NCBI RefSeq assembly: GCF_021021555.1
Contig: NZ_JAINWA010000003.1
Location: forward strand, 1,798,001-1,862,000
DNA length: 64,000 bases
Origin: Teretinema zuelzerae
Lineage (GTDB): Bacteria; Spirochaetota; Spirochaetia; Treponematales; Treponemataceae
Reading direction: 5' to 3'
Part shown: positions 1-64,000 of the stretch, in pieces
Layout: each line of letters starts with the position of its first letter
Position numbering within the stretch: position 1 is the stretch's first letter
Program-made: the position numbers and the translations under genes
Notes under the pieces: model-generated
Databases searched by the model: none
Told to the model about the DNA's origin: nothing
Seen by the model: only the letters and a program-made list of their open reading frames with translations

Positions 1-550
1 ACGTCTTAAATTTTATTCCGTAACAAAAATATTTCCTATAAAAAGCTCCGTTTTGTCTTTTGCTCTACTGCAGCTTCATACAAAACATTTTTCTTATTTT
101 TTCTTTCTCTTTTCTTCTATTATATAAGACCAAATCCAGTTCAATTATCTTGATTCGTTTCTGCATAACCAACAACAGCCTGTTTTATAAACCTATAGAA
201 TGATAATCAACGCCTGAATCATTTTTTGACTTTGATTTGCTTCGTATAAGCCACTGTAAGGTTATTTCTCGAAACCAATTGTGCAGGATTCTCATTTTAC
301 TGCTGAATAACCACAGTAATCTAAAAAACCTTATATCCAGGATCTTTTCACTTCAAGATGTTAAAACAATTGAAAAGCAACGTCCTACAGTCGCCTTAAA
401 TTCTTGATAGTAAAAACGGAACACTGTTTTGCTGTTTTATTTTTAATGTATCTTCAGCATTTGTCGCGAGAACTTGCACCGTATTCCAAATTATATTTCG
501 AGATTTATTAGCGTTCTTAGTTCTTCCATCCTCGCCCGCCGAAGGCGTGG
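1..550 (-). repeat. Non-coding 630-bp cassette, copy 1 (partial, cut by window edge)
   Basis: The body is about 85-90% like the other eight copies but is cut at its 3' side by the window start. It holds the CTTTTCAATT/AATTGAAAAG-type stem region and the leader GCCTTCGGC at its right edge. This is the more diverged subtype: the perfect AGTAACTGA palindrome of other copies is degenerate here. No convincing gene is present in it. Confidence 0.85.
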
Positions 551-609
551 GGATAACATTTGCTTAACCTGCATTGCGAAGCAATGTCAGGTTGAAGCAG
601 TTGTTGGGC
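551..609 (-). repeat. attC site, short 59-bp form
   Basis: Outer boxes GGATAAC and GTTGGGC, inner TTAACCTG/CAGGTTGAA. The core is reduced to a CATTGC-GAA-GCAATG hairpin without the usual central stem. Confidence 0.95.
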
Positions 610-789
610 AAATCCTAAGATAATTTCATTAAGTTTTTTATCAGCTAATAATGTAAAGAACTAAACAATTTTCTAGAGTGCTCTTTACTTATTTTATGCA
701 TTTCATATTTTACGAACATTATTATAGCTTTTTTATACTGATTATTGAACTTTGAATATAGCTTCGCAACCCATATCCTACTTGAGAAA

Positions 790-1878
790 TCAATTGTACG
801 CATGTGAACCAAGTAATCTTGGCGGTCCATGGCTGCATAATTGTTCTATGTCTTCAGGATCAGTATTTGCAGGAAACAGTACAACTGTATACATTCGATT
901 TTGACAATTCGGACACAGATCTATTACCGATTCTTCTTCTGTTTCTAAAACAGTTTCAAATTCTTTTCTTATTGCTTTTAACTCATCCGTATGTTGATTC
1001 GAGTATAATCCATAGTATCGAATTGTAACCAATCCCGCCGGCGGTATATGATTTAGATATCGTTCAACAAATACCTTTTTCCCTAATACTGTTTCTATTT
1101 GTTTTCCATTATGTGTTTCGCTAAAACCTATAGTGTTTTCATTTATATCAAAGGTCTGTTTTAAGTTTATTACTGCACCACACGAAGTGTGACCTAGATA
1201 ACCAGCTATGCTTTTTCCTGTATCTCGATGATACTCCGGATATATACGCCACTCGTTGTCTTTAATATCTTTTGTTTTGGGTAAACTTTCTATATGAATC
1301 TGTTTTAGCAATTCTTGATAAGCAATCTCATGAAATCTATTTGCCATTTCAGTGTAGCGGAGTGTCCTGAGCCTTTCCCATTTTCCGTTCTGATTTATCC
1401 CACCATCACTGAGAATGCAGTGTATGTGAGGTTTATAACTCATTCCTCTTCCGTGCGACTGAAAATCTAAAGCACTTCCGCATAATAAACCTGTTGTTGC
1501 TCGTAATTCCGCAATAACTTTGCTAGCGCTCTTAAATAATATTTCTGCTACTTTTTTCTTGTTCCTTAGCCAGGTTGTTGTAAATGCTGCCGGCATAGAA
1601 AAAACTAAATGATAGTGGCTTACAGGCAAGAGCTTTTTACTAACCTTCTTTTGCCACAACACTTTATTTCTATTTGAACAGATTGGACATCCACGCGTAT
1701 TGCATGGGTTATACACTACTGTTCTGGTATAGCAGTTAGGGCATTGGACGATGCGTCCTCCTCGTGCAGCAGTTCGACACGTATGCATGTTTTCTACCGC
1801 TTTTCTTTGTTCTGTGCTTGCAAAGAAAAGCGGGCTATTCATAACCTGTGTGATCTCAGCGAGAATGGACTTGTTCAC
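790..1878 (-). CDS. IS91-like HUH transposase, diverged single-tyrosine form
   Basis: Rolling-circle-type transposase. It has an N-terminal Cys cluster (CPNC, then CNTRGCPIC) typical of the IS91 zinc-binding domain, the HUH metal motif in KPHIHC, and a single candidate nucleophile Tyr in AGYLGHTS where IS91 has YLxRY. It is clearly homologous over its full length to the three 356-aa copies at 12186, 21663 and 58164 but much diverged. No ATG lies at the position matching their start. I chose GTG at 1878 (362 aa), which aligns with that start; the upstream in-frame codons run into the attC. The hairpin leader in front of it is ACCGC...GCGGT. Confidence 0.75.
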   Translation of the reverse strand: MNKSILAEITQVMNSPLFFASTEQRKAVENMHTCRTAARGGRIVQCPNCYTRTVVYNPCNTRGCPICSNRNKVLWQKKVSKKLLPVSHYHLVFSMPAAFTTTWLRNKKKVAEILFKSASKVIAELRATTGLLCGSALDFQSHGRGMSYKPHIHCILSDGGINQNGKWERLRTLRYTEMANRFHEIAYQELLKQIHIESLPKTKDIKDNEWRIYPEYHRDTGKSIAGYLGHTSCGAVINLKQTFDINENTIGFSETHNGKQIETVLGKKVFVERYLNHIPPAGLVTIRYYGLYSNQHTDELKAIRKEFETVLETEEESVIDLCPNCQNRMYTVVLFPANTDPEDIEQLCSHGPPRLLGSHAYN

Positions 1879-1963
1879 GTGAACTAAGTAATCAAAAATG
1901 TACGTTTCTGCCCATGTTTTCGGGTATCTTCTCTTCTCTTCCCGCACCGCGCAAGCGGTGTCG

Positions 1964-2073
1964 GCCCAACATTTATTTAACCTGCATTGCGTACATTGGC
2001 GCACTTTTTGCCGAGCGAAGCGACTAGCAAAAAGTGTGACAATAGCAATGTCAGGTTGAAATAGTTGTTATCC
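1964..2073 (-). repeat. attC site, type B (CATTGCGTACATTGG core)
   Basis: Boxes GCCCAAC and GTTATCC. The spacer between outer and inner boxes is AT on the left arm and AT on the right arm, so it pairs. This is the attC belonging to the next 630-bp cassette. Confidence 0.95.
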
Positions 2074-2699
2074 AATTTTTGGTTTCAGTTCTGCTGTAGC
2101 TTCGTTTCCAACTAATTTGTGTACTAAGCTTTTTACTTTTACAAACGTTACCAACGTCTTAAATTTTAATACGCAACAAAAATATTTCCTACAGAAAGCT
2201 CCGTTATGTTTTTATTCTACAGCAGCTTTATACAAAACATTTTTCTTATTTTTATCTCTTTTCTTCTATTATATAAGACCAAATCCAGTCCAATTATCTT
2301 GATTCGTTTCTGCAAAACATCAAGATCCTATTGTATAAAACAATAGAATGATAACCAGTAACTGAATCAGTTACTTATTTTTGATTTGCTTCATACAAGC
2401 CACTGTAAGGTTATTTCTCGAAACCAATTGTGCAGGATTCTCATTTTACTGCTGAATAACCACAGTAATCTAAAAACCTTATATCCAGGATCTTTTCAAT
2501 TCAAGATGTTAAAATTAATTGAAAAGCAACGTCCTACAGTCGCCTTAAATTCTTGGAAGTGAAAACGGAACACTGCTTTGCTGTTTTATTTTTAATGGAT
2601 CTTCAGCATTTGTCGCGAGAGCTTGCACCGTAATCCAAATTATATTTCGAGATTTATAAGCGTTTTTAGTTCTTCCATCCTCGCCCGCCGAAGGCGTGG
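2074..2699 (-). repeat. Non-coding 630-bp cassette, copy 2
   Basis: Full-length copy. It contains a perfect 9+1+9 palindrome AGTAACTGAATCAGTTACT (2357-2375) and a 10-bp stem CTTTTCAATT (2492-2501) with AATTGAAAAG (2517-2526). Cassette ends are GTTATCC/GGATAAC. Read in cassette orientation, the leader GCGAGG abuts an ATG that opens only a 12-codon frame (MEELKTLINLEI), so it is probably not a gene. Confidence 0.85.
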
Positions 2700-2821
2700 G
2701 GATAACATTTGCTTAACCTGTATTTTCGCGCCCGCAGGGCTTGGCGCATTTTGTGCATAAGGAGCGTAGCGACAGCACAAAATGTGACAAAGAAAATATC
2801 AGGTTGAAGCAGTTGTTAGGT
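2700..2821 (-). repeat. attC site, type C (TATTTTCGCGCCCGCAGGGC core)
   Basis: 122-bp form. Boxes GGATAAC and GTTAGGT. The core stem GCGCATTTTGTGC is matched by GCACAAAATGTG. It supplies the last residues and TGA stop of the adjacent diguanylate cyclase gene. Confidence 0.95.
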
Positions 2822-3854
2822 TTAATTCATTTACAATTACTCGATTGCGGCCCGCTTGTTTTGCTTTATACAGCGCTGTGTCAGCACGAAGTATATGTTG
2901 TTTTAGTTCTTGTTTATCATCGATTAATGATACACCAACACTAATCGTTATTTTATGCTCTATAATTTCAGTACTTTCTACACTACTACGCAATCTCTCA
3001 GCATATTGAATTAATTGTGGTATTTCCGTAAACGACACAAGTATTAAGAACTCCTCGCCTCCATATCTAAAAATTGCATCATTCTCACGAGTATTTTCTA
3101 CCATTATTTCAGCTATTCTTTTTAAAACCTTATCTCCAACATCATGTCCAAAAGTATCATTGACATACTTAAAATGATCAATATCACACATTAAAACAGC
3201 AAGAAAGCTTGATTTCCTTAAACTATCTGATAGTTTTACATTATATATTTGATGTAAATAATTTCTATTTAATAGGTTTGTTAATTGATCGTGAGAAGCC
3301 TTTTTTTCAATGTTTTCTTGAACAACTTTTCTGATAAAAAAGCCAACAAGTCCTAAAATACATACAATCGCAAATAATAGAAATAAAAACAAATACTGTA
3401 AAGCAATGTGGTTATGAGTTTTTATTGCAATTTTATTTACCACAATGTTTGATAACTTCCATAAATTCTCGCTACTATTTAATATTCGATCTTTTTGATT
3501 ATTCTTAAGAATCTCTTTATATTCTGTCCAAGATTGCAGTAGGTTTGAAATTTCAACTTTATCATTACTGTTAAACACTCCGGTCTTCGAATTTACAAAA
3601 TCTGATAATATAAAATTTGTTTCATCGATCATTTTTACTGATTCTTTTATGTCCTGATTCAATAAATACAATTTGGTAACACGTTGAATTCCCCCTCTAA
3701 TTGAACCAGTACTATTAATAAAATTAGTTAATTTTTGAATATCATTTACTACATATAGAAAACTGACTGTTGAAAATACTATTATGATAATCGTGATTAA
3801 AACAGAAATCATAACAAGATTTGATCGCCGAGAAATAACTTTACTTGTGTTCAT
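2799..3854 (-). CDS. Membrane-anchored diguanylate cyclase (GGDEF), copy 1
   Basis: Makes cyclic di-GMP from two GTP. Of 351 aa, there is a TM helix near residues 12-36, an extracytoplasmic sensor region of about 115 residues, a second TM near 151-175, then a GGDEF domain with the active-site motif GGEEF at 265-269. An RxxD inhibitory site (REND, 256-259) sits five residues upstream, so product inhibition is expected. The start ATG follows a GGAGAAAAGT ribosome-binding site and the leader hairpin. The final LTTAST and the TGA stop are encoded by attC. Copy 2 is at 17849 with only a few substitutions. Confidence 0.92.
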   Translation of the reverse strand: MNTSKVISRRSNLVMISVLITIIIIVFSTVSFLYVVNDIQKLTNFINSTGSIRGGIQRVTKLYLLNQDIKESVKMIDETNFILSDFVNSKTGVFNSNDKVEISNLLQSWTEYKEILKNNQKDRILNSSENLWKLSNIVVNKIAIKTHNHIALQYLFLFLLFAIVCILGLVGFFIRKVVQENIEKKASHDQLTNLLNRNYLHQIYNVKLSDSLRKSSFLAVLMCDIDHFKYVNDTFGHDVGDKVLKRIAEIMVENTRENDAIFRYGGEEFLILVSFTEIPQLIQYAERLRSSVESTEIIEHKITISVGVSLIDDKQELKQHILRADTALYKAKQAGRNRVIVNELNLTTAST

Positions 3855-3882
3855 ACTTTTCTCCTCTGCGCCGAAGGCGTCA

Positions 3883-3992
3883 ACCTAACATTTATTTAAC
3901 CTGCATTGCGTACATTGGCGCACTTTTTGCCGAGCGAAGCGACTAGCAAAAAGTGTGACAATAGCAATGTCAGGTTGAAATAGTTGTTATCC
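3883..3992 (-). repeat. attC site, type B
   Basis: Boxes ACCTAAC and GTTATCC, AT/AT spacer. Same core as the site at 1964; it belongs to the 630-bp cassette that follows. Confidence 0.95.
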
Positions 3993-4618
3993 AATTTTTG
4001 GTTTCAGTTCTGCTGTAGCTTCGTTTCCAACTAATTTGTGTACTAAGCTTTTTACTTTTACAAACGTTACCAACGTCTTAAATTTTAATACGCAACAAAA
4101 ATATTTCCTACAGAAAGCTCCGTTATGTTTTTATTCTACAGCAGCTTTATACAAAACATTTTTCTTATTTTTATCTCTTTTCTTCTATTATATAAGACCA
4201 AATCCAGTCCAATTATCTTGATTCGTTTCTGCAAAACATCAAGATCCTATTGTATAAAACAATAGAATGATAACCAGTAACTGAATCAGTTACTTATTTT
4301 TGATTTGCTTCATACAAGCCACTGTAAGGTTATTTCTCGAAACCAATTGTGCAGGATTCTCATTTTACTGCTGAATAACCACAGTAATCTAAAAACCTTA
4401 TATCCAGGATCTTTTCAATTCAAGATGTTAAAATCAATTGAAAAGCAACGTCCTACAGTCGCCTTAAATTCTTGGAAGTGAAAACGGAACACTGCTTTGC
4501 TGTTTTATTTTTAATGGATCTTCAGCATTTGTCGCGAGAGCTTGCACAGTAATCCAAATTATAATTCGAGATTTATAAGCGTTTTTAGTTCTTCTATCCT
4601 CGCCCGCCGAAGGCGTGG
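3993..4618 (-). repeat. Non-coding 630-bp cassette, copy 3
   Basis: Nearly identical to copy 2; together they flank the diguanylate cyclase cassette. It keeps both the AGTAACTGA palindrome and the CTTTTCAATT stem. Confidence 0.85.
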
Positions 4619-4745
4619 GGATAACATTTGCTTAACCTGTAATTCCGGCCCGAAGGGATTGGCATGAAAATTGCCACAAAGGAGCGTAGCGACGACTGCA
4701 ATTTTCATGACAAAAGGAATTATCAGGTTGAAGCAGTTGTTAGGT
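4619..4745 (-). repeat. attC site, type D (AATTCCGGCCCGAAGGGATTGG core)
   Basis: 127-bp form. Boxes GGATAAC and GTTAGGT. Central stem GAAAATTGC/GCAATTTTC, inner pair AATTCC/GGAATT. Confidence 0.95.
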
Positions 4746-4758
4746 GAAATTTCTTAAA

Positions 4759-5634
4759 CTAAAAAAACACTCTATTTGTAATATATTCATTACCATTAAA
4801 TAGATACTTTCCAATTATAAGTTTTAATAAATTATTGTATTTAATAAAGAATAATTCCTTGTTGTTTTCTTTAATTTCTTTATAACTATATAACTTGTTT
4901 TTCCAACGATCAGATATTTTCATTTTATCTTCGTATAAAACAATATTTGTTTTCTTAATAATAAAAGTATAAAAGAATAACACTATTCTTATTAGTGAAT
5001 ATCCAAGCATGAATATCCCAGAACTCAATATAATAATTCTATCTAATTCACTTATTTTATTTAGTGATAAGTACCAACCAGAAAGCATTGAAAAAGAAAT
5101 AAACAGTAAAGTATAAGTACCCTTTAATACTACAGGTTTTATTTTTAATCCATTAACTAATTGTTTATTAATATTATCAATAACTTCAATCGGTCTTTTT
5201 TCATCTGAATTATTGAAGTAATGAGCACTTTTATTATCTTCAATAAAAAGAAATATTCTTTTATCAGTTGTGAATATATATTTTGAGTAAGAAAAATTCC
5301 TAAACCTAAGCTTCGGGTCTACATATGAACACAAACCACCTTGATAACCAATTATTTCATTTTTATTGATTGTGTATTTATTAAATAGATTATTTATTTC
5401 AATTAGATCATCAGATATGATTACTTCGGTGAATAATCTATACATTGTGCTAAAAATTACATAGCTTACAGTGGTTAGTATTACAGAAACAGAAATTAGA
5501 TTAAGATATTTTGACATATCTAACACGTTTATTAATAAAAACACAGAAACAGATAACACAGACAGCATTAGTAAAGAGTAACCAATTTTTACTGTTAATG
5601 AATTAATTATTTTAATTTTATAAGGTAATTCCAT
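4759..5634 (-). CDS. Hypothetical membrane protein (four TM segments)
   Basis: 291 aa, not recognised. Two hydrophobic hairpins (roughly residues 15-65 and 175-235) each precede a polar region. The arrangement, a TM pair followed by a compact beta-rich stretch (ISDDLIEI..., and again VLYEDKMKISDRW), is reminiscent of bacterial PH-like membrane proteins, but this is only an impression. The start was set at the ATG preceded by AGGAAGAATT; an in-frame ATG further upstream lies in the leader hairpin and cassette end. Confidence 0.7.
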   Translation of the reverse strand: MELPYKIKIINSLTVKIGYSLLMLSVLSVSVFLLINVLDMSKYLNLISVSVILTTVSYVIFSTMYRLFTEVIISDDLIEINNLFNKYTINKNEIIGYQGGLCSYVDPKLRFRNFSYSKYIFTTDKRIFLFIEDNKSAHYFNNSDEKRPIEVIDNINKQLVNGLKIKPVVLKGTYTLLFISFSMLSGWYLSLNKISELDRIIILSSGIFMLGYSLIRIVLFFYTFIIKKTNIVLYEDKMKISDRWKNKLYSYKEIKENNKELFFIKYNNLLKLIIGKYLFNGNEYITNRVFF

Positions 5635-5659
5635 AATTCTTCCTGCGCCGAAGGCGTCC

Positions 5660-5772
5660 ACCTAACATTTGCTTAACCTGCGAGGCATTTTGGCGCGATT
5701 CTTGCCGAGGAGCGCAGCGACGACCAGCAAGAATCGTGACATAGCCGAGTCAGGTTGAAGCAGTTGTTAGGT
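5660..5772 (-). repeat. attC site, type E (CGAGGC...GCCGAG core)
   Basis: 113 bp. Boxes ACCTAAC and GTTAGGT. Inner pair ending in CGAGG, central stem GATTCTTGCCG with GCAAGAATC. Confidence 0.95.
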
Positions 5773-5868
5773 GAAATTCTTCATGAATACTAAAATTCAT
5801 ATTAACTATAACTACATTAACTTACACAATTTATTTCTGAAGAACTTGAATTTAATCATTTATAGTTG

Positions 5869-6366
5869 TTAACTATTTATTTGGATATTATTAGTTTCTA
5901 TTTTTATCATTTCCTTAATAAACAAATCCCTGTATTCTGGTTTTACAATAAATATTTGCTTTCTTATTTTCTCTTTATAAATTTCTTTGGTTTCAATAAT
6001 TGATTCACAAATTAATAAGAATTGCAATATTTCATTGTATATGTATTTTTCATTTTTTATATCTTGATCTCTCTTACATAAAAACCACCAGTCATTTTTA
6101 CCCAACAAATGTCCAATTCTACTTTTACCATTGCATTGATCTGCTTTAACTATTACATTAATATCTGTTGGAATAATTCCATCAATATTTTTGATAATTA
6201 ATCCAAAATTAATAGTCATTTTTACATTTTCATTATTTGAAGAACTACTTTTTTGTATATCTAAAACCACGGTAAAATCACATCCTTCTTTATAAAAGAA
6301 TCGCTTATGCTTTTTATAGTTATTCGCGATTAGTAAAGATTCAATAGATTTTATGCATTGATCCAT
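5869..6366 (-). CDS. Hypothetical protein, possibly DUF4304-like
   Basis: 165 aa, soluble. An N-terminal helix followed by a short-range alternating strand region (KRFFYKEGCDFTVVLDIQKS, then MTINFGLII) and a WWFLCKR motif mid-protein resembles DUF4304 proteins, which are of unknown function. The start ATG follows GAGGAAAATAA directly downstream of a CCC-GAA-GGG leader hairpin. It is the sole gene of its cassette. Confidence 0.65.
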   Translation of the reverse strand: MDQCIKSIESLLIANNYKKHKRFFYKEGCDFTVVLDIQKSSSSNNENVKMTINFGLIIKNIDGIIPTDINVIVKADQCNGKSRIGHLLGKNDWWFLCKRDQDIKNEKYIYNEILQFLLICESIIETKEIYKEKIRKQIFIVKPEYRDLFIKEMIKIETNNIQINS

Positions 6367-6391
6367 TTATTTTCCTCTGCCCGAAGGGTCC

Positions 6392-6510
6392 ACCTAACAT
6401 TTTGCTTAACCTGTAATTCCGGCCCGAAGGGATTGGCGCACTTTTTGCCGAGCGAAGCGACTGCAAAAAGTGTGACAAAAGGAATTATCAGGTTGAAGCA
6501 GTTGTTAGGC
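6392..6510 (-). repeat. attC site, type D variant
   Basis: Boxes ACCTAAC and GTTAGGC. It has one extra T in the left spacer (AACATTTTGC) compared with other sites, and CACTTTTTGC/GCAAAAAGTG as central stem. Confidence 0.93.
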
Positions 6511-6527
6511 AATTTTTTGTTGCAAAA

Positions 6528-7082
6528 TTACTTTTTTTTAAGTAATTCAAATTTATCTTTACTACTTCTACTAATAAGTTGATTAAATTCTACTTGCGAA
6601 AATTCTTTATTCGAATTGTTTAATATTTGATATATTATCCATATTCTTGTTGCTGATACCTCTAAAAGTGAATTAATTCCTATATCAAATTTATCACGTC
6701 TAACATATCTTGTAGAAATTAAGTTCGTATGCATGACTTTAATATTTATATCATTTTGTATGATACTAAATTGGAATTCTGGTTTTATATACTTCCAATA
6801 TAGATCTGGAATAATGTCGGAAATGTTAAAATGATTTTGAATATTATTGCTTATAGTTTCTCTGTAATCATTTTTTGTATTCTCTGTAACAATTAAACCT
6901 TGGTTTATTAGATTATTAATTTTAATGACATTATTATAATATACACATGCTTTTATAAATAATAAATTCAGATATCTTTTGCAATTTCCTTTTTCCACCA
7001 ATTTCGAGATAATAACTGGTATATATACACCAAGAAATGCACCAAGAAGAGTTGATGAAAAAGCAATAATAACATCAGACAT
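6528..7082 (-). CDS. Hypothetical membrane-anchored protein
   Basis: 184 aa. A single N-terminal TM helix (residues 3-25, IIAFSSTLLGAFLGVYIPVI) is followed by a helical, Asn-rich cytoplasmic region with no motif I recognise. The layout resembles small anchored effectors found beside defence genes, but there is no partner gene in this cassette. The cassette leader is long (about 160 nt, AT-rich) before the attC. Confidence 0.65.
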   Translation of the reverse strand: MSDVIIAFSSTLLGAFLGVYIPVIISKLVEKGNCKRYLNLLFIKACVYYNNVIKINNLINQGLIVTENTKNDYRETISNNIQNHFNISDIIPDLYWKYIKPEFQFSIIQNDINIKVMHTNLISTRYVRRDKFDIGINSLLEVSATRIWIIYQILNNSNKEFSQVEFNQLISRSSKDKFELLKKK

Positions 7083-7242
7083 TATAACCCCACTTATTTA
7101 TATTTTTATGCATACATAGTCTGCGTAATATTAGTTTTATTTGCCTTAAATTTGGTGTCTTATTATTTTACATTCATTCAACATAAAATTACCATACATA
7201 CAAAGAACCTTATATTATTTTCTTCGCCCGCCGAAGGCGTGT

Positions 7243-7352
7243 GCCTAACATTTGCTTAACCTGCATTGCGTACATTGGCGCAAAACTTGCCGAGCGAAGC
7301 GACTAGCAAGTTTTGTGACAATAGCAATGTCAGGTTGAAGCAGTTGTTAGGT
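7243..7352 (-). repeat. attC site, type B variant
   Basis: Boxes GCCTAAC and GTTAGGT. Central stem is AAAACTTGC/GCAAGTTTT instead of CACTTTTTGC/GCAAAAAGTG: stem sequence changed, pairing kept. Confidence 0.95.
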
Positions 7353-7362
7353 AATTTTTCTT

Positions 7363-7773
7363 CTATTCAAACAAACTATTTACATCTATTGAAAAGCTAT
7401 GAGGGTGATAAATAGGTGAATCAATTCCTTTAAGAATATTGTTCTCAAAAGATTCAAATTGAATAACACTCATTTCCTTATTAATATATTTATCAATCAT
7501 TCCATCTATTTTTATAATTCGTACAAATTGATTTTTATCTTTTGTCCATTCAGAATATGCAAGATAATTTGAATTATCTGATCAAATAAATGAAGCACCT
7601 GCATTATCACTAATTTTTTCTTTCTTAGAATTATTATAGATTAACCACAATTCACCAAGAGTCGGTGCACCCATAGCAACTTCGCATCCATTCATATATT
7701 CTGCTTTTATTTTCTCATTTGGACTTATTTGTTCTGTATGATCTTCCCAAGGAGAAATTATTGTGGAGCTCAT
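7363..7773 (-). pseudogene. Hypothetical gene interrupted by TGA
   Basis: The frame runs from ATG at 7773 (with upstream AAGGATGG) to a TAG at 7363, but is broken by TGA at 7582-7584 in the context GASFI-stop-SDNSNYLAYSEW, where a TGG Trp codon is the obvious ancestor. The downstream half remains open for 72 codons. The product is unrecognised; the repeated short strand and Trp pattern (LWLIYNNS, YLAYSEW) suggests a beta-propeller-like or immunity-type fold, unproven. It is the second gene of a two-gene cassette. Confidence 0.6.
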
Positions 7774-7791
7774 TATCAACCATCCTTATTA

Positions 7792-8031
7792 TTAACTATT
7801 AAAAATACTTGGGTATCTTTCTATTACATAATCCTTATCTACTTCTACATATTCTGTTGGTCCGCCTGAATAATACATACTTTCTTCATCATATAATGGC
7901 TGGCATTCCACATATTTATTATCGTTTGTGATGTATAAATAATAAAGCAACGGTTTCTCATTGAATATTTTTTTGCCACGCCTTTCACACAAAATCGTCC
8001 AACTATCATCTGGTTTCATAAGCACTTTCAT
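7792..8031 (-). CDS. Small hypothetical protein
   Basis: 79 aa, first gene of its cassette, 18 nt upstream of the TGA-interrupted gene. Sequence is aromatic-rich (LLYYLYITNDNKYVECQPLY) with no known motif. ATG at 8031 follows GAGGAAAAAA just after the leader hairpin; the longer upstream reading frame is translated attC and was rejected. Confidence 0.6.
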   Translation of the reverse strand: MKVLMKPDDSWTILCERRGKKIFNEKPLLYYLYITNDNKYVECQPLYDEESMYYSGGPTEYVEVDKDYVIERYPSIFNS

Positions 8032-8058
8032 TTTTTTCCTCGCCCGCCGAAGGCGTGT

Positions 8059-8168
8059 ACCTAACATTTGCTTAACCTGCAATCCGTATATTGGCGTGAA
8101 AATTGCCAGGCGCAGCCTGAAGCAATTTTCATGACAATAGGATTGACAGGTTGAAGCAGTTGTTAGAT
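8059..8168 (-). repeat. attC site, type B variant with altered apical stem
   Basis: Boxes ACCTAAC and GTTAGAT. Central stem GAAAATTGC/GCAATTTTC with apex CCAGGCGCAGCCTG in place of the usual CCGAGCGNAGCGAC. Confidence 0.93.
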
Positions 8169-8170
8169 CC

Positions 8171-8572
8171 CTATTTTTTAATCACAATAAGAACTGTTTG
8201 TACTACTTTATACGGAACTAGAAAAATTGTTAACGTTAATTTACCAGCAAAAATCATTGATCTTATAGCTGGCATTGCATCACCAGCATCGAGACCAAAT
8301 CTTGGTCGGTTACTATTGTATTCACTTTCTACCATTGATCTTCTAAAGTTATTTTTAATGTCATTCCAAAGCCATGGAATACAAAACAGAAAATAGCCAA
8401 TTACTACACCTAATCCAATAACAGGTTCTCCTTCATTTTCTGGAGAGAAACTAGCAATTATTCCTAAAACAATAAAAGTAATAAATATAATCCCCCATGG
8501 AATAATCCTTCTAATTAATAGCCGCTGAGCATCCTCTACTTTTTGAGTAAATTCCTTTGTCTTTGATTCCAT
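8171..8572 (-). CDS. Hypothetical membrane protein
   Basis: 133 aa. Two central TM helices (about residues 24-45 and 52-70) and a hydrophobic C-terminal tail (IFAGKLTLTIFLVPYKVV) near the end. Start chosen at the ATG with AAAAGGAGTTTTT upstream; an earlier in-frame ATG lacks a ribosome-binding site. Function unknown. Confidence 0.65.
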   Translation of the reverse strand: MESKTKEFTQKVEDAQRLLIRRIIPWGIIFITFIVLGIIASFSPENEGEPVIGLGVVIGYFLFCIPWLWNDIKNNFRRSMVESEYNSNRPRFGLDAGDAMPAIRSMIFAGKLTLTIFLVPYKVVQTVLIVIKK

Positions 8573-8864
8573 AAAAACTCCTTTTGTATTATAACTACTG
8601 TTAAACAGTAATGAATGACCATAAACTATACTTGAAGCTTTGTGAATCAACGTAGTGAGAATTACAAAATTGAATTATTGCTATCGTTAATTTTTTATTA
8701 ATAAAAAATCTTTAACACATTACATTCATACTTTTTTTACTCATTAAAATTTTATCTTTGTAAAGCACTACATTAGTACAAAATTTGCATACTAATAACT
8801 GATTTATATTCTGATTAAATTTGTTCACTTTGTTTTATATAGTTTTTAAGCGCCGAAGGCGTCG
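8573..8864. other. AT-rich cassette leader, no gene seen
   Basis: Untranslated 5' part of the preceding cassette, about 290 bp. I see only the cassette-end hairpin GCCGAAGGC at its right end and no open frame with a ribosome-binding site. It is unusually long for this array and might hold a promoter or the remains of a lost first gene. Confidence 0.5.
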
Positions 8865-8973
8865 ATCTAACATTTAGTTAACCTGCATTGCGTCAATTGG
8901 CGCACTTTTTGCCGAGCGAAGCGACTGCAAAAAGTGTGACAATAGCAATGTCAGGTTGAACTAGTTGTTGGAT
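8865..8973 (-). repeat. attC site, type B with AG/CT spacer
   Basis: Boxes ATCTAAC and GTTGGAT. Left spacer AG pairs with right spacer CT, a compensatory variant of the common GC/GC. Confidence 0.95.
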
Positions 8974-8978
8974 GATCC

Positions 8979-9716
8979 TCACAGATCAATATCAAATAAC
9001 TCACTAATATTATGTTTCAGTTCATTTTCATAAATAGCTATCACATCTTTAACTCTGAAAAACATACTATCCGCATTACCAATTTTACTTCGAGTTATCA
9101 ACCCTTTATCTTCTGCAATTTTTTGTACTTTTAACCAACCTTTATGATATTTTGGCAGCATTTCTGTTGAGATGAAATAATCATTCTGATTATATATTTT
9201 ATGAATTTCTTCATTCATTGGCATAAATAGTTTTGGCCAAACATCCTCTGGAATATTATTTTCCACATAATGCATCGCGGTTAATTTTCTAATATCAACA
9301 CCAACTAATAATCCATAACCATTATCATCTACAAAATCCATTAAATCATTTACATATTGATTGGCATTTTTACCCCATACTGCCATTCTGTGTTGTCCAG
9401 TTCCTATCACTGTTCCTGGCATCTTACAAAAAATGTCAGCAATAATTCCCATATCGGTTCTTTCATTATGGTTTTCATCCAACCATTTATTTTTAGTAAC
9501 AATTTCTAATGATACATCATGCTCAGTTAAGGGCAAGCATTTTGATAATGGAAAAGCAGGCATTATTATATTGCCCTCAGCTGTTATAATACTTTTTAAA
9601 TCAGTAATAATACTTTCGGGAGTACAGCTAGTGTCATTTATTGATCTCATTGATGAATGAAACTCAATCGACATACCTTTTGTAATTCCAGTACTTACTA
9701 AATCATTAAGAATCAT
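8979..9716 (-). CDS. AAC(3)-family N-acetyltransferase-like protein, copy 1
   Basis: 245 aa. It has the hallmarks of antibiotic (aminoglycoside 3-N) acetyltransferases of the AAC(3)/YokD fold: N-terminal FHSSMRSI (the family HsSL motif), GNIIMPAFP (family GTlvMPtfs), a central GTGQHRMAVWGKNA and the LTAMHYVEN helix carrying the conserved His. Family members transfer acetyl from acetyl-CoA to an amine of an aminoglycoside; the real substrate here is unknown because most chromosomal members are untested. Sole gene of the cassette, start preceded by GAGGAATTAAAGAAT. Duplicated in tandem in the next cassette. Confidence 0.85.
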   Translation of the reverse strand: MILNDLVSTGITKGMSIEFHSSMRSINDTSCTPESIITDLKSIITAEGNIIMPAFPLSKCLPLTEHDVSLEIVTKNKWLDENHNERTDMGIIADIFCKMPGTVIGTGQHRMAVWGKNANQYVNDLMDFVDDNGYGLLVGVDIRKLTAMHYVENNIPEDVWPKLFMPMNEEIHKIYNQNDYFISTEMLPKYHKGWLKVQKIAEDKGLITRSKIGNADSMFFRVKDVIAIYENELKHNISELFDIDL

Positions 9717-9748
9717 ATTCTTTAATTCCTCGCGCGCCGAAGGCGTCC

Positions 9749-9857
9749 ATCCAACATTTAGTTAACCTGCATTGCGTCAATTGGCGCACTTTTTGCCGAG
9801 CGAAGCGACTGCAAAAAGTGTGACAATAGCAATGTCAGGTTGAACTAGTTGTTGGAT
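9749..9857 (-). repeat. attC site, type B with AG/CT spacer
   Basis: Identical to the site at 8865 except for its left box (ATCCAAC); consistent with tandem duplication of the whole cassette. Confidence 0.95.
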
Positions 9858-9862
9858 GATCC

Positions 9863-10600
9863 TCACAGATCAATATCAAATAACTCACTAATATTATGTT
9901 TCAGTTCATTTTCATAAATAGCTATCACATCTTTAACTCTGAAAAACATACTATCCGCATTACCAATTTTACTTCGAGTTATCAACCCTTTATCTTCTGC
10001 AATTTTTTGTACTTTTAACCAACCTTTATGATATTTTGGCAGCATTTCTGTTGAGATGAAATAATCATTCTGATTATATATTTTATGAATTTCTTCATTC
10101 ATTGGCATAAATAGTTTTGGCCAAACATCCTCTGGAATATTATTTTCCACATAATGCATCGCGGTTAATTTTCTAATATCAACACCAACTAATAATCCAT
10201 AACCATTATCATCTACAAAATCCATTAAATCATTTACATAGTGATTGGCATTTTTACCCCATACTGCCATTCTGTGTTGTCCAGTTCCTATCACTGTTCC
10301 TGGCATTTTACAAAAAATGTCAGCAATAATTCCCATATCGGTTCTTTCATTATGGTTTTCATCCAACCATTTATTTTTAGTAACAATTTCTAATGATACA
10401 TCATGCTCAGTTAAGGGCAAGCATTTTGATAATGGAAAAGCAGGCATAATTATATTGCCCTCAGCTGTTATAATACTTTTTAAATCTGTAATAATACTTT
10501 CGGGAGTACAGCTAGTGTCATTTATTGATCTCATTGATGAATGAAACTCAATCGACATACCTTTTGTAATTCCAGTACATACTAAATCATTTATAATCAT
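9863..10600 (-). CDS. AAC(3)-family N-acetyltransferase-like protein, copy 2
   Basis: 245 aa, differing from copy 1 at only a handful of residues (for example MIIND for MILND, VCTG for VSTG, ANHYV for ANQYV). All family motifs are intact. A third, diverged member is at 48604. The tandem arrangement with identical attC sites points to recent duplication of the cassette in place. Confidence 0.85.
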   Translation of the reverse strand: MIINDLVCTGITKGMSIEFHSSMRSINDTSCTPESIITDLKSIITAEGNIIMPAFPLSKCLPLTEHDVSLEIVTKNKWLDENHNERTDMGIIADIFCKMPGTVIGTGQHRMAVWGKNANHYVNDLMDFVDDNGYGLLVGVDIRKLTAMHYVENNIPEDVWPKLFMPMNEEIHKIYNQNDYFISTEMLPKYHKGWLKVQKIAEDKGLITRSKIGNADSMFFRVKDVIAIYENELKHNISELFDIDL

Positions 10601-10632
10601 GTTCTTTAATTCCTCGCGCGCCGAAGGCGTCC

Positions 10633-10750
10633 ATCCAACATTTGCTTAACCTGCAATTCCGGCCCGAAGGGCTTGGCGTGAAAATTGCCGAGCGAAGCGA
10701 CTGCAATTTTCATGACAACAGGAATTGTCAGGTTGAAGCAGTTGTTGGAC
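10633..10750 (-). repeat. attC site, type D
   Basis: 118 bp. Boxes ATCCAAC and GTTGGAC. It contains the last codons and TGA of the nucleotidyltransferase-like gene. Confidence 0.94.
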
Positions 10751-11045
10751 GAATCTTATATAATTTTATAAACTCATCACTACTAATCTCATGGTTAACT
10801 TTTTCATAGGAAAACTTATTCTCGATATTGTAATATTCACTACTTAAATAGATTTGTACATGAACAATATTCATCGGATTCTCAATGGATAACTTGTGAA
10901 TATTCTCATTAATCATATTGATGTTTTCAATCCTTGGAATAACAACTAGAACATCAATATCGTTATAATTGAGATTTTTTAAATATGATCCAAATATATA
11001 GAACCTTGTTTTAGCTATTTCCATAATCACTAATAAATTTTCCAA
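10728..11045 (-). CDS. Minimal nucleotidyltransferase-like protein
   Basis: 105 aa. Carries the polymerase-beta superfamily signature FYIFGSYLKNLNYNDIDVLV: a GS motif followed by D-x-D, as in MNT/CD-NTase folds. The third acidic residue, normally on a later strand, is not obvious (NIVHVQIYL). The C-terminal PTTAST and the stop come from attC. It overlaps the upstream gene by 35 nt, so the three genes of this cassette are translationally coupled. Confidence 0.65.
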   Translation of the reverse strand: MENLLVIMEIAKTRFYIFGSYLKNLNYNDIDVLVVIPRIENINMINENIHKLSIENPMNIVHVQIYLSSEYYNIENKFSYEKVNHEISSDEFIKLYKIRPTTAST

Positions 11046-11313
11046 ATGGAATTACCTTAATTCCAAGTGATCTACCATATTCAACAGCTTCTCTAGTTGC
11101 TCTGCACCACTGAGTAGGATAAGCTAAAATATCAGCATTTAGTTGTGAAGCTTTAAATATTACTTTACTTGTTATTTCATATTCATCTGTGGTTGGACAA
11201 TATAGAATCATTTTATTGCCTTCGAAAGTAAACTCGCCAGTATTTTCGCTAGTGATTTTAATTGTTAATTTATCCAAAAGCTGCTTTTTCATCCAATAGA
11301 TGCTAGTACTCAT
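11011..11313 (-). CDS. Hypothetical protein, possibly SLOG/TIR-like nucleotide-binding fold
   Basis: 100 aa, middle gene of a three-gene cassette. The C-terminal half (NADILAYPTQWCRATREAVE, then YGRSLGIKVIPFG) resembles the strand-helix-strand end of Rossmann-like SLOG or nucleoside-deoxyribosyltransferase domains, where a hydrophobic strand, a Thr/Arg turn and a final xGIKVIPF strand recur. The match is by eye and weak. ATG overlaps the stop of the upstream gene (ATGA). Confidence 0.45.
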   Translation of the reverse strand: MSTSIYWMKKQLLDKLTIKITSENTGEFTFEGNKMILYCPTTDEYEITSKVIFKASQLNADILAYPTQWCRATREAVEYGRSLGIKVIPFGKFISDYGNS

Positions 11314-11828
11314 AATACTGACTCCTTTTTGACTTCTTCAATTTCATTTGCTAATTTACTATACCAATTTGTGTCGTATTTATATTTACTATACATTTCA
11401 TTAGGAGCCTTATCATATTCAGAGAATGCAGTACAATGAAGCATTAGGTCTTTAAGATATTGTTTTTTACCAATATCAATTTGAATCCAGTATTTTTGCA
11501 ATAACGATCGTGCGAATTTAAGATTTGGAATAATTACATCTTCTTTTATTGAATTCCACCTATCACCATTTGCAGCTGCAATTTCTACAGATCTTCCAAT
11601 AATTGTAGGCGGACCAAATTCTTTATATAAAGTTGAGTTTTCTGTTAATACAGAAAGTAACGGTCCATAGAATTCCTGTAAAAGGTTGTTAATGTACTCT
11701 CTTTTTCGATTGCGCTTATCATTTCTATATGTAACCCATGCAGATAAATAGGTTACTGCGATTGCAGATAGAACTGAAATTGCTATTGCTATTAATGCTA
11801 TGATATTAGACATTTGATCATCATTCAT
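11310..11828 (-). CDS. Membrane-anchored protein of three-gene cassette
   Basis: 172 aa. One TM helix at about residues 8-32 (IIALIAIAISVLSAIAVTYL), then a cytoplasmic helical domain beginning REYINNLLQEFYGPLLSVL. It is the first gene in the cassette, with GAGGAAATAAAA before its ATG. A membrane protein translated ahead of a SLOG-like and a nucleotidyltransferase-like protein is the architecture expected for a nucleotide-signal effector system, but no member is recognised as a known effector. Confidence 0.6.
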   Translation of the reverse strand: MNDDQMSNIIALIAIAISVLSAIAVTYLSAWVTYRNDKRNRKREYINNLLQEFYGPLLSVLTENSTLYKEFGPPTIIGRSVEIAAANGDRWNSIKEDVIIPNLKFARSLLQKYWIQIDIGKKQYLKDLMLHCTAFSEYDKAPNEMYSKYKYDTNWYSKLANEIEEVKKESVL

Positions 11829-11856
11829 TTTTATTTCCTCAGCGCCGAAGGCGTCC

Positions 11857-11965
11857 GTCCAACATTTGCTTAACCTGCGTTTTGTTTGGCACGGTTTTTG
11901 CCGAGCGTAGCGAAGTGCAAAAATCCGTGACAAGCAAATAAGTCAGGTTGAAGCAGTTGTTAGTC
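11857..11965 (-). repeat. attC site, type A (CGTTTTGTTTGG core)
   Basis: 109 bp. Boxes GTCCAAC and GTTAGTC. Variant GGCACGG in place of GGCGCGG. It belongs to IS91-like cassette copy 1. Confidence 0.95.
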
Positions 11966-12185
11966 GCTTCTCTCTTATTGCATTTCAAATGATTTGATTT
12001 GGAAGATTTTACAGGTTTCTTTCTACTATTTGCTGCTTTTAATACTTATACTCATCATCTTTTGTACTAGTTTCTTTTTTTATTATATCTCTTTCACATT
12101 TATTTCTTTCATTTCTCTTTTTTGGACATATCTTTACCAGGTCTTTTACTATCTTGGAGTCGCTATACTCTTACACCCATTCTCT

Positions 12186-13256
12186 TTACGTTTCAGGAAG
12201 CTTTATCTTACACAATATTTCATGTGCAGGAACTTCTTCATACGGTTCCAAGGTCATAATGATTTCCATTGCCGCATGACATATAGGACAATGATCTACA
12301 AATTCCGCTTCTTCCATCTCTATTTCCATCGGAAATATTTTCTGCAGTTTTTCTAACTTATCACTGTATTGGTTTGAGTATAATCCATAATTCCGTACTG
12401 TTACAGTATGAGGGACAGGTATGTGATTCATGTATCGAGATACAAACAGTTCCTTATCCAACTCAATCCGCGTCTCTTTCCCTGCATGACGTTCAATATA
12501 ACTAAATGTTCCTTTCTCTTCGTTTTCCACCAATTCTTGATTAAGGTTTATCACTACACCCTTAGCGGCGTGTGCTAAATATCCTATTATCTTTTGTACA
12601 TTTCCCTGATAATATGTTGCGTATACATTCCATTCACGATCATTAATATCCTTCTGTTCAGGAATATCTTGTATATGTTTTCTCTGTAATTCCTTAACAA
12701 GATATTCTTTTATCACATCAGTAATTCGCGTATATGATATCGTTCCTAACGGCATCCAGTCACCGTTACCAGTCAGTCCACCATCAGATAACACGCAATG
12801 TATATGCGGTTTATAAGACATCCCCTTTCCATGTGTTTGAAATACCGCTATACATCCAGGGGTTATTCCATAATATTTCGATATGTTATTTATTGCACGC
12901 TTTACACATTCGAAAAAAGCGTTCATGAAATCTTTCTTATTTCTGAGCCACACGCCAGTGAAAACCTGTGGAATTGATATGACTAAATGAAAGTGATTAA
13001 CATTTAAAACAGATGTTAATACCTTATCCTCCCATCTTTTCTGGTTCGCTTTATAACAGATAGGACAACCACGTTGGTTACAGGAATTATATACAGTTGC
13101 GATTGTTCCACATTTTGTGCATTGCACAACTCGGCCGCCATACCGGGTTGTTTTACACTCCCTCATATTCTGAAGAGAGCGTTTTTGTTTCGCATCAAGC
13201 TTAAAGGATCTTTTAAGCGCAACAGAGCATATCTGCTCGAGTATACGGTTCTTCAT
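12186..13256 (-). CDS. IS91-like HUH transposase, cassette copy 1
   Basis: 356 aa. Zinc-binding cysteines at about C46, C49, C59, C64 and C67; HUH motif H151-I-H153 (KPHIHCVL); one candidate catalytic Tyr at about Y226 in IIGYLAHAAK. Classical IS91 transposases have a second Tyr four residues later (YLxRY), which is Ala here, as in ISCR-type elements that also use one Tyr. The cassette from attC to attC is the repeated unit: all three copies have the same cassette ends (GTTAGTC/GACTAAC) and about 220 bp of shared 3' non-coding DNA, so they spread as cassettes. Confidence 0.85.
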   Translation of the reverse strand: MKNRILEQICSVALKRSFKLDAKQKRSLQNMRECKTTRYGGRVVQCTKCGTIATVYNSCNQRGCPICYKANQKRWEDKVLTSVLNVNHFHLVISIPQVFTGVWLRNKKDFMNAFFECVKRAINNISKYYGITPGCIAVFQTHGKGMSYKPHIHCVLSDGGLTGNGDWMPLGTISYTRITDVIKEYLVKELQRKHIQDIPEQKDINDREWNVYATYYQGNVQKIIGYLAHAAKGVVINLNQELVENEEKGTFSYIERHAGKETRIELDKELFVSRYMNHIPVPHTVTVRNYGLYSNQYSDKLEKLQKIFPMEIEMEEAEFVDHCPICHAAMEIIMTLEPYEEVPAHEILCKIKLPET

Positions 13257-13328
13257 GCATAGCTTGTATGCACAAATTCCTTTTCCTGCCTAACATATTC
13301 TTTCTTTTCCTCGGCGCCGTAGGCGTCC

Positions 13329-13437
13329 GACTAACATTTGCTTAACCTGCATTGCGTACATTGGCGCGAAAAATGCCGAGCGCAGCGACAGCATTTTTCG
13401 TGACAATAGCAATGTCAGGTTGAAGCAGTTGTTAGAA
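13329..13437 (-). repeat. attC site, type B variant
   Basis: Boxes GACTAAC and GTTAGAA. Central stem CGAAAAATGC/GCATTTTTCG. Its right box supplies the TAA stop of the Abi_C gene. Confidence 0.95.
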
Positions 13438-14244
13438 GCTTGTTTTTCTTTTTTTCCATGTCTCTAATAAAAAAAGACTTGCCGTGTGTGCTGAATGAAT
13501 AGCTAATCTTGCATGTCGCGGTTCAATTCGATATACGGTTTTGCCCATTCCATGTGCTGAACTTGCATGAGTTCTTAGTTCACCTATTCCTTCAACAATA
13601 GAAAAAAGTCCAGTTAATATTTTTTGTAAATCACCATCTTCAACTTTACTTGCATCAAATCCAAGATCTTTTTTAACGATATTCCATACAGGACGTAGAT
13701 CTTGTTTTGCTGGCATTTCTAGTTTGTTAACTTCAATATACACTTTACAGATTGTTTCCAACATATTACTTGCGGCTGAAATAGCTTCTCTTGGGCTTGT
13801 ATCTACATTTTTTAATGCACGATTAAACTCGAAATCAAAGTATTCAAGATTGTTTTCTTTGATATAATCTTCAAGACTTTTTGAAGGAGTATGCGCTCCT
13901 GTAACAACCAAGCCCCCTTGGAGATAATGTAATCCATATTTTTCCATGGCAGCAATTATTTTTTTGTTTTCAACTATTCTATCTTTTTCCCAAGATTTAT
14001 TTTCATCTAAGATCTCTTCCATGTATTTTTCAAGTAACTTTCCTAATACTTCTAATGGATTAACTGTAAGGTCTTGATTAACTCTTTGAATCCAAGAAAT
14101 TGCTTTAACTTGTTTGTTACCTTCTGGTGGTTCTCCTGGTGCCCCCGCATAAAGAAAAAGAGAATTTAATGAAGCATGTGTTTCTCTATTTGAGATCATA
14201 TCACCAACCAAAGAAATAATTGTCTGCGGTATTACTTCTCTCAT
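13432..14244 (-). CDS. Abortive infection family protein (Abi_C domain)
   Basis: 270 aa. The C-terminal region (LRTHASSAHGMGK, then RHARLAIHSAHTASLFLLET) matches the abortive-infection C-terminal domain (Abi_C), a family that is fused to or found beside phage-defence genes and carries conserved His/Arg resembling a HEPN-like RNase. The N-terminal part is helical and Lys/Glu-rich with no separate toxin motif that I recognise. Start at the ATG with AAGGAATATAGC upstream. The TAA stop lies in attC. Sole gene of the cassette. Confidence 0.8.
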   Translation of the reverse strand: MREVIPQTIISLVGDMISNRETHASLNSLFLYAGAPGEPPEGNKQVKAISWIQRVNQDLTVNPLEVLGKLLEKYMEEILDENKSWEKDRIVENKKIIAAMEKYGLHYLQGGLVVTGAHTPSKSLEDYIKENNLEYFDFEFNRALKNVDTSPREAISAASNMLETICKVYIEVNKLEMPAKQDLRPVWNIVKKDLGFDASKVEDGDLQKILTGLFSIVEGIGELRTHASSAHGMGKTVYRIEPRHARLAIHSAHTASLFLLETWKKRKTSF

Positions 14245-14280
14245 GCTATATTCCTTCTTTTTCCTCGGCCCGAAGGGTCC

Positions 14281-14393
14281 TTCTAACATTTGCTTAACCT
14301 GCGAGGCGTCATGGCGCGATTCTTGCCGAGGAGCGCAGCGACGACTAGCAAGAATCGTGACATAGCCGAGTCAGGTTGAAGCAGTTGTTAGAT
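14281..14393 (-). repeat. attC site, type E
   Basis: Boxes TTCTAAC and GTTAGAT. Identical core to the site at 60141; the following cassette is duplicated there. Confidence 0.95.
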
Positions 14394-15065
14394 TTCTTTT
14401 CCTATTCTTACAAAGATCTTTGCATATAAAATGCTAAAGACGTACCATGGAATCAATGATAGCAATGAAAAAATTAAACCAATTGTTCCAGCAGTTGAAG
14501 GAATAATCATAAATATTGCTGCGAATAATCCCCAGGTTGCAGTTGCTTTTGAATAATATTTAGATTTATACATTAAAATGGAAATACAAAATAATGCAAT
14601 TCCATTAAGAACATAATATGTATCAAAAGCTGTCCCTTGCCATCCTAATAAGCATGCTTTTCCAGCTGATTCAAATATTATCTTTTCAGTTTCAATATTT
14701 GTGCTAAAATATTCGTAGGAAAGTTTTAATATCTCGAAAGTTTTATTTGATGAAATATATGCTGAAATTCCAATTAATCCTAAAGCTATACCTATTTGTA
14801 TTACACCTTTATTTACTTCTTTTAAAGTATGATAAAAAGCTAAATATATAATACTAATTAGAATATTATTAATTAAAATAAAAAAATCTGCATGAAAAAA
14901 TCCGATTACTAAATTATCTTTAAACAAAGAAAACCATTCGATAGTTGTAGTAGGTAGCTTCGTTAATGCAAATACAAGTATCTGAATTGGAATAATGGTG
15001 AGCATAATAATCGTTGAAATAAATGCTGTTTTGTAGAGTGACTTGTAATCTTTTAATGCGTTCAT
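14388..15065 (-). CDS. DUF4386-like membrane protein, copy 1
   Basis: 225 aa, about six to seven TM helices. The TYYVLNGIALFCISILMYKS segment and the final IPWYVFSILYAKIFVRI helix resemble the poorly characterised DUF4386 membrane family. The ATG at 15065 has GGAGAAAAAACC upstream; an in-frame ATG before it is in the cassette leader. The attC right box supplies the stop. An identical copy is at 60248. Confidence 0.7.
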   Translation of the reverse strand: MNALKDYKSLYKTAFISTIIMLTIIPIQILVFALTKLPTTTIEWFSLFKDNLVIGFFHADFFILINNILISIIYLAFYHTLKEVNKGVIQIGIALGLIGISAYISSNKTFEILKLSYEYFSTNIETEKIIFESAGKACLLGWQGTAFDTYYVLNGIALFCISILMYKSKYYSKATATWGLFAAIFMIIPSTAGTIGLIFSLLSLIPWYVFSILYAKIFVRIGKEI

Positions 15066-15097
15066 TTTGGTTTTTTCTCCTTTTGCCCGAAGGGTCA

Positions 15098-15207
15098 ATC
15101 TAACATTTATTTAACCTGCATTGCGTACATTGGCGCACTTTTTGCCGAGCGAAGCGACTAGCAAAAAGTGTGACAATAGCAATGTCAGGTTGAAATAGTT
15201 GTTATCC
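15098..15207 (-). repeat. attC site, type B
   Basis: Boxes ATCTAAC and GTTATCC, AT/AT spacer; belongs to the 630-bp cassette that follows. Confidence 0.95.
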
Positions 15208-15836
15208 AATTTCTGGTTTCAGTTCTGCTGTAGCTTCGTTTCCAACTAATTTGTGTACTAAGCTTTTTACTTTTACAAACGTTACCAACGTCTTAAATTT
15301 TAATACGCAACAAAAATATTTACTACAAAAAGCTCCGTTTTGGTCTTTATTCTACAGCAGCTTTATACAAAACATTTTTCTTACCTTTTCTTTCTCTTTT
15401 CTTCTATTATATAAGATCAAATCCAGTCCAATTACCTTGATTCGTTTCTGCAAAACATCAAGATCCTATTGTATAAAACTATAGAATGATAACCAGCAAC
15501 TGAATCAGTTACTTATTTTGATTTGCTTCATACAAGCCACTGTAAGGTTATTTCTCGAAAACAATTGTGCAGGATTCTCATTTTACTGCTGAATAACCAC
15601 AGTAATCTAAAAACTTTATATCCAGGATCTTATCAATTCAAGATGTTAAAATCAATTGAAAAGCAACGTCCTACAGTCGCCTTAAATTCTTGATAGTAAA
15701 AACGGAACACTGTTTTGCTGTTTTATTTTTAATGTATCTTCAGCATTTGTCGCGAGAACTTGCACCGTATTACAAATTATATTTCGAGATTTATTAGCGT
15801 TCTTAGTTCTTCCATCCTCGCCCGCCGAAGGCGTGG
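15208..15836 (-). repeat. Non-coding 630-bp cassette, copy 4
   Basis: First of a tandem pair. Subtype with TTATTTTGATTTGC and TTGATAGTAAAAAC, shared with copies 5 and 8. A plus-strand frame of 77 codons differs in length and sequence from the 61-codon frame of other copies, arguing against coding. Confidence 0.85.
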
Positions 15837-15946
15837 GGATAACATTTATTTAACCTGCATTGCGTACATTGGCGCACTTTTTGCCGAGCGAAGCGACTAG
15901 CAAAAAGTGTGACAATAGCAATGTCAGGTTGAAATAGTTGTTATCC
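15837..15946 (-). repeat. attC site, type B
   Basis: Boxes GGATAAC and GTTATCC; separates two adjacent copies of the 630-bp cassette. Confidence 0.95.
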
Positions 15947-16575
15947 AATTTCTGGTTTCAGTTCTGCTGTAGCTTCGTTTCCAACTAATTTGTGTACTAA
16001 GCTTTTTACTTTTACAAACGTTACCAACGTCTTATATTTTATTACGTAACAAAAATATTTACTACAAAAAGCTCCGTTTTGGTCTTTATTCTACAGCAGC
16101 TTTATACAAAACATTTTTCTTACCTTTTCTTTCTCTTTTCTTCTATTATATAAGATCAAATCCAGTCCAATTACCTTGATTCGTTTCTGCAAAACATCAA
16201 GATCCTATTGTATAAAACTATAGAATGATAACCAGCAACTGAATCAGTTACTTATTTTGATTTGCTTCATACAAGCCACTGTAAGGTTATTTCTCGAAAA
16301 CAATTGTGCAGGATTCTCATTTTACTGCTGAATAACCACAGTAATCTAAAAACTTTATATCCAGGATCTTATCAATTCAAGATGTTAAAATCAATTGAAA
16401 AGCAACGTCCTACAGTCGCCTTAAATTCTTGATAGTAAAAACGGAACACTGTTTTGCTGTTTTATTTTTAATGTATCTTCAGCATTTGTCGCGAGAACTT
16501 GCACCGTATTACAAATTATATTTCGAGATTTATTAGCGTTCTTAGTTCTTCCATCCTCGCCCGCCGAAGGCGTGG
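15947..16575 (-). repeat. Non-coding 630-bp cassette, copy 5 (tandem with copy 4)
   Basis: Almost identical to copy 4. A few substitutions near the right arm of attC (CGTCTTATATTTTATTACG) abolish the plus-strand open frame while the palindromes stay intact, again favouring structure over coding. Confidence 0.85.
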
Positions 16576-16684
16576 GGATAACATTTGCTTAACCTGCGTT
16601 TTGTTTGGCGCGGTTTTTGCCGAGCGCAGCGAAGTGCAAAAATCCGTGACAAGCAAATAAGTCAGGTTGAAGCAGTTGTTAGGT
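16576..16684 (-). repeat. attC site, type A
   Basis: Boxes GGATAAC and GTTAGGT. Confidence 0.95.
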
Positions 16685-16722
16685 TTTTTCATATTACTTA
16701 TTAATGATGTTGATAAAATAGA

Positions 16723-17274
16723 TCAATAGGATATCTTCATACCTGTTACATATAGATCATAAATTACATTGGCAATTTTCTTATGATAATAACTTGCTCC
16801 TATCAGTCCTGATCCTGTTATAACAAACGAAGCAGGGAGGATCATTGCCTCAACATCAGAACCACTTGTCATATACAAAAAAAAGGATCCCCAAACAGTT
16901 AACATCCCACCAATAGAACGTTCCAAGACAATCCATTCATTGTTAAATGTATTAATTTTGGTAACATTTATTTCTAATTCTGTTATTCCATTAAATTGAG
17001 TATTTAATATTTCTTTGTTTAAATCCTCCTCAATACATAATTCATATTCTTTAACTGATAACGGAACTTTTATCTTTTTTTGGATTTCAAATCGTTCAGC
17101 ATTCTTAAAGTCACTTGAATTTAGTATTTCTTTATCATTTCCTATACTTGCTGAGGCAGAAACAGGATAATAAGTTTCTAAGGGTTTTAGCATAATATTC
17201 TGATCTATTGTTGAGCACGATATAAATAATATAGAAATATAAAAAATTAAAAACATAAACCTTAGTTTTTTCAT
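16723..17274 (-). CDS. Putative lipoprotein
   Basis: 183 aa. N-terminal signal peptide with lipobox-like LFISC (Cys near residue 20), a polar domain, then a hydrophobic hairpin at about residues 123-160 (GGMLTVWGSFFLYM, PASFVITGSGLIGASYY). Its ATG overlaps the stop of the upstream lipoprotein gene (ATGA), so the two are coupled and probably act together at the envelope. Function unknown. Confidence 0.7.
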   Translation of the reverse strand: MKKLRFMFLIFYISILFISCSTIDQNIMLKPLETYYPVSASASIGNDKEILNSSDFKNAERFEIQKKIKVPLSVKEYELCIEEDLNKEILNTQFNGITELEINVTKINTFNNEWIVLERSIGGMLTVWGSFFLYMTSGSDVEAMILPASFVITGSGLIGASYYHKKIANVIYDLYVTGMKISY

Positions 17275-17684
17275 TTATTATTCCCCATTGTAGATTTGAC
17301 AACAAAATTAGATATAAATTTACGATTATAACCATTGAAACTTGATTTTTCTTTAACACTCAGTTTAAAAGAATCAATTACATACCAATTTGTACTTACG
17401 GATGGTAAATCTATAAATTGTTCAGTAAGATTCTTTGTCATATTAAAACTATCAGAAAAACTTTGTGAGTCACGTCCTGAACCTAACACATAATTATACT
17501 CATAATATTCTGATGATAATTCAAAAACGTGTGTTTCAACGAGCTCATTCTTTATCGGACTTAACATAATTGGCATTTGCTGATTAGCTAAGTTCAAACT
17601 TAATTGTTTAGTTGGAAACTGCTTGCATCCAACTAATCCAATGAAAATAATTATCAAATAAATAATTATTTTATATCCTTTCAT
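17271..17684 (-). CDS. Putative lipoprotein
   Basis: 137 aa. Signal peptide ending in the lipobox LVGC (Cys near residue 20). The mature part is polar, Ser/Asn-rich with predicted strands and no recognised domain. First gene of a two-gene lipoprotein cassette. Its leader lacks the GC-rich hairpin seen at most cassette starts. Confidence 0.7.
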   Translation of the reverse strand: MKGYKIIIYLIIIFIGLVGCKQFPTKQLSLNLANQQMPIMLSPIKNELVETHVFELSSEYYEYNYVLGSGRDSQSFSDSFNMTKNLTEQFIDLPSVSTNWYVIDSFKLSVKEKSSFNGYNRKFISNFVVKSTMGNNK

Positions 17685-17749
17685 ATTTTCTCCTATATCA
17701 TAAATTGATTATTACAATCAAAATTTGATGACTACTAATACTTTAATAA

Positions 17750-17871
17750 ACCTAACATTTGCTTAACCTGTATTTTCGCGCCCGCAGGGCTTGGCGCATT
17801 TTGTGTATAAGGAGCGTAGCGACAGCACAAAATGTGACAAAGAAAATATCAGGTTGAAGCAGTTGTTAGGT
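17750..17871 (-). repeat. attC site, type C
   Basis: Same core as the site at 2700, differing by one base (TGTGTATAAG). Boxes ACCTAAC and GTTAGGT. Confidence 0.95.
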
Positions 17872-18904
17872 TTAATTCATTTACAATTACTCGATTGCGG
17901 CCCGCTTGTTTTGCTTTATACAGCGCTGTGTCAGCACGAAGTATATGTTGTTTTAGTTCTTGTTTATCATCGATTAATGATACACCAACACTAATCGTTA
18001 TTTTATGCTCAATAATTTCAGTACTTTCTACACTACTACGCAATCTCTCAGCATATTGAATTAATTGTGGTATTTCCGTAAACGACACAAGTATTAAGAA
18101 CTCCTCGCCTCCATATCTAAAAATTGCATCATTCTCACGAGTATTTTCCACCATTATTTCAGCTATTCTTTTTAAAACCTTATCTCCAACATCATGTCCA
18201 AAAGTATCATTGACATACTTAAAATGATCAATATCACATATTAAAACAGCAAGAAAGCTTGATTTCCTTAAACTATCTGATAGTTTTACATTATATATTT
18301 GATGTAAATAATTTCTATTTAATAGGTTTGTTAATTGATCGTGAGAAGCCTTTTTTTCAATGTTTTCTTGAACAACTTTTCTGATAAAAAAGCCAACAAG
18401 TCCTAAAATACATACAATCGCAAATAATAGAAATAAAAACAAATACTGTAAAGCAATGTGGTTATGAGTTTTTATTTCAATTTTATTTACCACAATGTTT
18501 GATAACTTCCATAAATTCTCGCTACTATTTAATATTCGATCTTTTTGATTATTCTTAAGAATCTCTTTATATTCTGTCCAAGATTGCAGTAGGTTTGAAA
18601 ATTCAACTTTATCATTACTGTTAAACACTCCGGTCTTCGAATTTACAAAATCTGATATTATAAAATTTGTTTCATCGATCATTTTTACTGATTCTTTTAT
18701 GTCCTGATTCAATAAATACAATTTGGTAACACGTTGAATTCCCCCTCTAATTGAACCAGTACTATTAATAAAATTAGTTAATTTTTGAATATCATTTACT
18801 ACATATAGAAAACTGACTGTTGAAAATACTATTATGATAATCGTGATTAAAACAGAAATCAAAACAAGATTAGATCGCCGAGAAATAACTTTACTTGTGT
18901 TCAT
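17849..18904 (-). CDS. Membrane-anchored diguanylate cyclase (GGDEF), copy 2
   Basis: 351 aa, differing from copy 1 (2799) at about half a dozen positions such as A143E and M222I. The GGEEF active site, REND inhibitory site and both TM helices are unchanged, so both copies look functional. The attC-encoded LTTAST tail is also kept. Confidence 0.92.
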   Translation of the reverse strand: MNTSKVISRRSNLVLISVLITIIIIVFSTVSFLYVVNDIQKLTNFINSTGSIRGGIQRVTKLYLLNQDIKESVKMIDETNFIISDFVNSKTGVFNSNDKVEFSNLLQSWTEYKEILKNNQKDRILNSSENLWKLSNIVVNKIEIKTHNHIALQYLFLFLLFAIVCILGLVGFFIRKVVQENIEKKASHDQLTNLLNRNYLHQIYNVKLSDSLRKSSFLAVLICDIDHFKYVNDTFGHDVGDKVLKRIAEIMVENTRENDAIFRYGGEEFLILVSFTEIPQLIQYAERLRSSVESTEIIEHKITISVGVSLIDDKQELKQHILRADTALYKAKQAGRNRVIVNELNLTTAST

Positions 18905-18932
18905 ACTTTTCTCCTCTGCGCCGAAGGCGTCA

Positions 18933-19047
18933 ACCTAACATTTAGTTAACCTGCATTGCGTACATTGGCGCACTTCTTGCCGAGGAGCGTAGCGACGACT
19001 GCAAAAAGTGTGACAATAGCAATGTCAGGTTGAACTAGTTGTTAGAC
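18933..19047 (-). repeat. attC site, type B with AG/CT spacer
   Basis: Boxes ACCTAAC and GTTAGAC. The central apex is GAGGAGCGTAGCGACGAC, a mixture of type B stem and type E apex, which leaves a mispaired ACTTCTTGC arm. Confidence 0.93.
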
Positions 19048-19057
19048 GCTTTTTTTC

Positions 19058-19543
19058 TCAGAATCCATTAATAATAATGAGTTCTCCTTCATCCTCTGTT
19101 GGAAATTCAAAATTATCATAATATTTTTCCGTTTCTTCAGTAGTTAACATTATTTCATCTGCATTACTACCATTTCTTTTTTCTATTCTCTCTATTACTA
19201 TACTTTTTAAAGTTTTTATAACAATAATCTTAGGTTCAAGATTATATTCTTTTAAAATTTCCTTATATTTTTTTCGCATTTTTTTTGATCAAAAAGAAAA
19301 ATCTAAAACCACATCTATTCCATTAACAATATTTTCTTTTAGTATTTTTATAAGTCTGTTTTCAATTTCTTGATGCATTTCTTTTGATAAAGGATGTTTA
19401 GTAATACCCAGTTTAAATGATTCTTCATCAAACGATAAACGTAAAAAACCTTCCCGTTCAAGTTTTTTAGCATAAGTTGTTTTTCCTGATCCTGCTGGAC
19501 CACACATAAAAAAAACATTTGGTTTAATTGGGTTTTTTTTCAT
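19058..19543 (-). pseudogene. P-loop kinase (AAA_33-like), copy 1, nonsense mutation
   Basis: Relative to the intact copy at 36511 the TGG of DFSFWSKK is TGA (19289-19291), splitting the 161-codon frame after codon 84. The N-terminal piece keeps Walker A GPAGSGKTT. Other substitutions (LKSIVIERI for PKSIVIARI) accumulate downstream of the stop, as expected for a decaying copy. Confidence 0.8.
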
Positions 19544-19751
19544 AAATAAAGCCTTTATACATTTATAAGATTCTAAATCACAAAATCATATGTTTCGTAT
19601 ATCAACCATTATTTTGAATTATACTAGGCTTATAAGGCTTGGTTAAAAATCATTTTTAAATTGAATTACTAACAAAGTAGAAAAATAAGACTGCTAAACA
19701 ATAGTTTTTTATTTGTTCTTCATTACTAAATTTCCTCGGCCCGAAGGGTCC

Positions 19752-19861
19752 GTCTAACATTTATTTAACCTGCATTGCGTACATTGGCGCACTTTTTGCC
19801 GAGCGAAGCGACTAGCAAAAAGTGTGACAATAGCAATGTCAGGTTGAAATAGTTGTTATCC
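19752..19861 (-). repeat. attC site, type B
   Basis: Boxes GTCTAAC and GTTATCC, AT/AT spacer. Confidence 0.95.
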
Positions 19862-20487
19862 AATTTTTGGTTTCAGTTCTGCTGTAGCTTCGTTTCCAAC
19901 TAATTTGTGTACTAAGCTTTTTACTTTTACAAACGTTACCAACGTCTTAAATTTTAATACGCAACAAAAATATTTCCTACAGAAAGCTCCGTTATGTTTT
20001 TATTCTACAGCAGCTTTATACAAAACATTTTTCTTATTTTTATCTCTTTTCTTCTATTATATAAGACCAAATCCAGTCCAATTATCTTGATTCGTTTCTG
20101 CAAAACATCAAGATCCTATTGTATAAAACAATAGAATGATAACCAGTAACTGAATCAGTTACTTATTTTTGATTTGCTTCATACAAGCCACTGTAAGGTT
20201 ATTTCTCGAAACCAATTGTGCAGGATTCTCATTTTACTGCTGAATAACCACAGTAATCTAAAAACCTTATATCCAGGATCTTTTCAATTCAAGATGTTAA
20301 AATCAATTGAAAAGCAACGTCCTACAGTCGCCTTAAATTCTTGGAAGTGAAAACGGAACACTGCTTTGCTGTTTTATTTTTAATGGATCTTCAGCATTTG
20401 TCGCGAGAGCTTGCACAGTAATCCAAATTATAATTCGAGATTTATAAGCGTTTTTAGTTCTTCTATCCTCGCCCGCCGAAGGCGTGG
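19862..20487 (-). repeat. Non-coding 630-bp cassette, copy 6
   Basis: Indistinguishable by eye from copy 3, including the shared GCACAGTAATCC and TTCTATCC variants near the leader, so these two share a recent ancestor. Confidence 0.85.
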
Positions 20488-20546
20488 GGATAACATTTGC
20501 TTAACCTGCATTGCGAAGCAATGTCAGGTTGAAGCAGTTGTTAGAC
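20488..20546 (-). repeat. attC site, short 59-bp form
   Basis: Boxes GGATAAC and GTTAGAC, core CATTGC-GAA-GCAATG. It belongs to PIN module copy 1. Confidence 0.95.
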
Positions 20547-20675
20547 AATTTTTTATCAAAATAGCTAATTCATTATAGTACAAAGAAATAGTATTATTGC
20601 TATTTCATATTTCTTTATCAGATATTGATTTAATAGAATTTAATATTACCATTAAAAACACTTTCGAATCATTTA

Positions 20676-20713
20676 TTGACTTATTATACGTATTGTTTTA
20701 CATTTTATACGTA
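20676..20713 (+). promoter_or_regulatory. Promoter and paired operator of PIN toxin-antitoxin copy 1
   Basis: -35 TTGACT (20676) and -10 TACATT (20699) with a 17-bp spacer. Two copies of the palindromic octamer TATACGTA start at 20685 and 20706, exactly 21 bp (two helical turns) apart, overlapping the spacer and the region just after -10. This is the layout expected for antitoxin autorepression. Confidence 0.7.
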
Positions 20714-20725
20714 AGGAGGTTGATT

Positions 20726-20968
20726 ATGTCTAAGAAATTAACATTGAACATTGATGATGAATTGATTACTTTTGCTCATTCCTATTCTCAACAAAATGGT
20801 TTGTCTATTTCTAAGCTGTTCGAGCAGTATCTTAATCGTTTACGATCAACTGATCAAAACCAAGAACTAAATTCTAAGACGACTACTTTATATGGTCTTT
20901 TCCAAGACTCACCTATTCCAGATAAAAAACTATTAAGGACAAAATTTCATGAAAAAGATACTAATTGA
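20726..20968 (+). CDS. Antitoxin of PIN module, copy 1
   Basis: 80 aa. LTLNIDDELITFAHSYSQ followed by ISKLFEQYLNRLR resembles a ribbon-helix-helix start as in DUF6364 antitoxins. The ATG is preceded by a strong AAGGAGG. It overlaps the toxin gene by 20 nt. It is one of the few genes on the plus strand, opposite to the cassette orientation, so it must use its own promoter. Confidence 0.8.
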   Translation: MSKKLTLNIDDELITFAHSYSQQNGLSISKLFEQYLNRLRSTDQNQELNSKTTTLYGLFQDSPIPDKKLLRTKFHEKDTN

Positions 20969-21356
20969 TTTAAATATCATTCTTGATTTTTTGAATAAAA
21001 GAAATTTCCATGTAGAAGCAGCTCAAGTTATTAATATGTGTGTAGAAAAGAAAATATCTGGCTACATCTGTGCTCATGAAGTAACAACGTTATCATATTT
21101 TCTACTAAAAGATCAAAAAGATAAAACAAAAGTAATAAATACAATTACAGCATTACTAGATATATTCAATATAATTCCAATTGATGAAACTATTTTGCGG
21201 GATTCATTAATATCACCAATTTCTGATTACGAAGATGCAGTTATTGAAGTGAGTTCAATGAAATCAAATATTGACTACATTATTTCACGTAATATTTCTG
21301 ACTTTAAATCTTCTCGTATTCCAACGTATACACCAGAACAATTTTTAATTCTTTAA
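20949..21356 (+). CDS. PIN-domain toxin (VapC-like), copy 1
   Basis: 135 aa. PIN-fold RNase with acidic residues at about D7 (LIDLNIILDFL), E44 (CAHEVTTLS), D93/D96 (DYEDAVIE) and D118 (RNISDF), the usual metal-binding set. VapC-type toxins cleave tRNA or rRNA and are held by the upstream antitoxin. Translationally coupled to it. Confidence 0.85.
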   Translation: MKKILIDLNIILDFLNKRNFHVEAAQVINMCVEKKISGYICAHEVTTLSYFLLKDQKDKTKVINTITALLDIFNIIPIDETILRDSLISPISDYEDAVIEVSSMKSNIDYIISRNISDFKSSRIPTYTPEQFLIL

Positions 21357-21383
21357 TTCTTTCCTCGCCCGCCGAAGGCGTGT

Positions 21384-21442
21384 GTCTAACATTTGCTTAA
21401 CCTGCATTGCGAAGCAATGTCAGGTTGAAGCAGTTGTTAGTC
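21384..21442 (-). repeat. attC site, short 59-bp form
   Basis: Boxes GTCTAAC and GTTAGTC. It belongs to IS91-like copy 2, whereas copy 1 with the same body has a type A site. Confidence 0.95.
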
Positions 21443-21662
21443 GCTTCTCTCTTATTGCATTTCAAATGATTTGATTTGGAAGATTTTACAGGTTTCTTTC
21501 TACTAGTTGCTGCTTTTAATACTTATACTCATCATCTTTTGTACTAGTTTCATTTTTTATTATATCTCTTTCACATTTATTTCTTTCATTTCTTTTTTTT
21601 GGACATATCTTTACCAGGTCTTTTACTATCTTGGAGTCGCTATACTCTTACACCCATTCTCT

Positions 21663-22733
21663 TTACGTTTCAGGAAGCTTTATCTTACACAATATTTCAT
21701 GTGCAGGAACTTCTTCATACGGTTCCAAGGTCATAATGATTTCCATTGCCGCATGACATATAGGACAATGATCTACACATTCCGCTTCTTCCATCTCTAT
21801 TTCCATCGGAAATATTTTCTGCAGTTTTTCTAACTGATCACTGTATTGGTTTGAGTATAATCCATAATTCCGTACTGTTACAGTATGAGGGACAGGTATG
21901 TGATTCATGTATCGAGATACAAACAGTTCCTTATCCAACTCAATTCGCGTCTCTTTCCCTGCATGACGTTCAATATAACTAAATGTTCCTTTCTCTTCGT
22001 TTTCCACCAATTCTTGATTAAGGTTTATCACTACACCCTTAGCGGCGTGTGCTAAATATCCTATTATCTTTTGTACATTTCCCTGATAATATGTTGCGTA
22101 TACATTCCATTCGCGATCATTAATATCCTTCTGTTCAGGAATATCTTGTATATGTTTTCTCTGTAATTCCTTAACAAGATATTCTTTTATCACATCAGTA
22201 ATTCGCGTATATGATATCGTTCCTAACGGCATCCAGTCACCGTTACCAGTCAGTCCACCATCAGATAACACGCAATGTATATGCGGTTTATAAGACATCC
22301 CCTTTCCATGTGTTTGAAATACCGCTATACATCCAGGGGTTATTCCATAATATTTCGATATGTTATTTATTGCACGCTTTACACATTCGAAAAAAGCGTT
22401 CATGAAATCTTTCTTATTTCTGAGCCACACGCCAGTGAAAACCTGTGGAATTGATATGACTAAATGGAAGTGATTAACATTTAATACAGACGTTAATACC
22501 TTATCCTCCCATCTTTTCTGGTTCGCTTTATAACAGATAGGACAACCACGTTGGTTACAGGAATTATATACAGTTGCGATTGTTCCACATTTTGTGCATT
22601 GCACAACTCGGCCGCCATACCGGGTTGTTTTACACTCCCTCATATTCTGAAGAGAGCGTTTTTGTTTCGCATCAAGCTTAAAGGATCTTTTAAGCGCAAC
22701 AGAGCATATCTGCTCGAGTATACGGTTCTTCAT
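21663..22733 (-). CDS. IS91-like HUH transposase, cassette copy 2
   Basis: 356 aa, differing from the copy at 12186 only near the C-terminus (SDQLEK for SDKLEK, AECVDHC for AEFVDHC). The Cys residue in AECVDHCPIC restores a possible second zinc site that copy 1 has lost. HUH and single Tyr are intact. Confidence 0.85.
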   Translation of the reverse strand: MKNRILEQICSVALKRSFKLDAKQKRSLQNMRECKTTRYGGRVVQCTKCGTIATVYNSCNQRGCPICYKANQKRWEDKVLTSVLNVNHFHLVISIPQVFTGVWLRNKKDFMNAFFECVKRAINNISKYYGITPGCIAVFQTHGKGMSYKPHIHCVLSDGGLTGNGDWMPLGTISYTRITDVIKEYLVKELQRKHIQDIPEQKDINDREWNVYATYYQGNVQKIIGYLAHAAKGVVINLNQELVENEEKGTFSYIERHAGKETRIELDKELFVSRYMNHIPVPHTVTVRNYGLYSNQYSDQLEKLQKIFPMEIEMEEAECVDHCPICHAAMEIIMTLEPYEEVPAHEILCKIKLPET

Positions 22734-22805
22734 GCATAACTTGTATGCACAAATTCCTTTTCCTGCCTAACATATTCTTTCTTTTCCTCGGCGCCGTAGG
22801 CGTCC

Positions 22806-22914
22806 GACTAACATTGGTTTAACCTGCGTTTTGTTTGGCGCGGTTTTTGCCGAGCGCAGCGAAGTGCAAAAATCCGTGACAAGCAAATAAGTCAGGTTGA
22901 AACCGTTGTTAGTC
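22806..22914 (-). repeat. attC site, type A with GGT/ACC spacer
   Basis: Boxes GACTAAC and GTTAGTC. The left spacer is ATTGGTTT and the right AAACCG, a three-base compensatory change relative to ATTTGCTT/AAGCAG. Confidence 0.95.
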
Positions 22915-23178
22915 GCTTTCTCTTGATATAAACACACCACCAAATAAACTTGTCATTGCATAGAAAGTGATATATTGATCATTATTTATTGATAACCGCA
23001 CATAATATTTTGTCCCAGATCCTGGACCAACTGGACCAAACAATGACCAACAAACACTTAATCCTGTGATATTTTGATAGTTCTTTTTTACATATTTAAC
23101 AATTCGTTGTCGCAAGTAATAAATATATATTACATACACAGGAATAACGACAGCTATACTCATTAAAAATGATTTCAT
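22909..23178 (-). CDS. Small single-TM protein, copy 1
   Basis: 89 aa. N-terminal TM helix (FLMSIAVVIPVYVIYIYYL) followed by a short beta-rich domain (YYVRLSINNDQYITFYAMTS). Stop is the TAA of attC. Located 62 nt after a GNAT gene in the same cassette; the pair is repeated at 43887-44720, so the two are inherited together. Function unknown. Confidence 0.7.
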   Translation of the reverse strand: MKSFLMSIAVVIPVYVIYIYYLRQRIVKYVKKNYQNITGLSVCWSLFGPVGPGSGTKYYVRLSINNDQYITFYAMTSLFGGVFISRESD

Positions 23179-23240
23179 TGTAACTTCCTTTTATTATGAT
23201 TATCAATTAAACTCATCAATCAAAAAAGTTAAATAAATAC

Positions 23241-23741
23241 TCAATTATTACCGGTTATTAAATATTCTGCTTTAATTAATTTTGATACATGTTGATTGCT
23301 TATTGTATCAACTGGATTAAATCCGTTTCGTGTATACATCTCGGTAATAGGTTTTCTGTTTCCATCATAATCTAATCGTATGTATTTTTTATTCATTTCT
23401 CGTCCATATTCTTTTACCCACTTAAGTATTCTATCAGAGTAATTCTTACCACAATACTTATTACTGATAACAAATTTGTAAAAAAAATATGTTGAATTAT
23501 CAGTTACTTCTGGCCAATACAACCGATCATACTCAACTAAAATGAAACCACCAATAATTTCATTATTAATTATTCCTACATAAAAAACGGGATTCTCATA
23601 TTTTTTATTCAATGCCTCAAGAATAAATTGAGATTCATCCCATAATGGTTTATTCATTGATCGCAACCATTTTACTTTCTCAATATAGATAGAAAGTAAT
23701 GTATTTATTTCAGTAGAATCAGCTATTTTTATCGTTAACAT
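23241..23741 (-). CDS. GNAT N-acetyltransferase, copy 1
   Basis: 166 aa. GNAT fold by its order of elements: N-terminal MLTIKIADSTEINTLLSIY, the strand pair FYVGIINNEIIGGFILVEYD, motif A region FVISNKYCGKNYSDRILKWV and motif B YTRNGFNPV. Motif A has CGKNY where the usual Q/R-x-x-G-x-G/A lies. Acceptor unknown. First gene of a two-gene cassette; upstream in-frame sequence is attC and was excluded. Copy 2 is at 44220, broken. Confidence 0.8.
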   Translation of the reverse strand: MLTIKIADSTEINTLLSIYIEKVKWLRSMNKPLWDESQFILEALNKKYENPVFYVGIINNEIIGGFILVEYDRLYWPEVTDNSTYFFYKFVISNKYCGKNYSDRILKWVKEYGREMNKKYIRLDYDGNRKPITEMYTRNGFNPVDTISNQHVSKLIKAEYLITGNN

Positions 23742-23780
23742 AAATTCCTTTAATTTCTTTCTTCGGCGCCGTAGGCGTCC

Positions 23781-23889
23781 GACTAACATTTGCTTAACCT
23801 GCGTTTTGTTTGGCGCGGTTTTTGCCGAGCGTAGCGAAGTGCAAAAATCCGTGACAAGCAAATAAGTCAGGTTGAAGCAGTTGTTAGAT
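23781..23889 (-). repeat. attC site, type A
   Basis: Boxes GACTAAC and GTTAGAT. Confidence 0.95.
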
Positions 23890-24282
23890 CGCCAACTGTT
23901 AAACAATTCAGTTTATAACCAACTACATCAATGTTAGAAAACGATTTGCAGTACCATTAAAAACCCGAAGGCTGAATCCTTATGACTTGTTATAATGTGA
24001 AGACTGAGGCAACTCTTCTGCATATCGTTTTCTAACATCAGTTCCTGCAAGTTTTAGCACAAGTGGTATGAAGTCAACTTCATCAACGAAAGAAAAAGTT
24101 TTAATCACAATGACACTTTAAGTAATAAACTAGGTGCAAACTGTATAACCGTTTTTCAGAGTGTTATCATCTGTTGAACTTTTTCTTAAGTCTATTTTCA
24201 GTGACAGTTTACTTCAGTTATACACAATCTTCTTCCAAATCTATTTCTTTTTCTTCTTCTATTAATAAGTGTAGATTGGTCG
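23890..24282 (-). repeat. Non-coding 390-bp cassette, copy 1
   Basis: Highly conserved body without an open frame of note. It carries a 21-nt inverted repeat (GTTAGAAAACGAT and ATCGTTTTCTAAC arms) and nested stems described for copy 2. In this copy the right cassette end is TTCTAAC and the T-rich tract has one extra TTC unit. Confidence 0.85.
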
Positions 24283-24391
24283 TTCTAACATTTGCTTAAC
24301 CTGCGTTTTGTTTGGCGCGGTTTTTGCCGAGCGTAGCGAAGTGCAAAAATCCGTGACAAGCAAATAAGTCAGGTTGAAGCAGTTGTTAGAT
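24283..24391 (-). repeat. attC site, type A
   Basis: Boxes TTCTAAC and GTTAGAT. It separates two tandem copies of the 390-bp cassette. Confidence 0.95.
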
Positions 24392-24781
24392 CGCCAACTG
24401 TTAAACACTTCAGTTTATAACCAACTACATCAATGTTAGAAAACGATTTGCAGTACCATTAAAAACCCGAAGGCTGAATCCTTATGACTTGTTATAATGT
24501 GAAGACTGAGGCAACTCTTCTGCATATCGTTTTCTAACATCTGTTCCTGCAAGTTTTAGCACAAGTGGTATGAAGTCAACTTCATCAACGAAAGAAAAAG
24601 TTTTAATCACGATAACACTTTAAGTAATAAACTAGGTGCAAACTGTATAACCGTCTTCCAGAGTGTTATCATCTGTTGAACTTTTTCTTAAGTCTATTTT
24701 CAGTGACAGTTTACTTCAGTTATACACAATCTTCTTCCAAATCTATTTCTTTTTCTTCTATTAATAAGTGTAGATTGGTCG
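24392..24781 (-). repeat. Non-coding 390-bp cassette, copy 2
   Basis: Inverted repeat arms at 24433-24453 and 24520-24540 pair at 20 of 21 positions. A second nested structure has an outer stem AAGAAAAAGTT (24592-24602) with AACTTTTTCTT (24679-24689) and an inner stem GATAACACT (24611-24619) with AGTGTTATC (24662-24670). These long, nested pairings in a body kept nearly identical five times suggest a structured RNA or folded DNA rather than a protein gene. Confidence 0.85.
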
Positions 24782-24890
24782 AACTAACATTTGCTTAACC
24801 TGCGTTTTGTTTGGCGCGGTTTTTGCCGAGCGCAGCGAAGTGCAAAAATCCGTGACAAGCAAATAAGTCAGGTTGAAGCAGTTGTTAGAC
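24782..24890 (-). repeat. attC site, type A
   Basis: Boxes AACTAAC and GTTAGAC. It belongs to PIN module copy 2 (copy 1 has a short site). Confidence 0.95.
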
Positions 24891-25019
24891 AATTTTTTTT
24901 AGAAATAGCTAATTCATTATAATACAAAGAAATAGTATTATTGCTATTTCATATTTCTTTATCATATATAGATTTAATAGAATTTATTATTACCATTAAA
25001 AACACTTTCGAATCATTTA

Positions 25020-25057
25020 TTGACTTATTATACGTATTGTTTTACATTTTATACGTA
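25020..25057 (+). promoter_or_regulatory. Promoter and paired operator of PIN toxin-antitoxin copy 2
   Basis: -35 TTGACT (25020), -10 TACATT (25043), 17-bp spacer; TATACGTA octamers at 25029 and 25050. Identical to copy 1, so transcription should be intact even though the antitoxin frame is not. Confidence 0.7.
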
Positions 25058-25069
25058 AGGAGGTTGATT

Positions 25070-25305
25070 ATGTCTAAAAAATTAACATTGATGATGAATT
25101 GATTACTTTTGCTCATTCCTATTCTCAACAAAATGGTTTGTCTATTTCTAAGCTGTTCGAGCAGTATCTTAATCGTTTACGATCAACTGATCAAAACCAA
25201 GAACTAAATTCTAAAACGACTACTTTATATGGTCTTTTCCAAGACTCACCTATTCCAGATAAAAAACTATTAAGGACAAAATTTCATGAAAAAGATTCTC
25301 ATTGA
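25070..25305 (+). pseudogene. Antitoxin of PIN module, copy 2, frameshifted
   Basis: Relative to copy 1 one unit of the direct repeat AACATTGAACATTG is lost (7-bp deletion), so the frame from the ATG at 25070 ends at TGA 25100. The rest of the antitoxin frame stays open to 25305, reachable only from a TTG at 25099 without a good ribosome-binding site. A product started there would lack the first strand of the DNA-binding fold but keep the toxin-binding C-terminus. Confidence 0.8.
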
Positions 25306-25693
25306 TTTAAATATCATTCTTGATTTTTTGAATAAAAGAAATTTCCATGTAGAAGCAGCTCAAGTTATTAATATGTGTGTAGAAAAGAAAATATCTGGCT
25401 ACATCTGTGCTCATGAAGTAACAACGTTATCATATTTTCTACTAAAAGATCAAAAAGATAAAACAAAAGTAATAAATACAATTACAGCATTACTAGATAT
25501 ATTCAATATAATTCCAATTGATGAAACTATTTTGCGGGATTCATTAATATCACCAATTTCTGATTACGAAGATGCAGTTATTGAAGTGAGTTCAATGAAA
25601 ACAAATATTGACTACATTATTTCACGTAATATTTCTGACTTTAAATCTTCTCGTATTCCAACGTATACACCAGAACAATTTTTACTTCTTTAA
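25286..25693 (+). CDS. PIN-domain toxin (VapC-like), copy 2
   Basis: 135 aa, two substitutions from copy 1 (MKTNIDY for MKSNIDY, FLLL for FLIL). All acidic active-site residues are kept, so the toxin looks live although its own antitoxin is frameshifted. Cross-neutralisation by the copy 1 antitoxin is plausible. Confidence 0.85.
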   Translation: MKKILIDLNIILDFLNKRNFHVEAAQVINMCVEKKISGYICAHEVTTLSYFLLKDQKDKTKVINTITALLDIFNIIPIDETILRDSLISPISDYEDAVIEVSSMKTNIDYIISRNISDFKSSRIPTYTPEQFLLL

Positions 25694-25720
25694 TTCTTTC
25701 CTCGCCCGCCGAAGGCGTGT

Positions 25721-25847
25721 GTCTAACATTTGCTTAACCTGTAATTCCGGCCCGTAGGGATTGGCGTGAAAATTGCCACAAAGGAGCGTAGCGACGACTG
25801 CAATTTTCATGACAAAAGGAATTATCAGGTTGAAGCAGTTGTTAGAT
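25721..25847 (-). repeat. attC site, type D
   Basis: 127 bp, boxes GTCTAAC and GTTAGAT. Same architecture as the site at 4619. Confidence 0.94.
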
Positions 25848-25857
25848 GAAACTCCTA

Positions 25858-27143
25858 TTAATATTTTATCTCATACTTCTGAGCAATAAACTTGGCACTA
25901 TTCTCGATGTATGGAAAAACAGTACTTTCATTGATGTTTAATTTATCAAGATCTTCAAGTATTTTGCTTTTTCGTTTAATAGATATTCTTTCGATGATGA
26001 TATTGTCATCGCCATTTTCATCTAATACAGCATTCAAACCAAATAGGAAAAAAGCTCCTGATTGAGAAAGAATTCTACTATTGTTATATTTTCCTTTAAC
26101 ACACACAATTTTTGTATATCTTTTGGAACAATTTTTGGCTCGAAAAAAGGTTTTTCTTCTTTTATGAAATGGATAAGACGTTTTATAGAAGATTGATTAT
26201 TAAATACTTTTGAATTCAAATCGATGTTATCCTGATCTTTTTTAGGCAATCGTGCAAGGTTTGATAAACAACTCACAGTATCAGAATCAAAATACTTTAT
26301 TTCATCTGTTTTTACATGGAAAATAATCACTTCACCTTCAGTATCACTATTAGATTTACATGCAAAATATAAAGCTATTAATGGATTTGAAGTTATATCC
26401 AGTAGCCTTGTTGGTAAAGAATAGTGCTGCATTTTTATTAAGACATCAATTGTCGAACTATAATCAATAAACTCCGAAGGATTTGCAATTAGCATTTCAC
26501 GATATATTAATGATTCGTTTTGTAAATACTTATAATTACCATTGATATCTTTTCTAAATAATGAAGGAGTTAATCGATACCCATCCCTTTTTGAATGGCC
26601 ACGATAAAATATTGTTCTGCTAGCATCTTTATTTATTTCAAATATTTTCTTTATAAAGCCATTAAGACTCATTACAGATATTTTATCATCATTCGATGTA
26701 TTCGGAATTTCCGTATTACTAAATTCGTATTGCTTTTTAAAAAGAGTATTTAAATCAATTAGATTAACCTGATGTAATCTTTCAAACAAATTTTCGTCTT
26801 TAACAGCCCAATGAGTTCTATTTATTTCCCAATCACGAATATCAAAAAGCGTTGCATTACTTTCAATTATTTTGACATCTAATGGTTCAATTTCATCATC
26901 AAAAGCATATTCAATTAATATCTTTTGATCTCTTTGTTTTATTGATGTCAAATGTCCAATCCGGAATTTACTTTTATATTGCTCGAATCCAAAGAGACAC
27001 GGAATATTTTTTAATTCATTGTGATTATTTAGGAATTGGCTCGCAATGTTTTCTCGTGTAAATTCTAAAAACCTACTTTTATCAAATTCAAAGTATTTTT
27101 TATCCCATGCTTCCTTAAATGATGCAATAAAAAGATTGTACAT
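25858..27143 (-). pseudogene. FRG-domain protein gene with a frameshift
   Basis: FRG domain signature IFYRGHSKRDGYRLTPSLFR in the middle, followed by MQHYSLPTRLLDITSNPLIALYFAC, typical of FRG proteins, which are often found in defence neighbourhoods. The frame starting at ATG 27143 shifts at about 26110 in an A5 run (ATACAAAAATTG); restoring one A would join it to the downstream frame IVCVKGKYNNSRILSQSGAF that runs to 25858. The joined product would be about 428 aa. It may be a real mutation, a phase-variable tract, or a sequencing error. Confidence 0.75.
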
Positions 27144-27172
27144 TTTTATCCTTTTTAGCGCCGAAGGCGTCC

Positions 27173-27281
27173 ATCTAACATTTGCTTAACCTGCGTTTTG
27201 TTTGGCGCGGTTTTTGCCGAGCGTAGCGAAGTGCAAAAATCCGTGACAAGCAAATAAGTCAGGTTGAAGCAGTTGTTAGGT
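27173..27281 (-). repeat. attC site, type A
   Basis: Boxes ATCTAAC and GTTAGGT. Confidence 0.95.
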
Positions 27282-27832
27282 TATCGGTTTTTAGAACTCA
27301 TATCAAATACACTTTTCCTGTTTTCATCTGGATTCTTTACTAGTATTTCTATTAAAATTTCTTCTATTCCTGCTAAAAGAATAAAAAACAATACATATAT
27401 CATAATTTTATATATCTCTAGAGTAATAACAGTTATTACTCCAATAACCACCATTATTCCACTTAGCTTATTCAGAATCGTATGTATAAAAACCAATTTT
27501 TTATACTTAATCAATCCGATAATTAATGGAATAAACTTAACAACTACAACACACATTAATAATTTTCTATTTTCGATCAATACATATCTTCTATACACTA
27601 TCACATAAGCTAATAGCATTATAAAGAATAGCATATCTCCTAAAGAATCCAGTTGTGATCCAAATTGACTTTGACAGTTGAATTTTCGTGCAAAATAACC
27701 ATCCAAAATATCTGTCAATCCAATACCGATTATCAATGTAATTAACAGTAGATTATTTTCTGTAATAAATAAAAGTGCCGGACAAAGGACTATGCGAATA
27801 ATTGATAATATATTTGGAATGTAGCATTTCAT
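27281..27832 (-). CDS. CDP-alcohol phosphatidyltransferase family protein
   Basis: 183 aa integral membrane enzyme. It has the complete family motif D-x2-DG-x2-AR-x8-G-x3-D-x3-D in LTDILDGYFARKF...GSQLDSLGD (about residues 38-65), plus five or six TM helices. Family members join a CDP-activated lipid to an alcohol such as glycerol phosphate or inositol; the acceptor cannot be told. An IS256-type element sits directly against the start codon, separating the gene from its original ribosome-binding site and promoter, so expression is doubtful. Confidence 0.85.
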   Translation of the reverse strand: MKCYIPNILSIIRIVLCPALLFITENNLLLITLIIGIGLTDILDGYFARKFNCQSQFGSQLDSLGDMLFFIMLLAYVIVYRRYVLIENRKLLMCVVVVKFIPLIIGLIKYKKLVFIHTILNKLSGIMVVIGVITVITLEIYKIMIYVLFFILLAGIEEILIEILVKNPDENRKSVFDMSSKNR

Positions 27833-27839
27833 TTCTAAC

Positions 27840-29139
27840 GATTATGCAACCTTTTTTCTGTAAATTTCGTTCAAAGCAGGTCGGTCGGTTGACTCAGGCA
27901 AGTACCGTTTGTCATTCTGCCACTGGTCGTTTTGTTCGATCAGCATAGAAGCCGCAAGGCGAAGTAAACTCTCGGCGTTCGGGAAAACACCCACTACTTT
28001 CGTTCGCCTGTTGATCTCCTTCATCTGGCGCTCTGCCAGATTCGATGTTCGCATTTTCCTCCTGTGATTCTCCGGGATGTTGAATACACTCAATCCTTCC
28101 CGTATATTCTCATCGGCCCAAGCCGCTAAACGCGGATGGGTTTTTTGATATTTTTCAACGAGCTGTTGCAAATATCGTTCCGCGTTCTCGCGGTCAGGTG
28201 CATTGAACACCTTCCGAATATCAGCGGCTATCAGCGGGATGTCATCTTTTTTCGTGACGTAGGAGTGGGCATTCTGCTGCAGATGAAACTGGCAGCGTTG
28301 CCACAGAATTCCAGGGAAGACAGCATCGATTGCAGCGCGCAGTCCTGAGTGGTCATCACTGGTGATCATTCGCAGGCCGTGCATCCCTCGTCGTACGAGA
28401 TCCTCGAGAAAGGAACGCCAGTTTACCTCTGCCTCACTGTTCGCGACTTCGGCGTCAAGAATATGCCGATTCCCGCTGTAATCAACGCCAATAGCCACTA
28501 GAAGAGCCTGCTTGACCACCTGGGAACCGACGCGCACCGATTCATAGGTCGCATCAAGTACCAAGTATTGAATCTGTCCGACAGGCTGCGCCTTCCAAGA
28601 CGTAATCTCTTCATCGAGCTCCTTTGCCAGCCTGCTGACCTGGGACGAGCTGACTTCGGTGCCACAAAGAATTTCGACGATATCCGAGACCCTGCGGGTA
28701 CTTACTCCTTTGACATACATTTCGGCGATGGCGAGCTTGAGAGCACGCTCACTGCGCATGCCTTTCTCGATGCAGCTGGGGTAAAACTCCATCCCGCGAA
28801 CTTGTGGTACTTTCAAGAGGACTTTCCCGGTCGCAAGATTGAGCGTCTTGTCTTTAAATCCATTGGCATGCCCAGTACGCTCTTCCGTGCGTTCATATGG
28901 TTCGGCGTTGAGAGCCTTTGCTCGCTCGATCTTCATGGCCTCATTGACGACCACTTCGATAACACGAGAAAATTTATTGTCCCCATTCGCTGCCAGCATC
29001 TGGATCACTTGCTCCAAAAGTGTATATTCTGATTCGTAGGCCATCGGGTTCTCCTTATGGTTGGTTTGGTCACTTACCATTTGAGCCCGATCGGCCTGCT
29101 TTTTTCAACCCAATTTACAGAAAGAATTGTACACTAACT
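27840..29139 (-). mobile_element. IS256-family insertion sequence
   Basis: 1300 bp with imperfect terminal inverted repeats of about 27 bp (19 matches, ending in CTGTAAATT inside), flanked by an 8-bp target duplication TTTCTAAC (27832-27839 and 29140-29147), the size usual for IS256. It is visibly GC-richer than the surrounding array, so it is a recent arrival from another background. Confidence 0.9.
27842..29044 (-). CDS. IS256-family transposase
   Basis: 400 aa mutator-type DDE transposase. Candidate catalytic residues: D in QYLVLDATYE, D in MITSDDHSGL and E in NLAERQMKEINRR; CQFHLQQN is the family CxxH region. Start ATG has AAGGAG eight nt upstream; the stop codon lies inside the left inverted repeat. 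The frame is intact, so the element may be active. Confidence 0.92.
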   Translation of the reverse strand: MAYESEYTLLEQVIQMLAANGDNKFSRVIEVVVNEAMKIERAKALNAEPYERTEERTGHANGFKDKTLNLATGKVLLKVPQVRGMEFYPSCIEKGMRSERALKLAIAEMYVKGVSTRRVSDIVEILCGTEVSSSQVSRLAKELDEEITSWKAQPVGQIQYLVLDATYESVRVGSQVVKQALLVAIGVDYSGNRHILDAEVANSEAEVNWRSFLEDLVRRGMHGLRMITSDDHSGLRAAIDAVFPGILWQRCQFHLQQNAHSYVTKKDDIPLIAADIRKVFNAPDRENAERYLQQLVEKYQKTHPRLAAWADENIREGLSVFNIPENHRRKMRTSNLAERQMKEINRRTKVVGVFPNAESLLRLAASMLIEQNDQWQNDKRYLPESTDRPALNEIYRKKVA

Positions 29140-29147
29140 TTCTAACA

Positions 29148-29446
29148 AACCCCACACTTCATATTTTCTCTGTGCAGTTTTAATAGTGAAGCATTTTGTT
29201 TTATAGTGATTGTAATTCCTTTATGTAGAACATAGAATCTTTTACCTCTACATTCTACTAAACTACTATTATCATTAATAGTTTGGTTACACCATTAAAT
29301 AATACTGATATTATCTATTCAAACATTTTTTAGCGGATTCGTTGTAAGCCTAATTTAGTAGTATAAATTTGATTTCTATTTTGTATTAGCAATTTTTTTC
29401 TGTAATCATTATTATTAATTTATTTCCTCGCCCGCCGAAGGCGTGA
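29148..29446. other. Displaced 5' region of the phosphatidyltransferase cassette
   Basis: About 300 bp, AT-rich, no open frame. Before the IS insertion this lay directly upstream of the gene at 27832; it ends with the usual GCCGAAGGC leader hairpin at the cassette end. The sequence next to the IS, read toward the gene, includes GTGGGGTTTG, a possible former ribosome-binding site. Confidence 0.6.
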
Positions 29447-29555
29447 ACCTAACATTTGCTTAACCTGCGTTTTGTTTGGCGCGGTTTTTGCCGAGCGTAG
29501 CGAAGTGCAAAAATCCGTGACAAGCAAATAAGTCAGGTTGAAGCAGTTGTTAGAA
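29447..29555 (-). repeat. attC site, type A
   Basis: Boxes ACCTAAC and GTTAGAA. The cassette-end match with the site at 27173 (GTTAGGT) survives the IS insertion, showing the IS entered an existing cassette. Confidence 0.95.
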
Positions 29556-30536
29556 AAAAATTTCTGTATACATTGGATTCTTTTCTAAAACATTCAAATC
29601 TAAAGACCATTTATATGGCTGGATTTTATTCATACTAAAACCTCCATATATAAATATTCTATTTTTACTTGAACAATAAAATACAACACTTTCATTCAAG
29701 TCAAATGGTAATCCTTGAACAAATAAATCATTAAACTCATTTTTTTCAATATCATAATATATAATGGATCTACACACTTCCATTCCATTATATGTTCCTA
29801 ACATAAAAAACACTTTCTTATATTTTTCTATATACACTGCTTTTGAAAATGTACGACCAACAAATTCATTACATTTTTTGCTAATGAACTTCATATTCTT
29901 TAAGTCCATTAACAAATATTCACTATGACATATAGGATAATCATTCTGTGTAAAACCAGAGAAACATAAAACCTTATCAGTTTTTATACATATTGATGTT
30001 GAGCCGGTCTTAAATACAATATTTTCATCAAGAATAAATGTGTCACATGTTTTCGTGGTAATATCAAAAACATTCAGTAATTGCGGATCACAATTTAATC
30101 CACCATAGTAATATATTTTCTTATCTTCAATACTTAACACGCTTGATGACCGAAATTTTATATTTGGTGCATCTATTTTTTCTATCTCATCATTTTCCAA
30201 GTCATAAATAAGAATTTCATCAAATACTTTAGTTGAACCAAATTGTGTATATGATAAACCTCCAACTATGTATAGTTTGTTGTCATAAAAATACATTTCA
30301 TGATTTATTCTTGGAGTGACTGGTAAAATAGTATTTTTACATATTTTTGAAGTACTAATATCAAAGACAACTAATTCACTTGTTGGAGTAAATTTATTGG
30401 TAATTCCACCAAATACAAACAGCATTGAATTTTTTTGATCAATACAAGAAGCAGCACTTCCTTTTAAGAAAGGACTGTTTTCATCTAGTAATTCATAATC
30501 CCAATAGTCTTGTAATTCAAAAGAAATCATTTTCAT
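29550..30536 (-). CDS. Kelch-repeat beta-propeller protein
   Basis: 328 aa, about six kelch repeats marked by hydrophobic-GG motifs: LFVFGGI, LYIVGGL, IYYYGGL, LCFSGFT, FFMLGTY and IFIYGGF, with the usual YDIE/YDLE strand between them. No signal peptide, so cytoplasmic. Kelch propellers bind partners or, in N-acetylneuraminate epimerases, sugars; the periplasmic export features of the epimerases are missing. Stop is the attC TAA. Confidence 0.85.
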   Translation of the reverse strand: MKMISFELQDYWDYELLDENSPFLKGSAASCIDQKNSMLFVFGGITNKFTPTSELVVFDISTSKICKNTILPVTPRINHEMYFYDNKLYIVGGLSYTQFGSTKVFDEILIYDLENDEIEKIDAPNIKFRSSSVLSIEDKKIYYYGGLNCDPQLLNVFDITTKTCDTFILDENIVFKTGSTSICIKTDKVLCFSGFTQNDYPICHSEYLLMDLKNMKFISKKCNEFVGRTFSKAVYIEKYKKVFFMLGTYNGMEVCRSIIYYDIEKNEFNDLFVQGLPFDLNESVVFYCSSKNRIFIYGGFSMNKIQPYKWSLDLNVLEKNPMYTEIFF

Positions 30537-30577
30537 TTTTTGTAATATCCTTTTTTCGCGCCGCGAAAGCGGCGTCG

Positions 30578-30686
30578 TTCTAACATTTGCTTAACCTGCG
30601 TTTTGTTTGGCGCGGTTTTTGCCGAGCGCAGCGAAGTGCAAAAATCCGTGACAAGCAAATAAGTCAGGTTGAAGCAGTTGTTAGGC
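30578..30686 (-). repeat. attC site, type A
   Basis: Boxes TTCTAAC and GTTAGGC. The adjoining leader hairpin is GCCGC-GAAA-GCGGC. Confidence 0.95.
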
Positions 30687-31217
30687 GAATTCTTTTTCAA
30701 GAGACACTTCATATTCAACTTCGTCTAATTCAACATTACTCATATTAATACTTTTAAATTCTTTAACAATTATTCCATTTAAACTCTCTGGAATTTTCCT
30801 ACTAGAAATATTTCTTTTATCAACTGGATAGCGAGCTTTATTCCATTTATTCTGTTTAACAGCCCAATTGACAATTCCTTTAATTGTTTCTTGCCCATAT
30901 TTATTCCCAAAAGACTCTTTTTTAATCCATATTCCTAATTCTGGAATTTCACTTGTTAAATCATGTAATCCAGCACAACCAATAAATTCATGAGTGTCTT
31001 TTTTTGTTATAATAACTTGATAATTTGTTCCTTTCTTCATTTCTAATATAGAGTTGCTCAAAAAATCTATTGTTTCACTAATATCATTTGCAGGTTTCGG
31101 ATACATATATTTTGTGGTTTCACTATTAAAGTTTTTAAATATTTCATTTGCAAATTTTAGATCAGCAGGCACTAATAATAATCTTTCTGTCTCAATAACT
31201 TCTAATGTAAGATCCAT
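30681..31217 (-). CDS. GNAT acetyltransferase, RimJ/RimL-like
   Basis: 178 aa. Starts ETERLLLVPAD, the opening of RimJ/RimL-type GNATs, and continues with VIITKKDTHEFIGCAGLHDL, then ELGIWIKKESFGNKYGQETI (motif A with G-N-K-Y-G in place of R/Q-x-x-G-x-G/A) and ISSRKIPESLNG, where the usual N-x-S/A-R helix sits. Relatives acetylate ribosomal protein N-termini or small amines. Stop from attC. Confidence 0.85.
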   Translation of the reverse strand: MDLTLEVIETERLLLVPADLKFANEIFKNFNSETTKYMYPKPANDISETIDFLSNSILEMKKGTNYQVIITKKDTHEFIGCAGLHDLTSEIPELGIWIKKESFGNKYGQETIKGIVNWAVKQNKWNKARYPVDKRNISSRKIPESLNGIIVKEFKSINMSNVELDEVEYEVSLEKEFA

Positions 31218-31361
31218 ATAAATTCCTTCTTGTTAAAGTCATTAAAGAAACAATTATACAAAACATTATGTTTTGATATTCTGTGGTTATTAAGTCTAAA
31301 AAATTTTAAGTAATTCAAATCACTTTTTGGGTATTCTTTATCTTCGCCGCCGAAGGCGTGC

Positions 31362-31480
31362 GCCTAACATTTGCTTAACCTGTATTTTCGTGCCCGTAGG
31401 GCTTGGCGTAAAACTTGCCGAGCGTAGCGACTAGCAAGTTTTATGACAAAGAAAATATCAGGTTGAAGCAGTTGTTAGAA
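31362..31480 (-). repeat. attC site, type C variant
   Basis: 119 bp. Boxes GCCTAAC and GTTAGAA. Central stem TAAAACTTGC/GCAAGTTTTA replaces the type C stem. Confidence 0.94.
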
Positions 31481-31489
31481 GAATTCTTC

Positions 31490-31948
31490 CTAATTTCTTT
31501 TTAATCGCCTTAGAGCCTCTTTTGCAACTCGTTTTTCTTGATAATACTGTTTAAACTCATCACATCTAGTCAATGTTTGTTTATTGATTAAGAAAAAACC
31601 TATTAATATATTTACAACAATAAAAACTGTTCTGCTTATCCATACTGAAATAGAATGAGGTTCTGTTGTTAATACTAGTATATTTACTATTTGGTAAAGT
31701 ACATTTAAAAAAATAATAATTGAAGTTATTAGAAATACTACTTTATTATATCTAACAAGATTAACAATTAATGCAAAGGTCAGTGCTAATGTTAAGAAAA
31801 TAATTAGGTTATTGAAATAGTAAGGCTCATTATTTAGTTTAAAATATTCAGAACTTCTTAATCGCATTCCTCTTGTTAACACAGAATATACAATAAAGAT
31901 AATCAACGAAATTATATAAACAATAAAACTTCTTTTTGGCTTTTCCAT
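31490..31948 (-). CDS. Hypothetical four-TM membrane protein
   Basis: 152 aa. TM helices at about residues 8-26, 45-65, 71-92 and 103-121, with a basic cytoplasmic C-terminal tail (EKRVAKEALRRLKRN). ATG at 31948 has AGGAG six nt upstream, preferred to an ATG two codons earlier. Family not recognised. Confidence 0.65.
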   Translation of the reverse strand: MEKPKRSFIVYIISLIIFIVYSVLTRGMRLRSSEYFKLNNEPYYFNNLIIFLTLALTFALIVNLVRYNKVVFLITSIIIFLNVLYQIVNILVLTTEPHSISVWISRTVFIVVNILIGFFLINKQTLTRCDEFKQYYQEKRVAKEALRRLKRN

Positions 31949-32108
31949 ACACATCTCCTATTTTTCCGAATATTTAATACAATTATTTATTACTTCTATT
32001 ATTCTATAAGCAGTAACCAGTATACCTGTATGTTAGTATTATTTATCTAAACTGTAATTGTGGTGAAACCATATATTGTTGGATATATTTTCCGCGCGCG
32101 CAGCGTCC

Positions 32109-32221
32109 TTCTAACATTTGCTTAACCTGCGAGGCGTTTTGGCGCGATTCTTGCCGAGGAGCGTAGCGACGACTAGCAAGAATTGTGACATAGCCGAGTC
32201 AGGTTGAAGCAGTTGTTAGAC
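32109..32221 (-). repeat. attC site, type E
   Basis: Boxes TTCTAAC and GTTAGAC. One mismatch (AATTGTGAC) in the central stem. Confidence 0.95.
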
Positions 32222-32236
32222 CGAATTTTTTTGTTT

Positions 32237-33016
32237 TCATGCATCCTGTATAGCCAATAAAGCTTTTTTGATATTTTTCCCTACATCTTCAGGGCAATGA
32301 GCATCTGTAGCTGTGATTATTTCAATATTATTTGCTTTAAGTTTTTTTAGATAATTTATTTCTAAACCTATTTTTTGATGACCGTAGTTATTATATAAAC
32401 CACAACTCTGTTCAAATTTAATATTTGTTTTCTTTGCTATATCGATTACTTCTTCATATGTTTCATTTAAGTCATATGAAGGATAGTGATTAAAGCATTT
32501 TATTGAATCCGGATGTGCTAAATTATCAAAAACACCGCTTTTAATTAACCTTTTTTCTTTTTCAAAGTATTTCTTATATTCTGTATCAATTTCCTTATCT
32601 ACCCAAAACTCTTTCTTATGATCAAAACCCCATCCATTTATCCAAAGAACTGATCCTGTATAAAAATCCATTATATTTTCTTTTTTCAATTTTTCTATTT
32701 CGTTTTCAATTCCAGATAAATAGCAAACTTCCAAACCCCATTTTATTTTTACTATATTGTTTTCGTTATTCTTATAACTCTTGATCAATTCCAAATACGA
32801 TTCTAACGATAAACCAGTTCTGTTTTTATACCAATCATTTTGATAGTTACTATAACTGCTTATCTCTTCATAGTATTTCTCAAATTCTTTAAATCTATGA
32901 GTGTGTTCAAGAAGATACAATTCAGTAATTCCCATTTTTAAGGCTTGATTAATAAATTCATTTACCCATTCAAGAGTATACGGTCCACGCTCAATATGAA
33001 CATGCGCATCAATCAA
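32237..33016 (-). CDS. PHP-domain phosphoesterase, histidinol-phosphatase-like
   Basis: 259 aa. PHP metal-binding residues are all visible: MIDAHVHIE (residues 1-9), EHTHRF, KWGLEVCY (Glu of motif II), LAHPDSI and TATDAHCPEDVG near the C-terminus. The order matches histidinol-phosphatase HisK-type proteins, but without any his genes here another phosphate ester substrate is equally likely. Sole gene of its cassette. Confidence 0.85.
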   Translation of the reverse strand: MIDAHVHIERGPYTLEWVNEFINQALKMGITELYLLEHTHRFKEFEKYYEEISSYSNYQNDWYKNRTGLSLESYLELIKSYKNNENNIVKIKWGLEVCYLSGIENEIEKLKKENIMDFYTGSVLWINGWGFDHKKEFWVDKEIDTEYKKYFEKEKRLIKSGVFDNLAHPDSIKCFNHYPSYDLNETYEEVIDIAKKTNIKFEQSCGLYNNYGHQKIGLEINYLKKLKANNIEIITATDAHCPEDVGKNIKKALLAIQDA

Positions 33017-33052
33017 TTAAACTTCCTTTTTTTCCTCACGCCGAAGGCGCCG

Positions 33053-33174
33053 GTCTAACATTTGCTTAACCTGTATTTTCGCGCCCGAAGGGCTTGGCGC
33101 ATTTTGTGCGTAAGAAGCGCAGTGACAGCACAAAATGTGACAAAGAAAATATCAGGTTGAAGCAGTTGTTAGAC
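33053..33174 (-). repeat. attC site, type C
   Basis: Boxes GTCTAAC and GTTAGAC; right box gives the toxin stop codon. Confidence 0.95.
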
Positions 33175-33498
33175 GAATTTTCTTTTTAATTTTTCCACTA
33201 ATAAATCTTGTACATTTCTTCTTGCATCTATTACTGTAAATATTTCAACCATATCATTATCAATCCGATAGATGATTCGCCAGTAAGATTCAAGAATTTC
33301 ACGATATTCATTTATGTTATATTCAAGGAGCTCCGGAACAATTCTTCCCTTATTAGGAAAACTTATTAATGAGTTTATCCTTTCAAACAATAATTCAAAT
33401 ATTTTCTTTGCGTATTCAGGTCGATCATCAAAATAATATTCAATGATTTCTTCAATATCTTTTTTAACACTATTTGGAATACGAACTTTATATTCCAT
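33169..33498 (-). CDS. ParE/RelE-family toxin, copy 1
   Basis: 109 aa. ParE/RelE fold: VRIPNSVKKDIEEIIEYYFD helix pair, FPNKGRIVPEL loop and the terminal YREILESYWRIIYRIDNDMV strands. ParE relatives poison gyrase, RelE relatives cut mRNA; which applies cannot be decided by eye. Three nt downstream of the antitoxin. Copy 2 at 42255 differs at three residues. Confidence 0.88.
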   Translation of the reverse strand: MEYKVRIPNSVKKDIEEIIEYYFDDRPEYAKKIFELLFERINSLISFPNKGRIVPELLEYNINEYREILESYWRIIYRIDNDMVEIFTVIDARRNVQDLLVEKLKRKFV

Positions 33499-33501
33499 AG
33501 T

Positions 33502-33783
33502 TTATTTCCTGAAATATTTATTATTTAATTCATTGAAGACTTCATCTGATTCTTGAAAGTTGCCCCTTTTAATCTCATCTTCAGATATTTTGATTATGTT
33601 TAATAAAGCAAAAGCATTTTGCATGTTTTGATACGAATCAATATCCATTAAGACGGCTTTAGCTTCGCCGTTTTGAGTAATAATAATCGGATTTCGATTA
33701 TCATTAACATATTTCATCATTTCAGCAGCATTTGTTTTAATGTATGAAATCGGTTTTATATCGTTCTTAAAGTTTACATTCAT
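33502..33783 (-). CDS. Phd/YefM-family antitoxin, copy 1
   Basis: 93 aa. ISYIKTNAAEMMKYVNDNRN and PIIITQNGEAKAVLMDIDSY are the Phd/YefM N-terminal DNA-binding domain; the acidic C-terminus wraps the toxin. Preceded by its own promoter (33808-33836). Typical stabilising addiction module of a sedentary integron. Confidence 0.9.
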   Translation of the reverse strand: MNVNFKNDIKPISYIKTNAAEMMKYVNDNRNPIIITQNGEAKAVLMDIDSYQNMQNAFALLNIIKISEDEIKRGNFQESDEVFNELNNKYFRK

Positions 33784-33807
33784 ATAATACTCCTTGCCAG
33801 TCCTTAA

Positions 33808-33836
33808 AATATACTTTATAAAGACTTTATTGTCAA
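33808..33836 (-). promoter_or_regulatory. Promoter of Phd/ParE module, copy 1
   Basis: Minus strand: -35 TTGACA, 17-bp spacer, -10 TATATT, near-consensus. The spacer holds the TA-rich repeat AAAGTCTTTATAAAGT, a likely antitoxin operator. Confidence 0.75.
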
Positions 33837-33940
33837 ATTCTAAGATGTTTCAATAAAGAATTGTATTGACATAATTTGTTGTATTATAAGGATTTATAAC
33901 ATAATTATAGGTGATCTTTTGTTGCGCGCGAAGCGCGTCC

Positions 33941-34049
33941 GTCTAACATTTAGTTAACCTGCATTGCGTACATTGGCGCACTTTTTGCCGAGCGTAGCGA
34001 CTGCAAAAAGTGTGACAATAGCAATGTCAGGTTGAACTAGTTGTTATCC
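33941..34049 (-). repeat. attC site, type B with AG/CT spacer
   Basis: Boxes GTCTAAC and GTTATCC. The only full 630-bp cassette with this spacer; the others use AT/AT. Confidence 0.95.
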
Positions 34050-34678
34050 AATTTTTGGTTCCAGTTCTGCCGTAGCTTCATTTTCAACTAATTTGTGTCC
34101 TAATCTTTTTACTTTTACAAACGTTACCAACGTCTTAAATTTTATTCTGTAACAAAAATATTTCCTACAAAAAGCTCCGTTTTGTCTTTTGCTCTACTGC
34201 AGCTTCATACAAAACATTTTTCTTATTTTTTTCTCTTTTCTTCTATTATATATGACCAAATCCAGTCCAATTCACTTGATTCGTTTCTACATAACCAACA
34301 ACATCCTGTTTTCTAAACCTATAGAATGATAACCAACGCCTGAATCATTTTCTGACTTTGATTTGCTTCATATAAGCCACTGTAAGGTCATTTTTCGTAA
34401 ACAATTGTGCAGGATGATGTATTTTACTGCTGAATAACCACAGTAATCTAAAAACCTTATATCCAGGATCTTTTCAATTCAAGATGTTAAAATCAATTGA
34501 ACAGCAACGTCCTACAGTCGCCTTAAATTCTTGGAAGTAGAAACGGAACACTGTTTTGCTGTTTTACTTTTAATGTATCTTCAGCATTTGTCGCGAGAAC
34601 ATGCACCGTATCACAAGTTATATTTCAATTTTTTTTAAGTGTTTATAGTTCTTCCATCCTCGCCCGCCGAAGGCGTGG
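34050..34678 (-). repeat. Non-coding 630-bp cassette, copy 7 (diverged)
   Basis: The most diverged full copy. It shares the ATAACCAACA and AACGCCTGAATCATTTT variants with copy 1. The 9+1+9 palindrome is degenerate, whereas the CTTTTCAATT/AATTGAACAG stem is nearly kept. Confidence 0.83.
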
Positions 34679-34787
34679 GGATAACATTTGCTTAACCTGC
34701 GTTTTGTTTGGCACGGTTTTTGCCGAGCGTAGCGAAATGCAAAAATCCGTGACAAGCAAATAAGTCAGGTTGAAGCAGTTGTTGGGC
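34679..34787 (-). repeat. attC site, type A
   Basis: Boxes GGATAAC and GTTGGGC, GGCACGG variant with AAATGC. Confidence 0.95.
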
Positions 34788-34799
34788 GCTTATTCTTAT

Positions 34800-35072
34800 T
34801 TATTGATAAGCATCTTTTCTTGATTCAATATCGACAATAAATACAATTACTGTTTCTTCTGATATTTTGTAAAAAAGTCGATAATCACCAATACGGAAAC
34901 GATAAATTTCCTTAAACTCACCTTTTAATTTTTTTATATTTGGTCCAAAAAATGGATTAGTTCTTAATATTGGGTATACATAATCCGTAATTTTGCTATA
35001 CAAATTCCTATACTTTAAAGTCTTTATTTTTTTTTCAAATGTTTCAGTTTCTGCAATCTTGTAATTAGCCAA
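34800..35072 (-). CDS. RelE/YoeB-type toxin
   Basis: 90 aa. ETFEKKIKTLKYRNLY, ILRTNPFFGPNIKKLKGEF, and YRFRIGDYRLFYKI are the RelE-superfamily landmarks, with the C-terminal IESRKDAYQ. Probable ribosome-dependent mRNA interferase. Overlaps its antitoxin gene by 8 nt. Confidence 0.9.
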   Translation of the reverse strand: MANYKIAETETFEKKIKTLKYRNLYSKITDYVYPILRTNPFFGPNIKKLKGEFKEIYRFRIGDYRLFYKISEETVIVFIVDIESRKDAYQ

Positions 35073-35298
35073 TTACTTTGTACCTTCCAGCAGAAATATC
35101 ACTTAATCCTTTTTTAATATCCTTGCTAAATGAAAGGATTTCATTCATTTCTGTATCATCAACAACAGTTTCATTAACAATGTAGTTTAGAGTTGCATAC
35201 TCGAGATAATTAGAAATAGTTCTTTTTTGACCATCAGCAGCTTTCTTGAAAATATCATAAACAGAATCATCAATTCTAACGGTAATTGTTTTAGGCAT
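35065..35298 (-). CDS. Ribbon-helix-helix antitoxin
   Basis: 77 aa. TITVRIDDSVYDIFKKAADG is a ribbon-helix-helix strand and first helix; RTISNYLEYATLNYI is the second. Forms the antitoxin and autorepressor for the RelE-type toxin, with its promoter just upstream. Confidence 0.88.
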   Translation of the reverse strand: MPKTITVRIDDSVYDIFKKAADGQKRTISNYLEYATLNYIVNETVVDDTEMNEILSFSKDIKKGLSDISAGRYKVIG

Positions 35299-35317
35299 TG
35301 TTGGCCTCCATGCTTCA

Positions 35318-35346
35318 AATGTATTCTATATGCATCTTTCCGTCAA
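35318..35346 (-). promoter_or_regulatory. Promoter of RHH/RelE module
   Basis: Minus strand: -35 TTGACG, 17-bp spacer, -10 TACATT. GCATATAGAATAC between them is a possible operator. Confidence 0.65.
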
Positions 35347-35429
35347 CATCATTATGGCCTGATTTTTAGTAATTCTACTTAAGGAAATAGGTAATATTGT
35401 GTGTTTATTCCTCGGCGCCGAAGGCGTCC

Positions 35430-35551
35430 GCCCAACATTTGCTTAACCTGTGGTTTCGTGCCCGAAGGGCTTGGCGCATTTTGTGCGTTAGGAGCGAAGC
35501 GACAGCACAAAATGTGACAAAGAAAGCATCAGGTTGAAGCAGTTGTTAGAC
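35430..35551 (-). repeat. attC site, type G (TGGTTTCGTGCCCGAAGGGC core)
   Basis: 122 bp. Boxes GCCCAAC and GTTAGAC. Inner pair TGGTTTC/GAAAGCA is weaker than in other types. Confidence 0.94.
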
Positions 35552-35553
35552 GC

Positions 35554-36360
35554 TTATCTTGAACGAAAAAAACCTTTTACAAATGTTCCATTTGCTCGTG
35601 TATATGAGTTAACCCATACCTTTCCATTTTTAACATTAGCACCTTGGATACCTTGTGGTTGTGAAATATTATCTCCAATGGCACTTCTTATCAGTAAGAT
35701 AAGTAACGTTACAATTGGAATTGCCATTAAAATAACACACTGTCTAAAAATAGCATTTTTTAATGAATACTTGAAACTCAAATTAATTGAAATTAATAGT
35801 GAAAGAATAAAATAACCAATATTTAAATACGATAATTCTATTGTATGCGGTAATAAAGTGTTAATAAGTTCTATTTGTGATAATGAAATAATAACTGTGG
35901 GAATCAAAAAATTAATGCTAAACAAGTCAAGAATAAATGAATCAAATAGAAAAATGAATAAACAGATTCCCAATAAGACAAGAGGTATCATCTGGAAAAT
36001 ATTGATTATTGTTTTTATCATGGAAATGATTCCAATAATCAAAATAATTATACCAATAATTGGAATAAATGTTGCAATTATCCCACCAATAAATGAAACA
36101 ATCAAACCAATTATCATTTCTTTTAAGATGCCTTCAGATATAATATAAAAAATAAAATATGCTGCACACGATAATGTCAATATTAATAAAAAATAAAATA
36201 TAGAATCAACAGTCCCATCATAGGTTTTAAATTTTAATAAATAAATACCTATAAAAAGCAATGAAGTAATTGCAGATTTAATTATAAAAGCAATGAAAAA
36301 TTGAACTTTTGTTCCAAATGGTAATTCATTAAATGGCATACCGTCTTCGATTACTTGCAT
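35554..36360 (-). CDS. Multi-TM hypothetical membrane protein with YTRxNGTxV tail
   Basis: 268 aa, about seven TM helices, Ile-rich. The C-terminal stretch VWVNSYTRANGTFVKGFFRS matches a short tail (YTRsNGTyV) seen at the ends of many otherwise unrelated bacterial proteins, where it is linked to secreted or surface components; its role is unknown. Start ATG with AAAGGAGAAAAA upstream. Confidence 0.65.
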   Translation of the reverse strand: MQVIEDGMPFNELPFGTKVQFFIAFIIKSAITSLLFIGIYLLKFKTYDGTVDSIFYFLLILTLSCAAYFIFYIISEGILKEMIIGLIVSFIGGIIATFIPIIGIIILIIGIISMIKTIINIFQMIPLVLLGICLFIFLFDSFILDLFSINFLIPTVIISLSQIELINTLLPHTIELSYLNIGYFILSLLISINLSFKYSLKNAIFRQCVILMAIPIVTLLILLIRSAIGDNISQPQGIQGANVKNGKVWVNSYTRANGTFVKGFFRSR

Positions 36361-36393
36361 TTTTTCTCCTTTTATTTTGCGCCAAAGGCGTCC

Positions 36394-36500
36394 GTCTAAC
36401 ATTTAGTTAACCTGCATTGCGTACATTGGCGCACTTTTTGCCGCGAAGCGATAGCAAAAAGTGTGACAATAGCAATGTCAGGTTGAACTAGTTGTTAGAC
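36394..36500 (-). repeat. attC site, type B with AG/CT spacer, shortened apex
   Basis: 107 bp. Boxes GTCTAAC and GTTAGAC. The apex is CCGCGAAGCGATAGC, missing the GAG of other sites. Confidence 0.94.
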
Positions 36501-36510
36501 GCTTTTTTTC

Positions 36511-36996
36511 TCAGAATCCATTAATAATAATGAGTTCTCCTTCATCCTCTGTTGGAAATTCAAAATTATCATAATATTTTTCCATTTCTTCAGTAGTTAA
36601 CATTATTTCATCTGCATTACTACCATTTCTTTTTTCTATTCTCGCTATTACTATACTTTTTGGAGTTTTTATAACAATAATCTTAGGTTCAAGATTATAT
36701 TCTTTTAAAATTTCCTTATATTTATTTCGCATTTTTTTTGACCAAAAAGAAAAATCTAAAACCACATCTATTCCATTAACAATATTTTCTTTTAGTATTT
36801 TTATAAGTCTGTTTTCAATTTCTTGATGCATTTCTTTTGATAAAGGATGTTTAGTAATACCCAGTTTAAATGATTCTTCATCAAACGATAAACGTAAAAA
36901 ACCTTCCCGTTCAAGTTTTTTAGCATAAGTTGTTTTTCCTGATCCTGCTGGACCACACATAAAAAAAACATTTGGTTTAATTGGTTTTTTTTCCAT
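36511..36996 (-). CDS. P-loop kinase (AAA_33-like), copy 2, intact
   Basis: 161 aa. Walker A GPAGSGKT at residues 15-22, then RLSFDEESFK and VVLDFSFWSKKMRNKYKEI, the layout of small AAA_33/zeta-like P-loop kinases that phosphorylate sugars, nucleosides or RNA ends. Substrate unknown. No antitoxin-like partner. The earlier copy at 19058 carries a stop in place of the Trp at 85. Confidence 0.85.
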   Translation of the reverse strand: MEKKPIKPNVFFMCGPAGSGKTTYAKKLEREGFLRLSFDEESFKLGITKHPLSKEMHQEIENRLIKILKENIVNGIDVVLDFSFWSKKMRNKYKEILKEYNLEPKIIVIKTPKSIVIARIEKRNGSNADEIMLTTEEMEKYYDNFEFPTEDEGELIIINGF

Positions 36997-37204
36997 AAAT
37001 AAAGCCTTTATAAATTTATAAGAGTCTAAATCACAAATTCATATGTTTCGTATATCAACCATTATTTTGAATTATACTAGGCTTATAAGGCTTGGTTAAA
37101 AATCATTTTTAAATTGAATTACTAACAAAGTAGAAAAATAAGACTGATAAACAATAGTTTTTTAATTGTTCTTCATTACTAAATTTCCTCGGCCCGAAGG
37201 GTCC

Positions 37205-37317
37205 GTCTAACATTTGCTTAACCTGCGAGGCGTCATGGCGCGATTCTTGCCGAGGAGCGTAGCGACGACTAGCAAGAATCGTGACATAGCCGAGTCAGGT
37301 TGAAGCAGTTGTTAGAT
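37205..37317 (-). repeat. attC site, type E
   Basis: Boxes GTCTAAC and GTTAGAT. Confidence 0.95.
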
Positions 37318-37326
37318 TTTTCTTCT

Positions 37327-38364
37327 TTAATGTTCATGTCTATGATGCATATCAGGATAATGACTATGTTCATGTGTTATTTCATCATGCTCATGTATAT
37401 GCGAATGTTTTGTATGAGTATCAAAGTTTTCACCATGTGAATGATTATGATGATCATCGTCGTGAGTATGCATGTGTATATGAACCATTCTACTATGAAA
37501 GTGACTATGTTTATGTAATATTTTATTACTAAAAATGATTCCAATAAATAATAGTATAAATGCAATAATAGTTATGAAGCTAAATTTCTCTCTAAGAAAT
37601 AAATACGCAGCAATTATTCCCCAAAATGTTGATGAGCTAAATAATATTTGACTTCTAGTTGCTCCTAAATTCTGTGCAGAAGTTACATATAGAAAAATAC
37701 TAATACCATATGAGAACACGCCGATTAATAAACCAATACCAATATATTGTATTTCAATTTTATTGCCGGATAAGAACATTCCAATCATTAAATTTACTGT
37801 TCCACCAAATAGACCCTTTATGAAAGTAGTTGCTTGAGGTGTAATTCCATCGATAATTGCTGTTAAATGATTATCAACACCCCAGCAAATACATGCCAAT
37901 ATAATAAATAAAGCAGAAATGATTCCGCTGGAATTTTCTTGCGAGCATATAACAATACTTGATAAAAGCGTAAAAATTATTCCAAGTAATGTATATCGAC
38001 CAAGGCTTTCTTTAAATATTATAACTCCTAACAGAGCAGTCGCAACTAACTCCATATTGAGCCAAATTGAAACTGACATTGAGTTTGCTGATTTCAAACC
38101 AACCATTAGAAATAACGGACCTAACAAACCACCAAATAGGACGATTCCTATAAGATGTTTTTTTGTGCCTTTCGTATTTAACAATACTAGTTTTTTTGAT
38201 TTATTAATTATCATGTAAGGCAAAAAAGCGATACTTGCGCCAAGGTATAATAAACCTGCAAGTTGGAAACTATTAAGATGTGAAAGAGTTAATTTACTTA
38301 ACGGTGTTGCAATTCCAAAAAGCAAGCCGGCTGCTAAACCCATTATTATTGCGATAATTTGCAT
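37327..38364 (-). CDS. DMT-superfamily (EamA) transporter with His-rich tail
   Basis: 345 aa. Ten TM helices in two EamA repeats (GLLFGIATPLSKLTLSH at the start, AACICWGVDNHLTAIIDG beginning repeat two). The last 60 or so residues form a cytoplasmic tail very rich in His with alternating Asp/Glu (HSHIHEHDEITHEHSH), a likely metal-binding segment. Export of a metal or metal-complexed metabolite is the natural guess. Confidence 0.85.
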   Translation of the reverse strand: MQIIAIIMGLAAGLLFGIATPLSKLTLSHLNSFQLAGLLYLGASIAFLPYMIINKSKKLVLLNTKGTKKHLIGIVLFGGLLGPLFLMVGLKSANSMSVSIWLNMELVATALLGVIIFKESLGRYTLLGIIFTLLSSIVICSQENSSGIISALFIILACICWGVDNHLTAIIDGITPQATTFIKGLFGGTVNLMIGMFLSGNKIEIQYIGIGLLIGVFSYGISIFLYVTSAQNLGATRSQILFSSSTFWGIIAAYLFLREKFSFITIIAFILLFIGIIFSNKILHKHSHFHSRMVHIHMHTHDDDHHNHSHGENFDTHTKHSHIHEHDEITHEHSHYPDMHHRHEH

Positions 38365-38394
38365 TCGTTCGTTTTTCCTCGGCCCGAAGGGTCA

Positions 38395-38503
38395 ATCTAA
38401 CATTTGCTTAACCTGCGTTTTGCTTGGCGCGGTTTTTGCCGAGCGTAGCGAAGTGGAAAAATCCGTGACAAGCAAATAAGTCAGGTTGAAGCAGTTGTTA
38501 GCC
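38395..38503 (-). repeat. attC site, type A
   Basis: Boxes ATCTAAC and GTTAGCC. GTTTTGCTTGG variant, and GTGGAAAAATC with one mismatch in the central stem. Confidence 0.94.
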
Positions 38504-39463
38504 ACTTGCTTTTTTACGATATTTTGTCATTCGGCCTGTACCTAATGACTCAATTTTCTCTTCAATAAGTAATTGTTTAATATCTCTACTCGCAGTTGCA
38601 GTTGATATACCCTTGCATACATTCATGTATTCTTTACGATCAAACCAATCATTTAAGACAGATAATGCATATTCAATTCGTTTCTTATAATCTGGGCTTG
38701 CGGGCTTTGCATCCTCAACAGTCTCTCTTAATGATTTATTAATCGTATCAAGCATGAACTCAATAAAACTAGTTGATGATCCAGATAAATCTGATTGCTC
38801 CAAAACCCTATAATATTCTTCTTGATTATCTCTTATTACCTTTTCTATTGGAACAAATTCAAAAATAGGATTAGCTTTCATCAATAATCGAGTCTGCCAG
38901 TAACGACCCATTCTACCATTTCCATCTTCAAACGGATGGATAAACTCCATTTCATAATGGAAAACACAGCTTTTAATTATCTCAAGATCATTATCATTTT
39001 TTAAGTAGTTAAATAGATCTTTCATGAGCCCTGGAACCATGTCATATCCAGGTGCAATATGCGAAACTTCTTTTCCCTTAATTATTCCTACTTGTGTTCT
39101 TCGAAATTTACCTGGATTCTCAACCAATCCATTCATTAATGTCTTATGAGCTTTTAAAAAGTCATTTACATTTACAGGATTAAACTCATTTAATTGCTCA
39201 TATGCTTTAATTGCATTTTGTACTTCAAGAATGTCCTTCTGTGGTCCAAAAACGTGATTATTATTTATCAACGCCGTTACATGCTCAATATTGAGAGTAT
39301 TACCTTCAATGGCAAGAGACGAGTGGATTGTTTTAATGCGATTTTGCTTACGTAATCTTGCTTCAGGCTTAACCAGCAATAAACTCTGACAGATACCAAG
39401 AGCTTCAGTAATCTGTCCATATAAATCAAGTATTCTGTGAGTAATTTGATATGGTGGTTTCAT
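38498..39463 (-). CDS. Fic-family AMPylase-like protein with internal inhibitory helix
   Basis: 321 aa. Active-site loop HPFEDGNGRMGR with catalytic H176; N-terminal inhibitory motif SSLAIEGN (residues 48-55) marks a class II, self-inhibited Fic enzyme. A C-terminal winged-helix-like region (KGISTATASRDIKQLLIEE) follows, as in Fic/DeoR-type two-domain proteins. Transfers AMP or related groups to target proteins. Stop codon from attC; a palindromic operator overlaps the promoter, suggesting autoregulation through the winged helix. Confidence 0.92.
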   Translation of the reverse strand: MKPPYQITHRILDLYGQITEALGICQSLLLVKPEARLRKQNRIKTIHSSLAIEGNTLNIEHVTALINNNHVFGPQKDILEVQNAIKAYEQLNEFNPVNVNDFLKAHKTLMNGLVENPGKFRRTQVGIIKGKEVSHIAPGYDMVPGLMKDLFNYLKNDNDLEIIKSCVFHYEMEFIHPFEDGNGRMGRYWQTRLLMKANPIFEFVPIEKVIRDNQEEYYRVLEQSDLSGSSTSFIEFMLDTINKSLRETVEDAKPASPDYKKRIEYALSVLNDWFDRKEYMNVCKGISTATASRDIKQLLIEEKIESLGTGRMTKYRKKASG

Positions 39464-39469
39464 ACATAC

Positions 39470-39498
39470 ATGATAGTATCAAATGATACTATCGTCAA
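39470..39498 (-). promoter_or_regulatory. Fic promoter with palindromic operator
   Basis: Minus strand: -35 TTGACG, 17-bp spacer, -10 TATCAT. A perfect inverted repeat GATAGTATC-ATTT-GATACTATC (39472-39493) fills the spacer. Confidence 0.75.
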
Positions 39499-39527
39499 GA
39501 TTCTTTTCCCCGGCGCCGGAGGCGTCT

Positions 39528-39649
39528 GGCTAACATTTGCTTAACCTGTGGTTTCGTGCCCGTAGGGCTTGGCGCATTTTGTGCGTCAGGAGCGTAGCGA
39601 CAGCACAAAATGTGACAAAGAAAGCATCAGGTTGAAGCAGTTGTTATGT
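39528..39649 (-). repeat. attC site, type G
   Basis: Boxes GGCTAAC and GTTATGT. Confidence 0.94.
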
Positions 39650-39659
39650 TAAAAGTTGT

Positions 39660-39974
39660 TTAATCTTGCCAACTTGTAATAAATCCATTCTCTACATATA
39701 CATATATATTCTCATAATCTTTCTTTCCCGGATATACAAACTGTTCATGTTTTCCCCAAGGGCCAACAGAGGTGTTGATATCTTCTGGATTTCCAAAACT
39801 TGCTATCAATCCATCTCGACTCATTCCTATAAAAATACTTTTATTATAAACACACTCTATTTCATAATCCGATAGATTAGGCCATCTCTTTTTAAGAGAT
39901 TCAATTTGACTGTTTCGTAATTCAATCTGTTTTCTATTTAAAAACTCAGAAAATGTCTCCTTTTCATTTTTCAT
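39660..39974 (-). CDS. BamE/SmpA-like small protein
   Basis: 104 aa. The C-terminal half (SIFIGMSRDGLIASFGNPED, then HEQFVYPGKKDYENIYVYVE and NGFITSWQD) follows the SmpA/OmlA (BamE) domain pattern of a GM turn, a GxP loop and paired strands. No lipobox or signal peptide of its own. Second gene of a cassette whose first gene is a lipoprotein. Confidence 0.7.
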   Translation of the reverse strand: MKNEKETFSEFLNRKQIELRNSQIESLKKRWPNLSDYEIECVYNKSIFIGMSRDGLIASFGNPEDINTSVGPWGKHEQFVYPGKKDYENIYVYVENGFITSWQD

Positions 39975-40006
39975 CTTCTCTTTTTCTATTCTCTTATTTT
40001 CATCTT

Positions 40007-40429
40007 CTATTTTTTCTTTTCTTGAATATCAACATACTCTTTATCTTCAGATCGAATTTTATTAAATTGATTAGTTCTCTGAAATGATGAAACTATACCA
40101 TCTACATAAGATATTCCATAAAAAGACAAACAAATTGCTGCTGTAGATTTCATTAATGTTTGCCCTGCTTCTGTATCAGTATCTATGGTTTTTTGTAGTA
40201 CTTGATTAACAATCAAAGGTACAGAAAACCCAGTAAAATATACACTGGCTTCCAAGTATTCACCATTTAATAGTTGTGGTAATCCAGGAACAAATCCCAA
40301 AAGAATACTTTTTGATGCAGATAATGGTTTTTTGCGGAATTGATTGTAATCATCAATTGTATAAGGTCGAGTTACACAACCTGTAAGAACAAGCACAAAA
40401 AAAAGCAATAAAGAAATACGTGATTTCAT
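40007..40429 (-). CDS. Putative lipoprotein
   Basis: 140 aa. Signal peptide MKSRISLLLFFVLVLTGC with lipobox LTGC, then YTIDDYNQFRKKPLSASKSI and a hydrophobic stretch LLGFVPGLPQLLNGEYLEAS of the kind seen in DUF-type small membrane lipoproteins. Start has AAGGAGTTAAA upstream. Likely acts with the BamE-like gene that follows. Confidence 0.75.
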   Translation of the reverse strand: MKSRISLLLFFVLVLTGCVTRPYTIDDYNQFRKKPLSASKSILLGFVPGLPQLLNGEYLEASVYFTGFSVPLIVNQVLQKTIDTDTEAGQTLMKSTAAICLSFYGISYVDGIVSSFQRTNQFNKIRSEDKEYVDIQEKKK

Positions 40430-40474
40430 TTTAACTCCTTGATTTTCTATTTTCGCGCCGCATAAGCGGCGTCG

Positions 40475-40596
40475 ACATAACATTTTATTAACCTGCTTTT
40501 CCGTGCCCGAAGGGCTTGGCGTGAAAATTGCATAAGGAGCGAAGCGACTGCAATTTTCATGCCAAAGGAAATGTCAGGTTGAATAAGTTGTTAGAG
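40475..40596 (-). repeat. attC site, TTTATTAACC/GGTTGAATAAG variant
   Basis: Boxes ACATAAC and GTTAGAG. The spacer is TAT on the left arm and ATA on the right, again compensatory. Core GCTTTTCCGTGCCCGAAGGGC. Confidence 0.93.
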
Positions 40597-40641
40597 ATTT
40601 TTTTCATCGCAATAAATCATAATCGTATACAGCAATATTTC

Positions 40642-40866
40642 CTAGAAAGCTATAAGTTTATTCTTAATTATATTCTTTCCAAAGTTTATTGATTCCTTTT
40701 CAGCTTCTTGTTGAAGTATCAATGAAATTTTTGTGTCCAGAAATATTTCCTTTTTTATTAACCCTTTTACATTTTTTTCAATAATCACTTCAACAGAATA
40801 ACGATCATCAAATCGTCGTTTACTGCAAGTTGTTAGTGTATAATCATTATAGTTTTCTTTTAACAT
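40642..40866 (-). CDS. Small hypothetical protein
   Basis: 74 aa, second gene of its cassette, overlapping the GNAT stop by 7 nt, hence coupled. Basic, with alternating strands then an amphipathic helix (LILQQEAEKESINFGKNII). Not recognised. Confidence 0.55.
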   Translation of the reverse strand: MLKENYNDYTLTTCSKRRFDDRYSVEVIIEKNVKGLIKKEIFLDTKISLILQQEAEKESINFGKNIIKNKLIAF

Positions 40867-41348
40867 AATTCTTTTGTTAACACACCAACTTTAAAGGGTA
40901 AGTTTTCATATACATCAACAGCAATTACTTGGAAACCCTGATTTTCATACCATTTTTTCAATGTAATATTTTCATAAACGATTTCCACTTTAGCGACTTT
41001 ACCATTATTCTCTTTAATACGGTTTATTGCATAATTCATTAGTGTTTGACCAATTTTATTATGTCTTTGATCAGGAAGAACTGCGAGCCGTTCTATTTTA
41101 TATATATTGTTTTCTGTTTCCTTTATTCCAACTGAACCAAGAACTTGACCTGAATCAACATATACAAACAATACCAAACCATTTTTCATCTGTTTATCTA
41201 TAACATCAACAGTAATAAACGCAGGAAAATGTGGTACAGACTCTTTTGTAAAATGAAAATCTTGCGCAACTGTACTAAATGATTGTGTAATTACATTATG
41301 TACTTTTTCAATCATTTCTGATGAATCTACACTTTGTATTGTGTACAT
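40860..41348 (-). CDS. GNAT N-acetyltransferase
   Basis: 162 aa. Good GNAT motif A: IERLAVLPDQRHNKIGQTLM (R-x-x-x-I-G, with Arg-His-Asn-Lys in the pyrophosphate loop) and motif B WYENQGFQVI. N-terminal region VHNVITQSFSTVAQDFHFTK suggests the variant found in small-amine acetylases. Start overlaps the cassette leader after a short AGAGAAAATA. Confidence 0.88.
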   Translation of the reverse strand: MYTIQSVDSSEMIEKVHNVITQSFSTVAQDFHFTKESVPHFPAFITVDVIDKQMKNGLVLFVYVDSGQVLGSVGIKETENNIYKIERLAVLPDQRHNKIGQTLMNYAINRIKENNGKVAKVEIVYENITLKKWYENQGFQVIAVDVYENLPFKVGVLTKELC

Positions 41349-41377
41349 TATTTTCTCTTGCCGCGCCGAAGGCGTCG

Positions 41378-41436
41378 CTCTAACATTTGCTTAACCTGCA
41401 TTGCGAAGCAATGTCAGGTTGAAGCAGTTGTTAGTT
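41378..41436 (-). repeat. attC site, short 59-bp form
   Basis: Boxes CTCTAAC and GTTAGTT. Confidence 0.95.
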
Positions 41437-41670
41437 TATTTTTTTTATCTGTATAACAAATGTAACAATAATCAATATTCCAACTGCGAAAGAAACATAA
41501 CTTACTGGTTCTCCAATATTTAGAAAACCTATTAACAGTTGTAAAACACCTAATAGAATCATACTAATTGTTAGTGTTTTATTCATTTTATCCGTTTTCA
41601 ATTCTTTACTCAAAAAATAAATCAACAGCGCTACAGTGATTAATAAAAATACAAACAGTACAGTATTCAT
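41431..41670 (-). CDS. Small three-TM membrane protein, copy 1
   Basis: 79 aa: TM helices at about 2-20, 33-50 and 57-75 with short Lys-rich loops. Stop from attC. ATG has AGGAAAGGAAC upstream. A decayed copy is at 55716. Function unknown. Confidence 0.65.
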   Translation of the reverse strand: MNTVLFVFLLITVALLIYFLSKELKTDKMNKTLTISMILLGVLQLLIGFLNIGEPVSYVSFAVGILIIVTFVIQIKKIN

Positions 41671-42138
41671 GTTCCTTTCCTATTTAAAATCCAAATTCTC
41701 TTTTTTAAAATTCTTTTGTTACTGATAAGTTTCCAAATAAATCTTTATCCAAAGATAACACTATTTTTTTTCAACAAAATATTCCTATCTTTATAACAAT
41801 CATTATGTGTAGAAGGGTTTTACGCACGTAAACTGTTTTAATCATTGTTCTTTATTTTTTGTTATTTACTAAAAGCATTAAGGTTTCTTTATTACTAGAG
41901 TTAGTGTTATCAATTATTGAAAGATTTTTTCCAATATTATTAGCATTCTTTTTCAATAGAATTATCAATCTATTTTTTATTGCTTCATTCTTACTATGAC
42001 AAAAGCAGTCTTATTAATCAAATCCATTAATGTGTCGAACCGTTATTAGCATTTTTTTATTTCATATAATTCTTAAAAACCAGAAGCCCTTGTTACAGCA
42101 TTTTACAATGCATTTTTCCTCGCGCGCCGAAGGCGTCA
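41671..42138. other. AT-rich leader of the three-TM cassette, no gene seen
   Basis: About 470 bp between the gene start and the cassette end. Homologous DNA with many indels follows the decayed copy (55951-56396). I find no open frame with a ribosome-binding site. Confidence 0.5.
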
Positions 42139-42260
42139 AACTAACATTTGCTTAACCTGTATTTTCGCGCCCGAAGGGCTTGGCGCATTTTGTGCGTAAG
42201 GAGCGCAGCGACAGCACAAAATGTGACAAAGAAAATATCAGGTTGAAGCAGTTGTTAGAC
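42139..42260 (-). repeat. attC site, type C
   Basis: Boxes AACTAAC and GTTAGAC; like the site at 33053, it belongs to the ParE/Phd module. Confidence 0.95.
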
Positions 42261-42584
42261 GAATTTTCTTTTTAATTTTTCCACTAATAAATCTTGTACA
42301 TTTCTTCTTGCATCTATTACTGTAAATATTTCAACCATATCATTATCAATCCGATAGATGATTCGCCAGTAAGATTCAAGAATTTCACGATATTCGTTTA
42401 TGTTATATTCAAGGAGCTCCGGAACAATTCTTCCCTTATTAGGAAAACTTTTTAATGAGTTTATCCTTTCAAACAATAATTCAAATATTTTCTTTGCGTA
42501 TTCAGGTCGATCATCAAAATAATATTCAATGATTTCTTCAATATCTCTTTTCACACTATTTGGAATACGAACTTCATATTCCAT
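42255..42584 (-). CDS. ParE/RelE-family toxin, copy 2
   Basis: 109 aa. Differs from copy 1 (33169) by V/K-to-E/R-type changes (MEYEVRI, SVKRDIE, NSLKSFP). All core residues are kept. TAA stop from attC. Confidence 0.88.
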   Translation of the reverse strand: MEYEVRIPNSVKRDIEEIIEYYFDDRPEYAKKIFELLFERINSLKSFPNKGRIVPELLEYNINEYREILESYWRIIYRIDNDMVEIFTVIDARRNVQDLLVEKLKRKFV

Positions 42585-42587
42585 AGT

Positions 42588-42869
42588 TTATTTCCTGAAA
42601 TATTTGTTATTTAATTCATTGAAGACTTCATCTGATTCTTGAAAGTTGCCCCTTTTAATCTCATCTTCAGATATTTTGATTATGTTTAATAAAGCAAAAG
42701 CATTTTGCATATTTTGATACGAATCAATATCCATTAAGACGGCTTTAGCTTCGCCGTTTTGAGTAATAATAATCGGATTTCGATTATCATTAACATATTT
42801 CATCATTTCAGCAGCATTTGTTTTAATGTATGAAATCGGTTTTATATCGTTCTTAAAGTTTACATTCAT
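42588..42869 (-). CDS. Phd/YefM-family antitoxin, copy 2
   Basis: 93 aa, identical in protein sequence to copy 1, so either antitoxin should neutralise either toxin. Ribosome-binding site GGAGGATTAG is better than in copy 1. Confidence 0.9.
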   Translation of the reverse strand: MNVNFKNDIKPISYIKTNAAEMMKYVNDNRNPIIITQNGEAKAVLMDIDSYQNMQNAFALLNIIKISEDEIKRGNFQESDEVFNELNNKYFRK

Positions 42870-42893
42870 CTAATCCTCCTTGCCAGTCCTTAA

Positions 42894-42922
42894 AATATAC
42901 TTTATAAAGACTTTATTGTCAA
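42894..42922 (-). promoter_or_regulatory. Promoter of Phd/ParE module, copy 2
   Basis: TTGACA, 17-bp spacer, TATATT on the minus strand; same as copy 1. Confidence 0.75.
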
Positions 42923-43027
42923 ATTCTAAGATGTTTTAATTATGGATTGTATTGCCATAAATTGTTTTATTATAAGGATTTATAACATAACTATAATGTG
43001 CTCTTTTGTTGCGCGCGAAGCGCGTCC

Positions 43028-43136
43028 GTCTAACATTTGCTTAACCTGCGTTTTGTTTGGCGCGGTTTTTGCCGAGCGTAGCGAAGTGCAAAAATCCGTG
43101 ACAAGCAAATAAGTCAGGTTGAAGCAGTTGTTAGGC
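43028..43136 (-). repeat. attC site, type A
   Basis: Boxes GTCTAAC and GTTAGGC. Confidence 0.95.
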
Positions 43137-43151
43137 GTCTATTTGATTAAA

Positions 43152-43706
43152 TTAATACAACATTCCGTTATAGTTATTTTGGAGTGCATCAATTATTTTA
43201 TTTCTTCTTTTATTTTTTGTTTCTTCGGTTTTAGCATCACAATAAAAGCCAGCAAATTGCTTTTGTTTTGATAATGGTTTTTCATTGTATAATCTTACTA
43301 TTTCGGGCATTGTTTGAAGCACATTTCTTAAACACTCTATTTTATCTTCTATACTTAATTGAGTATTTTCGTTGCTAATTTCTGGTAAATAAACATCAAC
43401 ACCGGATTTTGTCATTGCATTATTATCTACCATTTTCTTAAATATTTGCTTATTCTTCTCTGACCATTTATGAACATCTTTTCTTTTTGAAAAATATTTT
43501 CTATATCTTTCATCATTTATTGACTTCATAACCCCATCAATCCATCCAAAGCAGATTGATTCCTCTAGTGCGTCATTTGCAGTAAAATCTTTATTACCCT
43601 TTTTAAACTCTATCCAAATACTATTTTCTTTTTTGTGATTAATTACCAACCATTCTCTATATTTAACCCTATTCTCAAATTCAAGAACAACAACATCTTC
43701 ATTCAT
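43152..43706 (-). CDS. YdeI/OmpD-associated family protein, copy 1
   Basis: 184 aa. Family landmarks: YREWLVINHKKENSIWIEFK, ALEESICFGWIDGVMKS, RYRKYFSKRKDVHKWSEKN and the Lys/Arg-rich C-terminus. YdeI-type proteins are linked to resistance to antimicrobial peptides and bacteriocins, mechanism unclear. ATG at 43706 chosen because GAGG lies six nt upstream. Nearly identical copy at 54980. Confidence 0.88.
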   Translation of the reverse strand: MNEDVVVLEFENRVKYREWLVINHKKENSIWIEFKKGNKDFTANDALEESICFGWIDGVMKSINDERYRKYFSKRKDVHKWSEKNKQIFKKMVDNNAMTKSGVDVYLPEISNENTQLSIEDKIECLRNVLQTMPEIVRLYNEKPLSKQKQFAGFYCDAKTEETKNKRRNKIIDALQNNYNGMLY

Positions 43707-43783
43707 ATCGAACCTCGCTACAATCAATACAATGAAAAAAATATTTCAAGTTTTAAATATATTTTCCTCTGCCCGAAGGGTCC

Positions 43784-43892
43784 GCCTAACATTTGCTTAA
43801 CCTGCGTTTTGTTTGGCGCGGTTTTTGCCGAGCGTAGCGAAGTGCAAAAATCCGTGACAAGCAAATAAGTCAGGTTGAAGCAGTTGTTAGTC
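43784..43892 (-). repeat. attC site, type A
   Basis: Boxes GCCTAAC and GTTAGTC, GC/GC spacer, where the first copy of this cassette (22806) has GGT/ACC. Confidence 0.95.
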
Positions 43893-44156
43893 GCTTTCTT
43901 TTGATATAAACACACCACCAAATAAACTTGTCATTGCATAGAAAGTGATATATTGATCATTATTTATTGATAACCGCACATAATATTTTGTCCCAGATCC
44001 TGGACCAACTGGACCAAACAATGACCAACAAACACTTAATCCTGTGATATTTTGATAGTTCTTTTTTACATATTTAACAATTCGTTGTCGCAAGTAATAA
44101 ATATATATTACATACACAGGAATAACGACAGCTATACTCATTAAAAATGATTTCAT
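43887..44156 (-). CDS. Small single-TM protein, copy 2
   Basis: 89 aa, one residue different from the copy at 22909 (ISKESD for ISRESD). It remains intact while the GNAT upstream of it in the cassette is broken. Confidence 0.7.
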   Translation of the reverse strand: MKSFLMSIAVVIPVYVIYIYYLRQRIVKYVKKNYQNITGLSVCWSLFGPVGPGSGTKYYVRLSINNDQYITFYAMTSLFGGVFISKESD

Positions 44157-44219
44157 TGTAACTTCCTTTTATTAAAGATTATCAATTAAGCTCATCAAAC
44201 AAAAAAGATTAATAAATAC

Positions 44220-44720
44220 TCAATTATTACCGGTTATTAAATATTCTGCTTTAATCAATTTTAATACATGTTGATTGCTTATTGTATCAACTGGAATATA
44301 TCCGTTTCGTGTATACATCTCGGTAATAGGTTTTCTGTTTCCATCATAATCTAATCGTATGTATTATTTATTCATTTCTCGTCCATATTCTTTTACCCAC
44401 TTAAGTATTCTATCAGAGTAATTCTTACCACAATACTTATTACTGATAACAAATTTGTGAAAATAATATGTTGAATTATCAGTTACTTCTGGCCAATACA
44501 ACCGATCATACTCAACTAAAATGAAACCACCAATAATTTCATTATTAATTATTCCTACATAAAAAACGGGATTCTCATATTTTTTATTCAATGCCTCAAG
44601 AGTAAATTGAGATTCATCCCATAATGGTTTATTCATTGATCGCAACCATTTTACTTTCTCAATATAGATAGAAAGTAATGTATTTATTTCAGTAGAATCA
44701 GCTGTTTTTATCGTTAACAT
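44220..44720 (-). pseudogene. GNAT N-acetyltransferase, copy 2, nonsense mutation
   Basis: Same 501-nt length as copy 1 (23241) but a Lys AAA codon has become TAA at 44364-44366 (REMNK-stop-YIRLDYDG), removing the last third including the motif B region. Confidence 0.82.
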
Positions 44721-44759
44721 AAATTCTTTTAATTTCTTTCCTCGGCGCCGTAGGCGTCC

Positions 44760-44868
44760 GACTAACATTTGCTTAACCTGCGTTTTGTTTGGCGCGGTTT
44801 TTGCCGAGCGTAGCGAAGTGCAAAAATCCGTGACAAGCAAATAAGTCAGGTTGAAGCAGTTGTTAGGT
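44760..44868 (-). repeat. attC site, type A
   Basis: Boxes GACTAAC and GTTAGGT. Confidence 0.95.
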
Positions 44869-44880
44869 TTTTCTTCTTTA

Positions 44881-45441
44881 TCAACTATCTTCATTAATAA
44901 AAGTTTCTATTTCTTCAATTGTTGGACAATACTCTTTTTCAGTAGAAACTAGTAATGTAGGTACATCAAATTCAGGAAGATCATATTTTTCACCTGGCTC
45001 AAAATAACCAGTTTCTCTATAAACAGAAACTCTTTTATCACCATGATAATATTCACGTTTTGGATTTGCCAAACCTCTTTCCAAATGGCGTAATGCACTT
45101 TTGGTTGCATCAATATCGCATATTATAATAATTACATTTGCAACTTTCATAAAATCGGGTAGAAAATAATCCCAAATTTTATGATCAAAAGCAGCTTCAA
45201 TAATCAAAGATATTTTTGATTCAAGCAAGTGAATTACTGTATCCTTAAAAATATCATTTACTATTCTATTAGTATCTTTTGGTAAAAGATCATGTTTAAT
45301 ACCAAAAGTATTCACATATCCTTCTTTGAGCTCATCACGACTAACTTTAGGAATATACAAGTGTTTTGATAGTTTATCAGTTAACGTAGTTTTTCCAGAA
45401 CCTGGTCGTCCTGTAATTACTATACATTTCGGTTTAATCAT
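44881..45441 (-). CDS. P-loop kinase-like ATPase
   Basis: 186 aa. Walker A GRPGSGKT at residues 11-18 after CIVIT; SRDELKEGYVNTF follows as a lid or substrate loop and SLIIEAAFDHKIWDYFL as the DxxF-type strand. Resembles AAA_33 kinases such as chloramphenicol phosphotransferase-like and zeta-type enzymes. Different from the 161-aa kinase family. About 275 bp of gene-free DNA lies upstream in the cassette. Confidence 0.82.
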   Translation of the reverse strand: MIKPKCIVITGRPGSGKTTLTDKLSKHLYIPKVSRDELKEGYVNTFGIKHDLLPKDTNRIVNDIFKDTVIHLLESKISLIIEAAFDHKIWDYFLPDFMKVANVIIIICDIDATKSALRHLERGLANPKREYYHGDKRVSVYRETGYFEPGEKYDLPEFDVPTLLVSTEKEYCPTIEEIETFINEDS

Positions 45442-45716
45442 TATAACAGGATCCTTTTATCATATTTTTTTAACCGTAATTCACTAGCTATAACAACGGT
45501 ATTAAACTCATTTTAATTAGTTTGTTTAGAACAGAAAAGTCTAGTTCTGTGTTGTAGATGAAACGCAATTAATTGCTTAACTAATGGCGTCCAATAAAGA
45601 GTTAATTAAAAGATTTACTTTATACATAATTCAACAGACTTAAAGAATTAACAAAAACAAGCACAATGGTTTAAATCAATATTTAGCACATTCGTTGCGC
45701 CGCGAAAGCGGCGTCA

Positions 45717-45834
45717 ACCTAACATTTGCTTAACCTGCAATTCCGGCCCGAAGGGATTGGCGTGAAAATTGCCGAGCGCAGCGACTGCAATTTTCATGAC
45801 AATAGGAATTGACAGGTTGAAGCAGTTGTTAGGT
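45717..45834 (-). repeat. attC site, type D
   Basis: Boxes ACCTAAC and GTTAGGT. Confidence 0.94.
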
Positions 45835-45845
45835 GCATTTTATAT

Positions 45846-46685
45846 TTAACACTTATCTACAGTTAATGGCACTGGCTGTTTCCCATCAATATCTTGTATG
45901 TTATATTTCAACGCTAATTCTGCGCTCGTATACTTTTTCCCGCTTAGTAATATATTGTCTTTATCACATGCAATTTTAGATATTACTTTTCCACTAAACT
46001 CCGTTGATTCTGAATTACTCATATCAAAATATTGACTATTCTTCATTACTGATTCAGTTCTCACTAAGCCAGGATATAAAGTAATAACTGATACATTATA
46101 CTTACTTAATTCATATGCCATACATTCAGTCATTTTATTAGTTGCCGCTTTTGCAACTGAGTAAGCAACTCCTTTGTCATTTCGATCTGCTGCCCAAAAT
46201 GAGTAATTTATGATTAGCCCTTTTTTTTGATTTATCATTATTTTACTAACCATACTACTTGTAACAAAATGAGCCCTTACACCTGCATCAAACATTTTAT
46301 CCCAACGTTGAAATGGCATATCCCAAAAACCTTGCTCTGTCCAAAATGTTGATCCGTCAGTAAAATACTCATATCCTCCCCAGACCGCATTTACAAGAAT
46401 ATCTAAGGAATCATTTTCTTTTTTGATTTTCTTAACAACTTTTTGTGTTTGATCATCTTGAGTATGATCACATTGAATCGCAATACATGTTCCATAGTTA
46501 TCATTAATCTCTTTTTCTGTAGTATAGATTGATCCTGGAAGATTTGAAGAACTTGTATTTTCCTCAATAGTTCTTCCAGTTATATATACTTTTGCACCTT
46601 CTTTGGCTAAAGCTATTGCAGTGCCTTTCCCAATTCCTCTACTTGCACCAGTGACTAACGCAACTTTTCCATTTAGTATTTTCAT
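45846..46685 (-). CDS. Short-chain dehydrogenase/reductase, DHRS1-like
   Basis: 279 aa. NAD(P)-binding TGASRGIG at residues 12-19, ILVNAVWGGYEYF, Ser in INYSFWAA and catalytic YSVAK. The WGGYEYF...FW insertion and long C-terminus resemble DHRS1-type SDRs. Substrate unknown. Start ATG with GAGGTC upstream; the longer in-frame extension runs into the leader hairpin. Confidence 0.88.
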   Translation of the reverse strand: MKILNGKVALVTGASRGIGKGTAIALAKEGAKVYITGRTIEENTSSSNLPGSIYTTEKEINDNYGTCIAIQCDHTQDDQTQKVVKKIKKENDSLDILVNAVWGGYEYFTDGSTFWTEQGFWDMPFQRWDKMFDAGVRAHFVTSSMVSKIMINQKKGLIINYSFWAADRNDKGVAYSVAKAATNKMTECMAYELSKYNVSVITLYPGLVRTESVMKNSQYFDMSNSESTEFSGKVISKIACDKDNILLSGKKYTSAELALKYNIQDIDGKQPVPLTVDKC

Positions 46686-46732
46686 ATGACCTCGAATTAA
46701 TAAATACAATATGCGCCGCATAAGCGGCGTCC

Positions 46733-46856
46733 ACCTAACATTTGCTTAACCTGTATTTTCGCACCGCGTAGCGGTTTGGCGCATTTTGTGCGTCAGGAGC
46801 GAAGCGACAGCACAAAATGTGACAAAGAAAATATCAGGTTGAAGCAGTTGTTAGCT
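46733..46856 (-). repeat. attC site, type C variant
   Basis: 124 bp. Boxes ACCTAAC and GTTAGCT. Loop ACCGCGTAGCGGTT replaces GCCCGCAGGGC: a longer compensatory hairpin. Confidence 0.94.
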
Positions 46857-47018
46857 TTTTCCTCTTCCTATTTTTTTATTTTGCATTAATTGTCTTATGT
46901 TAACTTAACATATAATTATTTTCATTAAGTAGTACTATTTAAGCTATCTTAAAACGATTTTTGATTAACTATTAATATCCTTGCATCATTATAATTATCA
47001 AAAAAACATATATATGTA

Positions 47019-47519
47019 TTATTTTAAGTACATTGAATCAATCAAATATTTTCCAGTATTTGTCATAAATATATTTTTCTTAACATTTTCGATTTCTCTT
47101 TTTTGTATATTATCTTCGTAAATATTCACAATGAAATCTGCTTCAACTAATATTTGAAAATCTATTCCATCTATCTTTTTATATGAATGATGATTACCAA
47201 TTATAAATTTAATTCTTTCGATTTGAGTATTACTAATATCAATTTTATTTTTTACTAATAACTCTTCAGCTATTTTTGGGCCTTCAATTTCTTGATATTT
47301 TCCTGAACTAGACTTATATTTAATTTCCGCTTCATGAATACCAATATCATGTAGTATTCCACATATTTTTATAACGGTTAACTCATTAACAGTTACTTCT
47401 TCTAAATTTGCGATAATTTCAGAAAATTGAAAAACCTTAAGAGCATGATTAATTCTCTTAACATCCGGTGAATTATAATTTATCATTGATAATATTATGT
47501 TATTAATCGAATTTTCCAT
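47019..47519 (-). CDS. HD-domain protein
   Basis: 166 aa. Metal-binding HD phosphohydrolase pattern: HALKVFQFSEII (first His), GILHDIGIHEAE (HD pair), FIIGNHHSY (later His pair) and ILVEADFIVNI (terminal Asp). Relatives hydrolyse nucleotides or cyclic dinucleotides. ATG preceded by GAGGAAGAAG. About 160 bp lacking genes separate it from its attC. Confidence 0.85.
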   Translation of the reverse strand: MENSINNIILSMINYNSPDVKRINHALKVFQFSEIIANLEEVTVNELTVIKICGILHDIGIHEAEIKYKSSSGKYQEIEGPKIAEELLVKNKIDISNTQIERIKFIIGNHHSYKKIDGIDFQILVEADFIVNIYEDNIQKREIENVKKNIFMTNTGKYLIDSMYLK

Positions 47520-47597
47520 CTTCTTCCTCTTCAAGTTAGTATTAACAAAAATAGAGTAAATCAATATAACATTCTTTCTGCCGCGCGCGCAGCGTCG

Positions 47598-47716
47598 AGC
47601 TAACATTTGCTTAACCTGTGGTTTCGTGCCCGCAGGGCTTGGCGTGAAAATTGCGGAAGCGCAGCGTTAGCAATTTTCATGACAAAGAAAGCATCAGGTT
47701 GAAGCAGTTGTTATGT
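47598..47716 (-). repeat. attC site, type G variant
   Basis: Boxes AGCTAAC and GTTATGT. Central stem GAAAATTGC/GCAATTTTC with apex GGAAGCGCAGCGTTA. Confidence 0.93.
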
Positions 47717-47719
47717 TTC

Positions 47720-48457
47720 TTATTTCTTAATATCAGCAATACTTTTAATTTTCCTTAATCTTTCTTCTCTATCATGTTTTGCTATATACCAATTTTCCAA
47801 CAACATCTCAATTAGGCTTAATAGAATACTTGCTTCATTTTTATCCACATCAATAATGTAGTTAATATCTGTTTCCATATGAGCACCAATATTTCCAATT
47901 TTTCTTACTGAATCTATTGCGTTAAATGTTAATTCATCAACTTTTTCTTTTATTTGATCAATTTCATTTACTAATTTCCCTGGTTTAACTTTCCAAAAAT
48001 CACGAATAATACCTTGTAAACATCTTCTCGAAATAGTAGCGGATGCTTTTGGACTTAATTCAACAATTTGATAAGATTCTTTATAGTCAGAAATAATTGC
48101 TTGTGGAATATAATCTGGATAGGCTTTTAATTTCACATTAGGATAGAAAATATTCCCAGAAATGTATTCATCATTAATTATTTTTGTCCCACTGTGTTGA
48201 GTGTACTCAGTGTGAGCTTTATATATACTGACATAAATAGTATATTTTTGACATTCACCGTTTGGACAGAAAATCAATTTCGTCTGTACATTGATATATT
48301 CTTTACTGTCATTAGGAGCTGATTGATTTTTACTATAATTATTTGCAATAGAATAATCTTGTGGTTTTAATGTTGCATGATGATCACAATGAGGACATTG
48401 CCACGGAATAGATGGTGTATCAATTTTTAAAATGCTTGCAAGATCAATTGTATTCAT
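47720..48457 (-). CDS. DUF4145-domain protein
   Basis: 245 aa. N-terminal zinc-ribbon-like WQCPHCDHHATL and FCPNGECQKYTIYV, then the DUF4145 core LSPKASATISRRCLQGII and DSVRKIGNIGAHME. DUF4145 is a HEPN-like helical domain often fused to or near restriction and defence genes. Start has AAGGAAGATTT upstream. Confidence 0.85.
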   Translation of the reverse strand: MNTIDLASILKIDTPSIPWQCPHCDHHATLKPQDYSIANNYSKNQSAPNDSKEYINVQTKLIFCPNGECQKYTIYVSIYKAHTEYTQHSGTKIINDEYISGNIFYPNVKLKAYPDYIPQAIISDYKESYQIVELSPKASATISRRCLQGIIRDFWKVKPGKLVNEIDQIKEKVDELTFNAIDSVRKIGNIGAHMETDINYIIDVDKNEASILLSLIEMLLENWYIAKHDREERLRKIKSIADIKK

Positions 48458-48486
48458 AAATCTTCCTTTCTGCGCCCGCAGGGTCA

Positions 48487-48598
48487 ACATAACATTGGCT
48501 TAACCTGGAATGCGTTATTGGCGCGTGTTTTTGCGTGAACGTAGTGAACAAAGCAAAAACCGTGACATAGCATTCTCAGGTTGAAGCTTTTGTTGGAT
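48487..48598 (-). repeat. attC site, outlier core
   Basis: 112 bp. Boxes ACATAAC and GTTGGAT. Core GGAATGCGTTATTGG with apex GCGTGAACGTAGTGAAC, spacer GGC/GCT. The most diverged site in the window, belonging to the diverged AAC(3)-like cassette. Confidence 0.92.
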
Positions 48599-48603
48599 GC
48601 TCT

Positions 48604-49341
48604 TTAAATATTAAATAGTTTATTGATATTGTGTTTTAGTTCATTTTCATAAATACTTACAATTTCTTTAACATTAAAGAACATACTGTCAGCATTTCCT
48701 ATCTTTCCTTTCTTTAATAATCCTTTCTTTTCAGCCATAGCTTGTATTTTTAACCAGCCCTTTGTATATTTTGGTACAAGATCAGTTACTATAAAATATT
48801 CATTTTGATTATATATTTTTTGAATTTCTTCATTCATTGGTGTGAATAATTTAGGCCAAATATCATTCGGTATATTACCTTCAACATAATGCATTGCAGT
48901 CAATCTTCTAATGTCAACTCCAATCAATAAACCATAACCATTATCATCAATAAAGTTCATTAAATTCTCTATATATTTTACTGAGTTTTTACCCCACACA
49001 GCCATTCTATGCTGTCCTGTTCCCTTTAAGGTTTCTGAATTCTTTGAAAAAATATCTGCGATAATTCCCATGTCCGTTCTTTCATCATGATTTTCGTCCA
49101 ACCATCTGCATTTTTTTTTAATTCCTAAAGACAAATCATGTTGTGTTAATGGTAAACATTTTGATAATGGAAAAGCGGGCATTACTATACTGCCATCTGA
49201 TGTTATGATATTTTTAAGATCAGAAATTATACTATTGGCATCATAACTGTTATCTCCAATTGATTTCATTGAAGAATGAACTTCGATTGACATTCCTTTG
49301 CTAATTCCAATTGCAACTAAATCATTTTGTATACTTTTGAT
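48604..49341 (-). CDS. AAC(3)-family N-acetyltransferase-like protein, diverged member
   Basis: Same motifs as the pair at 8979 and 9863 (VHSSMKSI, GSIVMPAFP, GTGQHRMAVWGKN, LTAMHYVEG), about 70% alike. There is no ATG at the homologous start: the codon in the right place, after GAGGAGAAGAAT, is ATC at 49341, which gives 245 aa, the same length as the relatives. The first in-frame ATG (49293) lies inside the conserved KGMSIE motif and would remove the first strand. Either a non-standard start is used or the gene is dead. Confidence 0.72.
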   Translation of the reverse strand: MKSIQNDLVAIGISKGMSIEVHSSMKSIGDNSYDANSIISDLKNIITSDGSIVMPAFPLSKCLPLTQHDLSLGIKKKCRWLDENHDERTDMGIIADIFSKNSETLKGTGQHRMAVWGKNSVKYIENLMNFIDDNGYGLLIGVDIRRLTAMHYVEGNIPNDIWPKLFTPMNEEIQKIYNQNEYFIVTDLVPKYTKGWLKIQAMAEKKGLLKKGKIGNADSMFFNVKEIVSIYENELKHNINKLFNI

Positions 49342-49370
49342 ATTCTTCTCCTCGAGCGCCGAAGGCGTCC

Positions 49371-49481
49371 ATCCAACATTTGGTTAACCTGCATTGCGTA
49401 CATTGGCGTGAAAATTGCCTGGCGTAGCCAGAAAGCAATTTTCATGACAATAGCAATGTCAGGTTGAACCAGTTGTTAGTG
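49371..49481 (-). repeat. attC site, type B with GG/CC spacer
   Basis: Boxes ATCCAAC and GTTAGTG. Apex CCTGGCGTAGCCAGAAAGC. Confidence 0.94.
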
Positions 49482-49507
49482 CATTTTTTTGTAGTTATTT
49501 CAATCTA

Positions 49508-49996
49508 TTAAAAAACTTCAATATTTTTAACCATTTTGTAATCTTCTTCATCTTCTTCAACAATGACAAAACCTTTTTTCTTATAAAACTTTATCCCTAT
49601 ACTATTATTTTTATCACAATATAACAAACATGTTTTTTTATTTACTTTAATTAGTTCATCTATAAACATTTGAAGTAGTAATGCACCTAAACCTTTACCA
49701 ATTTCATCTGGATCTATATATAATCTATCTAACTTTTGTTCATTTACATTCCCAGATACGAATCCAACCATTTGTTTGTTAAGAAAAACTACTTTAAAAA
49801 AGTATTTACCATTTTTTACATTCTCAGAAATACCTTTGTGGTTTTGTTCTGAATACCAATCATTCAGACGTTCATTTAAGACATCTGGTTTCATAATATT
49901 AGAGTATGTAAAATGCCACGCTTTTTTTGCAAGGAGTAATAATTCAGCATGAAAATCTAAATTGAAATCATAAATTTTATAATCATTTTTAATCAT
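49508..49996 (-). CDS. GNAT N-acetyltransferase
   Basis: 162 aa. Motif A LDRLYIDPDEIGKGLGALLL contains the G-K-G-L-G acetyl-CoA pyrophosphate loop; motif B region FYKKKGFVIVEED. N-terminal FHAELLLLAKKAWHFTYSNI is typical of GNATs acting on small amines. Sole gene in the cassette. Confidence 0.9.
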   Translation of the reverse strand: MIKNDYKIYDFNLDFHAELLLLAKKAWHFTYSNIMKPDVLNERLNDWYSEQNHKGISENVKNGKYFFKVVFLNKQMVGFVSGNVNEQKLDRLYIDPDEIGKGLGALLLQMFIDELIKVNKKTCLLYCDKNNSIGIKFYKKKGFVIVEEDEEDYKMVKNIEVF

Positions 49997-50171
49997 CGTT
50001 TTATTTCTCTATAAATAAGTTGATTAACAAGAAAATATTTGTAAAATCCGAAAAAAATAAAAATATAGTACACTTAATACTTTCAATGGAATAACAATAA
50101 TTATTTTGATTTGAAAAAACAAACAACAATAATTACTTTTTGTTATTTATCCTCGCGCGCCGAAGGCGTCG

Positions 50172-50280
50172 CACTAACATTTGCTTAACCTGCGTTTTGT
50201 TTGGCGCGGTTTTTGCCGAGCGTAGCGAAGTGCAAAAATCCGTGACAAGCAAATAAGTCAGGTTGAAGCAGTTGTTAGAT
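50172..50280 (-). repeat. attC site, type A
   Basis: Boxes CACTAAC and GTTAGAT. Confidence 0.95.
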
Positions 50281-50670
50281 CGCCAACTGTTAAACAATTT
50301 AGTTTATAACCAACTACATCAATGTTAGAAAACGATTTGCAGTACCATTAAAAACCCGAAGGCTGAATCCTTATGACTTGTTATAATGTGAAGACTGAGG
50401 AAACTCCTCTGCATATCGTTTTCTAACATCTGTTCCTGCAAGTTTTAGCACAAGTGGTATGAAGTCAACTTCATCAACGAAAGAAAAAGTTTTAATCACG
50501 ATAACACTTTAAGTAATAAACTAGGTGCAAACTGTATAACCGTCTTCCAGAGTGTTATCATCTGTTGAACTTTTTCTTAAGTCTATTTTCAGTGACAGTT
50601 TACTTCAGTTATACACAATCTTCTTCCAAATCTATTTCTTTTTCTTCTATTAATAAGTGTAGATTGGTCG
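50281..50670 (-). repeat. Non-coding 390-bp cassette, copy 3
   Basis: Differs from copy 2 by a few bases (GAGGAAACTCCTC in the apical region between the 21-nt arms). Arms and nested stems unchanged. Confidence 0.85.
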
Positions 50671-50779
50671 AACTAACATTTGCTTAACCTGCGTTTTGTT
50701 TGGCGCGGTTTTTGCCGAGCGTAGCGAAGTGCAAAAATCCGTGACAAGCAAATAAGTCAGGTTGAAGCAGTTGTTCTAC
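50671..50779 (-). repeat. attC site, type A with GTTCTAC box
   Basis: Boxes AACTAAC and GTTCTAC. The unusual right box is matched by GTAGAAC at the other end of the same cassette (51564), a compensatory pair. Confidence 0.95.
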
Positions 50780-50808
50780 GTTTTGTCCGAATTTAGACTC
50801 ATCATCTT

Positions 50809-51129
50809 TTATTTATTGTTTTCTTCCTGTAATCTTTTTCCAATAGTTCTATAAATTTCTTCTTTTTCTCGTTTTCCAATTCCCCATACCTCAAGGACTT
50901 CAATTTTCTCTGGCGTAATCATTCGATATACAATCCTGAATTTTTTACCATGCGCATATATTTTATAAAAGCCAGAAAGGTCCATATTAAATTTATGACC
51001 AAGCTTTTCTCCTAAAAAAGGATTTTTTTTCAATTCTTCAATTTTTGTGTTTATACTCTTTTTAACACTACCATCAAGATCTTTATAATCTTTCGCAGCT
51101 TCAGGAATAAAGACTATTTTGTATTCCAC
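50809..51129 (-). CDS. RelE-family toxin
   Basis: 106 aa. IVFIPEAAKDYKDLDGSVKK, IEELKKNPFLGEKLGHKF, FYKIYAHGKKFRIVYRM and LEVWGIGKREKEEIY follow the RelE fold with the later strands and basic C-terminal helix. Three nt downstream of the antitoxin. Confidence 0.88.
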   Translation of the reverse strand: MEYKIVFIPEAAKDYKDLDGSVKKSINTKIEELKKNPFLGEKLGHKFNMDLSGFYKIYAHGKKFRIVYRMITPEKIEVLEVWGIGKREKEEIYRTIGKRLQEENNK

Positions 51130-51132
51130 TTC

Positions 51133-51402
51133 TTATTCCTTAATTTGTTCCCAAGCAACAGAATTATTAGCATTATAATTTTGAATACGTGATTTTATCA
51201 TGTCATTAATTTCATAATACTCAAACATTTCTTCGAGATTTATTAAGTATTCATATTCCGAGAAAGGAACCATTACCGCTTCCATATTATTATTCTTAAG
51301 AATATAAACTGCTTCTCCTGTTTCAGATAATTCTCTTACAGTTTGAGTAAGCTCTTTTTGTAGTCTTGTAATAGGTATAATTCTATCTGTTTCTACTAAC
51401 AT
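51133..51402 (-). CDS. Phd/YefM-like antitoxin
   Basis: 89 aa. IIPITRLQKELTQTVRELSE and AVYILKNNNMEAVMVPFSEY are the Phd-type DNA-binding half. ATG at 51402 has GAGAGGTAC upstream. An in-frame upstream extension into the promoter was rejected. Confidence 0.85.
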   Translation of the reverse strand: MLVETDRIIPITRLQKELTQTVRELSETGEAVYILKNNNMEAVMVPFSEYEYLINLEEMFEYYEINDMIKSRIQNYNANNSVAWEQIKE

Positions 51403-51421
51403 ATTAGTACCTCTCATATAT

Positions 51422-51450
51422 ATTATAATACATATTATTATATAATACAA
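51422..51450 (-). promoter_or_regulatory. Promoter of RelE/Phd-like module
   Basis: Minus strand: -35 TTGTAT, 17-bp spacer, -10 TATAAT. Very AT-rich with overlapping ATATAATAATAT repeats. Confidence 0.65.
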
Positions 51451-51563
51451 TAAGGTAAAATAACATTTTAATTACCTATTTGTTTATCCTGTAAGTATTT
51501 AACTTTTTTTAAATTGAACTTAAAACGATTTAGTAATATTTATCCGCTGCGCCGCAGGCGTCC

Positions 51564-51682
51564 GTAGAACATTTGCTTAACCTGCAATTCCGGCCCGTAG
51601 GGATTGGCGTGGTTTGTGCCGAGCGAAGCGACTAGCACAAACCATGACAAAAGGAATTGACAGGTTGAAGCAGTTGTTATGT
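51564..51682 (-). repeat. attC site, type D with GTAGAAC box
   Basis: Right box GTTATGT. Central stem GTGGTTTGTGC/GCACAAACCA is unique to this site. Confidence 0.94.
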
Positions 51683-52453
51683 TTTTTTCTTAAAGTATTT
51701 ATAGAAAGTACCAGTATTTGTAATCATACTTGATGTTGTCCCAGATAATGTTAATCTATCAATAGATAATTCATCAATATGATAATGGTAAGATATTTCA
51801 CCAGACATGGTAATAACGAGTTCTTTATTACTAGTATTATATATCCAATTCCCTATGGTATTTACCCAGCCAGTTAAATTGCTTGTTGAGCCAAAGTCCT
51901 GATAATGATGATAAATACAATTTCCATCATTTTTTATCAAAAGATATTTACCACTTCTATTGGCATCGTAGTACCAAGTCCCAACTAAGTAAGCAATTTC
52001 TTCTGGTACTTGTATAGATATTGATTTTGCGTATTTATATAATTCTACATAGTTTTCCAATCCACGTCCCATTGGGCCAGAAATATCCTTTTCTATTGTA
52101 ATTTTCTCTGAAGTCTCATTGGTAATTGTATAATAACAATCTATACTATCTTCCCAACCAATCGAAAACTTTGTGTGTTCAGTATTAAGATACTTCCAGC
52201 TTCCATTTTTTGTTATAAAAGAATTCAAATTGGATGGTGAAGTGCTGAGATGCTGATAATATCTTAAATCAAAATTTCCATCAGAGCTAAAACTGACATA
52301 GTATCTGTCATCATCAATATTTGTGTACCATTTTCTCTCTAAAGAGAACATATGATTTATAGGATTTGTTGGGGGTGTTGATAATTCGCTATTTTGACAG
52401 GAAGTGATTACTGCAATTATAAGAACCAAAGGAATGAAACATTTATAAGTCAT
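51677..52453 (-). CDS. Putative lipoprotein with repeated lipocalin-like domains
   Basis: 258 aa. Signal peptide with lipobox VITSC (Cys near residue 19). Two similar halves, each with a WYYDANRSGKYLLI or WYTNIDDDRYYVSFS strand, a DGNxDLRYYQH or DGNCIYHHYQD strand and a GSWKYL or GNWIY strand, suggest a duplicated lipocalin-like (copper-resistance or META-type) beta-barrel. Likely anchored in the envelope. Stop from attC; strong GGAGGACAAA before the ATG. Confidence 0.78.
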   Translation of the reverse strand: MTYKCFIPLVLIIAVITSCQNSELSTPPTNPINHMFSLERKWYTNIDDDRYYVSFSSDGNFDLRYYQHLSTSPSNLNSFITKNGSWKYLNTEHTKFSIGWEDSIDCYYTITNETSEKITIEKDISGPMGRGLENYVELYKYAKSISIQVPEEIAYLVGTWYYDANRSGKYLLIKNDGNCIYHHYQDFGSTSNLTGWVNTIGNWIYNTSNKELVITMSGEISYHYHIDELSIDRLTLSGTTSSMITNTGTFYKYFKKKT

Positions 52454-52488
52454 TTTGTCCTCCTTCACGCGCCGCGATAGCGGCGTCG

Positions 52489-52598
52489 ACATAACATTTA
52501 TTTAACCTGCATTGCGTACATTGGCGCACTTTTTGCCGAGCGAAGCGACTAGCAAAAAGTGTGACAATAGCAATGTCAGGTTGAAATAGTTGTTATCC
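52489..52598 (-). repeat. attC site, type B
   Basis: Boxes ACATAAC and GTTATCC, AT/AT spacer. Confidence 0.95.
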
Positions 52599-53227
52599 AA
52601 TTTTTGGTTTCAGTTCTGCTGTAGCTTCGTTTTCAACTAATTTGTGTACTAATCTTTTTACTTTTACAAACGTTACCAACGTCTTAAATTTTATTCCGCA
52701 ACAAAAATATTTCCTACAAAAAGCTCCGTTTTAATCTTTATTCTACAGCAGCTGTGTACTAAACATTTTTCTTACCTTTTCTTTCTCTTTTCTTCTATTA
52801 TATAAGATCAAATCCAGTCCAATTACCTTGATTCGTTTCTGCAAAACATCAAGATCTTATTGTATAAAACTATAGAATGATAACCAGCAACTGAATCAGT
52901 TACTTATTTTGATTTGCTTCATACAAGCCACTGTAAGGTTATTTCTCGAAAACAATTGTGCAGGATTCTCATTTTACTGCTGAATAACCACAGTAATCTA
53001 AAAACCTTATATCCAGGATCTTATCAATTCAAGATGTTAAAATCAATTGAAAAGCAACGTCCTACAGTCACCTTAAATTCTTGATAGTAAAAACGGAACA
53101 CTGTTTTGCTGTTTTATTTTTAATGTATCTTCAGCATTTGTCGCGAGAACTTGCACCGTATTCCAAAATATATTTCGAGATTTATAAGCGTTTTTAGTTC
53201 TTCCATCCTCGCCCGCCGAAGGCGTGG
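52599..53227 (-). repeat. Non-coding 630-bp cassette, copy 8
   Basis: Close to copies 4 and 5 except near attC, where GTGTACTAAACATTTTTC interrupts the plus-strand frame. Palindrome AGCAACTGAATCAGTTACT has one substitution. Confidence 0.85.
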
Positions 53228-53337
53228 GGATAACATTTGTTTAACCTGCATTGCGTCCATTGGCGCACTTTTTGCCGAGCGAAGCGACAAGCAAAAAGTG
53301 TGACAATAGCAATGTCAGGTTGAAACAGTTGTTAGAG
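53228..53337 (-). repeat. attC site, type B with GT/AC spacer
   Basis: Boxes GGATAAC and GTTAGAG. Left spacer TGTTTAACC, right GGTTGAAACA: another paired spacer variant. Confidence 0.94.
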
Positions 53338-53462
53338 ATTTTTTTCGCCATTTGCGGTTCCAAATTTCTTTTTATTCTTATTGAATAACTCTTATTATTT
53401 AATTCTTTTCAGAATTGTATTCTGTATTTTTTAATCCTTATTAAAAAACCAATTTATTCGAT

Positions 53463-53837
53463 TTAATCTAATGCAATTATCAATATACATATGAATTGTA
53501 TTAGTGCGACAGGAGCCCATATTCGTTCAATCTTACTTGGTGTGATTGTATTTAATACAATACCAAAACCATAGTATGCTGCAACAATCCAAATCAATAT
53601 TTTTGACAGGTTTAGGAAGTTTTGAAATATAAGACCAACCCTAATTATTACAATAACTGCAAGCCCTATTAGGATTACAATGCTTATTAATGGTATTAGT
53701 CTTTTATTTTTTGGATAGGAACCAGGAAATCTCCCTCCCATTGATGCACTCCCCCATGGAACACCAAGTAATAAACAAATCTGAAAAGTTATTATACATA
53801 TACTTAAAAGCAAATAAATCGTTAACGGCACTGTCAT
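53463..53837 (-). CDS. Conserved hypothetical four-TM membrane protein
   Basis: 124 aa. ICLLLGVPWGSASMGGRFPG is the hallmark of a widespread uncharacterised membrane protein family (LGxPWGxxxxGGxxPG). Four TM helices. About 125 bp of AT-rich DNA precedes its attC. Confidence 0.75.
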   Translation of the reverse strand: MTVPLTIYLLLSICIITFQICLLLGVPWGSASMGGRFPGSYPKNKRLIPLISIVILIGLAVIVIIRVGLIFQNFLNLSKILIWIVAAYYGFGIVLNTITPSKIERIWAPVALIQFICILIIALD

Positions 53838-53934
53838 GTTTTTAACCTTCCTATATGAAGTATAAATTAATTATGCTCTACTTAATAAGTAAACTTACAA
53901 ACGAATCCGTTCCTCCGCCGGGCCGAAGGCCTCG

Positions 53935-54053
53935 CTCTAACATTTAGTTAACCTGCATTTCCGGCCCGCAGGGCTTGGCGGAATTTTTGCTGAGCGTAGC
54001 GATTGGCAAAAATTGTGACAACAGGAAATGTCAGGTTGAACTAGTTGTTAGAT
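53935..54053 (-). repeat. attC site, AG/CT spacer with GGAATTTTTGC core
   Basis: Boxes CTCTAAC and GTTAGAT. Core CATTTCCGGCCCGCAGGGC. Supplies the TAG stop of the methyltransferase. Confidence 0.93.
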
Positions 54054-54763
54054 AATTTTTCCTTTATACAACAGTAAATCAAACCAATTTCATTTCCAGA
54101 TATTTCAATGCGGTCATTTAACGATGAATAACATTCTATATTCTTAAAACCAGAATTTTCCAAAAAAAACATACCTTCAGGATATGTCCAATTTCGAAAT
54201 ATGTGGTTTTCTTGAATAAAATTAATTACTTTAGATCCTTTTAATATTTTTATTTTTTGAGTTTCGATTAAATAACTTTTTAATAAATCCACTTTATAAT
54301 CTAATTTTACTTTATATTTGAATCCATTATCTTTGAAGATATGTTTACGATTTTTAATATATTTTATTATTCCTAAAATATTTTCCTGATGAAGAATAAA
54401 TACTCCTCCTGGATTTAATGAATTATAAATTGTATTTAATGTGTTCTTAATATTTTCATTTGATAAAATATGCCCAAATGCTCCATATGAAAATATACAA
54501 TCATATTTTTCTGCATTTAAATCGTTAGTGAATTTTAGCTTATATTCATCATTGCTTACTTTTTTTTGAGCTAATTTTAACATTTTTTCTGATACATCAT
54601 ATCCAGTTACAGAATACATATTTTTTGAGAGAAATAATGAATCTATTCCAGTCCCACATCCAAAATCCAGTATTTTATCTATTTTGATTAAAGATTTTTT
54701 ACTTAAAATAAATTGTATAAAATCAAAAATCTTCTTGGGATTTTTTTGATATACTTTTTCCAT
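54041..54763 (-). CDS. SAM-dependent methyltransferase
   Basis: 240 aa class I methyltransferase. SAM-binding motif ILDFGCGTGIDSLFLS, acidic strand VTGYDVSEKML, motif IV YDCIFSYGAFGHI and post-motif LNPGGVFILHQEN. Acceptor unknown, small molecule likely. Final SNN and TAG stop lie within attC. ATG preferred over an in-frame TTG two codons upstream. Confidence 0.9.
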   Translation of the reverse strand: MEKVYQKNPKKIFDFIQFILSKKSLIKIDKILDFGCGTGIDSLFLSKNMYSVTGYDVSEKMLKLAQKKVSNDEYKLKFTNDLNAEKYDCIFSYGAFGHILSNENIKNTLNTIYNSLNPGGVFILHQENILGIIKYIKNRKHIFKDNGFKYKVKLDYKVDLLKSYLIETQKIKILKGSKVINFIQENHIFRNWTYPEGMFFLENSGFKNIECYSSLNDRIEISGNEIGLIYCCIKEKLSNN

Positions 54764-54855
54764 TATCAAATCATATTATTCAGCTCCAGATTCATAACTT
54801 GTATTCACTGATTATTATCCTTTTAATACTTTTTCCTCGCCCGCCGAAGGCGTGT

Positions 54856-54964
54856 ATCTAACATTTGCTTAACCTGCGTTTTGTTTGGCGCGGTTTTTGC
54901 CGAGCGTAGCGAAGAGCAAAAATCCGTGACAAGCAAATAAGTCAGGTTGAAGCAGTTGTTAGGC
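54856..54964 (-). repeat. attC site, type A
   Basis: Boxes ATCTAAC and GTTAGGC; AAGAGCAAAAATC variant with one mismatch in the stem. Confidence 0.95.
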
Positions 54965-54979
54965 GTCTATTTGATTAAA

Positions 54980-55534
54980 TTAATACAACATTCCGTTATA
55001 GTTATTTTGGAGTGCATCAATTATTTTATTTCTTCTTTTATTTTTTGTTTCTTCGGTTTTAGCATCACAATAAAAGCCAGCAAATTGCTTTTGTTTTGAT
55101 AATGGTTTTTCATTGTATAATCTTACTATTTCGGGCATTGTTTGAAGCACATTTCTTAAACACTCTATTTTATCTTCTATACTTAATTGAGTATTTTCGT
55201 TGCTAATTTCTGGTAAATAAACATCAACACCGGATTTTGTCATTGCATTATTATCTACCATTTTCTTAAATATTTGCTTATTCTTCTCTGACCATTTATG
55301 AACATCTTTTCTTTTTGAAAAATATTTTCTATATCTTTCATCATTTATTGACTTCATAACCCCATCAATCCATCCAAAGCAGATTGATTCCTCTAGTGCG
55401 TCATTTGCAGTAAAATCTTTATTACCCTTTTTAAACTCTATCCGAATACTATTTTCTTTTTTGTGATTAATTACCAACCATTCTCTATATTTAACCCTAT
55501 TCTCAAATTCAAGAACAACAACATCTTCATTCAT
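54980..55534 (-). CDS. YdeI/OmpD-associated family protein, copy 2
   Basis: 184 aa, one residue different from copy 1 at 43152 (NSIRIEFK for NSIWIEFK). The Trp replaced is one conserved in the family, so activity may differ. Cassette ends and attC type match copy 1. Confidence 0.86.
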   Translation of the reverse strand: MNEDVVVLEFENRVKYREWLVINHKKENSIRIEFKKGNKDFTANDALEESICFGWIDGVMKSINDERYRKYFSKRKDVHKWSEKNKQIFKKMVDNNAMTKSGVDVYLPEISNENTQLSIEDKIECLRNVLQTMPEIVRLYNEKPLSKQKQFAGFYCDAKTEETKNKRRNKIIDALQNNYNGMLY

Positions 55535-55612
55535 ATCGAACCTCGCTACAATCAATACAAAGAAAAAATATTTCAAGTTTTAATTATATATTTTCCTCTG
55601 CCCGAAGGGTCC

Positions 55613-55721
55613 GCCTAACATTTGCTTAACCTGCGTTTTGTTTGGCGCGGTTTTTGCCGAGCGTAGCGAAGTGCAAAAATCCGTGACAAGCAAATAAGTC
55701 AGGTTGAAGCAGTTGTTAGTT
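55613..55721 (-). repeat. attC site, type A
   Basis: Boxes GCCTAAC and GTTAGTT. The homologous cassette at 41378 has a short site instead. Confidence 0.95.
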
Positions 55722-55950
55722 TATTTTTTTGTCCGTATTACTGATGTAATAATAATCAATATTCCAACTGCGAAAGAAACATAACTTACTGGTTCTCCAA
55801 TATTTAGAAAACCTATTAACAGTTGTAAAATACCTAATAGAATCATACTAATTGTTAGTGATTTATTCTAACCGTTTTTAATTCTTTACTCAAAAAATAA
55901 ATCAACAGCACTACAGTGATTAATAAAAATACAAACAGTATAGTATTCAT
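55716..55950 (-). pseudogene. Small three-TM membrane protein, copy 2, frameshifted
   Basis: Matches the 79-aa gene at 41431 but lost 4 nt near SKELKT (AAAACGGTTAGAATAAATC), giving a stop six codons later. The C-terminal end is also altered. Confidence 0.78.
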
Positions 55951-56396
55951 GTTCCTTTCCTATTTAAAATTCAAATTCTCTTAAAATTCTTTTGTTTCTG
56001 ATAAGTTTCCAAATAATTCTTTATCCAAAGATTACATTATTCTTTTCTTCAACAAAATATTCCTATCTTCATAATAATCATTATGTGTAGAAGGGTTTTA
56101 AGCACGTAAACTGTTTTTATCATTTTTCTTTATTTTTTTTAATTTACTAAAAGCACTAAGGATTCTTTATTACATGAGCTAGTCCGTTCAATTGTTGACA
56201 GTTTATTTTACTCAATATTATTGTCTTTATTTTTTTGTAGCTTCATTCTTACTAAGACAAAAACAATCCTATTAATCAATTCCATTAATGTGTCGAACTG
56301 TTATAAGCATTAATTAAATTCATGTAATTTCCGAAAAAACAGAAGCCTTGTTACAGCATTTTACAATGCATTTTTCCTCGCGCGCCGAAGGCGTCA
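55951..56396. other. Decayed leader DNA, no gene seen
   Basis: About 445 bp that align to 41671-42138 with many small indels and substitutions, including the shared TGTGTAGAAGGGTTTTA and CCATTAATGTGTCGAAC islands. The high divergence contrasts with near-identity of other duplicated cassettes. Confidence 0.55.
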
Positions 56397-56514
56397 ACCT
56401 AACATTTGCTTAACCTGTAATTCCGGCCCGTAGGGATTGGCGTGAAAATTGCCAAGCGAAGCGACAGCAATTTTCATGACAAAAGGAATTATCAGGTTGA
56501 AGCAGTTGTTAGAT
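56397..56514 (-). repeat. attC site, type D
   Basis: Boxes ACCTAAC and GTTAGAT. Attached to a 390-bp cassette; other copies have type A. Confidence 0.94.
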
Positions 56515-56904
56515 CGCCAACTGTTTAACAATTCAGTTTATAACCAACTACATCAATGTTAGAAAACGATTTGCAGTACCATTAAAAACCCGAAGGCTGA
56601 ATCCTTATGACTTGTTATAATGTGAAGACTGAGGCAACTCTTCTGCATATCGTTTTCTAACATCTGTTCCTGCAAGTTTTAGCACAAGTGGTATGAAGTC
56701 AACTTCATCAACGAAAGAAAAAGTTTTAATCACGATAACACTTTAAGTAATAAACTAGGTGCAAACTGTATAACCGTCTTCCAGAGTGTTATCATCTGTT
56801 GAACTTTTTCTTAAGTCTATTTTCAGTGACAGTTTACTTCAGTTATACACAATCTTCTTCCAAATCTATTTCTTTTTCTTCTATTAATAAGTGTAGATTG
56901 GTCG
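56515..56904 (-). repeat. Non-coding 390-bp cassette, copy 4
   Basis: Body as copy 2, apart from GTTTAACAATTC near its attC. Its attC is of a different type from the other four copies. Confidence 0.85.
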
Positions 56905-57017
56905 AACTAACATTTGCTTAACCTGCGAGGCGTAATGGCGCGGTTCTTGCCGAGGAGCGAAGCGACGACAAGCAAGAATCGTGACATAGCCGAGTCAGGT
57001 TGAAGCAGTTGTTAGAT
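56905..57017 (-). repeat. attC site, type E
   Basis: Boxes AACTAAC and GTTAGAT; GGTTCTTGCCG has one mismatch to GCAAGAATC. Confidence 0.94.
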
Positions 57018-57028
57018 GAAAATTCCTA

Positions 57029-57832
57029 TTACATTTTCTTTTTATATTCATTTGAATCAAATTCAGATAAATAACTTTGAAATACTTCAAGATCAAAACG
57101 TGTAAGCTTATCGTTATCAAATGAATAGTTAAGTATTTCAGAATTATCGTTTACGTGATTAAGAAACCTCAAAGTCATCCATTCTGTTTTGTCTTTTAGT
57201 AACGGATTTTCAATAATTTCGATAAGAATTCCACAATACGAACTCAGGATCTTTGTATACTGCCAAAAACTGTCAGTATATTCTCTCATGTTCTTAAACA
57301 TGTCTATATAATAGATTCCATCAAAATCACATGTTATAAAATCATCAATCCTAACATCTCTTAATTCATGAGATATTTCTTTTATGTCTTTATATATTGC
57401 GGAATCAAGGATTACACGTGGATATTTAGCAATTTTTTTTTCACGATTATATGCATCTATTAATCCTGAACCAAATATTACTGTACTGTTATGTATCAAT
57501 TTTCCGTATACAATAGATCCTCGAAGTAAAAAGCCTTGATATGTTGCATTTAGTAATAAATAGAACACATCCATTACTTCAAGATCAATATTACTAATTT
57601 CCTTTACGTTTATACTAACAATGATTAAATCAGAAAAAGCAGTTACTTGTTTAGTGTGAGAAAGTTTCAGAGAATCATTTTTATCCTTAAAAAAATCATT
57701 TATCATTTTAAGAAAAGAATTTATTTTATTAATTTTTATTTCTGTATTCACTTGAGAAATAGTAGTGTAGTTTACAAAATCAGTAAAACCTAATACATCA
57801 ATATAAATGATTAATCTATCTTCATAGTCCAT
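57029..57832 (-). CDS. Class III nucleotidyl-cyclase-like protein
   Basis: 267 aa. Opens with LIIYIDVLGFTDFV (cf. the D-x-x-G-F-T metal motif of class III cyclases), then VTAFSDLIIVS (second metal strand), and RGSIVYGKLI...FGSGLIDAYNREKKI and YPRVILD, the order seen in class III cyclase-like proteins, including a large uncharacterised group. No effector gene accompanies it. Could make a cyclic nucleotide or be a degenerate fold; the second Asp position is the S-D of FSD. Start has GAGGACATTT upstream. Confidence 0.68.
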   Translation of the reverse strand: MDYEDRLIIYIDVLGFTDFVNYTTISQVNTEIKINKINSFLKMINDFFKDKNDSLKLSHTKQVTAFSDLIIVSINVKEISNIDLEVMDVFYLLLNATYQGFLLRGSIVYGKLIHNSTVIFGSGLIDAYNREKKIAKYPRVILDSAIYKDIKEISHELRDVRIDDFITCDFDGIYYIDMFKNMREYTDSFWQYTKILSSYCGILIEIIENPLLKDKTEWMTLRFLNHVNDNSEILNYSFDNDKLTRFDLEVFQSYLSEFDSNEYKKKM

Positions 57833-57884
57833 AAATGTCCTCGGGTTTATTAAATATGAATTTTGCGCCGCGTAAGCGGCGTCC

Positions 57885-57943
57885 ATCTAATATTTGCTTA
57901 ACCTGCATTGCGAAGCAATGTCAGGTTGAAGCAGTTGTTAGTC
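57885..57943 (-). repeat. attC site, short form with mutated core
   Basis: The left box reads ATCTAAT, not ATCTAAC, so on the cassette strand the invariant GTT is ATT. Right box GTTAGTC is normal. Inner boxes and core are intact. Confidence 0.94.
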
Positions 57944-58163
57944 GCTTCTCTCTTATTGCATTTCAAATGATTTGATTTGGAAGATTTTTCAGGTTTCTTT
58001 CTACTATTTGCTGCTTTTAATACTTATACTCATCATCTTTTGTACTAGTTTCATTTTTTATTATATCTCTTTCACATTTATTTCTTTCATTTCTTTTTTT
58101 TGGACATATCTTTACCAGGTCTTTTACTATCTTGGAGTCGCTATACTCTTACACCCATTCTCT

Positions 58164-59234
58164 TTACGTTTCAGGAAGCTTTATCTTACACAATATTTCA
58201 TGTGCAGGAACTTCTTCATACGGTTCCAAGGTCATAATGATTTCCATTGCCGCATGACATATAGGACAATGATCTACACATTCCGCTTCTTCCATCTCTA
58301 TTTCCATCGGAAATATTTTCTGCAGTTTTTCTAACTTATTGCTGTATTGGTTTGAGTATAATCCATAATTCCGTACTGTTACAGTATGAGGGACAGGTAT
58401 GTGATTCATGTATCGAGATACAAACAGTTCCTTATCCAACTCAATTCGCGTCTCTTTCCCTGCATGACGTTCAATATAACTAAATGTTCCTTTCTCTTCG
58501 TTTTCCACCAATTCTTGATTAAGGTTTATCACTACACCCTTAGCGGCGTGTGCTAAATATCCTATTATCTTTTGTACATTTCCCTGATAATATGTTGCGT
58601 ATACATTCCATTCGCGATCATTAATATCCTTCTGTTCAGGAATATCTTGTATATGTTTTCTCTGTAATTCTTTAACAAGATATTCTTTTATCACATCAGT
58701 AATTCGCGTATATGATATCGTTCCTAACGGCATCCAGTCACCGTTACCAGTCAGTCCACCATCAGATAACACGCAATGTATATGCGGTTTATAAGACATC
58801 CCCTTTCCATGTGTTTGAAATACCGCTATACATCCAGGGGTTATTCCATAATATTTCGATATGTTATTTATTGCACGCTTTACACATTCGAAAAAAGCGT
58901 TCATGAAATCTTTCTTATTTCTGAGCCACACGCCAGTGAAAACCTGTGGAATTGATATGACTAAATGAAAGTGATTAACATTTAAAACAGATGTTAATAC
59001 CTTATCCTCCCATCTTTTCTGGTTCGCTTTATAACAGATAGGACAACCACGTTGGTTACAGGAATTATATACAGTTGCGATTGTTCCACATTTTGTGCAT
59101 TGCACAACTCGGCCGCCATACCGGGTTGTTTTACACTCCCTCATATTCTGAAGAGAGCGTTTTTGTTTCGCATCAAGCTTAAAGGATCTTTTAAGCGCAA
59201 CAGAGCATATCTGCTCGAGTATACGGTTCTTCAT
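58164..59234 (-). CDS. IS91-like HUH transposase, cassette copy 3
   Basis: 356 aa, nearly identical to the copies at 12186 and 21663 (YSNKLEK and AECVDHC). HUH motif and lone Tyr intact. Flanked by the same cassette ends GTTAGTC/GACTAAC. Confidence 0.85.
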   Translation of the reverse strand: MKNRILEQICSVALKRSFKLDAKQKRSLQNMRECKTTRYGGRVVQCTKCGTIATVYNSCNQRGCPICYKANQKRWEDKVLTSVLNVNHFHLVISIPQVFTGVWLRNKKDFMNAFFECVKRAINNISKYYGITPGCIAVFQTHGKGMSYKPHIHCVLSDGGLTGNGDWMPLGTISYTRITDVIKEYLVKELQRKHIQDIPEQKDINDREWNVYATYYQGNVQKIIGYLAHAAKGVVINLNQELVENEEKGTFSYIERHAGKETRIELDKELFVSRYMNHIPVPHTVTVRNYGLYSNQYSNKLEKLQKIFPMEIEMEEAECVDHCPICHAAMEIIMTLEPYEEVPAHEILCKIKLPET

Positions 59235-59306
59235 ACATAGCTTGTATGCACAAATTCCTTTTCCTGCCTAACATATTCTTTCTTTTCCTCGGCGCCGTAG
59301 GCGTCC

Positions 59307-59415
59307 GACTAACATTTGCTTAACCTGCGTTTTGTTTGGCGCGGTTTTTGCCGAGCGTAGCGAAGTGCAAAAATCCGTGACAAGCAAATAAGTCAGGTTG
59401 AAGCAGTTGTTAGAA
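59307..59415 (-). repeat. attC site, type A
   Basis: Boxes GACTAAC and GTTAGAA. Confidence 0.95.
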
Positions 59416-59789
59416 ACTTTTTTTTCGTTATATGCAATAGAAAGAACAGAACGCTTCCCAATTTCATATAACAGAATATTTTTCTTTGTATAATTTTCAT
59501 ATAAAACATTTTCGATACTTTTATTTATTATCTATTTCCTAAAAAGAAAAACCTCTCCATCTTTTTTTCATCAGTTTCTTTAATATCTTTTTAATCCATT
59601 TTTTTAGCATTTTCTTTTAATCATTTCTGATTTTACAGTGATTATTTTTTTAATGGTTCCATCTACATAATATTGTCTTTAAAAAAATACAATATTTTAT
59701 TAAATCATATAGCTCATTATTTTATTCAATAAAAAAACTATTTAAAAGTTTTTATACAAAACTCTACTTGCTTGAATTTAAAAGTAATA
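59416..59789. other. AT-rich 3' region, no gene seen
   Basis: About 375 bp, very T-rich on the plus strand, between the small membrane protein gene and its attC. No open frame and no clear terminator. Possibly an eroded second gene of the cassette. Confidence 0.5.
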
Positions 59790-60035
59790 TCATAAAAATT
59801 CACTCTTAACCAACTTTTCTTGTTTTTCCCAATTATAACATCCAAAAAAATACCCACCAATCATCCAAACTAAATAATGAATAAATACCAAGACGATACT
59901 ATTTACTTTATTCAATAAAATAAGAGGCACAATACTAGACGTACCACAAATAGAACCCCAAAACAAAGATCCGTAAAGCATTGCATATTTCTGTTTTCCT
60001 AACTGTCTTAACTTAACCCATTTCTCATTAATCAT
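59790..60035 (-). CDS. Small hypothetical two-TM protein
   Basis: 81 aa. TM helices at about residues 18-40 and 44-65, ending in a Lys/Glu tail. ATG follows GGGAGTCGCACG. Not recognised. Confidence 0.6.
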   Translation of the reverse strand: MINEKWVKLRQLGKQKYAMLYGSLFWGSICGTSSIVPLILLNKVNSIVLVFIHYLVWMIGGYFFGCYNWEKQEKLVKSEFL

Positions 60036-60140
60036 CGTGCGACTCCCTAAAAGAATTTATCAGTGCTTTATAAAAGGATATTCATTCTTACGTAGTTGAG
60101 AAGAACTATATTTCTTTTCTCCGCGGCGGCGCAGCCGTCT

Positions 60141-60253
60141 TTCTAACATTTGCTTAACCTGCGAGGCGTCATGGCGCGATTCTTGCCGAGGAGCGCAGCG
60201 ACGACTAGCAAGAATCGTGACATAGCCGAGTCAGGTTGAAGCAGTTGTTAGAT
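60141..60253 (-). repeat. attC site, type E
   Basis: Boxes TTCTAAC and GTTAGAT; identical to the site at 14281. Confidence 0.95.
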
Positions 60254-60925
60254 TTCTTTTCCTATTCTTACAAAGATCTTTGCATATAAAATGCTAAAGA
60301 CGTACCATGGAATCAATGATAGCAATGAAAAAATTAAACCAATTGTTCCAGCAGTTGAAGGAATAATCATAAATATTGCTGCGAATAATCCCCAGGTTGC
60401 AGTTGCTTTTGAATAATATTTAGATTTATACATTAAAATGGAAATACAAAATAATGCAATTCCATTAAGAACATAATATGTATCAAAAGCTGTCCCTTGC
60501 CATCCTAATAAGCATGCTTTTCCAGCTGATTCAAATATTATCTTTTCAGTTTCAATATTTGTGCTAAAATATTCGTAGGAAAGTTTTAATATCTCGAAAG
60601 TTTTATTTGATGAAATATATGCTGAAATTCCAATTAATCCTAAAGCTATACCTATTTGTATTACACCTTTATTTACTTCTTTTAAAGTATGATAAAAAGC
60701 TAAATATATAATACTAATTAGAATATTATTAATTAAAATAAAAAAATCTGCATGAAAAAATCCGATTACTAAATTATCTTTAAACAAAGAAAACCATTCG
60801 ATAGTTGTAGTAGGTAGCTTCGTTAATGCAAATACAAGTATCTGAATTGGAATAATGGTGAGCATAATAATCGTTGAAATAAATGCTGTTTTGTAGAGTG
60901 ACTTGTAATCTTTTAATGCGTTCAT
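60248..60925 (-). CDS. DUF4386-like membrane protein, copy 2
   Basis: 225 aa, identical in sequence to the copy at 14388. Both the attC on its 3' side and the neighbouring 630-bp cassette are also shared, so a block larger than one cassette was copied. Confidence 0.7.
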   Translation of the reverse strand: MNALKDYKSLYKTAFISTIIMLTIIPIQILVFALTKLPTTTIEWFSLFKDNLVIGFFHADFFILINNILISIIYLAFYHTLKEVNKGVIQIGIALGLIGISAYISSNKTFEILKLSYEYFSTNIETEKIIFESAGKACLLGWQGTAFDTYYVLNGIALFCISILMYKSKYYSKATATWGLFAAIFMIIPSTAGTIGLIFSLLSLIPWYVFSILYAKIFVRIGKEI

Positions 60926-60957
60926 TTTGGTTTTTTCTCCTTTTGCCCGAAGGGTCA

Positions 60958-61067
60958 ATCTAACATTTATTTAACCTGCATTGCGTACATTGGCGCACTT
61001 TTTGCCGAGCGAAGCGACTAGCAAAAAGTGTGACAATAGCAATGTCAGGTTGAAATAGTTGTTATCC
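60958..61067 (-). repeat. attC site, type B
   Basis: Boxes ATCTAAC and GTTATCC, AT/AT spacer. Confidence 0.95.
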
Positions 61068-61694
61068 AATTTTTGGTTTCAGTTCTGCTGTAGCTTCGTT
61101 TCCAACTAATTTGTGTACTAAGCTTTTTACTTTTACAAACGTTACCAACGTCTTAAATTTTAATACGCAACAAAAATATTTCCTACAGAAAGCTCCGTTA
61201 TGTTTTTATTCTACAGCAGCTTTATACAAAACATTTTTCTTATTTTTATCTCTTTTCTTCTATTATATAAGACCAAATCCAGTCCAATTATCTTGATTCG
61301 TTTCTACATAACCAACAAGATCCTATTGTATAAAACCATAGAATGATAACCAGTAACTGAATCAGTTACTTATTTTTGATTTGCTTCATACAAGCCACTG
61401 TAAGGTTATTTCTCGAAACCAATTGTGCAGGATTCTCATTTTACTGCTGAATAACCACAGTAATCTAAAAACCTTATATCCAGGATCTTTTCAATTCAAG
61501 ATGTTAAAATCAATTGAAAAGCAACGTCCTACAGTCGCCTTAAATTCTTGGAAGTGAAAACGGAACACTGCTTTGCTGTTTTATTTTTAATGGATCTTCA
61601 GCATTTGTCGCGAGAGCTTGCACCGTAATCCAAATTATATTTCGAGATTTATAAGCGTTTTTAGTTCTTCCATCCTCGCCCGCCGAAGGCGTGG
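61068..61694 (-). repeat. Non-coding 630-bp cassette, copy 9
   Basis: Close to copy 2 but with the ATAACCAACA variant of copies 1 and 7 in its middle, so it is a mosaic of subtypes. Palindrome AGTAACTGAATCAGTTACT kept. Confidence 0.85.
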
Positions 61695-61803
61695 GGATAA
61701 CATTTGCTTAACCTGCGTTTTGTTTGGCGCGGTTTTTGCCGAGCGTAGCGAAGTGCAAAAATCCGTGACAAGCAAATAAGTCAGGTTGAAGCAGTTGTTA
61801 GAT
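61695..61803 (-). repeat. attC site, type A
   Basis: Boxes GGATAAC and GTTAGAT. Confidence 0.95.
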
Positions 61804-62193
61804 CGCCAACTGTTAAACAATTTAGTTTATAACCAACTACATCAATGTTAGAAAACGATTTGCAGTACCATTAAAAACCCGAAGGCTGAATCCTTATGAC
61901 TTGTTATAATGTGAAGACTGAGGCAACTCTTCTGCATATCGTTTTCTAACATCTGTTCCTGCAAGTTTTAGCACAAGTGGTATGAAGTCAACTTCATCAA
62001 CGAAAGAAAAAGTTTTAATCACGATAACACTTTAAGTAATAAACTAGGTGCCAACTGTATAACCGTCTTCCAGAGTGTTATCATCTGTTGAACTTTTTCT
62101 TAAGTCTATTTTCAGTGACAGTTTACTTCAGTTATACACAATCTTCTTCCAAATCTCTTTCTTTTTCTTCTATTAATAAGTGTAGATTGGTCG
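61804..62193 (-). repeat. Non-coding 390-bp cassette, copy 5
   Basis: As copy 2 with scattered single changes (GGTGCCAACTG). Lies directly beside a 630-bp copy, so two non-coding cassettes are adjacent here. Confidence 0.85.
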
Positions 62194-62315
62194 AACTAAC
62201 ATTTGCTTAACCTGTATTTTCGCGCCCGCAGGGCTTGGCGCATTTTGTGCGTCAGGAGCGTAGCGACAGCACAAAATGTGACAAAGAAAATATCAGGTTG
62301 AAGCAGTTGTTAGGT
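62194..62315 (-). repeat. attC site, type C
   Basis: Boxes AACTAAC and GTTAGGT. Confidence 0.95.
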
Positions 62316-62325
62316 GAGTATTTCT

Positions 62326-62886
62326 TTAAAGCTCTTTTTTTGATTCCTCGTTGCTTTGTTGTACTGCTTTTTCTTGAATTTCATTTGGTTCATAAACAAC
62401 TCGTAACGCAAGATTTCCAGCACCGCCACGTAAGATTATACTTATTTTTGTATCGCTAATAAACCAAGTACTCATATATATTCCACGACCATTCTGTAAT
62501 GCAACAGCTTTAAGCGTAACATCATCAGGATCACCAATAATTGTCCGATCATCAGTTGTTGGTTTTCCATATTTTTCAATTAATAATTTATAAATGCTTT
62601 CATATTCTACCACATATTGCTCTGGTACCAATATTGATTCTGTATATAACAACATGCCTCTAATCAATTTATCATCTGCATAGCCGAAATACGCTCTATA
62701 TAATTGATTGTTTAATTTAATGTCATATCCATAGAATATGGCATCTGAAGATTTTACTATTTCTAATTCTTTTCCATTTTTTAACTGCATTTCAGCTCTG
62801 GTAGAATTCCACGAAAATCCTCGAAATTCTGCGAACAATGGAGAAATACACAAGAAAACGATCGCAAAAATAATAATTCGTTTCAT
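62326..62886 (-). CDS. Exported hypothetical protein
   Basis: 186 aa. Cleavable signal peptide MKRIIIFAIVFLCISPLFA, then FRGFSWNSTRAEMQLKNGKE, a pattern of periplasmic proteins in treponemes that start FRGFxWGxxxxEV. The domain has strands around YRAYFGYADDKLIRGMLLY and a YGKPTTDDR loop. Polar charged tail. Function unknown. Second gene of its cassette. Confidence 0.72.
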   Translation of the reverse strand: MKRIIIFAIVFLCISPLFAEFRGFSWNSTRAEMQLKNGKELEIVKSSDAIFYGYDIKLNNQLYRAYFGYADDKLIRGMLLYTESILVPEQYVVEYESIYKLLIEKYGKPTTDDRTIIGDPDDVTLKAVALQNGRGIYMSTWFISDTKISIILRGGAGNLALRVVYEPNEIQEKAVQQSNEESKKEL

Positions 62887-62920
62887 ATAATTACCTCTTT
62901 TACTAAAAGTTTTTAGGTGC

Positions 62921-63214
62921 TTAAATATACATAATTACTTGATCTGAAATATTTTTTGGGTTGTTAACAGCCATTATTACTAAAACACTGTAAATAATTA
63001 CATACGTATTATGGTCACCACTGTATTCCATATTATAGTTCTTTTTAATTTGATTATACAGTGTATCATTCACATGTTTTAATGCATTTGTCATTATATC
63101 TGACAATTCAAATAATTCATTTTTTTCACGATTTGAAATTAATGTTGCGAATAATTGTTGAATACGACTAATTGGGTAATTAGTCTTTAAAAGCGACTCA
63201 TTTATATCTTTCAT
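62921..63214 (-). CDS. Small hypothetical protein
   Basis: 97 aa, mainly helical (ISRIQQLFATLISNREKNEL, then ALKHVNDTLYNQIKKNYNMEY) ending in a hydrophobic YVIIYSVLVIMAV. ATG follows a strong AGGAGGATCT. First gene of the two-gene cassette; 34 nt before the exported protein gene. Not recognised. Confidence 0.62.
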   Translation of the reverse strand: MKDINESLLKTNYPISRIQQLFATLISNREKNELFELSDIMTNALKHVNDTLYNQIKKNYNMEYSGDHNTYVIIYSVLVIMAVNNPKNISDQVIMYI

Positions 63215-63251
63215 AGATCCTCCTGATATAACTATTGCGCCGAAGGCGTCC

Positions 63252-63360
63252 ACCTAACATTTGCTTAACCTGCGTTTTGCTTGGCGCGGTTTTTGCCGAG
63301 CGTAGAGAAGTGCAAAAATCCGTGACAAGCAAATAAGTCAGGTTGAAGCAGTTGTTAGGT
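63252..63360 (-). repeat. attC site, type A
   Basis: Boxes ACCTAAC and GTTAGGT; GTAGAGAAG and GTTTTGCTTGG variants. Confidence 0.95.
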
Positions 63361-63362
63361 TT

Positions 63363-64000
63363 TTACTTCTTTACTTGTCCAATAAGAATCTCCATTCTCC
63401 AAGAAAATGTGTTTTGATTACGACTCAAAAAATACTTTTTTGCTTTTGGTCCATATAACCGTCCAGCGATTGCTGCGACCTCTTCAGGAGAATCATATAT
63501 GGAATTATAGGTGAATATATGAGCATTTACTGAATCAATCAATGGAACACCAGAGAATATTGTCTTGTCCTTTTTAATAACTTCATCAGGATAATTACCA
63601 AGAAATATTTTTGGATCATTATTATTTGTTCCATTTAAATGGTCAGTTAGTTCTCCACATAATGCTTCTGGAATTGAACCCATCTGTATTAAGTAACCAT
63701 TATTTTTTAATACACGATATGCTTCTTTATGATTTACCTCAGCCCATGAAAAAGTAACAGCATCGAATGTACTGTCAGAAAAAGGCAAATTATCTCTATC
63801 ACCATATTCATAGTGAATGTTGTTAATTCCTTGTTTAGAAATTTCATCTTTTGCGAAATTCATTACAGAATCATATACATCCGTACTGGTAACGTACTTT
63901 GCTTTTTTTGACAATTCTATTGATGATCTACCAGTACCAGCCCCTATATCCAATACATTCATATCAGAGAAATCAATGATAGTATGAAGTTTTGAAATAA
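63363..64000 (-). CDS. SAM-dependent methyltransferase (5' end outside window)
   Basis: At least 212 codons remain open to the window edge. SAM motif MNVLDIGAGTGRSSIELS, acidic strand VTSTDVYDSVM, YGDRDNLPFSDSTFDAVTFS (motif II/III) and YRVLKNNGYLIQMG. The Met opening VLDIGAG is probably internal because the frame continues upstream (IIDFSD). Acceptor unknown. Confidence 0.88.
   Translation of the reverse strand, partial: ISKLHTIIDFSDMNVLDIGAGTGRSSIELSKKAKYVTSTDVYDSVMNFAKDEISKQGINNIHYEYGDRDNLPFSDSTFDAVTFSWAEVNHKEAYRVLKNNGYLIQMGSIPEALCGELTDHLNGTNNNDPKIFLGNYPDEVIKKDKTIFSGVPLIDSVNAHIFTYNSIYDSPEEVAAIAGRLYGPKAKKYFLSRNQNTFSWRMEILIGQVKK

Follow-up and report, generated by a model that had tools for sequence, protein, structure and literature searches.

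We found that cassettes of a Treponemataceae integron open with a small hairpin that stands at a fixed distance from the R' box, obeys a loop rule on one DNA strand, is present independently of genes and recurs in related spirochaetes. We infer that this leader hairpin folds in vivo and acts in recombination, and from the sequence evidence we consider it probable (roughly 60%) that it is an accessory single-stranded DNA element flanking the R box at the recombining end of the cassette.

The window, by which we mean the whole stretch of 64,000 nucleotides that was analysed (positions 1798001-1862000 of the contig), is part of one integron array that extends from ~1697 to 1879 kb, a span of ~180 kb. 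The integrase gene lies on the same contig at 1880840-1882243, on the minus strand and in the same direction as the cassettes, and is identified by a TIGR02249 match of 457 bits at 1880840-1881784 (cut-off 265). We detected attC sites with an R/L-box search, which replaced initial generic attC finders of poor sensitivity. The array holds ~186 attC sites in a single orientation, with R''/L''/L'/R' boxes and an extra base in the 5' arm. The attI site adjoins intI, with a GTT junction after IntI, and a hairpin opens the first cassette. All the tests applied identify the system as an integron. Its attC sites terminate in an R' box, G^TTRRRY, at which the following cassette starts. We also observed the R' box GTTATCC, which departs from GTTRRRY, at window positions 551, 2700, 4619, 15837, 16576, 20488, 34679, 53228 and 61695; the leaders behind it recur many times, with a hairpin in every one.

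The start of a cassette has the frame G^TTRRRY-N-GA-[hairpin]-C, often with a purine run next. The hairpin is plain, 9-16 nt long, and starts at index 10 from the cleavage point in 93 of the 95 parsed leaders of the array itself and in 77 of the 87 from related Treponemataceae. Within the window, a hairpin can be parsed at 62 of the 67 R' sites that were recognised, a count that includes a chance AT parse at 17736-17745 (TAA-AGTA-TTA); an additional R' site (6398), with an extra base before it, carries the CCC-TTC-GGG leader. Representative sites are listed in Table 1. The preliminary description had correctly located the element at 5635-5666, a span that contains both the hairpin and the R' box GTTAGGT. 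Of the variants that it named, CCC-TTC-GGG, the GCCGC-type stems (five sites) and CGCGC-TTC-GCGCG were all found again, but the R' search did not find its site near 57860. A repeated ORF-less cassette family of ~400 nt, at 24283, 24782, 50671, 56905 and 62194 of the window and elsewhere in the array, has the leader GTTAGTTCGACCAATCTACACTTATTAAT, in which GA is kept and there is no hairpin.

Table 1. Leader hairpins and adjoining features, in window coordinates; hairpin sequences are those of the coding strand.
Feature	Position	Strand	Remarks
Leader hairpin CGCC-TTC-GGCG, cassette 4759-5661	5646..5656	-	+ strand CGCC-GAA-GGCG; locus of the preliminary description
Conserved linker NGA between R' box and stem, here GGA	5657..5659	-	TCC on + strand
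R' box GTTAGGT of the preceding attC, cleavage G^TT	5660..5666	-	hairpin begins 10 nt on
attC before the leader	5660..5772	-	folds on + (bottom) strand, apart from the leader hairpin
Leader hairpin CCC-TTC-GGG, ends approximate	6379..6388	-	adjoins R' at 6392-6398
Leader hairpin CGCCGC-TTTC-GCGGCG	30559..30574	-	bottom loop GAAA
Leader hairpin CGCCGC-TTAT-GCGGCG	40456..40471	-	loop exception, long stem
Leader hairpin CGCCGC-TTTC-GCGGCG	45698..45713	-	
Leader hairpin CGCCGC-TTAT-GCGGCG	46714..46729	-	
Leader hairpin CGCCGC-TATC-GCGGCG	52470..52485	-	bottom loop GATA
Leader hairpin CGCGC-TTC-GCGCG	33925..33937	-	
Leader hairpin CGCGC-TTC-GCGCG	43012..43024	-	
Leader hairpin CACCGC-TTGC-GCGGTG	1945..1960	-	both stem sides changed; bottom loop GCAA
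Leader hairpin CGCC-TAC-GGCG	13315..13325	-	bottom loop GTA; cassette with IS91-type transposase
Leader hairpin CGCC-TCC-GGCG	39514..39524	-	bottom loop GGA
Leader hairpin CGCC-TGC-GGCG	51550..51560	-	bottom loop GCA
Leader hairpin CGGC-TGC-GCCG	60127..60137	-	
Leader hairpin CGC-TGC-GCG, 3-bp stem	47586..47594	-	bottom strand contains d(GCGCAGC)
R' site of repeated cassette family, leader GTTAGTTCGACCAATC...	62194..62200	-	GA kept, no hairpin

Pairing at this place exceeds chance. We counted perfect stems of at least 3 bp starting at index 9-11, and found them in 95 of 104 distinct leaders of the array, as compared with 13.8 ± 3.7 (maximum 27) in shuffled sequences; the earlier claim that each cassette has a hairpin therefore holds for most leaders, but two leader families are without one. 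Among other Treponemataceae, 87 of 120 leaders had such a stem, against 16 ± 3.6 in shuffles. Distinct leaders share ancestry, so these counts overstate their independence; nevertheless, hairpins recur in several families, and the leaders include 44 distinct perfect hairpins. We measured covariation in sequences picked by loop and GA only, with pairing not a criterion. The score was 0.458, compared to 0.262 ± 0.038 for shuffles, and was reached in none of 500 of them, while versions slid along the leader scored at most 0.287. Hence, the kind of covariation check that had been proposed gave a positive result for these sequences, and the claim that the sequence varies while pairing is kept at a fixed place is borne out. 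Diversification of stems and loops with pairing kept implies continuing selection after the birth of the cassettes.

The loops are restricted in sequence and in strand. On the coding strand they read TTC, TAC, TGC or TCC, or TTTC, TCTC, TATC, TAGC, TGTC, TTGC, TTAC, TAAC, TGAC, TCAC and similar; on the bottom strand these are GNA and GNNA loops, closed by C-G. For stems of 3-4 bp, 116 of 125 loops were GNA or GNNA on the bottom strand and none on the top strand. By contrast, the rule is relaxed for stems of at least 5 bp (26 of 57; Fisher p = 7e-12); the loop seems to be required by short stems and dispensable for long ones. All four bases occur as N in GNA, and the GNNA loops include GTTA, GATA, GTCA, GACA and GCTA; this range, with members such as GTTA and GTCA, indicates a DNA rule (cGNNAg) rather than the GNRA rule of RNA. 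Work by Nakano from 2002 reportedly places GNNA loops in an unusually stable class in DNA. Two RNA-loop readings were rejected, that of a UNCG loop because stems in the UNCG register are always shorter than with the triloop (0/105 as long), and that of a GNRA loop because no short-stem GNA/GNNA loop lies on the top strand. GNA loops are described as unusually stable in DNA in passages of PMC11101458, which cites Yoshizawa 1997 and Hirao 1994, and of PMC5815330. The computed DNA energies (Mathews 2004 set) were equal for the two strands, in a set that appears to be without special loop terms, and the strand argument therefore rests on the published loop data. An A...C pair flanks the stem in 161 of 200 leaders, equivalent to a G.T wobble on the bottom strand; mismatches inside stems (A.C versus G.T), of which there are too few, revealed no wobble bias to either strand.

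The same polarity is seen in attC itself. GNA/GNNA loops at attC apices in this and other integrons occur on the bottom strand only (13:0, 21:0 and 9:0), which is where they would be expected, the bottom strand being the one that folds and is recombined (PMC2727003). In VCR, according to Bouvier 2009 (PMC2727003), bottom-strand recombination rose 1.6-fold with a 5'-GAA tip and fell 2.4-fold with TTC; the paper also cites loss of IntI1 binding after a GAA-to-TTC change in attCaadA1. The loop rule for leaders was derived without the sister families, and ~19 of 20 of their leader loops obey it.

The leader hairpin is not part of attC. In the bottom-strand DNA fold it stands on its own, 2 nt away from the R helix and without L/R boxes or extrahelical bases, and the inspected sites have no matching sequence upstream of R''. 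An extended attC fold, which the preliminary description had named as a finding that would overturn its reading, was rejected on these grounds. A comparison of partition functions with and without the hairpin gave no change in R-box pairing (0.638 versus 0.631), and a role as a simple insulator of attC folding is not supported.

We considered whether the hairpin might instead act in the transcript, either keeping the ribosome-binding site clear of attC or protecting a processed 5' end. Transcription of the array from its promoter would include the hairpin along with the cassette, and GAGGA-type purine motifs lie downstream in 24 of 32 hairpin cassettes with an ORF start within 30 nt. However, the hairpin is equally present where no such gene follows: it was found in 32 of 33 cassettes with the first sense ORF at most 30 nt away, 10 of 10 at 31-100 nt, 28 of 30 beyond 100 nt, and 11 of 11 in which the main ORF is antisense. 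It was also found in 27 of 33 cassettes without an ORF of at least 60 aa, some of which may reflect frameshifts from assembly error, an explanation that does not extend to antisense ORFs of 135 aa. Likewise, the exact motif GAGGAAA, which the hairpin was said always to precede, was found behind only 19 of the window's 67 leaders, GAGGA-like purine runs being commoner. Coding-strand loops are neither UNCG nor GNRA, many stems are just 3 bp, isolated 3-bp leaders have RNA minimum free energies of approximately -1.5 to -2.3 kcal/mol, and TNC/TNNC loops were found in none of 30 terminator-like hairpins of the same DNA. The mRNA roles proposed earlier (shielding from attC, ribosome access and transcript stability) thus fit poorly with an element that is independent of genes, has stems that are often 3-4 bp, and carries its loop rule on the opposite strand, and we regard such roles as unlikely.

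About as improbable, in our estimate, is passive inheritance, in which a stereotyped 5' piece (R' half, GA, hairpin and purine run) was attached when cassettes were made and matters only at birth, or for IS91-type HUH transposases rather than for IntI. The leader does behave as a unit, the array is rich in cassettes with HUH transposases, and single-stranded DNA is what HUH enzymes act on as a class; against this stands the continuing selection after birth that the diversified but paired stems and loops imply. Recognition of the inverted repeat as duplex or cruciform by a protein, with loop identity secondary, would suit the long-stem clade, whose ANT-type loops read alike on both strands, but not the strict one-strand polarity of short-stem leaders, and the wide differences among stem sequences argue against sequence-specific duplex binding; we consider this reading very unlikely.

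Use of the hairpin as an accessory single-stranded element is the reading that we favour. The bottom strand of attC is recombined when single-stranded, with lagging-strand exposure, SSB and RecA having been discussed in this context (PMC8946536). In our model, the bottom strand would become single-stranded as lagging-strand template, as incoming DNA or by extrusion, and the leader hairpin would then fold beside the R helix of attC, set off by the conserved 3-nt linker (TCN on the bottom strand). Placed 2-3 nt outside the R helix and at a constant distance from the cut, it would stand beside the R-bound IntI protomer. There it would most likely, in our view, help IntI to capture that end, to synapse or arrange it, or help later replicative resolution.

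We next consider the distribution of the hairpin. Post-attI leaders, that is, those of first cassettes, have the hairpin at most Treponemataceae loci for which the sequence is long enough, and it also occurs in sister families of the order and in one further family of the class. Hence, absence from related arrays, which would have counted against the preliminary description, is not what we observed. In integrons of other phyla, a stem was present at the place in 9 of 61 leaders, as compared with 8.5 in shuffles, and GA at index 8-9 was seen once among these 61. A second Treponemataceae clade (L054, L056, L061, L065 and L084) has longer stems, ACT/AAT-type loops outside the GNA rule, and other attC boxes. 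Four of its loci (L054, L061, L065 and L084) share a distinct attC L box, GCGGTACAACCAGTT, and the GCACTG form is frequent among their ACT/AAT leader loops. One genome (G283) has hairpin leaders and attC sites, and no HARP-IntI was found in it; its integrase may have been lost.

Spirochaete IntI proteins near leader hairpins carry an N-terminal extension of ~65 aa that IntI of other phyla almost always lack. The extension matches HARP (PF07443) in 7 of 22 members, at best with 1.1e-7, and the best solved structure for its profile is the SMARCAL1 HARP domain, 4o66 (E = 2.8e-4; next match 0.64). A single-sequence structure model of one HARP-IntI (L120), made without an alignment, had a pLDDT of 43. 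In SMARCAL1-type proteins, HARP domains act on branched DNA, and for this reason we tentatively propose the extra domain as reader of the hairpin. HARP domains have been linked to fork reversal and annealing (PMC4666394). A leader hairpin lies within 1500 nt of the integrase in 28 of 37 loci with HARP and 1 of 82 without, in a set whose HARP-bearing hairpin loci belong mostly to one clade, such that descent alone could give the association. Moreover, Elusimicrobiota loci with HARP-IntI have complete attC leaders without the hairpin, indicating that HARP is not sufficient and that the association may reflect shared descent; these loci rule out strict coupling of HARP and hairpin. Two Elusimicrobiota contigs end inside GTTGAACGAAGCCGCTTCGCG, possibly a truncated GCCGC-TTC-GCG leader hairpin. 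The Elusimicrobiota integrases with an N-terminal HARP-like domain (L149, L296-L317) are in several cases at contig ends or beside attC-like sites. In our estimate, a two-part recognition, in which HARP-fused IntI would read a second DNA hairpin at the cassette start beside the folded attC, is less likely than not.

Comparison with known systems sets the leader hairpin apart: it is neither attC, nor a feature of attI, nor a UNCG or GNRA RNA leader. It shares with the attC bottom-strand hairpin, the substrate of IntI, conservation of structure over sequence, a functional bottom strand and the GAA-type tips found there; however, it is a separate element of 9-16 nt outside the R box that lacks attC's boxes and extrahelical bases. 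Short-stem leaders follow, on the bottom strand only, the loop rule and C-G closing pair of d(cGNAg)/d(cGNNAg) mini-hairpins such as d(GCGAAGC), and CGC-stem leaders contain d(GCGNAGC) itself; these mini-hairpins are known from biophysics and from other elements, and none was found described as the leader of a cassette. The class 1 integron leader (attI1, ORF-11, with a disputed aminoglycoside riboswitch) is also structured DNA at the start of the first cassette, which some authors read as RNA, but it is single and belongs to attI, whereas here each cassette has its own hairpin, a feature of the bottom DNA strand. The N-terminal extension of spirochaete IntI is homologous by profile to the HARP domain of SMARCAL1 and UvsW; in spirochaetes, unlike in those proteins, it is fused to an integron integrase and is here a putative DNA reader. 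Consistent with the statement that no such leader was known, our literature search, which included Treponema integron papers and had subscription papers such as the original T. denticola integron report outside its range, found no description of leader hairpins in integron cassettes, and no paper on HARP in integron integrases.

The mechanism of integron recombination is known from work with Vibrio and class 1 systems, in which attC alone is the cassette signal. If the favoured reading is correct, a second structured-DNA element on the integrase's strand, together with an extra domain of the type that acts on branched DNA, would represent another way to build a synapse. If two-part recognition is also correct, both cassette ends would be marked by bottom-strand structure, in a synaptic complex unlike that of Vibrio or class 1. 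The second element would help to explain the continued activity of very long spirochaete arrays, and offers a testable way into the handling of flanking single-stranded DNA by IntI or host factors. Cassette annotation also gains, as the leader marks starts even where R' departs from GTTRRRY.

We made several further observations on the array and its genome. Cassettes with IS91-type Y2 (HUH) transposases are present in several near-identical copies, at 12186-13256, 21663-22733 and 58164-59234 of the window (minus strand); the copies at 12186-13256 and 21663-22733, for which this was tested, match PF04986 and PF14319. One transposase copy is the first cassette at attI (L009/L010). Other attC-like sites lie on another contig of the same genome (L089-L097), apart from the main array. 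A cassette gene at 9863-10600 of the window resembles aminoglycoside 3-N-acetyltransferase (PF02522), and a second ORF of equal length lies at 8979-9716.
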